Assembly: GCA_021791795.1 (NCBI GenBank)
Contig: JAJYVX010000001.1
Span: 30,360 to 72,425, forward strand
Direction: 5' to 3'
Length of the DNA stretch: 42,066 nt
DNA from: Actinomycetes bacterium
GTDB taxonomy: Bacteria; Actinomycetota; Acidimicrobiia; Acidimicrobiales; Bog-793
Below the pieces are notes generated by a model. The model saw only the letters and a program-made list of their open reading frames with translations. It had not been told where the DNA came from and made no database searches. The translations under genes and the position numbers were made by a program. Numbering within the stretch: position 1 is the stretch's first letter; the number at the start of each line of letters is the position of its first letter. Below are positions 1 to 42,066 of this stretch, one piece after another.

Positions 1-699
1 TCCGCACGGGACTCCGAAACGAACACGTCCTTGCGGATGGGGATCCGCACCGGCTCCCGGCCGTGGTCGGTGCAGGCATCCCGGTAGATGCGCATGTCGC
101 GCCTGGCGGACTCCAAAGTGAGGTCGGCGTTCCCGTACCAGCAGTCGCCGAGGCGGGCGGCGCGCTGTCGCCTTGCGGACTCCGCCCCCGACCCACCACT
201 CCGTCCCTTGGGGTGGCAGCGGTACGACGCAAGCGGAGGAGAGGTTGTAGGTGTCGCTGGTCACGGTTTCGCCGGAGAGGAGCGATCGCACGAGCCGTAT
301 GCCATCTTCGAGGCGCGTGCCGCGGTCATCGAGGCGGACTCCCATCGCCCGGAACTGGCCCTCCTCGCCGCCCGCCCCGACCTGGACGATGAACGGCCCC
401 GCGGCCATCGTCGCCAGCGTGCCGACCTGTTCTGCCATGAGGACGGGGTGCCACAGCGGCAGGAGGAAGAGGCAACCTGCCTGACGCTCCCGCCATTCGG
501 CCAGGATGCGGCCGAGCATCGGCACGTTCTGGACGTATCTGACCGGTCCTGTCGCGTGGTGGTCTCCGAGCGTCAACGAGTCGAGCCCTGCTCGGGCGGC
601 CGCCCGCGCCTGCTCGAGGACGAAGCGCGGACCGTCGCGCTCGGCCTCGGGTCCGTTGCCGACGACGTTGCTCCCGATCGATATCCCGACGCGCATCAT
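1..699 (-). pseudogene. LLM-class (F420-dependent type) oxidoreductase, partial at window edge, with an apparent frameshift near 165
   Basis: Minus-strand translation from ATG at 699 reads MMRVGISIGSNVVGNDPEAERDG...LDSLTLGDHHATGPVRYVQNVPMLGRILAEW...GTEWWVGGGVRKA; the continuation RAARLGDCWYGNADLTLESARRDMRIYRDACTDHGREPVRIPIRKDVFVSESRA is in another frame. Confidence 0.7.
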
Positions 700-794
700 G
701 GCTGTAGGTGTAGCCGGTCAAGGCACTGAGGCGGTCGGCGGAGCCGCCGCAGCCGGTGCAGACTGGTCTGGCCGAGTCGAGAGGAGACCTCGTG

Positions 795-1289
795 ATGGCG
801 CTTGACCTTGCCGGCCTCGCCGAGCGCCGAGAGGAGATCCGGGCGCGCCACCTCCGCCCGGCGGGAGAGCGCCCTTCATCCTCGGCACGGGGGGTGCACC
901 ACACGGCGCTCGTGAGCAGCGACGTGGAGCGGACCATCCGCTTCTACCAGGACATGCTCGAGTTCCCGCTGACCGAGCTGATCGAGAACCGGGATTACGC
1001 CGGCAGCTCCCACTTCTTCTTCGACTTGGGGAACGGCAACCTCCTCGCCTTCTTCGACTTCCCCGGCCTCGATCTCGGGCCGTACGCGGAGGTGCTCGGC
1101 GGCCTGCACCACGTGGCCATAAGCGTCGAGGCGGAGAAGTGGCAGCACCTTGTCGGAAAGCTCGAGGATGCCGGCGTCGAGCACGTCGTGCACAGCGAGG
1201 TCTCGGTCTACTTCAAGGATCCCGACGGGGCCCGCCTCGAGCTCATCTCCGATCCGCTTGGCGAGATGTACGGACTCGAGGTTCTCTAG
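795..1289 (+). CDS. VOC family (glyoxalase/bleomycin resistance/dioxygenase-like) protein
   Basis: ORF MALDLAGLAERREEIRARH...GVHHTALVSSDVERTIRFYQDMLEFPLTELIENRDYAGSSHFFFDLGNGNLLAFFDFP...HHVAISV...YFKDPDGARLELI; typical VOC motifs. Confidence 0.85.
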   Translation: MALDLAGLAERREEIRARHLRPAGERPSSSARGVHHTALVSSDVERTIRFYQDMLEFPLTELIENRDYAGSSHFFFDLGNGNLLAFFDFPGLDLGPYAEVLGGLHHVAISVEAEKWQHLVGKLEDAGVEHVVHSEVSVYFKDPDGARLELISDPLGEMYGLEVL

Positions 1290-1301
1290 CAGGCCCCCTC
1301 G

Positions 1302-1919
1302 TCACCTGATCTTGCGCAGAGCCGTACGCCTCTCGGACTCGACGGACGCGCGCACACAGCAGTCCCGCAGGTGGTCGTTCACGGCGCCGAGCGACTGCAT
1401 GGCGGCGTAGACGGTGGTCGGCCCGACGAAGGCGAAACCTCGCCTCCGCAGCTCCCTCGACAGCTCCTTCGACTCCGCGGTCGATCCGGCGAGCTCCTCG
1501 GTGGTGATCGGTGCCGGGTCCTTCTCGCGGGCGTGGCGGAAGAGGAGTGCTACGAGATGGATTCCCTCCTCGCCGAGGCGCAGGGTGGCTCTGGCATTCG
1601 CGATGGCGGCGAGGATCTTCGCCCTGTTGCGCACGATGCGAGCATCCCCGAGCAGGCGCTCGACGTCGTGCTCGTCGAAGGTGGCGACGGCAGCAGGATC
1701 GAAGCCGGCGAACGCCTTGCGGAAGCCGTCGCGCTTGCGCAGGATGGTGAGCCACGAGAGGCCGGCCTGGAAGCCCTCGAGGCAGAGCTTCTCGTACACG
1801 CGGTCGTCGTCTGTCGCCGGGCGGCCCCACTCGGTGTCGTGGTAGGCCACGTACTCGGGCGCTGAAAGGGCCCAGGGACAACGCGCCTTGCCGTCCTCGC
1901 CCGGGAGCACTCCGCCCAC
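1302..1919 (-). CDS. tag: DNA-3-methyladenine glycosylase I
   Basis: ARCPWALSAPEYVAYHDTEWGRPATDDDRVYEKLCLEGFQAGLSWLTILRKRDGFRKAFAGFDPAAVA...VGPTTVYAAMQSLGAVNDHLRDCC; hallmark Tag motifs. Confidence 0.95.
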   Translation of the reverse strand: MGGVLPGEDGKARCPWALSAPEYVAYHDTEWGRPATDDDRVYEKLCLEGFQAGLSWLTILRKRDGFRKAFAGFDPAAVATFDEHDVERLLGDARIVRNRAKILAAIANARATLRLGEEGIHLVALLFRHAREKDPAPITTEELAGSTAESKELSRELRRRGFAFVGPTTVYAAMQSLGAVNDHLRDCCVRASVESERRTALRKIR

Positions 1920-2105
1920 ACCGGCAAGCTAGTTCATCTGCCCGGGCCGCCCTCACCTGGTGCAGTACGACGAGTGGCTCCCGGTCCTGGCGTCTCGCGG
2001 GGTCCGCTCGGATCTGTTCGCCTGCGGCCTTTTCGCGCGAGAGCGGCCCAGGCGACCCTCACGGGTGACACAGCTGTTCTGTAGCCTGCCGCCGAGGTCG
2101 CAGAA

Positions 2106-5100
2106 GTGCTCACTGTCCATCGCTCAGAACGCGCAGACCGCCTTGTCGAGGCGTTGGGGGATCTTCTCCTTGACGCGCCCGGCGATCCCATGGCGCCCGA
2201 AGTGGTCGCGGTGCCGACCCGAGGCGTCGAGCGCTGGCTGACCCAGAGGCTCTCCCACCGCCTCGGCGCGGCCGGGGGCGAGGACGGGGTCTGCGCCAAC
2301 GTCGAGTTCCCCTTCCCGGGCACGCTCGTCGGTACCGCGACCTCATTGGCGTGCGGGATCGACCCGGACACCGATCCGTGGCCACCCAGCCGGTCCGTCT
2401 GGCCGCTCCTCGAGCTGGTCGACGAGCACATCTCCGATCCTTTCCTCGCGCCGCTCGCCGAGCATCTGCGGGCCGGCTCACCAGACCGGACCCGCCGTCC
2501 GGCTGAGCCCGGGGGGGCCGACGGCAGGGCGGGCGACGAGGGCGAGAGCCTCCGGCGCTTCGCGACGGTCCGGCACCTGGCAGACCTCTACGACCGGTAC
2601 GCGGTCCACCGTCCCCGCATGGTGCAGGCGTGGGCGATGGCGCCGGACGCCGATGCTCCCGGCGCCGGCCGTGCGCACGGAGGCCCGCACGGCGGTGCGA
2701 ACGTCGGTCCGCACGGCGACCCGCGGTCAGCGGCGCGTGACGGTTGGCAGCCCGAGCTCTGGCGCCGCCTCCGGTCTCGCATCGGGTTGCCGAGCCCGGC
2801 AGAGCGGCTCGACGTCGCCGGAGAGAGGCTCGTCGTCGAGCCCGAGCTTCTCGACCTGCCTCGCCGGATCTCGCTCTTCGGCCTCACCAGGCTGCCGGCG
2901 AGCCACCTGCTCGTGCTCGAGGCGATCGCCGCTCACCGCGACGTGCATCTCTTCCTGCTGCACCCCTCGGGGCGGCTGTGGGACGCGGTCGAGGAGTTCG
3001 CGGCCGAGACCTCGACGGCCGAGCTGTTCCGCCGGGCCGACGACCCGACGGTGTCCCTCGCCCGCAATGCCCTCCTCCGCTCCTGGGGCCGCGACGCCCG
3101 CGAGATGCAACTCGTGCTTCGCTCGCACGGGGTGACGGGCGGCGAGCACCGCCCTGTCCACGGCCCCGCCGCCGGCGCACACGGCCTCGCCGCCACCGCA
3201 CACGGCCTCGCCGCCGGTGAGCAGCCCGAACGCCCGAGGCTGCTGCGCCTCCTACAGGACGACATCCGGGCGGACCGAGAGCCACCGGGGCCACCCCGCC
3301 AGCACTTCGAGCCCGACGCGCGCCCCGTCCTCGACCGCGACGACGACACCATCCGCGTCCACTCCTGCCACGGTCGCCTCCGCCAGGTGGAGGTCATGCG
3401 GGACGCCGTGCTCCACCTTCTCGCAGACGATCCGACGCTCGAGGTGCGCGACGTCATCGTCATGTGCCCGGACATCGAATCCTTCGCCCCCCTCATCCAT
3501 GCCGTCTTCGGCAACCAGCCGCCGGGGAGCCCGACCGACGCGCCCGGCGTCGAAGTTCCCGAACCCGGCCCGCCGCAGCTGCGCGTGCGACTGGCCGACA
3601 GGTCGATCCGCCAGACCAATCCGATCCTCTCCGTGGCGGCGCGGCTGCTCGACCTTGCCGGTGGCCGCCTTACCGCCTCGGAGGTGCTCGACCTTGCCGG
3701 GTACGAGCCGGTCAGTCGCAAGTTCCGCTTCGACGAGGACGATCTCGGTCAGCTGGAGCGATGGGTCGGCGAGACAGGCGTCCGCTGGGGTCTCGACGCC
3801 GCGCACCGCGAGCCTTGGAAGCTCGAGCGAGTCGAGGCGAACACCTGGCAGTCCGGGCTCGACCGGCTCCTGCTCGGCGTGGCCATGGCGGAGGAGGAGC
3901 AACGGCTGTTCGCCGGCGTTCTCCCGCTCGACGACGTGTCGAGCGGCTCGGTCGACCTGGCGGGTCGTTTCGCCGAGATGGTCGAAAGGCTTGCCGCGGC
4001 GGTCGACCAGCTGCAGGGCCGGAAGACGGTCGCTTCGTTCACGAGCGTCCTGGCGGACGCGACCGAGTGGCTGGCAGTCGCCGCACCGAACGAGCAGTGG
4101 CAGCACGACCAGATGCGGCGGGTGCTGAGCGACGTGCTCGGCCCTGCCGACGCCGCGCCGCCGGCGTCCCTGCTCGACCTCGCCGAGGTTCGCTCCCTCC
4201 TTTCCGACCGGCTGCGGGGCCGGCCGACTAGAGCGAACTTCCGCACGGGCGACCTCACGATCTGCACCCTCGTCCCCATGCGTTCCGTACCGCACCGCGT
4301 GGTCGGGCTGCTCGGCCTCGACGACGGGGCGTTCCCCCGCCACGCGCCGCAGGACGGGGACGACCTTCTCTTGGCGGACCCCCTCGTCGGCGATCGGGAC
4401 GGCCGCTCCGAAGACCGTCAGCTGTTGCTCGACGCATTGCTCGCCGCCACCGAGCACCTCGTCGTGACGTTCGAGGGGCGCGACCCTCGCACCAACCAGC
4501 AGCGCTCGCCGTGCGTTCCCATCGCCGAGCTGCTCGACGTCGTCGACAGGACGGTCCGGTCGGGTGACGACGGTGGCGAGCCGGCAAGGCGGAGGATCGT
4601 CGTCGAGCACCCGCTCCAGTCCTTCGACCAGCGCAACTTCGTGCCGGGAGAGGTAGTGGGGGAAGGGCCTTTCAGCTTCGATCCCGTCGGCCTCGACGGC
4701 GCACGCAGCCTCGCGGAGCCGCCGGTCGGGCGCAGGCCGTTCCTTGCCGCGCCGCTCAGCCGTCCCGACATGCCGGTCGTCCAGCTCGACTCCCTCATCC
4801 GGTTCCTCGAAGCACCGGTACGGGCATTTTTGAGGGAGCGCCTCGGTTGGTACGGGAGCGGCGGCGCTGACGAGGTGAAAGACGCGCTGCCGGTCGAACT
4901 CGACGCCCTCGAGCTGTGGGCCGTAGGAGACCGGCTGCTCTCGGCCCGACTGGCCGGGGCGAGCATGGCCGATGCGATCGCGGCCGAGCGGGGTCGCGGC
5001 CTCCTTCCGCCGGGCGCGCTCGGTACCGCGGGACTGAGCGACGTGGAGGCCGCCGTCGAAGCCCTCGCCACAGCCGCGCGAGAAGCCCGGCGTGTCGGTG

Positions 5101-5819
5101 GGCCGGCCGCCGGGTCGGTCGGTGGGCCGGCCGCCGGGTCGGTCGATGGGCCGGCCGCCGGGTCGGTGGAGATCAACGTCCGCCTGCCCGGCGGTCGGGT
5201 GCTCATCGGGACCGTGCCGGACGTCTACGACGCCGAGGGCGAGGAGGGCCACGAGAGTCGTATCGTGCGCTGCCTCTACTCGAATCTCGGCCCGAAACAC
5301 CGCATAGCGGCCTGGGCCGACTTCCTCGCGCTGAGCGCACAGAGATCCGACAGCCGGGTCGTGGCGGCGACGATCGGTCGCAGCGTCGGCCACACGAAAG
5401 GGCATCCGCGGATCGCTCTCGTTCGTCTCGACGCCCTCGACGGCGATCCTTCCGAGCGGCGAGCGCGGGCCTGTGCGGCGCTCGATGTGCTCGTCGACCT
5501 CTACGGGCGCGGCCTGTCAGAGCCACTCCCCCTGTACACGAAGACGTCCGAGAGGTACGCCGACGCGGTGTTGCGCGACCTTGCCGACCCGATGGCCGAC
5601 TGCCGGAAGGTCTGGGACCAGAGGGACTTCGGCGAGGCGCTCGAGCGGGAGCACCTGCTCGTGCTCGGTCAGGACGTCCGTTTCGGGGACCTCATGGTCG
5701 CGCGACCGCGCGGGGGCGAAGACGGGCCTGGCTGGGGGAGCGAACCGTCCCGCTTCGGTCGCCTCGCCATGCGGCTCTGGGCGCCCGTGCTGCAACACGA
5801 GCGGGTGGAGTACCGCTGA
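2106..5819 (+). CDS. recC: Exodeoxyribonuclease V subunit gamma (RecC)
   Basis: 1237 aa ORF, GTG start; MLTVHRSERADRLVEALGDLL...VPTRGVERWLTQRLSHRLG...IRVHSCHGRLRQVEVMRDAVLHLL; overlaps recB by the TGATG junction. Confidence 0.93.
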   Translation: MLTVHRSERADRLVEALGDLLLDAPGDPMAPEVVAVPTRGVERWLTQRLSHRLGAAGGEDGVCANVEFPFPGTLVGTATSLACGIDPDTDPWPPSRSVWPLLELVDEHISDPFLAPLAEHLRAGSPDRTRRPAEPGGADGRAGDEGESLRRFATVRHLADLYDRYAVHRPRMVQAWAMAPDADAPGAGRAHGGPHGGANVGPHGDPRSAARDGWQPELWRRLRSRIGLPSPAERLDVAGERLVVEPELLDLPRRISLFGLTRLPASHLLVLEAIAAHRDVHLFLLHPSGRLWDAVEEFAAETSTAELFRRADDPTVSLARNALLRSWGRDAREMQLVLRSHGVTGGEHRPVHGPAAGAHGLAATAHGLAAGEQPERPRLLRLLQDDIRADREPPGPPRQHFEPDARPVLDRDDDTIRVHSCHGRLRQVEVMRDAVLHLLADDPTLEVRDVIVMCPDIESFAPLIHAVFGNQPPGSPTDAPGVEVPEPGPPQLRVRLADRSIRQTNPILSVAARLLDLAGGRLTASEVLDLAGYEPVSRKFRFDEDDLGQLERWVGETGVRWGLDAAHREPWKLERVEANTWQSGLDRLLLGVAMAEEEQRLFAGVLPLDDVSSGSVDLAGRFAEMVERLAAAVDQLQGRKTVASFTSVLADATEWLAVAAPNEQWQHDQMRRVLSDVLGPADAAPPASLLDLAEVRSLLSDRLRGRPTRANFRTGDLTICTLVPMRSVPHRVVGLLGLDDGAFPRHAPQDGDDLLLADPLVGDRDGRSEDRQLLLDALLAATEHLVVTFEGRDPRTNQQRSPCVPIAELLDVVDRTVRSGDDGGEPARRRIVVEHPLQSFDQRNFVPGEVVGEGPFSFDPVGLDGARSLAEPPVGRRPFLAAPLSRPDMPVVQLDSLIRFLEAPVRAFLRERLGWYGSGGADEVKDALPVELDALELWAVGDRLLSARLAGASMADAIAAERGRGLLPPGALGTAGLSDVEAAVEALATAAREARRVGGPAAGSVGGPAAGSVDGPAAGSVEINVRLPGGRVLIGTVPDVYDAEGEEGHESRIVRCLYSNLGPKHRIAAWADFLALSAQRSDSRVVAATIGRSVGHTKGHPRIALVRLDALDGDPSERRARACAALDVLVDLYGRGLSEPLPLYTKTSERYADAVLRDLADPMADCRKVWDQRDFGEALEREHLLVLGQDVRFGDLMVARPRGGEDGPGWGSEPSRFGRLAMRLWAPVLQHERVEYR
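3159..3217. repeat. 21-bp in-frame tandem repeat (about 3 copies) in recC
   Basis: acggccccgccgccggcgcac / acggcctcgccgccaccgcac / acggcctcgccgccgg; encodes HGPAAGAHGLAATAHGLAAG. Confidence 0.88.
5093..5168. repeat. 24-bp in-frame tandem repeat (3 copies) in recC
   Basis: gggccggccgccgggtcggtcggt repeated; encodes (V)GGPAAGSVGGPAAGSVDGPAAGSV. Confidence 0.93.
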
Positions 5820-8800
5820 TGGAGACCCCTGTCGAGGACCGGGACGCGCGAGCCCTTCAGCACTTCGACGTGTGCGGCCCGCTCCCGAGCCCGGGGGTCA
5901 CGGTGCTCGAGGCGAGCGCGGGCACTGGCAAGACGTTCACGATCGCCGCGCTCGTCACGCGGTTCGTCGCCGAGGGCGTCCCGGTCTCGGAGATACTGGC
6001 CGTGACGTTCACCCGGATGGCGACAGGTGAGCTCCGCGACCGGGTGAGGGCGCGCATTGTCTCGGCCGAAGACGGGCTCTCCCGCTACCTCGAGGCAGGC
6101 GAGACTCCGCGACCGGACGACGCCGTGCTCTGCTTGCTCGCACGGGGAACGAACGCGGAGGTCTCGGAGCGGCGGGATCGGCTGGCGACTGCTCTCACGA
6201 CCTTCGACGAGGCGACCATCACCACGACGCACGGTTTCTGCCAGCTCATGCTTGCCGGGCTCGGCGTGTCGGGCGACGTGGCGACAGGGGCCGCGCTGCT
6301 CGAAGAGCCCGAGGACCTCGTCGAGGAGACCGTCGACGACTTCTATGTGCGCTGGACGCTCGCCCGCGGTGCGCCGCCGCCGTTCAGCCGATCTCAGGCG
6401 CTCGAGGTGGCGCGGGAGGCGGTGGGCAACCCGGGCACGCCGCTGCAGCCCGAAGCGGGCTCGACGCCCGCGGGGCTGCGGCGGCGCCTTGCCGACAGTG
6501 TCCGGCGCGAGGTGGAGCAACGCCTACGGGAGGCCAACCTGCTCACCTTCGACGACCTGCTCGTCCGGCTGAAGGACACTCTGGTGGACCCACGCCGCGG
6601 AGCCGTCGCCCGTGCCAGGCTGCGTGCCCGCTACTCCGTCGTGCTCGTCGACGAGTTCCAGGACACGGACCCGGTGCAGTGGGACGTCGTCCGCAGCGCC
6701 TTCGGCACCGGCTCCACCAAGCTGGTGCTCATCGGGGACCCGAAGCAGGCCATCTACGCGTTCCGTGGCGCGGATGTCTATGCGTATCTCGACGCCGCCG
6801 ACGTCGCCTCGAGCCGCTACACGCTCTCCGTCAACTGGAGGAGCGACGCCGACCTGCTGGCGGCCTTCGACGCGCTGCTCGAGCCGGTTCAGCTGGGCCA
6901 CCCCGAGATCCTCTTCCGCTCAGTGAGCGCCGCGCCGGCGCATCAGCGCGCCGGCCTCCGCGGTGCACCCGTGCCGTCGCCGCTCCGGGCACGGGTCGTG
7001 TTCGCGAGAGAGCACGCGTTGCGGCTCACGAATCGCGGCGACGTCGAGAAGAAGGCGGCGCTCGACTTCGTGGTCGGCGACCTCGCTTCCGACATCGTCG
7101 GGCTGCTCGACGCCGGCGCGGAGCTCGTCGACTTCGCGGACGACGGCAGCGAGCGATGGCACAGGTCCATAGCCCCCGGAGACGTGGCGGTGCTCGTCGC
7201 CACGAACCGCCAGGCACGCGTCGTGCAGGACGCACTGCGGAGCCTCGGGGTGCCCGCTGTCGTGGCGGGGGTCGAGAGCGTCCTGTCGACCGAGGCGGCA
7301 CGGGACTGGCTCTGCCTACTCGAAGCACTCGAGCAACCGGCAAGCAGGTCCCGTGCCGTCGCGGTGGCGCTCACCCCGTTCTTCGGCATGCCGGCGGAAG
7401 ACGTCGCTTCCGCCGGTGAGGCCGAGTGGGAGGACGTCCACACTCGTCTCCACCGCTGGAGCGAGACTTTGCGCAGGCGAGGGGTCGCTTCTCTCTTCCG
7501 CTCCGTCCTCGCCAGCGAGGCCGCGCCGGCACGCATACTGCGGGAGAGGGACGGGGAGCGTCGCCTGACCGACCTCGGCCATATCGCCCAGCTTCTCCAC
7601 GCAGAGGCGTCTGAGGGCCAGCACGGCCCTCCGGCCTTGCGAGCCTGGTTGGCACGACGGATAGACGAGGCGGAGTCGGGCAAAGAAGGTGCGGAGGCGG
7701 AGGAGCGCAGCCGCTGGCTCGACTCGGACGCCGAAGCCGTGCAGGTGCTGACGGTCCACCGCTCGAAAGGCCTCGAGTTCCCCGTCGTGTACTGCCCCTT
7801 CTTGTGGGACGAGTGGAGCGCGCCGGGTGGGCGGCCCGTCGTCTACCACGACCCGCGAGACCGCGAGCGCAAGCTCGACGTCTCCGGGACGGATGGTGGC
7901 CGGGACTACGACGTGCATCTCCAGCTATCCCGTGCCGAGGAGAGAGGCGAGGCACTGCGCAAGCTCTACGTGGCCCTGACCCGAGCCCGCCACCAGGTGA
8001 TCTTCTGGTGGGTCCGGCCCCAGTCGGCGCAGAACTCCGCACTCGGCCGCCTGCTCATGGTCCGTGAGTCGGACGGGAGCGTCGCCACGAGCGCACCGCG
8101 AAAGCCGCGGGACGAAGAGATCTGGGGCCGCCTCGAGGAAGTAGCCGCCCGCGCCCCGGACCGGCTCGTGTCGGTGGAGCGGTCGAGCCGGCCAGAGCCT
8201 GCCATGAGGTGGTCGGGCCGCTCGGGCCGCTCGCTCGGGCCGCTCGAGGTGGCGCCGTTCGGCCGCTCGCTCGACCTCAAGTGGCGCCGGACCAGCTATT
8301 CGGGCATCACGGCGGCGGTGCACGGCGGTCCGGCAGTCGGGAGCGAGCCGGAGGAGAGGGGGACCGCCGACGAGCCGGACGTCGGAGGACTTCCTGAGCT
8401 GCTCGCAGGCACCGGAAGCAGCCCGGCGGCGAGCGAAGAACGCTTTCTTCGCAGTGTGCGCTCTCTCTGGGCGGAACTGCCCGGCGGCGTGGAGGTGGGG
8501 ACGTTCGTCCACCGGGTGCTCGAGGAGGTCGACTTCGCCGCCCCGGACCGCAAGGCCGAGATGGCGCGGGCGATCGGTCAGCAGCCGTCTTCTGTCACCG
8601 GCGGGCTCGGCTTGACCGACGCGCTCGTCGAGGCGCTCGACGCCGCCCTTTCGACGCCGCTCGGTCCCCTCACCGGAGGTATCAGCCTTTCGGACATAGG
8701 CCGAGGCGATCGGCTGGACGAGATGGGCTTCGAGCTCCCGGTGGCAGGTGGGGACCGCCCCTCGAACACCGACGCCGTCGCGACCGGCGACATCGCCCGG

Positions 8801-9292
8801 TTGTTCGAGCTCCACACGGGAAGGGACGGGCCGCTCGCTCACTACGCGGAGAGGCTGCGGGACCCGATGCTCGGCACGAGCCTCAGGGGATATTTGACGG
8901 GGAGCTTGGATCTCGTGTTTCGCCTCGGACGAGACGGGGCAGGAGCCGACCGCTACTTCGTAGCCGACTACAAGACCAACTGGATCGGCGCCGAGGGAGA
9001 GGAGCTGTCCGCCTGGCAGTACCGACCAGCGATGCTCGATGTCGAGATGCAGCGCATGCACTACCCGCTGCAGGCGCTCCTCTACGTCGTGGCGCTCCAT
9101 CGGTACCTGCGCTGGCGCGTGCAGGGCTACGAGCCGGAGAGACATCTCGGAGGGGTGCTCTACCTCTTCCTCCGCGGCATGGCCGGGCCGGCGACGCCCG
9201 TTCTGGGCGGCTGTCCCTGCGGGATCTTTTCCTGGAGACCGCCGGCTGCGCTCGTCACCGACCTCTCCGATCTGCTCGAGGCAGGCTCGTGA
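5819..9292 (+). CDS. recB: Exodeoxyribonuclease V subunit beta (RecB), UvrD-like helicase plus nuclease domain
   Basis: ATG overlapping recC stop; Walker A VLEASAGTGKTFTIAAL, VVLVDEFQDTDPVQWDVV, LIGDPKQAIYAFRGADVYAY, VHRSKGLEFPVVYCPFLW, C-terminal YFVADYKTNWIG nuclease motif. The listed ORF start at 4916 is an out-of-frame extension through recC. Confidence 0.95.
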   Translation: METPVEDRDARALQHFDVCGPLPSPGVTVLEASAGTGKTFTIAALVTRFVAEGVPVSEILAVTFTRMATGELRDRVRARIVSAEDGLSRYLEAGETPRPDDAVLCLLARGTNAEVSERRDRLATALTTFDEATITTTHGFCQLMLAGLGVSGDVATGAALLEEPEDLVEETVDDFYVRWTLARGAPPPFSRSQALEVAREAVGNPGTPLQPEAGSTPAGLRRRLADSVRREVEQRLREANLLTFDDLLVRLKDTLVDPRRGAVARARLRARYSVVLVDEFQDTDPVQWDVVRSAFGTGSTKLVLIGDPKQAIYAFRGADVYAYLDAADVASSRYTLSVNWRSDADLLAAFDALLEPVQLGHPEILFRSVSAAPAHQRAGLRGAPVPSPLRARVVFAREHALRLTNRGDVEKKAALDFVVGDLASDIVGLLDAGAELVDFADDGSERWHRSIAPGDVAVLVATNRQARVVQDALRSLGVPAVVAGVESVLSTEAARDWLCLLEALEQPASRSRAVAVALTPFFGMPAEDVASAGEAEWEDVHTRLHRWSETLRRRGVASLFRSVLASEAAPARILRERDGERRLTDLGHIAQLLHAEASEGQHGPPALRAWLARRIDEAESGKEGAEAEERSRWLDSDAEAVQVLTVHRSKGLEFPVVYCPFLWDEWSAPGGRPVVYHDPRDRERKLDVSGTDGGRDYDVHLQLSRAEERGEALRKLYVALTRARHQVIFWWVRPQSAQNSALGRLLMVRESDGSVATSAPRKPRDEEIWGRLEEVAARAPDRLVSVERSSRPEPAMRWSGRSGRSLGPLEVAPFGRSLDLKWRRTSYSGITAAVHGGPAVGSEPEERGTADEPDVGGLPELLAGTGSSPAASEERFLRSVRSLWAELPGGVEVGTFVHRVLEEVDFAAPDRKAEMARAIGQQPSSVTGGLGLTDALVEALDAALSTPLGPLTGGISLSDIGRGDRLDEMGFELPVAGGDRPSNTDAVATGDIARLFELHTGRDGPLAHYAERLRDPMLGTSLRGYLTGSLDLVFRLGRDGAGADRYFVADYKTNWIGAEGEELSAWQYRPAMLDVEMQRMHYPLQALLYVVALHRYLRWRVQGYEPERHLGGVLYLFLRGMAGPATPVLGGCPCGIFSWRPPAALVTDLSDLLEAGS

Positions 9293-11244
9293 GCGCGATC
9301 TTCGATTCGTCGGTGGTCCTCGGGCTTCCCGAGGAGTCCCTCCTGGCTGCGTTCAACCGCTCAGGCGTGCTCGCTCCCTCCGACGTCCACGTCGCGAGGC
9401 GGCTCGGGCGACTCGCAGGCGAGACCGACGAGCTCGTGGCTCTGGCAGCAGCGTTCGCTGTGCGGGCGCCGCGCGTCGGTCATGTCCGCGTCGACCTCAC
9501 CTCGGTGCGCCAGACAGCCGAGGGCGAGGTGGAGGAGGACGAGGTCGACCTCGACGGGCTCCCCTGGCCCGACGCTCCGGCCTGGGTGGAACGCGTGGCG
9601 TCGAGTCCGCTCGTAGCCGTCGGTGAGGAGGCGACGGCAGCAGCGCCCCTGCGCCTCGTCGGCTCGGCCCTCTACCTCGACCGGTACTGGCGCGACGAAC
9701 GCGCGGTGGCGGCTGACCTGCTGGCGCGGGCACGGGGTCTGCGGGTCGCCGGCGCTGGCGTCGACGCCGGCGCCGCGAGCGGCGGGGGCTGGGTGGCGCG
9801 CTCGGCCAGGTCGGTCACAGAAGCGCTCTCCGGCGAGACCGACCCGGAGCAGCGCTGGGCGGTCGCCATGGCACTGCTCCGCGGCCTCGCCGTCATCGCC
9901 GGCGGACCGGGCACCGGCAAGACGACGACGGTCGCCAGGCTCATCGGGCTTCTCGCCGAGCAGGCCGAAGAGGCCGGCGGCGAGCTGCCGCTCGTCGCAC
10001 TGACCGCACCGACGGGCAAGGCGGCCAATCGCATGCAGGAGGCCGTGCGAGCCGCCGCGCGATCGGTTACCCCGAGCGGGGGGGCACAAGCGTTGCTCGA
10101 GAACCTCGAAGCCGCCACGGTGCATCGCCTGCTGCGGCAGCGGCCCGACAATGCGAGCCGTTTCCGCTACAACCGGTACAACCGGCTGCCCCACGACGTC
10201 GTCGTGATCGACGAGACGTCGATGCTCTCCTTGTGGCTCATGGCCCGGCTCGTCGAGGCGGTACGTCACGACGCCCGCCTCGTGCTCGTGGGCGACCCCG
10301 AACAGCTCGCCTCCGTTGAAGCAGGTGCCGTCCTCGGAGATGTGGTCGGCCCGGCATCCGGCCGTCTGCGCATGCACCCCCGGGCAAGGGTCGAGCTCGA
10401 GGAGGTGACGGGGGTCGGCCTCGATGTCGTCGACGTGCCTGAGCACGCGAGCGAGATCGGCGACAGCGTGGTCGTGCTCCGCACGAACCACCGCTTCCGT
10501 GGGGCCCTCGCGGAGCTCGCCGAGGCGGTGCGTTCCGGCGACGCCGACGCCGCCGTCTCCGTGCTCGGCGAGGGTGATGGAACCCTCGAGTGGCTGGCTT
10601 CCGATCTGGCCGAAGTTCCCGAGCCCGGGAGCGGCGTTCTCGAGCCCTTGCGTCTGCTCGCTTGTGATGCCGGACGGGACCTCTTCGTCGCCGCTCGGGC
10701 GGGCGACCGACCGGTCGTGCTCGAAGCGCTCTCCTCGTGGCGCATCCTCTGTGCTCACCGCCGCGGCCCGGCGGGCGTCTCGTCGTGGAACGCGAGGGTC
10801 GTCCAGTGGCTGGTTGACGAGATCGAGGGTTTCGCCGCTGACGGGGAGTGGTACGTCGGCCGGCCCGTCGTCGTCACGGCGAACGACTACAGCCTCCGCC
10901 TGTTCAACGGCGACACCGGGGTGATCGTCGCGCGGGAGGAAGGCGGCATCGCCGCCGCCTTCGACCGGGGGCTCGTCAGTCCCTCGCGGCTCTCGGATGT
11001 CGACACCGTCTACGCGATGACCGTGCACAAGGCGCAAGGCTCGGAGTTCGACCAGGTGGCTGTCGTGCTGCCACAGGCGACGTCCCGCATCCTCACCCGC
11101 GAGCTCCTCTACACGGCCGTGACCCGAGCCAAGCGACGTTTGGTCGTCGTCGGCGGCGAGGAGTCCGTCCGGGCGGCGGTGGCCCGGCCGATCGCACGTG
11201 CGTCCGGGCTGACGGCGCGCCTGTGGGGAGGCGTCGGCGTCTAG
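9289..11244 (+). CDS. recD: Exodeoxyribonuclease V subunit alpha (RecD)
   Basis: GTG start overlapping recB stop; VIAGGPGTGKTTTVARLIGLL, APTGKAANRMQEAV, VVIDETSMLSLWLMARLVEA, TVHKAQGSEFDQVAVVLP, LLYTAVTRAKRRLVVVG. Confidence 0.95.
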   Translation: MSAIFDSSVVLGLPEESLLAAFNRSGVLAPSDVHVARRLGRLAGETDELVALAAAFAVRAPRVGHVRVDLTSVRQTAEGEVEEDEVDLDGLPWPDAPAWVERVASSPLVAVGEEATAAAPLRLVGSALYLDRYWRDERAVAADLLARARGLRVAGAGVDAGAASGGGWVARSARSVTEALSGETDPEQRWAVAMALLRGLAVIAGGPGTGKTTTVARLIGLLAEQAEEAGGELPLVALTAPTGKAANRMQEAVRAAARSVTPSGGAQALLENLEAATVHRLLRQRPDNASRFRYNRYNRLPHDVVVIDETSMLSLWLMARLVEAVRHDARLVLVGDPEQLASVEAGAVLGDVVGPASGRLRMHPRARVELEEVTGVGLDVVDVPEHASEIGDSVVVLRTNHRFRGALAELAEAVRSGDADAAVSVLGEGDGTLEWLASDLAEVPEPGSGVLEPLRLLACDAGRDLFVAARAGDRPVVLEALSSWRILCAHRRGPAGVSSWNARVVQWLVDEIEGFAADGEWYVGRPVVVTANDYSLRLFNGDTGVIVAREEGGIAAAFDRGLVSPSRLSDVDTVYAMTVHKAQGSEFDQVAVVLPQATSRILTRELLYTAVTRAKRRLVVVGGEESVRAAVARPIARASGLTARLWGGVGV

Positions 11245-11320
11245 CCGCTAGGACTCAGCTTGGGTAGCATCCCGCCGCGCATGCAGGATCTTGACGCGGC
11301 TGTCCCGTGAGAGGTGTGTC

Positions 11321-11986
11321 ATGAAGATCGACGTCACCGAGATCTCCTACGTTCCCACCACCGGTGTGCAGGAGGTCCATGACACGCCCATCGTGCGCGC
11401 AACCGAAGCCTCGCTCGAAGGCTATGGCTCGCTTGTGGACGATCCCCACTCCTTCGAGATCGAGATCGTCCCGTGGCCCGCCCAGGGCTGGCGGCCGATC
11501 GACGACAACACGGGTGACCAGGGAGGCGTGACCGAGGGCATCTTCGAGTTCTCCTGGGAAGGCGAGACCCTGTTCGCCCGTAATAACGCCGTAGGTGACA
11601 GCTACCTCTTCGGGTGGAGCAACTGGCCGGAGCAGGTGGCATCGAGCGGCCTGTGCAAGCGGGAGCGCGCCCTCATCTGGCGGGCCAACTACCACCCTGA
11701 CGGTGGCCAACTGTTCTTCCCGCTCAGCGGAGAGCGCTTCGTCATACCGCTGGCTCTCCCCGGTGACGACGTGACCCCGGCCGACTTCGTCACCTTCTTC
11801 GGCGACGGCAGCAGAGGGCTCTACATACACCCGAGCATCTGGCACGGCGCTCTCGTCCCGCTCGACGACGAGGCCAGGTTCCTCGACCGGCAGGGACGGG
11901 TGCATGCCCGCGTGTCGGTGAACTTCCCGAAGGAGTTCGGCTGCTATCTCGGTTCCCCCATGCGGGCGCCGGGGACAGGCGACTAG
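11321..11986 (+). CDS. Ureidoglycolate lyase (AllA)-like cupin-fold protein
   Basis: MKIDVTEISYVPTTGVQEVHDTPIVRATEASLEGYGSLVDDPHSFEIEIVPWP...LYIHPSIWHGALVPL...ARVSVNFPKEFGCYLG. Confidence 0.65.
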   Translation: MKIDVTEISYVPTTGVQEVHDTPIVRATEASLEGYGSLVDDPHSFEIEIVPWPAQGWRPIDDNTGDQGGVTEGIFEFSWEGETLFARNNAVGDSYLFGWSNWPEQVASSGLCKRERALIWRANYHPDGGQLFFPLSGERFVIPLALPGDDVTPADFVTFFGDGSRGLYIHPSIWHGALVPLDDEARFLDRQGRVHARVSVNFPKEFGCYLGSPMRAPGTGD

Positions 11987-11992
11987 GCCGTC

Positions 11993-12229
11993 ATGCCGTC
12001 GGCTCTCGTGCCGGTCGTGCTCATCGTCGGCGTCCTCATCGTCCAGTTCCTCGTGCAGCTCGGACTGCGCAACCGCTTCGCCTACCAGTGCCCCAATTGC
12101 GGGAACGAGTTCAACCCGTCTCCGCTCTCCATGGTGATAGCCCCCCACCGCCTCGGCGGGCGCAAGTACACACGCTGCCCCGGGTGCGGGGTCCGAGCGT
12201 GGGCCCAGCCGGTGGCCAAGGCGCGCTGA
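11993..12229 (+). CDS. Small membrane-anchored zinc-ribbon protein
   Basis: 78 aa: MPSALVPVVLIVGVLIVQFLVQLGL (TM helix) then CPNCGNEF...CPGCGVRAW. Confidence 0.65.
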   Translation: MPSALVPVVLIVGVLIVQFLVQLGLRNRFAYQCPNCGNEFNPSPLSMVIAPHRLGGRKYTRCPGCGVRAWAQPVAKAR

Positions 12230-12360
12230 CCCGCCGGGCCGCTGGCCGGTCCGCCTGGCCGGTCCGCCTGGTCCGGCCGGGGCCGGGCGCCCGGATGAGT
12301 CTGCTCGCGCACGCACGCGTGGGGCTTAGGCGCCGGCGGCAGGCCGAATCGGAGAACCAC

Positions 12361-12408
12361 CCCGCGAACGGACCCCCCGACCTGGGCTTAGGGGGGTCCG
12401 TTCGCGGG
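12361..12408. repeat. Perfect 18-bp inverted repeat with 12-nt loop (hairpin)
   Basis: cccgcgaacggacccccc - gacctgggctta - ggggggtccgttcgcggg. Confidence 0.95.
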
Positions 12409-12410
12409 GC

Positions 12411-12550
12411 AGTTTGCACCTGACGCGATCAGGACCGAACGGACCCCCCGGCCCGGGACAAGAGAAGCGACTTCGCGGGCAGTTTGCACCTGACGCGATC
12501 AGGACCGAACGGACCCCCCGGCCCGGGACAAGAGAAGCGACTTCGCGGGC
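12411..12550. repeat. Perfect tandem duplication of a 70-bp unit
   Basis: agtttgcacctgacgcgatcaggaccgaacggaccccccggcccgggacaagagaagcgacttcgcgggc at 12411-12480 and 12481-12550; degenerate third start ggttggcacc follows. Confidence 0.97.
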
Positions 12551-12623
12551 GGTTGGCACCCCGACACGAGCACGACGGCACCGAGCAGGCTCAGCCGCGA
12601 CGCGAGAGGCGTGAGGCGATACG

Positions 12624-13865
12624 TTGAGCGCCGTGTCCAACGTGCTGGCGATGGTGCTGGCTGGGGGTGAGGGCAAGCGCCTCATGCCGCTCACGCTCGA
12701 CCGCGCCAAGCCGGCGGTCCCTTTCGCCGGGCAGTACCGCCTCGTCGACTTCGCTCTCTCCAACCTCGCAAACGGCGAGCTGCGCAAGATCGTCGTCCTC
12801 ACCCAGTACAAGAGCCACAGCCTCGACATCCACATATCCCGCACCTGGCGGATGTCGACGCTGCTCGGCAACTACGTCACGACCGTGCCCGCCCAGATGC
12901 GAAGAGGACGGCAGTGGTTCGCGGGCTCCGCCGACGCCGTCTTCCAGAACCTCAACATCGTCGGCGACGAGCGGCCGGACTACATCTTCGTCTTCGGCGC
13001 CGACCACATCTACCGGATGGACACTCGCCAGATGCTCGCCCAGCACGTCTCCTCGGGTGCAGCCGTGACGGTGGCAGGGATACCCGTGCCGACGGAGGAG
13101 GCGGGGAACTTCGGCGTGATAGACGTCGGCGAAGGGACGAAGATCCGCGGCTTCGTCGAGAAGCCGGGCAACACCCCAACCCTCGCGAACGACGACGGGA
13201 AGGTCATCGCCTCGATGGGCAACTACATCTTCTCGACCGAACCGCTCGTCGAAGCGCTGGCCGAGGACTCGCTCGACGAGACTTCCCGCCACGACATGGG
13301 AGGCGACGTGATCCCGGCGATGGTGGCCAACGGCACGGCGCACGTATACGACTTCAGCAAGAACGAGGTGCCCGGCGCGACCGAGCGCGACCGCGGTTAC
13401 TGGCGTGACGTGGGGAGCCTCGATGCGTACTACGCCGCCAGCATGGACCTCGTCTCGGTGCATCCCGTGTTCAACCTCTACAACGCGAGGTGGCCCATCT
13501 ACACGTCGCTTCCCGCGCACCTGCCTCCGGCGAAGTTCGTGTTCGAGGATCCCGGCCGCACCGGCCAGGCGGTCGACTCTCTCGTGAGCGCCGGCGTCAT
13601 CGTCGCGGGAGGGACAGTCCGTCGTTCGGTGCTCTCGCCCGGTGTGCTCGTCGAGCAGGGAGCCCTCGTCGAGGACTCGGTCGTCATGCACGACGTCGTG
13701 ATCGGCGCGGGCTCTGTCGTGCGTCGTGCCATCCTCGACAAGAACGTGGTGGTCGAGCCCGGCGCCAGGCTGGGCGAGGACCCGAAGACCGATCGGGACC
13801 GCTTCACGGTGTCCCAGGGCGGGGTAGTCGTGATCGGGAAGGGTGGCGAGGTCCCGGCCGAGTGA
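12624..13865 (+). CDS. glgC: Glucose-1-phosphate adenylyltransferase
   Basis: [68 protein letters not shown]...[14 protein letters not shown]-terminal hexapeptide-type region. TTG start. Confidence 0.95.
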
Positions 13866-15022
13866 GGGTCGCCCTGCTCACCCGTGAGTTCCCGCCGGAG
13901 GTCTACGGAGGAGCCGGCGTACACGTCGAGCACCTGAGCGCCGAGCTGGCGTCGCTCGTCGAGCTCCACGTCCACTCCTTCGGCCCGGAGCGGGAGTCGC
14001 CGCTCGTGCGAGGGACCTACCCGTTCCCGAGCCCTTCGTTCCCGCCGGAGGCGAACCCGGCGCTCGCGGTCATGGACGTGGACATACGCATGGCGGCGGC
14101 CCTGGCGGGGGTCGACCTGGTGCACAGCCACACCTGGTACACGAACTTCGCCGGCCACGTGGCGAAGCTCCTCTACGACCGCCCCCACGTTGTCACCCTC
14201 CACAGCCTGGAGCCGCTCCGGCCGTGGAAGGCCGATCAGTTGGGAGGCGGCTACGCCCTCTCTTGTTTCTGCGAGAAGACCTCGGTCGAGGCGGCGGACG
14301 CGGTCGTGGCCGTGTCGAACGCCATGGCGGAGGACGCCCTCGCCGCCTACCCGGCCGTCGACCCGTCCCGGATCGAGGTGATCCACAACGGCATCGACCC
14401 GGACGTCTACCGCCCCGATCCGGGCACCGACGTGCTCGAGCGGCTCGGTATCGATCCAGCCCGCCCGATGGTCATGTGGATCGGCCGGGTCACGCCGCAG
14501 AAGGGCGTCGACCACCTCCTCGACATGGTGGCGCTGCTGCCGCGCGATCTCCAGTTCGTGTTGCTGGCGGGTGCGTCGGATACGGCGGGGTTTCGCTCCG
14601 AGATGGCGGCACGGGCCGCGGCGCTCGCGGCCGACCGCCCCGGGTTGCACTGGATCGAGACGATCTTCCCCCGCCTCGACGTCGTGCAGCTGCTCAGCCA
14701 TGCGTCCGTGTTCGTGTGCCCGTCTGTCTACGAGCCGTTCGGGCTCATCAACCTCGAAGCGATGGCGTGCGGGACACCTGTCGTGGCGACGGCCGTTGGA
14801 GGCATCCCCGAGATCGTCGTCGACGGCGAGACCGGTCTCCTCGTCCCTCTCCTCCCCGGCGAAACCCCTTCGTCGTCCCTCGCAGGATCAGTGCTCACCC
14901 TCGTCGGCGACGAGGATCTGGCGCGCCGCATGGGAGCAGCGGCCCGGGCGAGGGTGATCGAGCGCTTCACCTGGAGGGCGATCGCCGCGAGGACGGCTTC
15001 CCTCTACTCGAAGCTCGTCTGA
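13862..15022 (+). CDS. glgA: Glycogen synthase / GT4 glycosyltransferase
   Basis: GTG overlapping glgC stop; [32 protein letters not shown]...[44 protein letters not shown]...[34 protein letters not shown]. Confidence 0.93.
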
Positions 15023-15635
15023 GCGCCGGACGAGTGGCCGGCTCGCTCCCGTCGGGAACGGCAGTGCCGGCCTCGGGCAGCGTCGGCGCATCAGTCGGGT
15101 ACAGGCCGGCGGCGAACCCGTAGACCTGGTCGCCTGCGCGGGGTATCTGGGCGAAACGGCGCGCCAGCTCCTGCACCTCGGCCCAGAACCGCCGCACTTC
15201 TTCCCGTGGGATCCTGGCGTGCACGAGAGTGCAGCGGAGGTCGTCGGCCGCGTGCGCCGGCGCCGCCTCAGCCGCCGCCTGGGCAAGGCCGTTCAAGGTG
15301 GCCACGGTCTTCCTGTCCTCGGGCCGGGTGAGCACACCGATGTAGAAGGTGCGGGCGATCCTGCCGTAGTACCGCTCATCGATCGCCCTCACCCGCCGCG
15401 TGCGGACCACGCGGACAAGGCCGGCCCGGACGAGGAAGTCCACGTGGTAGGCGACGCTGCTCTTCGGCCGGCCGACTGCGAGCGCCATCTCCGTCACCGA
15501 GGCTGCTCGCTCGAGCAGGAGCTCCAGCAAACTGGCGCGCAGTGGCTCGGCTACGGCCCGCAGCTGATCGGGCGCGGTTATGACGACCATTTCCTCGAGC
15601 TCGTAGTCCGGTACACGGCTATTGACCGACATCAT
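14967..15635 (-). CDS. ArsR-type winged-helix transcriptional regulator
   Basis: DQLRAVAEPLRASLLELLLERAASVTEMALAVGRPKSSVAYHVDFLVRAGLVRVVRTRRVRAIDERYYGR; 3' end overlaps glgA convergently by about 56 bp. Confidence 0.85.
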   Translation of the reverse strand: MMSVNSRVPDYELEEMVVITAPDQLRAVAEPLRASLLELLLERAASVTEMALAVGRPKSSVAYHVDFLVRAGLVRVVRTRRVRAIDERYYGRIARTFYIGVLTRPEDRKTVATLNGLAQAAAEAAPAHAADDLRCTLVHARIPREEVRRFWAEVQELARRFAQIPRAGDQVYGFAAGLYPTDAPTLPEAGTAVPDGSEPATRPALRRASSRGKPSSRRSPSR

Positions 15636-15667
15636 TCGATCGTTCTAGAATCCTCGATCATTCGATC
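15631..15667. promoter_or_regulatory. Candidate operator between divergent ArsR-like and dienelactone hydrolase genes
   Basis: Exact 11-bp direct repeat atcattcgatc at 15631-15641 and 15657-15667 flanking the palindrome ttctagaa (15643-15650). Confidence 0.55.
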
Positions 15668-15694
15668 ATACTCGTCTCGAAAGGAGTGTATGGC

Positions 15695-16285
15695 ATGGCC
15701 GAAGTGATCCTCTTCCACCACATAGAGGGGCTTACCGATGGGGTGAGAGGCCTCGCCGAGAGGTTTCGCGCCGGTGGGCACACCGTGCACACCCCCGACC
15801 TCTTCGACGGCGAGCTGCCGCCGACGATCGACGAGGGCATGGCTCTCGTGCGCTCCATCGACGACGCGGTTATGGAGGAACGGATCAACGGCGCGCTTGC
15901 CGGCGCCGGCAGCGAGATCGTCTACGCCGGTATCTCCTTCGGTGCCGGGACGGCGCAGCAGCTCGCCCAGACCCGCAGCGGCGCGCGTGGCGCGCTCCTC
16001 TACGAGGCCTGCATTCCCATCACGGGCGAGTGGGCGTTCGGGCCTTGGCCGGAGGGGCTTCCCGTACAGATCCACGGGATGGACCAGGATCCCTTCTTCG
16101 CCCTCGAGGGCGACCTCGACGCTGCGCGAGAACTGGTCGAGACGGTCGGGCCGGAGCTCGGCGAGCTGTTCGTGTACCCGGGCGACAAGCACCTCTTCAC
16201 CGACAGCTCGCTGCCCTCCTACGACGCCGGCGCCGCCGAGCTGGTCGTGCAACGCTCGCTCGAATTCCTCGACCGCTTGGGGTGA
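15695..16285 (+). CDS. Dienelactone hydrolase family protein
   Basis: MAEVILFHHIEGLTDGVRGLAERFRAGGHTVHTPDLFDG...IVYAGISFGAGTAQQLAQ...VQIHGMDQDPFF...LFVYPGDKHLFTD. Confidence 0.85.
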   Translation: MAEVILFHHIEGLTDGVRGLAERFRAGGHTVHTPDLFDGELPPTIDEGMALVRSIDDAVMEERINGALAGAGSEIVYAGISFGAGTAQQLAQTRSGARGALLYEACIPITGEWAFGPWPEGLPVQIHGMDQDPFFALEGDLDAARELVETVGPELGELFVYPGDKHLFTDSSLPSYDAGAAELVVQRSLEFLDRLG

Positions 16286-16330
16286 GGCGGTCCTGCCTGG
16301 ACCGCGGCTGTGCCGGCTCGACAGGATGCC

Positions 16331-16370
16331 GATGCGGGGACAGCCGATGCGGGGACAGCCGATGCGGCGG
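16331..16370. repeat. 15-bp tandem repeat in convergent intergenic region
   Basis: gatgcggggacagcc at 16331-16345 and 16346-16360, third partial copy at 16361. Confidence 0.9.
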
Positions 16371-16375
16371 GGCTG

Positions 16376-18373
16376 TCAGAGCCGCTCGGCGAGGGTGGTG
16401 TACACGCCGCCCAGGGACTGCCCCGAGCCCACTGCTGTGCAGGACATCGGCTGCCCGCACGAGACAGCCCTGAGGATCGAGCTGCCAGCCGGGTTGGGGC
16501 TCGCTGCAGGTGACCAGATCGTGCCGTTCCACCGTTCGACCAGGGTGAACGCCGTCGCCGTCGGCCCTTCGAAGTAGCCCACAGCCGAGCACGTCGATGG
16601 AGTGGGGCAGGACACCGAGGCCAGGCTGGTGTAGGTCGCTCCCTTCGGGTGGTGCGCGCGCTCGATCGACCATCTCGTGCCGTTCCACTGCTCGACGAGC
16701 ATGTGGCGAGCCGAGCCTACGGCCACGCACGACGTCGTCGTGGGGCAGGAGACCCCGGTGAGGACGGCGTCGCTCGAGAGATACGGCTTGGGGAAGGAGA
16801 CGAACCTCCAACTGGTGCCGTTCCATGACGCGGCCACGTTGCCTACCGCGACACAAGTCGACAGGGACGGGCAGGACACGGACCAGAGATCGTCTCGCGC
16901 ACGGCTTCCGTTCGGCTGGACTGTCCAGGACCCACCGTTCCAGTGCCCGACGAGCGAGCCGCCTTCAAAGGCGCCTACGGCGACGCACGACGAGGCCGAT
17001 GCGCAGGCGACGGCCTGCAGCCTTCCTCCTGCCTCGCGGGGGGTCGGCCGCACTGACCAACTCGCGCCGTTCCACTGTTCGACGAGTGAAGTGACGCCCG
17101 ACGCGCCGTAGTAGGAGCCGACGGCGATGCACTCGACGGCCGACGGGCACGAGATCCCGAACAGCTGGCTCGACTGGGGTCCGGTCACGTTCGGGGTCTT
17201 CTCTGCCGTCCACGAGCTTCCGCTCCACTGCTCGACCAGCGTGACATGGCCGGCGGGGAAGACCTTCTCCTGCCCGGCGGCGAAGCAGGAGTGGCCCGAG
17301 ACACACGAGATGCCTGCGAGGTCGTCTCCGGGGTTTGCCGTCGGCGACGCGGTGAGCGACCAGGAGGTGCCGTCCCAGTGTTCGATCAGCGTGCCGACCT
17401 CGTTCGCGTAGCCGACGGCGAAGCACGACGACCTGCTCGTACAGAAGACACCCTCGAAGTAGACGCTCGCCGACCCGAAGGCCACATTCGTCGGCTGGAC
17501 CTTCCAGTGGCGGCCGTCCCAGTGCTCGGCGAGAGTGACGCCAACGCCGTCGGTGTCGGTGTGGTAGCCGACAGCCGTGCAGGACGACGGCGAGAGGCAG
17601 GAGACCGCTTGCAGCGTGGGAGGCGCCCTGCCCGGTGGGTTGGCGCTCAGCTCCGTGGACCACTTTCGACCGTCCCAGTGCTCTGCCAGCGTCGAGCCGT
17701 TCGCGCGGCCGACTGCGATGCAGGAGGAGGGAGACGGGCAGGACACGGCGTTCAGCTCCCGCAAGACCGTCCGGCGCGGATGCGGGACGCGCTCGATCGA
17801 CCACCGCGCGCTGTTCCAGTGCTCCGCGAGGGGGAGCTCGTGGCGCGAGCCGGGCTGCACGTAGTAACCGACGGCGAAGCACGAGGACGCCGTCGGGCAG
17901 TCGATCCCGGACAGCTTGCTCGCCCCGGTCACACCCCGCGGGATCGGGCTCGTCTGCACCGACCAGGCGGTGCCGTCCCAGTGCTCGACGAGGGGCACCG
18001 TCACGCCCGAGGCACCCTTGTCCTGCCCCACTGCGAAACAGGAGGAGATGGACGGACACGACACGCCCCGGAACGTGCTCGCAGTGCTGCCCGCCGGGCT
18101 CGCCACCGGTTCGACGGTCCAGGCCGTCCCGCTCCAGACCTCGGACAGAGCGGCATCGGCGCCGGTCTCGGTGACGCCGTAGCCGACCGCCGTGCAAGAG
18201 GAAGCCGAGGCGCAGGAGACGGCGGTCAGATAGCTCGGCACGGGTCCCGTGGGATTCGGCGTCGGTTGGATGACAGGACCAGCGCCGGTGCCGACCAGTC
18301 CTCCGAGAGCGATCCCGACCACCGGAACCACTTGCTCACTGCCACGGGCGAAACATACAGCGGCAGTTCCCAC
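16376..18373 (-). CDS. Secreted repeat protein with 13 Cys-paired beta-propeller-like repeats
   Basis: 13 occurrences of an approximately 50-aa repeat of the form (A/G)VSCPSxSSCxAVGxxx...LVEHWDGTxWSVxPxPNP; hydrophobic N-terminus VVPVVGIALGGLVGTGAG; GTG start at 18373 inferred, 8 nt after the upstream stop. Confidence 0.75.
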   Translation of the reverse strand: MGTAAVCFARGSEQVVPVVGIALGGLVGTGAGPVIQPTPNPTGPVPSYLTAVSCASASSCTAVGYGVTETGADAALSEVWSGTAWTVEPVASPAGSTASTFRGVSCPSISSCFAVGQDKGASGVTVPLVEHWDGTAWSVQTSPIPRGVTGASKLSGIDCPTASSCFAVGYYVQPGSRHELPLAEHWNSARWSIERVPHPRRTVLRELNAVSCPSPSSCIAVGRANGSTLAEHWDGRKWSTELSANPPGRAPPTLQAVSCLSPSSCTAVGYHTDTDGVGVTLAEHWDGRHWKVQPTNVAFGSASVYFEGVFCTSRSSCFAVGYANEVGTLIEHWDGTSWSLTASPTANPGDDLAGISCVSGHSCFAAGQEKVFPAGHVTLVEQWSGSSWTAEKTPNVTGPQSSQLFGISCPSAVECIAVGSYYGASGVTSLVEQWNGASWSVRPTPREAGGRLQAVACASASSCVAVGAFEGGSLVGHWNGGSWTVQPNGSRARDDLWSVSCPSLSTCVAVGNVAASWNGTSWRFVSFPKPYLSSDAVLTGVSCPTTTSCVAVGSARHMLVEQWNGTRWSIERAHHPKGATYTSLASVSCPTPSTCSAVGYFEGPTATAFTLVERWNGTIWSPAASPNPAGSSILRAVSCGQPMSCTAVGSGQSLGGVYTTLAERL

Positions 18374-18381
18374 GCCAGGCC

Positions 18382-20226
18382 TCAGCCCATCGAGCTGACC
18401 GTGTAAGGGCCGTGCCAGGATCCCGCCTCCGAGAGGTACGAGTGCCACAGGAGACCGAGAGAGCCGGCCGAGAACACGTCGATAGAGCTCGAGCCGGTCG
18501 TGACCGCCGCCAGAGCGCCTGCCATGTCGCCCCCGGCGGTCGCCACGGCCGGTCCCTTCCAGCGGTTGGCGGAGAGCCAAGCGTTGACGAGGTCGCCTTC
18601 GCCGTCGGACCAGAAGACGTGCTCGTCTCCGTTCGGGCTGCTCAGCCCGACGGGAGTGATCGAGCCGACTCCGAGCGCGATCAGGTACGGACCGTGCCAC
18701 CTGTTCGCGTGCTCGTAGAGGTGCAACAGGTTCCCGTGCCGATCGGCGAAGAAGACGTCCTCACCGACCTTCGTCCTCACCGCAGACGGTGCCGAGGCGA
18801 GTGAGCCTCCGAGAGGCGCAGGAGCCGACCAGGTGCCCGTCCGCCGCAGCCATGTGTGCCAGAGAGAGCCGTCTTTGCCCTTCCAGAAGACGTCGAGCCC
18901 ACTGGCCGAAGTGGCGATCGAGCTCAGCTCCGGCCAGGCACCGGTCCCGAGTTGCGCGGAGCGCGTTGCCACGACGGGAGCGACGGCCCACCGGCCGCCG
19001 GCGAAGTGCTCGCCCCAGATCGCACCGCCGGCAGCCCAGAGCACGTTCTCGTCGCCGTCGGGGCTGAACACCGCGCTCAACGCCCCCGCATGTGCCAGGT
19101 CGCCGGTCGAGATCGAGGTGGAGCCGACGAGCACGTACGGCCCGTGCCATCTCCCCTTGGCGTAGTAGCTGTGCCAGAGGCTGCTCGACCGACCGATGAA
19201 GAAGACGTCCATGGCGTCGTCCGTCGTGCTCGTAGCCACGGCCACCGGAGCGGACGCCACTGCACCCGGAGAGGTGAGCGTGGCCGGGCCGTGCCACCTT
19301 CCGTCCGAGTACCAGCTGTTCCAGAGGGCGCCGTCCGCTCCCCGCCAGAAGACGTGCTCGCCGCCGGGAGTGCCGACGGCCGACACCGCCGGCGCGCTCG
19401 CACCTCTTGTCGTCCGGCCGAGGAGGTCGACGAAGGTGTACCCGTGGCTCTCGAAGAATCCGATGACGGTCGGCAGAGCAGCCACCGTGGCGGGCATCGG
19501 GATCGCCTGGTTGTGCATGAGCACGACGGGGTGCGTCAGCGCTCCGCCTTCGGTCTCGGCGAGCCTGATTATCCGCCTCACCCAGTACGACGAGCCGGAG
19601 CCATCCGCCATCCAGTCCTCGGTGTCGACGTTCCAGAGCCAGACCGACATGCGGAGGGATCGAGCGACGTGCAGCGTCGTCGAGTTGTAGTCGCCGTAGG
19701 GCGGCCTGAGCTCGCAGGGGGCCGTGCCTATGAGCGACTCCTGCTCGGCGATCACCTTCTCCATCTGGCTCTCCTGTCCCGCGCCGGTGAGCGCCGTGAG
19801 GTCAGGATGGCTCCAGGTGTGGTTCGCCACGAGGAAGCCGGCAGCCTGCTCTGCCCTCACGTCTGAGGGCCACGACGCCTCCTGTACGCCGACGTTGAAG
19901 AAGGTTGCCGGCACGTTGAAGCTCTCGAGGATGTGCAGGATCGCCATGGTGCTCGGGCCGGGGCCGTCGTCGAACGTGAGAGCCACGGTCTTGGCCGCTC
20001 CGGGCACGCTCGGCGCGTCGAAATTGACCCCGTAGGGAGCTGCCGGGCAGCCGTTGCCGGCGGACCGCAGCAGCGCAGCACCGCCCCCGCCTCCCGCTCG
20101 GCCTGCCTTGTGGGAGGCGCCGCCACGGATCGCGCCAGCCCAAGAGGGGAGCGGCGCCACGAGCGCGGGCAAGCCAAGAGCGAGGAGCAGAGCAACCGCC
20201 GCCACCGTCTTGAATCTCTTGACCAT
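18382..20226 (-). CDS. Secreted polysaccharide deacetylase (NodB homology) with C-terminal lectin/propeller-like repeats
   Basis: Signal peptide MVKRFKTVAAVALLLALGLPALVAPLPSWAG; KTVALTFDDGPGPSTMAILHILESFNVPATFFNVG, NHTWSHPDLTAL, RPPYGDYN; then repeated FWRGADGALWNSWYSDGRWHGP / FFIGRSSSLWHSYYAKGRWHGP / FWKGKDGSLWHTW units. Confidence 0.9.
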   Translation of the reverse strand: MVKRFKTVAAVALLLALGLPALVAPLPSWAGAIRGGASHKAGRAGGGGGAALLRSAGNGCPAAPYGVNFDAPSVPGAAKTVALTFDDGPGPSTMAILHILESFNVPATFFNVGVQEASWPSDVRAEQAAGFLVANHTWSHPDLTALTGAGQESQMEKVIAEQESLIGTAPCELRPPYGDYNSTTLHVARSLRMSVWLWNVDTEDWMADGSGSSYWVRRIIRLAETEGGALTHPVVLMHNQAIPMPATVAALPTVIGFFESHGYTFVDLLGRTTRGASAPAVSAVGTPGGEHVFWRGADGALWNSWYSDGRWHGPATLTSPGAVASAPVAVATSTTDDAMDVFFIGRSSSLWHSYYAKGRWHGPYVLVGSTSISTGDLAHAGALSAVFSPDGDENVLWAAGGAIWGEHFAGGRWAVAPVVATRSAQLGTGAWPELSSIATSASGLDVFWKGKDGSLWHTWLRRTGTWSAPAPLGGSLASAPSAVRTKVGEDVFFADRHGNLLHLYEHANRWHGPYLIALGVGSITPVGLSSPNGDEHVFWSDGEGDLVNAWLSANRWKGPAVATAGGDMAGALAAVTTGSSSIDVFSAGSLGLLWHSYLSEAGSWHGPYTVSSMG

Positions 20227-20317
20227 CAGTGATGACGATGCGCCGAGAAACGCCTCGCGACTAGAGGCAAGTGGCGGTCCTCGACAGTGAACTGTTCCGA
20301 AACGAGCACATTACCGA

Positions 20318-20331
20318 TATATCGCGATATA
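20318..20331. promoter_or_regulatory. Candidate PadR operator, perfect 14-bp palindrome
   Basis: tatatcgcgatata between the divergent deacetylase (starts 20226, -) and padR-like gene (starts 20366, +). Confidence 0.7.
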
Positions 20332-20365
20332 CTCAAGACATAGCCAATGGATGAAGGAGGACGAG

Positions 20366-21025
20366 ATGAAGGAATCTCATGACGAGGCAGGTTTCGCCGG
20401 TCCGGGACCACGGCGCGGCTCCGGTCGTTTCGGTGGGTTCGGGCCGGGGGGGATGGGCTCTGGTCGGGAGGCGGACGGAGGAGTGCCGCCGCACTTCGCC
20501 TACGGCCGCTCCCGTGGGGGACCTCCACCTTGGAGGGGCGGTCGCCGCGCCCGCCGGGGGGACATCCGGCTGGCGCTTCTGATCGGGTTGCTCGACGGTC
20601 CCGCTCATGGTTACGAGCTGATCGGTCGGCTCGAGGCGAGGACCGGCGGCGTCTGGCGACCGAGCCCCGGGTCCGTGTACCCGACTCTCCAACTCCTCGA
20701 GGACGAAGGTCTCGTGAAGGGCCGTGAGGAGGAGGGCAAGAGGGTGTTCGACCTGACCGAGGAGGGAAGGTCGGCCGCTCTCGAGGCGTCCGAGCACACA
20801 GGCGGCGACTGGCCGGGCGAGGGGAGCGCCGCCCATGTCGACCTGCGCCAGGCGATGAAGACCTTGCTGCTGGCAATGCGCCAGGTGACGGTGGCCGGGG
20901 ACGACGGCCAGCTCGCGGCGGCCGTCCAGGTGATAGTCGAGGCGAGGCAGCGGCTCTACCGGATCCTCGCCGACGGGCCTTCGGACGACGCGCCGCAGGA
21001 GGGCACGTCTGTGCAGACCGACTGA
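20366..21025 (+). CDS. PadR family transcriptional regulator
   Basis: RRGDIRLALLIGLLDGPAHGYELIGRLEARTGGVWRPSPGSVYPTLQLLEDEGLVKGREEEGKRVFDLTEEG; aaggagg RBS upstream of ATG 20366; Gly/Arg-rich N-terminus. Confidence 0.92.
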   Translation: MKESHDEAGFAGPGPRRGSGRFGGFGPGGMGSGREADGGVPPHFAYGRSRGGPPPWRGGRRARRGDIRLALLIGLLDGPAHGYELIGRLEARTGGVWRPSPGSVYPTLQLLEDEGLVKGREEEGKRVFDLTEEGRSAALEASEHTGGDWPGEGSAAHVDLRQAMKTLLLAMRQVTVAGDDGQLAAAVQVIVEARQRLYRILADGPSDDAPQEGTSVQTD

Positions 21026-21191
21026 GGCTGCCCCCGGCGATCGCCGCCACCGTGTCGGGCTGCCCGGAGCGGGCGTCGGCCCGTGGCGGTGATCGTCGCA
21101 GCCGTGCCCGGCTCAGACAGAGCGTGTCGGCGCGACAGTCCGGACACTGGACGCTGCGTGGCGGCAGGGCGGAGCGTCTAGACACTCTCCC

Positions 21192-22754
21192 ATGCGTGCG
21201 AATACCAAAACGACCCTCTCCGGGCAGGAGCGACCCCTCGACCGTCTCCGGGCCACGATTTCACAGCACCGGAGGTGGGCCGCCCGCGTGGCGTTCGCGT
21301 GCAGCGTCGGGATCGTCTTCAACCTGGCGAGTGCCGCCCCGAGTGCCGAAGCGAGTCCGCGCGCCGCATCTCCGTGGCAGAGCGTGCCCTTCCCAGCGCA
21401 GCTCTACCCGGGAGCGATGCTGCTTCTCACCAGCGGCTCGGTCATGGTGCAAAACCAGACCCCGTCCGAGGGCGGCGGCCGCGACTGGTGGCTGCTCACG
21501 CCGAACGCCAAGGGCAGCTACGTGCACGGGTCCTGGCGGCAGGTCGCGTCGCTGCCCACCGGCTACGGCCCTCTCAACTTCGCCTCCGCCGTGCTGCCCG
21601 ACGGGCGCGTCGTCGTCGAAGGCGGCGAGTACAACTTCGGCAAGGCGACGTTCACCAACCGCGGTGCGATCTACCAGCCGCTCACCAACCGGTGGACCCC
21701 GGTGGCGCCCCCCAAGGGAACGCAGTGGAAGACCATCGGCGATGCCCCCGCCACGGTGCTCGCGAACGGCACGTTCATGCTCGGAGGATCGGGCAACTAC
21801 ACCAACCGGACACAGGCTCTGCTCGATCCGAGGACGCTCAAGTGGACGATCACGGGGACGGGCAAGGTCGACGCGAACGAGGAAGCCCAATTCACCCTCC
21901 TGCCGAACGGACGGGTCCTCTCGGTCGGGCTGCAGTTCACCCCGAACTACGCCGAGACCTACGATCCGGCGACCGGCGTCTGGTCGCACGCCGGGAACAT
22001 CCCGGTGCAGCTGGTCCTCAAGCGTGACGAGATCGGTCCGCTCGTGCTCCGACCGAACGGCACGGTGTTCGCCGTCGGCGGGACGCCGCACACGGCCGTG
22101 TACGACGTGGCCACCGGGCGGTGGTCCGCCGGGCCGACGTTCCCTGTCATCGCCGGGAAGCGGCCGAACAACGCAGACGGGCCTGCGGCGGTGCTGCCGG
22201 ACGGCAACGTCCTCGTAGATGCGAGCCCCGGTCTCTACAAGCCACCATCCCACTTCTTCGTCTTCAACGGCACCTCCCTCACCCGCGTCCCGAGCCCCCC
22301 GGAGGCGTCCAGCGTCGATTCTGCTGTCGGGTACATGCTCATGCTCCCGACGGGACAGGTCCTCTTCAACGATCGGGTCGGCCAGATGGAGGTCTATAGC
22401 TCAGGCGGCCGGCCGAACCCGGCCTGGAGACCGGTGATCACAAAGGTGCCGAGGGCACTCACCGCCGGGAAGACCTACACGGTCTTCGGCGACCAGCTGA
22501 ACGGTGTGACCCAGGGTGCCTACTACGGCGACGACTACCAGAGCGCCACGAACTACCCCCTCGTGCGTATCACGTACGGGATTGACCGCGTCTACTACGC
22601 CCGCACGTTCAACATGTCGTCCATGGCTGTCACCCCCCGGTTGGCGGCGCATGCGAACTTCCGGCTTCCGCCGCACCTCCCGGCGGGCAAAGCCTCTCTC
22701 GTGGTGGTCGCCAACGGCATCTCCTCGGCCTCTGTACCCGTCACCGTCGGCTGA
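21192..22754 (+). CDS. Secreted kelch/galactose-oxidase-like propeller protein with C-terminal E-set-like domain
   Basis: Kelch-like repeats (SAVLPDGRVVVEGGEYN, TVLANGTFMLGGSGNY, PLVLRPNGTVFAVGGTPHTAVYDVATGRW, AAVLPDGNVLVDAS) and C-terminal RVYYARTFNMSSMAVTPRLAAHANFRLPPHLPAGKASLVVVANGISS. Confidence 0.82.
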   Translation: MRANTKTTLSGQERPLDRLRATISQHRRWAARVAFACSVGIVFNLASAAPSAEASPRAASPWQSVPFPAQLYPGAMLLLTSGSVMVQNQTPSEGGGRDWWLLTPNAKGSYVHGSWRQVASLPTGYGPLNFASAVLPDGRVVVEGGEYNFGKATFTNRGAIYQPLTNRWTPVAPPKGTQWKTIGDAPATVLANGTFMLGGSGNYTNRTQALLDPRTLKWTITGTGKVDANEEAQFTLLPNGRVLSVGLQFTPNYAETYDPATGVWSHAGNIPVQLVLKRDEIGPLVLRPNGTVFAVGGTPHTAVYDVATGRWSAGPTFPVIAGKRPNNADGPAAVLPDGNVLVDASPGLYKPPSHFFVFNGTSLTRVPSPPEASSVDSAVGYMLMLPTGQVLFNDRVGQMEVYSSGGRPNPAWRPVITKVPRALTAGKTYTVFGDQLNGVTQGAYYGDDYQSATNYPLVRITYGIDRVYYARTFNMSSMAVTPRLAAHANFRLPPHLPAGKASLVVVANGISSASVPVTVG

Positions 22755-22843
22755 CACGAGCCGCCGGAGCGCCGGCGCCTTCTGCTCCGACGACTCACGC
22801 TCGCCCCGGAGCTCGAGGTGGCTGCGACCGCCAGGTAACGTCG

Positions 22844-23845
22844 GTGATGGTGGAGCGGTCGTACCGCAGGGGGAGTCGGCGCCATCGCGCCGCGCGCTCC
22901 GCGCGCACCGCGATGGCGCTGAGCTTTGCCTTGGCCCTGTCCGCCTGCTCATCTCATGTCGCCGCGGCGACCCATCCCCGCCGTCACCGCCCGGCGGCTG
23001 CCACGACGACATCGACCGCGGCCACAACCTCGACGACGCGACCGCCCACGACCACGACCACACGCCCCCCGACCACGACCACGACGTCGCCTCCGAGCAC
23101 TGCTGTCACGACGACCGCCCCGCCACCGACGACCCCGGCCGGGTTCACGACGACGTACACCAAGCCAGGACCACCTCCCCCTCCCTTGGCCCAGCCGACT
23201 TCGACTCATCCGCTCACGATCCTCGAGGTCGGCGACTCGCTCGGGATAGACCTCGGCTGGGGGCTCAGCGCGCTGTTCGGGTCCGACAGCTTTGTGAGGG
23301 TCATCCCGGACGCCGTCGGCGACACAGGCCTGGCACGACCGGACTTCTACGACTGGCCGGCGCACCTCGCCGAAGAGCTCGCCCAGTACCACCCGGGCGC
23401 CGTAGTGGTGATGCTCGGTGGCAACGACGCGCAGGACTTCATCGACGGGGGGCGGTTCGTCTCGTTCGGCTCGTCGTTGTGGCACACCGTGTACTCGGAG
23501 CGGGTGGGCAACTTCATGAACGAGGCCATGGCGGCAGGCGCACACGTGTTCTGGGTGGGGATGCCGATCATGGGATCGGCGGGCTTCTCGTCGGAGATGG
23601 CACTCGAGGACCAGGTCTATGCGCAGCAAGCGGCGCTCAGGCAGGGCGTCACCTACTTCTCGTCCTGGTCGTTGTTCGCCAACTCCGCCGGGCAGTACGC
23701 CCAGTACCTGCCGAACTCCGCCGGTCAGCTCGTCATGGTGCGGGACGGCGACGGCGTCCACCTCACCTACGCCGGGGCCGAGCGCCTGGCCGACGCCATG
23801 GCAGCGCCGATGGCCGAGGGTTTCGGGGTGAAGCTCTTCTCCTGA
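22844..23845 (+). CDS. DUF459-like SGNH/GDSL hydrolase, probable lipoprotein with Thr/Pro-rich linker
   Basis: Lipobox-like LALSACSS; TTTSTAATTSTTRPPTTTTTRPPTTTTTSPPS linker; ILEVGDSLGIDLGWGL, VVVMLGGNDAQDF, DGVHLTYAGAERLAD. Confidence 0.85.
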   Translation: MMVERSYRRGSRRHRAARSARTAMALSFALALSACSSHVAAATHPRRHRPAAATTTSTAATTSTTRPPTTTTTRPPTTTTTSPPSTAVTTTAPPPTTPAGFTTTYTKPGPPPPPLAQPTSTHPLTILEVGDSLGIDLGWGLSALFGSDSFVRVIPDAVGDTGLARPDFYDWPAHLAEELAQYHPGAVVVMLGGNDAQDFIDGGRFVSFGSSLWHTVYSERVGNFMNEAMAAGAHVFWVGMPIMGSAGFSSEMALEDQVYAQQAALRQGVTYFSSWSLFANSAGQYAQYLPNSAGQLVMVRDGDGVHLTYAGAERLADAMAAPMAEGFGVKLFS

Positions 23846-23869
23846 GCCGCGCCAGCCCGCGTCGGTGCC

Positions 23870-24466
23870 TCAGTTGACGCAACCGCCCGTACTGACCGGA
23901 GAGCGTGAGGACTCCGCGGCGCGCACGTCCGCCTCGACGGCGGCCATGGTGAGCGCGTAGGCGATCCCCGGGTTCGTCAGCGAACGGGCGAAGACGAGGC
24001 CGACGGCCTTCGCTGTCCCGTTGCCGGCCGTGTCCGCCATCTCGACGACGGGACCGCCCGAGTTGCCGGGCTGAATATCGGCGTTCAGCTGGTACACGTC
24101 CCGGGTCACGATGTTGGTGTTGTAGATGTCGAAGCCGACGGCGGAGAAGTTGCCGTCGGCACCGGCAGGTTGTGCTGTCAACCCACCTCCGCCCGGGTAC
24201 CCGAGCACTGTGACGGTGGCACCTCCCGGCGCCTCGGCGGTGTCGACCGGGAGCACCCGCTCCGAAAAACCCGGCACCTCGAGCACCGCCACGTCCAGTC
24301 GCGGATCGAAGAGGATCGGTGTTGCACGATGGGACCCTCGCGCATCCGAGACCGTGGGTTCCGAGTCTCCTGCGACCACATGGGCGTTCGTGACCACGAG
24401 ATCCGGGGCCGCGACGAATCCGGCTCCGCGCTGTCCTCGCCGAAGCGCCCTTGGAAGAGCATGCAG
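23870..24466 (-). pseudogene. Trypsin-like (S1C, MarP/HtrA-like) serine protease, N-terminally truncated
   Basis: RRGQRGAGFVAAPDLVVTNAHVVAG...DPRLDVAVLEVPGF...DIQPGNSGGPVVE retains His/Asp/Ser motifs; in-frame TGA at 24467-24469 immediately upstream, so no N-terminal membrane region or signal peptide. Confidence 0.7.
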
Positions 24467-25718
24467 TCACAGTTCCCCGCCCAACTCCCACCTGCAAGAG
24501 GCGTCTGTCCAAGATCAGTCGGTGCTTTCGGCCCTGCAGCAGGCAGCGAGACGGTCTCCGCCTCGGCTCGTGAGCAGGGCGGCGAGGCACGGACGAAGGC
24601 CGGCGAGAGCCCCGGTCGTCCCGTGCCTCCTCTCGGCGACCCTGGCCCTGTCCGGGTCCACTCCTTCGCTGTGGCAGTCCTGCTCGAAGCACCAGGCATC
24701 GAGGTGAAGGCAGTCGCAGTGTCCGGCACGGGCCTCACACATTGCACGCCGGGGGTCCTGCACGTTCGGCAGCTGTTCAGCTATCTCACAGTCCGGTGCC
24801 GGTGGCGTGGGGCCGCACCGAAGCACTCGACGGCTTCCGAGCTTTCCCAAGTGCCTGGCGTGGCCAGGCTGACAACTTCTTCGTTCTGCACCTTGCGCCG
24901 GTGAAGGGCGCGACCGTGCGGCAGACGGCCCTCGACGTGCTCGCGGAGGAGCTTCGGGCTACGAAGTGGACGACCGTCGTCGAGCTAGCTCCGATGATCA
25001 ACCTTGCAGCCTGGCGACGCTCTACCCCGGGCTCGGGGCCCGTGTGGGGAAGGGGTCGCCATGGGAGGCTTGCTCGACGTCCCCGGCAACGTCGTGGGCT
25101 TCGGCTCCCAGGCCTCGTTACAGCGCGACCCGTACTACTAGACCGACTCTCGGTACTTCTGGGCTCCGGCCGCCGCGGTCGTGCCACCGATGGCTCTCTC
25201 GCCGCCAGATCGAGTGACCGTAGTCCGAGCCTCGGGGCCGGACCACGGACGCCCGCAGGCCTCAGCTCCCGGCGTGGAGACGCGCGCGGTGCTGCGCCTC
25301 AGGGAGGAGGCCTTCTACGACTCACTGCTTGTCGTGTTCGTGCATAGCGGTGCGCAACTCGGAAAGGGGGAGCGGTCAGCCGGAGGTCTCTGTGTCTCAG
25401 GATCGCTTCACCAATGCCCGGCTGGCCGAGCCAGCCTGCGGCGTGTTCGGCATCGACGTCGCGAACCTCGGTCGCGGCATTGCCGGGCTGGCCGTCGCCA
25501 GGATCGAGGACAGCCGCTCGGTTCAAGAGCTCGCCCGCCTCCTGGAAGCGGTGGGCGCGGGAGCAGCCGGACCCGAGGGGTCAAGATCGCGCTGCAGGTC
25601 AAGGTTGCTGCCGGGCACTCCTCCAAATGCGAGATCCGACGCTCGGAGAGGCTCTACGTAGTCGTCGTCGTCGGTTGCGTGAACCTCGGCCTGAGGCGGC
25701 TCGCCAGCTTCGCCGAGC

Positions 25719-28148
25719 GTGCTTGACCTTGGCTGCACCGAGTTGACTGGAGAGGTGACCAGCGGGGCGAAGAGCGCCGGACCTCGAGCGCCGGAGGACC
25801 ACGTCGCCGACGCACACCGTGTGATCAGGGTCCACGGCGCGCGCGAGAACAACTTGAAAGACCTCAGCGTCGAGATCCCGAAGCGCCGCCTGACGGTCTT
25901 CACCGGCGTCTCGGGTTCGGGCAAGAGCTCCCTCGTGTTCGACACGATCGCGGCCGAGTCGCAACGTCTCGTGAACGAGACCTACAGCGCATTCGCGCAG
26001 GGTTTCATGCCGACGCTGGCGCGGCCCGAGGTGGACGTGCTCGACGGCCTGACGGCTGCGATCGTCGTCGACCAGCAGCGGATGGGTTCTGACGCACGCT
26101 CCACGGTGGGAACGGCCACGGACGCGAACGCCCTTCTGCGCGTGCTCTTCAGCCGGCTCGGGCAGCCGCACGTAGGCCCGCCCAGCGCCTTCTCCTTCAA
26201 CGTGCCTTCAGTCAGGGCGAGCGGGGCCATCACGGTCGAGCGCGGCGAGCGCGAGACGGTGCGCGCGACCTTCAACCGTCTCGGCGGCATGTGCCCGCGC
26301 TGTGAGGGAAGGGGCTCGGTCACCGACTTCGACCTGTCGGAGCTCTACGACGACACGAAGTCGATCAACGAGGGCGCGCTCAGGATTCCGGGTTTCAGCA
26401 TCGACGGCTGGTACGGCCGCATCTTCCGCGGCTGCAGCTTCTTCGACCCGGACAAGCCGATCGGCAAGTTCACGAAGACCGAGCTGCGCGCCCTCCTCCA
26501 CAAGGAGGCGACGCGGATCAAGGTCGACAACGTCAACCTCACCTACGAGGGCCTCATCCCGAGAATGAGGAAGTCCTTCCTGTCGAAGGACGTCGAGACG
26601 CTGCAACCGCACGTCCGCGCCTTCGTGGAGCGTGCGGTGACGTTCGCCACGTGCCGGCAGTGCGAGGGAACGCGACTGAGCGAAGCGGCCCGCTCGTCGA
26701 AGCTCCGGGGGATCAGCATCGCCGACGCGTGTGCCATGGAGATCCGCGATCTCGCCCGCTGGGCCCACGCGCTCGACGAGCCGTCGGTGGCACCGCTCCT
26801 CGCGACGTTGCGCAACGCCCTCGACTCGTTCGTCGAGATAGGCCTCGGCTACCTCAGCCTCGACCGCCCGTCCGGCACCCTGTCGGGCGGAGAGGCCCAG
26901 CGAACGAAGATGATCCGCCATGTCGGCTCCTCACCGCTCACCGATGTGACCTATGTGTTCGACGAACCGACGATTGGACTCCACCCCCACGACGTCGGGC
27001 AGATGAACGACCTCCTGCTGCGGCTGCGCGACAAGGGCAACACGGTGCTCGTCGTCGAACACGAGCCGGAGACGATCGAGATCGCCGACCACGTCGTCGA
27101 CCTCGGTCCGGGCGCAGGTGCCGACGGTGGACGAGTGGTGTTCGAGGGAAACGTCGATGGCCTGCGCTCGAGCGGGACGCTCACCGGCCGGCACCTTGCC
27201 GACCGCTCCCTCCTGAAGCCGTCGCCGCGAACGCCATCGGGCGTGCTCGAGGTGAGGCATGCGAGCACGCACAACCTGAGGAACGTCGACGTCGACATCC
27301 CGCTCGGCGTGCTCGTCGTCGTCACCGGGGTCGCCGGCTCCGGCAAGAGCTCGTTGATCCACGGCTCCCTTTCGACGAGAGCCGGGGTCGTAACGGTCGA
27401 CCAGGGCGCCATCAGCGGTTCACGGCGAAGCAACCCGGCGACCTACAGCGGGCTCCTCGACCCTGTGCGAAAGTCCTTTGCCAAGGCGAACGGCGTGAAA
27501 CCGGCGCTCTTCAGCGCCAACTCCGAGGGCGCCTGCCCCACCTGCAACGGGGCGGGCGTCGTCTACACCGACCTCGCCTTGATGGCCGGTGTCGCCACCA
27601 CCTGCGAGGAGTGTGAAGGCAAGCGTTTCCAGGCGGCTGTGCTCGGGTACCGGCTCGCCGGACGCGACATCAGCGAGGTCCTCGCCATGTCCATCGCCGA
27701 GGCCGAAGAGTTCTTCGGAAGCGGCGAGGCGGCCACGCCGGCAGCTCATGCCATCCTCGGGCGGCTCTCCGCCGTAGGGCTCGGGTACCTAACCCTCGGT
27801 CAGCCCCTGGCAGCGCTCTCCGGCGGTGAGAGGCAGCGGCTCAAGCTCGCCTCGCGCATGGCGGAGAAGGGTGACGTCTACATCCTCGACGAGCCGACCG
27901 TCGGCTTGCACCTCGCCGATGTCGAGCAGCTGCTCGCCCTGCTCGACCGGCTCGTCGACTCCGGCAAGTCCGTCATCGTCATCGAGCACCACTTGGCCGT
28001 CATGGCACATTCCGACTGGATCGTCGACCTCGGCCCGGGTGCCGGCCACGACGGCGGGCGGGTCGTCTTCGCGGGCACGCCCACCGACCTCACCGCCGCC
28101 CGCTCGACCCTCACGGGCGAGCACTTGGCGGCTTACGTGGGCGTCTGA
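25719..28148 (+). CDS. Short UvrA paralogue (UvrA2/DrrC-type ABC ATPase)
   Basis: 809 aa; VRENNLKDLSVEIPKRRLTVFTGVSGSGKSSLVFDTIAAESQR, zinc-finger CPRCEGRG, LSGGEAQRTKMIRHVGSS, second Walker A TGVAGSGKSSLIHG, CPTCNGAG, LSGGERQRLKLASRM, DEPTVGLHLADV. Shorter than canonical UvrA. True start may be downstream of 25719. Confidence 0.9.
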   Translation: MLDLGCTELTGEVTSGAKSAGPRAPEDHVADAHRVIRVHGARENNLKDLSVEIPKRRLTVFTGVSGSGKSSLVFDTIAAESQRLVNETYSAFAQGFMPTLARPEVDVLDGLTAAIVVDQQRMGSDARSTVGTATDANALLRVLFSRLGQPHVGPPSAFSFNVPSVRASGAITVERGERETVRATFNRLGGMCPRCEGRGSVTDFDLSELYDDTKSINEGALRIPGFSIDGWYGRIFRGCSFFDPDKPIGKFTKTELRALLHKEATRIKVDNVNLTYEGLIPRMRKSFLSKDVETLQPHVRAFVERAVTFATCRQCEGTRLSEAARSSKLRGISIADACAMEIRDLARWAHALDEPSVAPLLATLRNALDSFVEIGLGYLSLDRPSGTLSGGEAQRTKMIRHVGSSPLTDVTYVFDEPTIGLHPHDVGQMNDLLLRLRDKGNTVLVVEHEPETIEIADHVVDLGPGAGADGGRVVFEGNVDGLRSSGTLTGRHLADRSLLKPSPRTPSGVLEVRHASTHNLRNVDVDIPLGVLVVVTGVAGSGKSSLIHGSLSTRAGVVTVDQGAISGSRRSNPATYSGLLDPVRKSFAKANGVKPALFSANSEGACPTCNGAGVVYTDLALMAGVATTCEECEGKRFQAAVLGYRLAGRDISEVLAMSIAEAEEFFGSGEAATPAAHAILGRLSAVGLGYLTLGQPLAALSGGERQRLKLASRMAEKGDVYILDEPTVGLHLADVEQLLALLDRLVDSGKSVIVIEHHLAVMAHSDWIVDLGPGAGHDGGRVVFAGTPTDLTAARSTLTGEHLAAYVGV

Positions 28149-28315
28149 GCGGGTCGGGCTGGCGCCGCCTATCGCCACGGGTGCCTGACGCGTCCGGGGC
28201 GAGCAGCCGAGCCAGCGCGCGCCGTGGGCTTGGAAGCCGCTCGTGCACACGACCGGGGCGAGCTTGGTGACGGCTCGCTCCCCTCTGTGAGGCGCGGGCT
28301 CGTGGCGGCCGCTGC

Positions 28316-29864
28316 TCAGTCTTCCTGCAGGCGACCCGGAGGAAGATTGAGCGCGTCGCTCCAGCAACGGCGGCGCTCGTCGCCCGACGCCGTCGTGTCC
28401 ACCCGCAGGCTCCCGCCCATGGAACCCTGCGGCGCACCAGTTCGCGGAGGACCGCAACGTCGGCGTCCGAGACTCGCTCCCCCCGGCTCGCCCGCTCGGT
28501 GAGCCGGCCCTCCATGACCTCGAGCGGGGCGACGCACTGAAACTCATCGAGGTCGCTCGCCGTCTCGAGTGCAAGCGATCGAGCGGCAGCACGCCGTTCC
28601 GGGTCGGCGAACGTGGCATCGAGAACCACGCTCTCACCGAGCGAGAGTCGTGCACGGGCTCTTTCGAAGAGGTCTGAGTAGGTTGCAGCGGTCATCTCCG
28701 CTGAGTAGATGCCCTCGCAGAATCCCGCCGCTGCCGGTTTGCTCGGCTCGACACCGGCGAGTCGCTTGCGGATGACGTCCGAGTTGAGCACCGCGGCCCC
28801 GATGGCGCGGCCGACCTCTGCGGAGAGCTTCGACTTCCCCGCGCCCGGGAGTCCACCGACGACAACCAGGCGGACCCGCCCACGCTCCAAGCGCTCGGCT
28901 GCCAGCTCGAGGAAGTGGCGACCGGTGACGCCGGAGGCCTCGCTACCCTGCTCGGAGCGGAGGCCGACGACGAGGGCGCGCACCTGGGCCCTGTAGGCGA
29001 TGTAGTGGTGAGCGAGGGAGAGGGGCCAGGTCTCGCCGCTCGAGCGCCGCTCGAGCGCCGGTAGTGGCCGAGGAACGCATCGGCGAGGTCGGGCCGCCCG
29101 AGGCTCTCGAGGTCCATGGCCATGAATGCGACGTCGGCCAGCACGTCGCCGTAGCGCAGCTCGTCGTCGAAGTCGAGGCAGTCGAGCACACGCGGCCCGT
29201 CCTCGAGGCAGAAGACGTCGTCGACGAGGAGGTCGCCGTGGCCGTCGCACACGTGCCCGGCCGATGTGCGACCGCTGAAGAGCGGTTCGCGGCCGTCCAG
29301 GTAACGCCGTGCGAGAAGGAGCACTCGATCGGCCAGTGCGGGCTCGAAGAGGGTCCCCACGAGATGGGACATGCGAGAGGCGTTGGTCTCCCATCGCCGC
29401 AGAGTCGCGTCGCGACTGGCGGTGGCGTCGATCTCGGGCGAGCGGTCGGCCCGTGCGTGGAACGCAGCGGTCACCTCGGCCAGTCGCCGGAGATGCCGGT
29501 CCACGGGGACGCCCGCGGTGACGATGCTCGACAGCCTCGACGCCGACGGCAGCCTGCGCATCACCACGAGGTGCTCGCCGAGACCGTCCGGACCCCGCAC
29601 CTCCGCCACACCGAGGTACACGTCGGGAGCGAGGCGCCGGTTGAGCTCGACCTCCCGGTGACAGGCAGCCTCGCGAGCCTCCCGGCGACTGAAGTCCAAG
29701 AACCCCAGGCTCACGGGCTTCTTCATCTCGTAGGCGCGGTCGCCGACGAAGAACACGACACCGCTGGTCGTCTCGGCAACGTCGGCGAACGGTTCGGAAG
29801 GGCGTGCGCCATCGACAGCCGACGGGACCGAGCCGTGCGGGTCCCGGCTGCGAGAGTCAGTCAC
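28316..29864 (-). pseudogene. APH-like plus AAA P-loop kinase fusion (Rv2004c-like), broken by two frameshifts
   Basis: Frame A (29864 to about 29050): VVFFVGDRAYEMKKPVSLGFLDFSRREAREAACHREVELNRRL...DGHGDLLVDDVFCLEDGPRVLDCLDFDDELRYGDVLADVAFMAMDLE. Frame B: RSSGETWPLSLAHHYIAYRAQVRA...LVVVGGLPGAGKSKLSAEVGRAIGAAVLNSDVIRKRLAG. Frame C: LRVDTTASGDERRRCWSDALNLPPGRLQED stop. Confidence 0.85.
29034..29060. repeat. 11-bp tandem duplication inside the kinase gene (2.45 copies)
   Basis: cgccgctcgag cgccgctcgag cgccg; deleting one unit restores the reading frame FLGHYRRSSGETWPLSLAHHY. Confidence 0.95.
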
Positions 29865-29933
29865 TTGGCCGCGTTCCTCAAACGAGCGGCACCGGCACGA
29901 GCCCTAGTCTCGAAGCGTCGCGGGCCGGCCGCT

Positions 29934-29949
29934 AGGGCCGATCGTCCCT
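29934..29949. promoter_or_regulatory. Candidate DosR-like dyad box upstream of the kinase gene
   Basis: agggccgatcgtccct; core GGGCCGATCGTCCC matches 11/14 positions of the published DosR core GGGACTWWAGTCCC and is near self-complementary. Confidence 0.4.
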
Positions 29950-29975
29950 TCGATTCACCGGCCGGGCCGGTCTGG

Positions 29976-31034
29976 TCACTGCTGGTCGAGCAGCCGACTC
30001 AGCTCGTCGCGGTCGGGCCAGGCGAGGGGTGCTCCAGCGGTGTCCACGACACCGGCTGGCCCCTCTTCGGCCAGGGCGATGGACGCGACGTCGAAGCCCT
30101 TCGCACGAAGTCCATGGATCGCGCGGTGCGCCTCGTCGGGGCGAAACGCCGCAAGAATTGCCCCGGAACCAAGTGTCGCCCAGGGGTCCGCGCCGAAGGC
30201 ACGGCACAGGGCCACGCCTGGCGCGAACCAGATCACCTGGTCGCGGTCCAGCCGGAGCCGCAGCCCTGCCGCCGTGGCGAGCTCGTGGAGAGCGCTTGCC
30301 AGGCCGCCTTCGGTCGGATCGTGCATCGCCGTCGCGCCGAGCTCTGCCGCGGTGAGGGCAGCGGCGACGACCGAGATGCCCGGGTCGTCGATCGCCGCCG
30401 CGGCAGCAGCGAGAAGCGAGGGATCGAGTCCTCGGGTCCTCGCCGGATCCAACTCGAGTGCCAGGAGGACGGCTCCTTCCACCGGCACGGGACCGATCTG
30501 CACGACGACGTCGCCGGGTGACGCGCCGCCGGTGGCGAGAGCGCGCCCGCGCTCCACGAGCCCGATCATCTGGCCGACGACCACCGGTTTCGTGACAGCG
30601 CTCGTGACCTCGGTGTGGCCGCCGACCAGGGTCGCGCCCACCTCCGCCAGAGCAGTGCACAGGTCGCCGAAGAGTCGGTCGACGTCTTCTTCGGTGGTGC
30701 CCGGCGGCAGGAGCACCGTCGCGAGGAACCAGCGTGGGCGTGCTCCGGTGACGGCTACGTCGTTGGCGTTGACCGTCACGGCGTATCGTCCGGCTCCGGC
30801 TCGGGCTCCGGCTCCGGCTCCGGCTCGGGCGGGTGTGAGCGTGATCGGGTCTGTCGCCACCACGAGATCGCCGCACTCCCACGCCAACACGCAGGCGTCC
30901 TCACCGACAGCCGGCCCGAGGAGGACCCCTGCATCGGGGTCGCCGCTGCCGGCAGGACCGCTGCCGGCCGCTTCCAGGAGCCGCGCGAGCAGCCGCGGCG
31001 GCAGCTTTCCGAGGGGAAGCGGATCGGGGCTCAC
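29976..31034 (-). CDS. AIR synthase-related (PurM/SelD/HypE-like) protein
   Basis: LGPAVGEDACVLAWECGDLVVATDPITLT...RYAVTVNANDVAVTGARPRWFLATVLLPPGTTEEDVDRLF...GATLVGGHTEVTSAV...AMHDPTEGGLASALHELA; GTG start 31034 inferred. Confidence 0.85.
   Translation of the reverse strand: MSPDPLPLGKLPPRLLARLLEAAGSGPAGSGDPDAGVLLGPAVGEDACVLAWECGDLVVATDPITLTPARAGAGAGARAGAGRYAVTVNANDVAVTGARPRWFLATVLLPPGTTEEDVDRLFGDLCTALAEVGATLVGGHTEVTSAVTKPVVVGQMIGLVERGRALATGGASPGDVVVQIGPVPVEGAVLLALELDPARTRGLDPSLLAAAAAAIDDPGISVVAAALTAAELGATAMHDPTEGGLASALHELATAAGLRLRLDRDQVIWFAPGVALCRAFGADPWATLGSGAILAAFRPDEAHRAIHGLRAKGFDVASIALAEEGPAGVVDTAGAPLAWPDRDELSRLLDQQ
30788..30832. repeat. Hexanucleotide-type repeat in the AIR-synthase-like gene
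   Basis: cggctccggctcgggctccggctccggctccggctcggg; encodes ARAGAGAGARAGAG on the minus strand. Confidence 0.88.
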
Positions 31035-31347
31035 AGCGTGGTCCTCTTGCTCCTCCTGCTCTCGCCCTCGCGAACCGGCAGACGGATCGCGTCGAGCGTC
31101 AGCTCCGTGCGCTCGTGAAATCTTGCACTGGCTCGCTCGTGCGATCTCTCCATGAGCCGAGTCTTGCGTAGGCGCGACCCTGGATGCGCAGGCGGGCGGT
31201 CCTTCGTCTCGGGAGTCGCGGTAGAACGGGCCATATTCCTCTGGCGGTCGGCGATCTCCGATGTTCCAATGACGATGACAGGAGGCTGGCCTCGCCTGGG
31301 CCGGACGCTGAGGAAGAGCCTTGGCGGAGACTCGATGGGAGGAAGCT

Positions 31348-31614
31348 ATGTCTGAGCGACGAGTCTGGACGGTCGAGATCGCTTTCACCGAGGACGAGAA
31401 TCGCACCCGCGCCGACGCAGTTCTCAGCACCGGTGCGCGTCAGGTGAGCGGCTGGGGTCGCGCCCGCCGCAGTCCGGACGACCCGGACATCCCGGCCATC
31501 GGCGAGGAGCTGGCGGCGGCGCGTGCCCTGTCGGAGCTCGCCCACCACCTGGTGCACGAGGCGGCGACCGCGATAGAGGACTTCGAGGGACACCCCGTCC
31601 TGCTCTCGGTCTAG
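31348..31614 (+). CDS. DUF1876 (dsRBD-like, Rv1738/Rv2632c-type) protein
   Basis: MSERRVWTVEIAFTEDENRTRADAVLSTGARQVSGWGRARRSPDDPDIPAIGEELAAARALSELAHHLVHEAATAIEDFEGHPVLLSV. Confidence 0.85.
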   Translation: MSERRVWTVEIAFTEDENRTRADAVLSTGARQVSGWGRARRSPDDPDIPAIGEELAAARALSELAHHLVHEAATAIEDFEGHPVLLSV

Positions 31615-31651
31615 CCGCCCGCCGGCACCCTCATACGAAAGGAGCGGTTCC

Positions 31652-32140
31652 ATGACACAGCAGGAACCCCCGACGCCGGTCGAGATCGTCGACCGCCTCT
31701 TCGGTCGCTGGCCCGAGCTCTTCGGTCGCTGGCCCGAGCTCTCGGCCCCGTGGCCCGAGTTGCTCCGTCGACCGGTCCTCTTCTGGCCGGGCTTCGCGGA
31801 GGACATGCTCCGCGTCGACGAGTTCAAAGAAGACGGTTTCCTCGTCATCCGGGCGGAAATGGCGGGTATCGACCCGGACAAGGACGTCGAGATCACGGTC
31901 ACCGACAACACTTTGCACATCTGCGCCGAGCGGCAGGTGGAAGAGAAGACGGAGGGGAGGGACTACGCGAGGCGTGAGCTCAGGTGCGGGTCGTTCAGGC
32001 GCGACCTGCCACTGCCCGAGGGGTGCACAGAGAAGGACGTCAGGGCCTCGTACAGGGACGGCATACTCGAGATCCGGCTGCCGCTCCCTGTAGAGGGGAA
32101 GAACGCGAGGGCAAAGAAGATCCCCGTCAAGCGCCCGTGA
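31652..32140 (+). CDS. Hsp20 / alpha-crystallin family small heat shock protein
   Basis: LRVDEFKEDGFLVIRAEMAGIDPDKDVEITVTDNTLHICAERQVEEKTEGRDYARRELRCGSFRRDLPLPEGCTEKDVRASYRDGILEIRLP; N-terminal LFGRWPE tandem repeat. Confidence 0.93.
   Translation: MTQQEPPTPVEIVDRLFGRWPELFGRWPELSAPWPELLRRPVLFWPGFAEDMLRVDEFKEDGFLVIRAEMAGIDPDKDVEITVTDNTLHICAERQVEEKTEGRDYARRELRCGSFRRDLPLPEGCTEKDVRASYRDGILEIRLPLPVEGKNARAKKIPVKRP
31697..31759. repeat. 21-bp in-frame tandem repeat in the hsp20 N-terminus
   Basis: ctcttcggtcgctggcccgag at 31697-31717 and 31718-31738, diverged third copy 31739-31759. Confidence 0.92.
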
Positions 32141-32158
32141 GGGTCAGCGAGTCGCTCC

Positions 32159-33505
32159 TCAGCCGAGCCGGTGATGCGACCGGAGAAACCGGCTCTTGAA
32201 CCAGTCTCGTGCAGCCTCGGAGGCGGTCTGAAGCGTGCCGGGTTCCTCGAAGAGGTGCGTCGCGCCGGCGACGACGACCAGCCGGTTCTCGCAGCGCAGG
32301 TTGGACGCCGCCTGCTGGTTGAGCTCGAGCACGACGTCGTCGCTGCCACCGACGATGAACAGGGTCGGCGCGGTGACCTCGGCGAGGCGCGCTCCGGCGA
32401 GGTCGGGCCGCCCGCCTCGGGAGACGACGGCAGTCACATCCGGACCAAGTTCGGCCGCAGCCCACAGTGCAGCAGCTGCCCCGGTGCTCGCTCCGAAGTA
32501 GCCGACCGGTAGACCGGCCACGGCCGGCTCGGCGCGGACCCACTCCGTGGCCGCGACAAGCCGCCCGGCCAAGAGCCCGACGTCGAACACGTTCCACCTG
32601 TCGCGCTCCTCCGCCTCAGTGAGCAGGTCGAACAGGAGCGTCCCGATCGCTGCGCGGTGCAAGACGCCGGCGACGTACCTGTTGCGTTGGCTGTGTCGGC
32701 TGCTTCCGCTGCCGTGAGCGAACATGACGAGGCCGATCGCGTGCTCAGGGACGGTCAGGTGCCCGCCGAGCCGTATAGCACCCGCCTCGACGACCACCTC
32801 CTCGTCGTGCGAAAGGGGGTCGTCTGACCCTGGCCGCCTCTGGCGGTCCTGTTCTGTGAGGGACGATGCTTGCCTCGCGGCGCGCTCCAGGCATCGGACC
32901 ACCTCCTCGTCGGAGGTGTCGGAGAACTCTACGTAGTACTGACCGATTGCGAAGAAGATGTCCGGTGTCGCCAGGCTCACGAACTCGTCGGCGTCGTTCC
33001 CGATGCGTGCCTGCCAGCCAGGCGGTGCCACGGGAACGGCGAGCACCACACGCGCGGCACCTCGCGCCCGCGCGACCTGGCAGGCGGCGCGGGCGGTCGA
33101 CCCGGTCGCGATGCCGTCGTCGACCACGACGGCGGTGCGTCCTTCGAGTGCCGCGCGAGGGCGCTCACCGCGGTAGCACCTCGCCCTGCGCTCGAGCTCC
33201 ACTCGTTCGCGCGTCTCAACGGCGGCGATCTCAGCGTCCGTCACTCCGGTCGCCTGCACGACATCGTCGTTGAGGATGCGCACGCCGTCCTCGCCGATGG
33301 CGCCCATCCCGAGCTCGGGCTGGAAGGGTACTCCGAGCTTGCGAACCACGAGGACGTCAAGCGGCGCTTCGAGCGCGACGGCCACCTCGGAAGCGACCAC
33401 CACCCCACCTCTCGGCAAGCCGAGCACGACGAGCGGCTTGCCCCGCATGAACTCCAGCCGCTCGGCGAGCAGGCGCCCAGCCTCACCGCGATCGAGGAAC
33501 GTCAT
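32159..33505 (-). CDS. Phosphoribosyltransferase - dienelactone/alpha-beta hydrolase fusion
   Basis: N-terminus MTFLDRGEAGRLLAERLEFMRGKPLVVLGLPRGGVVVASEVA...TAVVVDDGIATGSTARAA; C-terminus LTVPEHAIGLVMFAHGSGSSRHSQRNRYVAGVL...GYFGASTGAAAALWAAAEL. RBS ggaggtggtc before ATG 33505. Confidence 0.9.
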   Translation of the reverse strand: MTFLDRGEAGRLLAERLEFMRGKPLVVLGLPRGGVVVASEVAVALEAPLDVLVVRKLGVPFQPELGMGAIGEDGVRILNDDVVQATGVTDAEIAAVETRERVELERRARCYRGERPRAALEGRTAVVVDDGIATGSTARAACQVARARGAARVVLAVPVAPPGWQARIGNDADEFVSLATPDIFFAIGQYYVEFSDTSDEEVVRCLERAARQASSLTEQDRQRRPGSDDPLSHDEEVVVEAGAIRLGGHLTVPEHAIGLVMFAHGSGSSRHSQRNRYVAGVLHRAAIGTLLFDLLTEAEERDRWNVFDVGLLAGRLVAATEWVRAEPAVAGLPVGYFGASTGAAAALWAAAELGPDVTAVVSRGGRPDLAGARLAEVTAPTLFIVGGSDDVVLELNQQAASNLRCENRLVVVAGATHLFEEPGTLQTASEAARDWFKSRFLRSHHRLG

Positions 33506-33568
33506 GACCACCTCCTGATGCAGTGCCGCGGTCATCCGGCGAGGTGCGGGCGCGGGATCGGCGGCGCC

Positions 33569-34270
33569 TCACGCCGCGAGCGGCAGCTCGCCCGGTGCCT
33601 CCGGCGGGGTGCCACGATCGGCACCACCACCGTCGTACCGGAACGGCGGGTACTCGTCGCGCATCAGAGCCACGTATGCGAGCACCCGGAAGCACCACCG
33701 GCTGAGGCCGATCGTCACGTCGAAGAGCTGGCGCGGGTAGCTCCCGGTGAGCGCGAGGACGACGGCGCCGGCGAGAGCGAGGAGGGCGATCACCCCACCG
33801 CCACCGGTGAGTCGCCAGGCTCCGCCGGCGTTGAGCCCGAAGCCCCCGGCGAGCACGCCGACGATGATGTACTGCGGGATGGCGAGCAGCCACCACTTGA
33901 CGAGCACGAGACCCCGGGACAGCCGTTCGGGGTAGTCGACGTGGAAGTCGGCCGGGTAATCCGGGTCCGACTTGAGGCTGAAGGGGGGGTAGGCATCGGT
34001 GCCGAAGGCGTTGATGCCGTAGAAGGCGACTCGCCATGTCCAGCGCATCACGCCGACGTTGAATTCGAAGATGTTGCGCGGATAGCGCGCCGTGACGAGG
34101 ATCGAGAAGCCGGCCACGATCGTGAGCAGGCTCAGCGCCATCCACAGCACGACGAGGCACAGGAAGTGCGGGATGAGAAGCGCCCACTTCACGAGCCAGA
34201 GCAGGCGGTTGATCGGCTCGTCCAGCCGGGCGTCCAGCCGGGCGGGGTAAGGCTGCGCCAACGTGCTCAC
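33569..34270 (-). CDS. DUF4389 family membrane protein
   Basis: YPARLDARLDEPINRLLWLVKWALLIPHFLCLVVLWMALSLLTIVAGFSILVTARYPRNIFEFNVGVMRWTWRVAFYGINAFGTDAYPPFSL. Confidence 0.85.
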   Translation of the reverse strand: MSTLAQPYPARLDARLDEPINRLLWLVKWALLIPHFLCLVVLWMALSLLTIVAGFSILVTARYPRNIFEFNVGVMRWTWRVAFYGINAFGTDAYPPFSLKSDPDYPADFHVDYPERLSRGLVLVKWWLLAIPQYIIVGVLAGGFGLNAGGAWRLTGGGGVIALLALAGAVVLALTGSYPRQLFDVTIGLSRWCFRVLAYVALMRDEYPPFRYDGGGADRGTPPEAPGELPLAA

Positions 34271-34277
34271 CTCCGGT

Positions 34278-34793
34278 TCATGCCGCGGGCGCTGCCGAGA
34301 GCTGCTCGGCGACGGACCGCGCCCAGCTGGCAACTTCCTGCCAGTCGCGGAAGTCCCCGTCGAGGCTGCGGAAAGCGAGCGTGGCTGCCCGCTGCAGGCC
34401 GCGCAGGTTGTGCCGGTCGAGCCGCCCGGCGAACATCCGGTGCTCGCGAGCTTGGGTCGCTTTCATCACCCCTGGCAGGTCACCCGGGTCCGCACCCATC
34501 TGCTGCGCGAGCTTTCGCGTCGGGTCGCCCACAGGGCCGCTCGAGAAGAGCCAGACCGGCCGGCCGGGCAATTCCGCCCCGATCCTGCGTGCTAGCTCGG
34601 TGGCCGGCGCCAACCAGTGGCCGGTGTAGACCGCGCTCCCGAGGACGACGGCGTCGAACCCTCCGAGCTCCCCGACCTGCTCGGGCCGGAGCACCGTCAC
34701 CTCGAACCCGGCAGATCGCAGCGTCTCGCCGATCGCCTCTGCAATAGCCGCGGTCGCACCGTAACGGGATGCTGCTGTGACAAGGATCCTCAT
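34278..34793 (-). CDS. Flavodoxin-domain protein
   Basis: MRILVTAASRYGATAAIAEAIGETLRSAGFEVTVLRPEQVGELGGFDAVVLGSAVYTGHWLAPATELARR...RPVWLFSSGPVGD. Confidence 0.88.
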   Translation of the reverse strand: MRILVTAASRYGATAAIAEAIGETLRSAGFEVTVLRPEQVGELGGFDAVVLGSAVYTGHWLAPATELARRIGAELPGRPVWLFSSGPVGDPTRKLAQQMGADPGDLPGVMKATQAREHRMFAGRLDRHNLRGLQRAATLAFRSLDGDFRDWQEVASWARSVAEQLSAAPAA

Positions 34794-34849
34794 GTGTCAC
34801 CCCGCTTGCTGCTTCACGTCGAGGGTACGAGCCTGCCGGCCTCTGCGAA

Positions 34850-34865
34850 AGGGGCGAAGGGCCCT
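34850..34865. promoter_or_regulatory. Candidate DosR-like box upstream of the flavodoxin-DUF4389-PRTase operon
   Basis: aggggcgaagggccct; shares the pattern AGGGNCGANNGNCCCT with the box at 29934-29949. Confidence 0.35.
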
Positions 34866-34976
34866 TCTTGCAACCTCGCGTTCGCGATGACGCCGGTAGC
34901 TCGGTCACCGCTGGGCACACTCCTGCGGGCCTTTCGGCTCTACTGCGCCGGCCTCCTCGGGCATAGGGTGATCGGC

Positions 34977-35252
34977 ATGCCCGAAGTGGTGGTGAACGGC
35001 CGCGCCCACGAACTCGGCGGCGTGAGCGGGCTGCTCATCGGCTGGACACGTGGTGCGCTCGGTCTCAGCGGGGCCAAGCCCGGCTGCGACGAGAGGGAAC
35101 GCGGCGTCTGCACCGTGCTCGTCGACGGAGAGTCGGTGCTCTCGTGCCGGACGCCGGTAGCCGACGTCGCAGGACGCGTGGTCACGACAGTCGAGGATTC
35201 GCCTTCGGTCCGCGACTTCACCCGGCGCAAAGGCGGAAATCGTGGGCTGTGA
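34977..35252 (+). pseudogene. Remnant of a CoxS-type [2Fe-2S] subunit of a molybdenum hydroxylase
   Basis: MPEVVVNGRAHELGGVSGLLIGWTRGALGLSGAKPGCDERERGVCTVLVDGESVLSCRTPVADVAGRVVTTVED; only the N-terminal plant-ferredoxin-like half is present and one expected cluster Cys (GEC) is replaced. Confidence 0.7.
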
Positions 35253-35261
35253 CCGGCCGGC

Positions 35262-35306
35262 CACAGCTTCGGCCGACACGGCTCCGGCCGACACAGCTTC
35301 GGCCTG
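35262..35306. repeat. 15-bp tandem repeat (3 copies) at the cox remnant junction
   Basis: cacagcttcggccga / cacggctccggccga / cacagcttcggcctg. Confidence 0.88.
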
Positions 35307-35424
35307 TGCCGGCGACACGCCGATGATCGCTCCTGCACCTGCCGTGGCCGACGCCGTCTTCGACGCCGCCGGTCGGCTCCTGCGCGACCTCCCACTCACG
35401 CCCGGCCGGCGCCTGCCGGCCTGA
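35307..35424 (+). pseudogene. Remnant of the C-terminus of a CoxL/XDH-type molybdopterin-binding subunit
   Basis: CAGDTPMIAPAPAVADAVFDAAGRLLRDLPLTPGRRLPA stop resembles the conserved extreme C-terminus of molybdenum-hydroxylase large subunits. Confidence 0.6.
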
Positions 35425-35433
35425 CAGCAGGAG

Positions 35434-36891
35434 ATGTCCATGAAGCCTGCAGGCACGCGAACTCCGTCCACGGAGGCAGGCGGGGGAATGGCGATCGTCG
35501 TCGTGATGATCGGCGTGATGATCACGGCGATCGACACGACCATCGTCGTGCTCGCCCTGCCCGAGATCGAGCGGTCCCTCCACGTGGCCCTCGATTCGGT
35601 CATCTGGGTGGTCATCGGATACCTGCTCATCATCACCCTTCTCGCGACCCAGGTCGGCCGCCTCGGCGACATGTTCGGTCGTGTCCGCATGTACGAGGCG
35701 GGTTTCCTCGTGTTCATCCTCGGCTCGGCACTGTGCGCCGTGGCATGGGACGAGACGTCGATCGTTGCGTTTCGCCTGCTGCAGGGCGTGGGCGGCGCCC
35801 TGGTCACCGCCAACAGCGGTGCGATCATCGCCGACCTGTTCCCACGCGAGCAGCGGGGCAAGGCATACGGTTACAACGGGATCGGCTTCAGCTTGGGTGC
35901 CGTCCTCGGGATCCTGCTCGGCGGTCTCATCGTCACCTACGTGTCGTGGCGCTGGATCTTCTGGATCAACGTGCCGATCGGCCTCGTCGGCGTCTGGCTC
36001 GCCCTCCGCTTGCTGCACGAGCGTGGGGAACGGGCGCGCCACCGCCTCGACGTCGTCGGCATGATCTCGCTCGGACTCGGGCTCTTCGGAGTCCTTTGGG
36101 CGGTGACGAAGCTGGCGACGACCCCCTTCGACTCCGAGATCCTCGGCTACCTCGTCGGCGGTCTTGTCCTCATCGGGCTCTTCGTCCTAGTCGAGCAACG
36201 GGCGGCAGAGCCGATGCTCGACCTCTCGCTGTTCAGCGTCCCCACGATGACGCCGTCGCTGTTGGCGTCGCTCTTCCAGGGCCTCGCCAACTACGCCGTG
36301 CTCTTCCTCGTCATCATGTACCTCCAGGGAGTCCGGCACCTCTCGCCGATCCACGCCTCCCTGCTTCTCATCCCCGGCTATCTCATAGGCGCGGGCATCG
36401 GGCCGCTCGCCGGCAGGCTGGCCGATCGCTTCGCGCCGGTCCTTCCGGCCACCGCAGGGCTCGGCATCCAGGTCGTCGCGCTGTTCATCTACGCCCACCT
36501 CGCAGTCACGACCGGGCTCTGGCTCGTCGTGGTCGCAAGCGTGGTGAACGGTCTCGGCGCCAGCTGCTTCTTCCCGGCCAACATCTCGGCGGTCATGAAG
36601 GCATCTCCGCCCACCGCCTTCGGGATCTCCTCGGGCATGCTGCGCACGTTCGCCAACGTGGGCATGGTGTTCTCGTTCTCGATGGCGATCCTCATCGCGT
36701 CCCGCAGCATCAGCCGCAAGCTCGCCTTCGCCATCTTCGTCGGCTCGACGAGCCTGCGGCCGGCGGATGCAATTGCCTTCACGTCGGGGCTCCACGCGGC
36801 GTTCTATGCCTCGATGGGCCTAATGGCGCTCGCAGCCCTCCTCTCGGCCGCACGGGCTACGGCGATCGGTGGCGCCGGACACCGCCCCTAG
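35434..36891 (+). CDS. MFS transporter, DHA2-like drug:H+ antiporter
   Basis: VMIGVMITAIDTTIVVLALPEIERSLHVALDSVIWVVIGYLLIITLLATQVGRLGDMFGRVRMYEAGFLVFILGSALCAVAWDE...FRLLQGVGGALVTANSGAIIADLFPREQRGKAYGYNGIGFSLGAVLG. Confidence 0.93.
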   Translation: MSMKPAGTRTPSTEAGGGMAIVVVMIGVMITAIDTTIVVLALPEIERSLHVALDSVIWVVIGYLLIITLLATQVGRLGDMFGRVRMYEAGFLVFILGSALCAVAWDETSIVAFRLLQGVGGALVTANSGAIIADLFPREQRGKAYGYNGIGFSLGAVLGILLGGLIVTYVSWRWIFWINVPIGLVGVWLALRLLHERGERARHRLDVVGMISLGLGLFGVLWAVTKLATTPFDSEILGYLVGGLVLIGLFVLVEQRAAEPMLDLSLFSVPTMTPSLLASLFQGLANYAVLFLVIMYLQGVRHLSPIHASLLLIPGYLIGAGIGPLAGRLADRFAPVLPATAGLGIQVVALFIYAHLAVTTGLWLVVVASVVNGLGASCFFPANISAVMKASPPTAFGISSGMLRTFANVGMVFSFSMAILIASRSISRKLAFAIFVGSTSLRPADAIAFTSGLHAAFYASMGLMALAALLSAARATAIGGAGHRP

Positions 36892-37280
36892 CGCTCGACT
36901 CCGAGGCGTGCCAGCGCTGCCCCGTCAGGTCCCTGCTGCCGCCGGAGGTCCGCCGGCGTCTGCAATGGCGCGCTCGCGGCCAGCTTGTACACGAGTCAGA
37001 CAAGCACGCGGGCCGTGCGCGATGGGATCTGTCTCAGGTGCTCGGGGCCGCTGACCGTCATCTCGAGAGCGACAAGGGGAGAGAGCTCGAGACCGTGCTC
37101 GAGGCGATCCTGGCCGCGGCCGCCCGCACTGGCCGTATACGAGGGAGCCGGCGAGGAGGAGTTCGAGTGCTGCCTTGCCGGCGTCGGATCAGCTCGGCGA
37201 GATGCTCGGCGGGGGAATAGCGGCGCGCGCCGCCGCTTCGCGATCCTCGACACGAACGAGGTTCCGTGAACACGAGTGGT

Positions 37281-37904
37281 TCAGCCTGGAGCCGCTCCGC
37301 CTCTAGCCCGGCCCTGCGGCGCCGGCCCGGTGGATCCGAGCCTGACGACCGTCCAGGAGGTGTCCGCCGCGGCTCGCTTCAGCTCGGACCACGAGCCGGT
37401 CGGCAGGGCGACAGCGTCGACCTCGAGCGCCGGCAGCAGAGATCGGAGGAGGATGCGGAGGACGGCATCGTGGGTCACGAGCACGACCCTCTGGACGGTG
37501 CCGGCACCACGCCCGGGGCCGACAGCGTCCGCCAGGGCGGCGAGCGCCCTCATCTCCACGGCGTCCCGTCGTTCGACTCCAGGCGCATCGTCGACCGACC
37601 CGAAGCGCTCCTCCAACTCTGAAGGACTGTGCCCTGCCCAGCTCCCGTAGGAGCGGTCCCGCAGCCGGGCGTCGAGCGTCACCGGGCGCGAGCTGGAGAC
37701 AAGCACATGGGCCGTCCCGACGGCGCGCGAGAGCGGGCTCGAGACGACGACGTCGAGCGGGACACCGCGGAACGCTTCGCCGAGAGCCGCTGCCTCCGCT
37801 TCGCCGACCGAGTCGAGCGGCACGTCGATCTCGCCGCGCAGGCGCCCAGCGGCATTCAGCTCCGTGCGACCGTGGCGGACGAGGAGGAGGCGGCGGTCGG
37901 TCAT
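37281..37904 (-). CDS. Histidine phosphatase (phosphoglycerate mutase-like) family protein
   Basis: MTDRRLLLVRHGRTELNAAGRLRGEIDVPLDSVGEAEAAALGEAFRGVPLDVVVSSPLSRAVGTAHVL...DRSYGSWAGHSPSELEERFG...VVLVTHDAVLRILL. Confidence 0.92.
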   Translation of the reverse strand: MTDRRLLLVRHGRTELNAAGRLRGEIDVPLDSVGEAEAAALGEAFRGVPLDVVVSSPLSRAVGTAHVLVSSSRPVTLDARLRDRSYGSWAGHSPSELEERFGSVDDAPGVERRDAVEMRALAALADAVGPGRGAGTVQRVVLVTHDAVLRILLRSLLPALEVDAVALPTGSWSELKRAAADTSWTVVRLGSTGPAPQGRARGGAAPG

Positions 37905-38165
37905 TGTCGTTGCTCAGGGCTTGAGGCGCCACCGTGGGTGGGCGTCGCGTCGCCGTCAGCACGATACCGTTCCGCCGACGGTGCAAGAGCTCCCTCGCGA
38001 CGAGTTTCGGGGAGGACCTCTACTGCCGGCCGGGCAACCGGGTGCAAGGAGGTGAGCCGACGACCGGTAGCCGTCGAGGCGAGCGCCGGACGAGCAGGGC
38101 GCAGCTCGGTGTGGCCGCGCTCCACCGGTACTCTGCCTCGGCGTGAGGGTGTTGTCGGCTGAACG

Positions 38166-39839
38166 GTGGCGGGCGCGATCAAAGGTGTGCATCAGATCGG
38201 CGACGGGGCGCGCTCGCACTCCGGCGCTGCGCCAGTGAGCCTCGCTGCTGCGGCGGACATCGCCGTACCCACCGAAGCAGCGCGGCGCCGGACGTTCGCC
38301 ATCATCAGCCATCCGGACGCCGGGAAGACGACTCTCACGGAGAAGTTCCTCCTCTACGCGGGAGCGGTGGTCGAGGCAGGCGCGGTGAAGGCCCGTGCCG
38401 GGCACAGGCGGGCGAAGTCGGACTGGATGGAAATCGAGCAGCGGCGCGGCATCTCGATCACGTCCACGGTGCTGCAGTTCACCTACCGGGACCACGTGGT
38501 CAACCTGCTCGACACACCGGGCCACCGGGACTTCTCCGAGGACACCTATCGGGTGCTCGCAGCGGCGGACGCGGCGGTGATGATCCTCGACGTGGCGAAG
38601 GGGGTCGAGGCCCAGACGCTCAAGCTGTTCGAGGTGTGCCGAGCCCGCTCTCTCCCCGTTCTCACGTTCCTCAACAAGTACGACCGGCCAGGGCGCGACC
38701 CGTTGGAGCTGCTCGACGAGATCGAAGCCCTGATCGGGCTGCACCCGACGCCGGTGACCTGGCCGGTCGGCGTCGCCGGTAACTTCCGCGGCGTGCTCGA
38801 CCGGCGCGACGGCAGTTTCGTGCGCTACCGGCGGACGGCGCATGGTGCCACCGCTGCCCTCGAGGAGCGTCTCGAGCCGGGCCGGGCGGCGGGTGAGGAA
38901 GGCTCGGCCTGGCATCAGGCGCAGGAGGCTTCGCACCTGCTCGACGAAGTCGGTGCCACGCTCGACGAGTCGTCGTTCCGGGCGGGCGAGTCGAGCCCGC
39001 TCTTCGTCGGATCGGCGCTCACCAACTTCGGGGTCCGCCACGTGCTGGACGCGATCGTGGATCTTGTGCCGCCGGCGTCGCCTCGCGCTGACGCAGAAGG
39101 GCACCTCCGTCCCCTCGGCGCGCCCTTCGCCGGCTTCGTCTTCAAGATCCAGGCGAACATGGACCCGGGCCATCGTGACCACTTGGCCTTCGTGCGGGTG
39201 TGCTCGGGGCGCTTCGTCCGGGGCATGACACTCGTGCACGAGCCGAGCGGGCGGCTGTTCGCGACCAAGTACGCGATGTCGATCTTCGGTTCCGAACGCG
39301 ACACGATCGACCTCGCGTACCCCGGGGACGTCGTCGGCCTCGTCAACGCCAGCGGGCTTCAGATCGGCGACACGCTCTACGAGCGCGAACCGGTGGTCTT
39401 CCCGCCGATCGCCACCTTCGCTCCCGAGCTTTTCGCCACGGCCCGGCCCCGCGACACCGGCCGCCACAAGCAGTTCGACCGTGGTCTCGCCCAGCTCGAG
39501 CGCGAGGGTGTCGTCCAGGTGCTGCGTGACCCCGACGGCGATCCGGTGCCCATGCTGGCCGCCGTCGGCGCAATGCAGTTCGAGGTGTTCGCGCACCGCC
39601 TCGAGCACGAGTTCGGAGCGCAAGCCCACCTCACCCCGGCTCCCTACAAGGCAGCACGCCGGACGGATCGCCGTACCAGGGAGCGCCTACGCGACGTGCG
39701 GGGCGCGAGGATCGTCCAGCGAGCCGACGGCACGCTCCTAGCGCTCTTCGAGAGCTCTTTCCACGCGCAGCGCCTCGAGCACGACCATCCCGACTGGTGC
39801 CTCGATCCGGTGCTGAGCGCAGGAGATAGGGTGTCCTGA
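38166..39839 (+). CDS. prfC: Peptide chain release factor 3
   Basis: RRTFAIISHPDAGKTTLTEKFLLYAGAVVEAGAVKARAGHRRAKSDWMEIEQRRGISITSTVLQFTYRDHVVNLLDTPGHRDFSEDTYRVLAAADAAVMILD; full-length RF3 architecture. The exact start codon is uncertain. Confidence 0.94.
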   Translation: MAGAIKGVHQIGDGARSHSGAAPVSLAAAADIAVPTEAARRRTFAIISHPDAGKTTLTEKFLLYAGAVVEAGAVKARAGHRRAKSDWMEIEQRRGISITSTVLQFTYRDHVVNLLDTPGHRDFSEDTYRVLAAADAAVMILDVAKGVEAQTLKLFEVCRARSLPVLTFLNKYDRPGRDPLELLDEIEALIGLHPTPVTWPVGVAGNFRGVLDRRDGSFVRYRRTAHGATAALEERLEPGRAAGEEGSAWHQAQEASHLLDEVGATLDESSFRAGESSPLFVGSALTNFGVRHVLDAIVDLVPPASPRADAEGHLRPLGAPFAGFVFKIQANMDPGHRDHLAFVRVCSGRFVRGMTLVHEPSGRLFATKYAMSIFGSERDTIDLAYPGDVVGLVNASGLQIGDTLYEREPVVFPPIATFAPELFATARPRDTGRHKQFDRGLAQLEREGVVQVLRDPDGDPVPMLAAVGAMQFEVFAHRLEHEFGAQAHLTPAPYKAARRTDRRTRERLRDVRGARIVQRADGTLLALFESSFHAQRLEHDHPDWCLDPVLSAGDRVS

Positions 39840-39954
39840 GCGACGACCCACCGCTGTCCTGCGCGACGACCCAGACTGCCGCGACCACCAGGGCCGATCT
39901 GACGGCACCGTAGGCGCGGCGCTGAAGCCGCACCTGCCCGCTTCGGTGCACCGC

Positions 39955-39988
39955 GCCCGGTGAGCGCGGTCGCCCGGTGAGCGCGGTC
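39955..39988. repeat. 17-bp perfect tandem duplication, intergenic
   Basis: gcccggtgagcgcggtc at 39955-39971 and 39972-39988. Confidence 0.92.
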
Positions 39989-40001
39989 CTGCAAGCCGAG
40001 A

Positions 40002-40595
40002 GTGCCTGAGCTCTGGGAGCCTGCCCTGTCTCGGCGTAGGGTGGCTGCGGTGCCGGAGCACAGCGTCGAGATCGGCGCCACCAGGATCGAGCTCGCCGTT
40101 GGCGACATCGCCGCCCAGCCCGACATCGATGCCGTGGTGAACGCCGCCAACGCCCAGTTGCTCCCAGGCGGGGGCGTTGCCGGGGCCATCCATCGAGCCG
40201 CGGGACCCGGCCTTCGCGAGGAGTGCCGGCGGCTCGCTCCCATCTCGCCGGGCGAGGCAGTGATGACGCGCGGGCACCGGCTTCCGAACGCCTACGTCAT
40301 CCACTGCCTCGGACCGGTGTACGGCGTGGACCGGCCCGAGGATCAGCTCTTGGCGGCCTGCTACAGGAATGCGCTCGCGATCGCCGACCGGCAGGGCTTG
40401 CGATCCGTGGCGTTCCCCGCCATCTCGACCGGAGCGTTCGGCTACCCCCTGGAACGGGCGACCGAGGTCGCCATCAGCTCCGTGCTCGCAACGGTCGAGC
40501 GCCTCAAATCGGTTCGAACCGTCCGGTTCGTCCTCGCCGGCGAGGAGGCTCTGCGCGTCCACGACGAGGTGTTGCGGCGCCTTCTCGCCCGTTGA
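40002..40595 (+). CDS. Macro domain (ADP-ribose-binding / O-acetyl-ADP-ribose deacetylase-like) protein
   Basis: ELAVGDIAAQPDIDAVVNAANAQLLPGGGVAGAIHRAAGPGLREECRRL...FPAISTGAFGYPLERATEVAISSV. Confidence 0.93.
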   Translation: MPELWEPALSRRRVAAVPEHSVEIGATRIELAVGDIAAQPDIDAVVNAANAQLLPGGGVAGAIHRAAGPGLREECRRLAPISPGEAVMTRGHRLPNAYVIHCLGPVYGVDRPEDQLLAACYRNALAIADRQGLRSVAFPAISTGAFGYPLERATEVAISSVLATVERLKSVRTVRFVLAGEEALRVHDEVLRRLLAR

Positions 40596-40719
40596 CCGCC
40601 TCGGCTCGCAAGGATCGGGCGCTCCGCCGGACAGGCTCGCAAGGGCGGGCGCGTCGGAACTGGTCCGCAAGCGCGGGCAGCCTTCGAGCCGGTCCGCCGA
40701 CACCTTGGCGGGGCGGTCA

Positions 40720-41353
40720 TCTGGTGCGGAGAGCTGTACTGCCCTGAGACGCCGGGTCGCTCTTCGAGCTCGGGCCTCTCCACATAGGAGCCACGCCCGA
40801 GGAGACCGCCGCCCACGACCGGCGCTTCTCCGAGCTGTCGTCCTACCGGCTCTCCCGCATCTCCTCCGACGACGCTGACGGCTACCACCGTGTGGTCTGC
40901 CCGGCCGTGGCCGACAAGCTTCGCTGCCCGCAGAGACCGGAGTCGATGTCTCGTCCCTACGACCGGCCCGAGATCACCGCTCTGCCCGAGCACCCTCCCA
41001 TGTGCTGTGTCCAGAAGACGATGACCGTCCCGCCGACGGTGGCAGAGAAGCCCGCGCAGCGCCGTCCCTACCCCGGGCCGGCCTGGCGGGAGAGCTACGC
41101 GAGGAGATCGGGAGCAGAGCGTGCGAACTCCACCTTGAAAGACCCCGCCCGCGTCTCTGTCGAGAAGGGCTGGTGCCGGGTCGTCGGGCTGCCGGCGATC
41201 ACGGTCATGCTCGCCTGTGTCGTCGTCGTGAGGAACCTGCGTGTGATCGACAGCTTCAGCGAGAGAGAACGACGCGGCACGACCGACACGTCGAGACGGC
41301 GCCGGCGCACGAGCATCGCCGAGCTGGCCGCATCGACGCACCCGCCTCCCTGA
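40720..41353 (+). pseudogene. DDE-type transposase remnant (C-terminal part, frameshifted)
   Basis: GELYCPETP, then in another frame GSLFELGPLHIGATPEETAAHDRRFSELSSYRLSRISSDDADGYHRVVCPAVADKLRCPQRPESM...KTMTVPPTVAEKPAQRRPYPGPAWRESYARRSGAERANSTLKDPARVSVEKGWCRVVGLPAITVMLACVVVVRNLRV; no N-terminal part found. Confidence 0.75.
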
Positions 41354-41611
41354 GCATCCCCGTGCCGAGAACACGGCACGGCGCCGACCTCACGCGTCCC
41401 TGAACGCGAGAACGCCCGGGAACGACCACGTCCCGGACGCTGTCACAACCATATGTGAAGATGACGTCAGCACTTCTGTGAAGACGCCTCTGGTGGAGGT
41501 GACATCGTTTGGTTTCGCGCATTCGCGCCTCTGATCGAGCGAACCCGCTGGCTGCCGAGTTTGCATATGGCGGCGCTATGGCGGCCGCCTGCTCACTGTG
41601 AGCGTGAATGT

Positions 41612-42066
41612 GGCTCTTCGCGTTCCGGCGTGGGTGGGTGCTGACTACCGGGCGGATCGATAGATCCACCACTTGAGGTCCGCGACCTCCGAATCTTGCA
41701 GGTGTCGAAGCCAGCGAGACCGGAGGCCACGGACAGATGGACGGTAGTGGGGATGCGACCGAGCTGTTGGGCATGGGCGACTTCGTCGTGCTCGCCTCGA
41801 GCCTCGAGGACGGCGAGCGCTACGTGCTCGTCGAGACCCGTTGTCGCGTGGTTGGCTGCCCGACGTGCGGGGTCATCGCCGTTGGGCACGGGAGGAGCGT
41901 CGTCCAGGTCCGTGACCTGCCGATGAGCGGGGTGGCGGTCCGCCTCGTCTGGCGGAAGCGCCTCCTCGAGGCCGGTCTCACGACGAGAGCCGCGAAGGAG
42001 ATCTGCCGGCGCGTCGGAGAAGACGGCCACTCGGTCGCCCAGGTGGCACGCGACTTCGGCGTCGGC
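41612..42066 (+). mobile_element. Left end of an ISL3-family-like insertion sequence (continues beyond the window)
   Basis: ggctcttcgcgttccggcgtgggtgggtgctgac resembles ISL3-type terminal inverted repeats beginning GGCTCTT; followed by an ISL3-type transposase N-terminus. Confidence 0.6.
41737..42066 (+). CDS. ISL3-family-like transposase, partial at window edge
   Basis: MDGSGDATELLGMGDFVVLASSLEDGERYVLVETRCRVVGCPTCGVIAVGHGRSVVQVRDLPMSGVAVRLVWRKRLLEAGLTTRAAKEICRRVGEDGHSVAQVARDFGVG. Confidence 0.8.
   Translation, partial: MDGSGDATELLGMGDFVVLASSLEDGERYVLVETRCRVVGCPTCGVIAVGHGRSVVQVRDLPMSGVAVRLVWRKRLLEAGLTTRAAKEICRRVGEDGHSVAQVARDFGVG

Follow-up and report, generated by a model that had tools for sequence, protein, structure and literature searches.

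Two ends of a fused molybdenum hydroxylase gene next to an MFS transporter gene in an actinobacterial genome

The window analysed here, i.e. the whole 42,066-nucleotide stretch of DNA, very probably carries a pseudogene that consists of the two ends of one fused molybdenum hydroxylase gene of about 866 codons, the inner part of which (about 2.17 kb) has been lost. The scar is real but represents ordinary bacterial gene decay. The main consequence is for annotation: the two fragments are best marked as a single fused molybdenum hydroxylase pseudogene rather than labelled as small genes for a ferredoxin or a CO dehydrogenase, so they give no grounds to infer CO oxidation. On a small scale, the case neatly shows one and the same locus intact, partly deleted and almost gone across related genomes.

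The two remnants in the window

The 5' remnant (34964-35199, plus strand) comprises the start region and the first ~74 codons of the gene, within the [2Fe-2S] domain. Its open reading frame of 91 amino acids runs from the ATG at 34977 to a stop codon at 35250-35252. The 3' remnant (35233-35424, plus strand) is the tail of the gene including its stop codon (35422-35424); its frame is open from 35242 and differs from that of the 5' fragment.

Pfam was uninformative on the two fragments alone (Fer2_3 remained below the cut-off in the 5' piece and the tail had no match), so their recognition required a profile of fused relatives. This profile HMM was built from 8 intact fused homologues, leaving out the window and its intact counterpart L050 (see below), and the window was searched with it over its full length in all six frames. 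Only two matches were significant, the next best having an E-value of 1.1. The first covers ~75 residues of the 5' fragment (profile positions 27-101, window 34977-35199, E 2.5e-19), and the second corresponds to the last ~43 residues of the profile (824-866, ending at 35421, E 5.5e-13). Both lie on the same strand and in the order of the parent gene, in differing frames (0 and 1). The N-terminal [2Fe-2S] fragment stopping at 35252 and the C-terminal molybdenum hydroxylase fragment of the original prediction are thus borne out by the profile, and the latter probably starts earlier than had been proposed, at ~35233-35240 (EIVGCDRP). This short stretch is weak when taken alone (P about 0.06), and before about 35287 the 3' remnant was assigned by inspection of the alignment, with CDRP as the anchor.

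A 15-bp tandem repeat of 3.4 copies (35253-35304, plus strand) had been placed at the junction. It lies instead within the 3' remnant, to which it adds about 30 bp in comparison to the intact homologues, and the junction is found at 35195 to about 35232. The repeats are a separate, secondary expansion and not the end-points of the deletion.

An intact counterpart and the extent of the loss

The loci of 80 relatives of the neighbouring MFS gene were compared. One of them, L050 (JAJYVT010000035.1, from a related metagenome-assembled genome, MAG), has both gene ends, 2.2 kb apart. They belong to one open reading frame (3385-5985) that encodes a single chain of 866 amino acids in which the [2Fe-2S] and the molybdopterin parts are fused. 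The MFS orthologue starts at 5989, 4 bp past the stop codon of the fused gene, and is 88% identical to the MFS gene of the window. The latter encodes an intact DHA2-type transporter (35434-36891, plus strand; Pfam MFS_1, E 9.6e-55; TIGR00711, E 1.5e-63, below the cut-off of that model). The fused gene and the MFS gene downstream probably formed one transcription unit.

At the gene, the DNA matches between L050 and the window are collinear and confined to the two ends, i.e. the ends of an intact gene are matched in order and strand, and the intact copy occupies the same place in a relative. Window positions 34964-35194 correspond to L050 positions 3381-3611 (74.5% DNA identity, E 1.5e-35), and 35299-35425 is collinear with 5860-5986 without gaps; this 3' stretch also matches a further genome, G013 (E 4e-17). 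The intact locus had been expected between flavodoxin and MFS orthologues and in the form of an operon. The MFS flank was found as expected, and it is the only flank common to the window and L050. The flavodoxin-like gene to the left of the scar (34278-34793, minus strand; Pfam Flavodoxin_5, E 7.1e-17) was not found in the L050 sequence examined and has no strong match in the other loci compared, and in place of an operon there is a single gene.

The distance between the DNA anchors is 2249 bp in L050 and 105 bp in the window. The difference of 2144 bp leaves a remainder of 2 when divided by three, i.e. it shifts the frame. If the ~30-bp gain by the repeats is taken into account, the missing part amounts to about 2.17 kb (83% of the gene, ~720 middle codons). 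As all of it sits inside one open reading frame, no operon was lost. The reading frame is destroyed: the two ends are in frames 0 and 1 with the stop codon at 35250-35252 between them, and since the net loss is not divisible by three, they cannot give rise to a joined protein.

The junction zone is a stretch of ~38 bp (35195-35232) at which L050 positions ~3612 to ~5785 are missing. In local alignments with shuffles its homology to either side was not significant (P 0.06-0.77), and the same procedure could not resolve microhomology or an exact breakpoint at the divergence between L050 and the window. As these ~38 bp have no assignable origin, more than one event is possible. Nevertheless, the comparison with L050 supports the removal of the inner ~2.17 kb of the fused gene in one large deletion event beside the MFS gene, as we infer and as had been predicted.

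We considered whether the organism has an intact gene, the middle of which was skipped by the assembler. The genome is fragmented (3.45 Mb in 351 contigs, about 92% complete; the window is part of contig C188), which would favour such an artefact. However, the missing middle is on no other contig of the genome at an E-value of 1e-60, nor was an intact member of the fused family detected elsewhere in it at that threshold. In addition, the decay of the homologous gene in G013 took another form, and both ends are changed at residues that are invariant in all nine intact homologues (among them a cysteine of the cluster and the active-site Glu), as would not be expected of a working gene that had been skipped. 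This makes an artefact extremely improbable.

The parent enzyme

According to its sequence, the parent was a fused single-chain molybdenum hydroxylase, whose molybdenum part matches the solved structure 8gy3_C, an aldehyde dehydrogenase large subunit, in domain order and is unlike CoxL. Pfam finds in the L050 chain Fer2, Fer2_2, part of MoCoBD_2, a weak a/b hammerhead and MoCoBD_1. None of the NCBIfam equivalogs reaches its cut-off on this protein; the CoxL model TIGR02416 gives 115.7 bits, with a cut-off of 991. From residue ~220 to its end the chain consists of three blocks that are collinear with 8gy3_C, the domain order of which is presumably that of isoquinoline oxidoreductase (IorB). Eight further homologues (L152-L159, frames of 844 amino acids or more) are fused alike, so that members of this family are as a rule fused. 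The two ends in the window match those of L050 and L152-L159 in order, L050 sharing the MFS neighbour as well, whereas in the window ~720 codons are missing from the middle and the frame is shifted. The family members of G028 and G019 have shorter frames, that of G028 being at a contig end.

These results bear on the proposal that the scar derives from a CoxS/CoxL-type operon, the deletion of which would have left behind one half of coxS together with the end of coxL. The order (S, then L) and the strand fit this proposal, and split S and L genes are apparently present elsewhere in the genome of the window. On the other hand, the intact gene at the syntenic position is one fused open reading frame and not a pair of subunit genes, the profile of the fused family scores both ends, and the S piece finds its best matches among fused proteins. 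In L050 the parent gene also has neither the domain order of CoxL nor a score above the cut-off of its model. We therefore regard a deleted two-gene operon as very improbable, and the parent as one fused gene of ~866 codons.

Carbon monoxide dehydrogenase belongs to the same superfamily and has related [2Fe-2S] and molybdenum domains, but its subunits are separate, its NCBIfam CoxL models score L050 far below the cut-off, and the block at CoxL ~490-570 corresponds to L050 residues ~227-305, near the start of the molybdenum part and preceding the rest of it. The aldehyde dehydrogenase 8gy3 has the same order of molybdenum blocks in its large subunit (8gy3_C), whereas its [2Fe-2S] subunit is a separate chain (8gy3_B) that in L050 is fused at the N-terminus. 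The aldehyde oxidoreductase of Desulfovibrio (1sij/1vlb, 907 amino acids), which has no FAD part, is like L050 a single chain with [2Fe-2S] and molybdenum parts, but only the [2Fe-2S] part was reported as a stretch matching L050. A literature search on this enzyme type or on such a loss returned nothing directly on point.

One fused homologue (L156, 10649-5694, minus strand, contig C2 of G010) lies inside an open frame of 1652 amino acids, which extends about 770 codons upstream beyond the region of homology. In G208 a close homologue (74%) is on a 3.5-kb contig and has no MFS gene within ~1 kb downstream. The genome of the window itself contains, on contig C25 (L160, 4060-7356, plus strand), a 1099-amino acid frame for a fused molybdenum hydroxylase; its N-terminal ferredoxin-like domains are without cluster cysteines and its molybdenum part looks intact. 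The top NCBIfam match of this frame is TIGR03313 (Se_sel_red_Mo), below the cut-off.

Decay of the remnants and history of the locus

Both remnants have changed at conserved positions. In the 5' piece, 5 of the 24 columns that are invariant in nine intact homologues are broken, as compared to 0-2 in the intact homologues themselves (leave-one-out). The changes include Gly41 to Arg and Cys43 to Arg (alignment columns), i.e. the cluster motif CGEGxCGxC has become CDERERGVC and its second Cys is an Arg; the mutated cluster cysteine that had been noticed earlier is real. In the 3' piece 8 of 24 invariant columns are broken. Five of these lie where the alignment is firm, as compared to 0-2 for the intact homologues: Gly to Cys, Glu to Asp in the GAGE motif, Asn to Asp, Thr to Ala and Arg to Leu. 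The GAGE motif aligns with the GLGE and GVGE motifs of 8gy3_C and 5g5h_C, and its Glu is, as we assume from the xanthine oxidase family, the active-site base.

Against L050, the dN/dS of the 5' piece (0.39) is raised relative to that of the MFS gene (0.115), but that of the 3' piece (0.13, 41 codons) is not, so most of the divergence probably predates the loss of the gene. The low value of the 3' piece reflects either divergence that stems mostly from the period of the working gene or chance, given the small number of codons. Compared with the split of the window from L050, the deletion is probably not an old event.

The open 91-codon frame and its dN/dS below 1 could also be read as a sign that the two short frames encode working small proteins, e.g. 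a ferredoxin-like protein under selection. But the period in which these codons were part of a working gene accounts for a dN/dS below 1, and the 5' piece lacks one cluster Cys as well as the second [2Fe-2S] domain. Short frames conserved intact across species would have spoken against a scar; a family search found the same pair of pieces in none of the 34 other genomes of the family. Working small proteins are thus exceedingly unlikely, and we continue to treat the two pieces as one pseudogene. The loss of the parent gene may have been tolerated because the genome retains other molybdenum hydroxylase genes; about ten other matches to [2Fe-2S] subunits were seen in it.

Most relatives of this genome in the collections searched are MAGs of Actinomycetota, and several carry the name Acidimicrobiaceae. 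In the MFS tree the window groups together with L050, G013 and L049 (support 91/85, below the stricter mark of the tool). In G013 the fused gene is reduced to its last ~62 codons (192 bp; L129, 5306-5115, minus strand) with unrelated sequence upstream, and this remnant adjoins the MFS gene (4544-3033, minus strand), i.e. it is at the same place as the scar in the window. L049 has no recognisable trace of the gene upstream of its MFS gene, where an open reading frame named from its sequence as P-type ATPase-like is found. As the remnant in G013 differs and L049 has nothing, the locus probably decayed more than once. No further remnants were seen at the MFS loci L049, L051-L057, L059 and L062, some of which are on contigs that are short upstream of the MFS gene.

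The simplest reading is one gain of the fused gene beside the MFS gene followed by several losses; more than one gain is also possible. We tentatively suggest, with somewhat more doubt than confidence, that the MFS-linked fused gene is a repeated target of loss, with one gain in a small clade and at least two routes of loss: internal deletion in the genome of the window, 5' truncation in G013 and perhaps full loss in L049. If true, repeated loss would suggest that the substrate pathway is dispensable or costly. Among the MFS relatives, a second one in G018 (contig C61, 16117-17286) is itself broken by two TAG stop codons.
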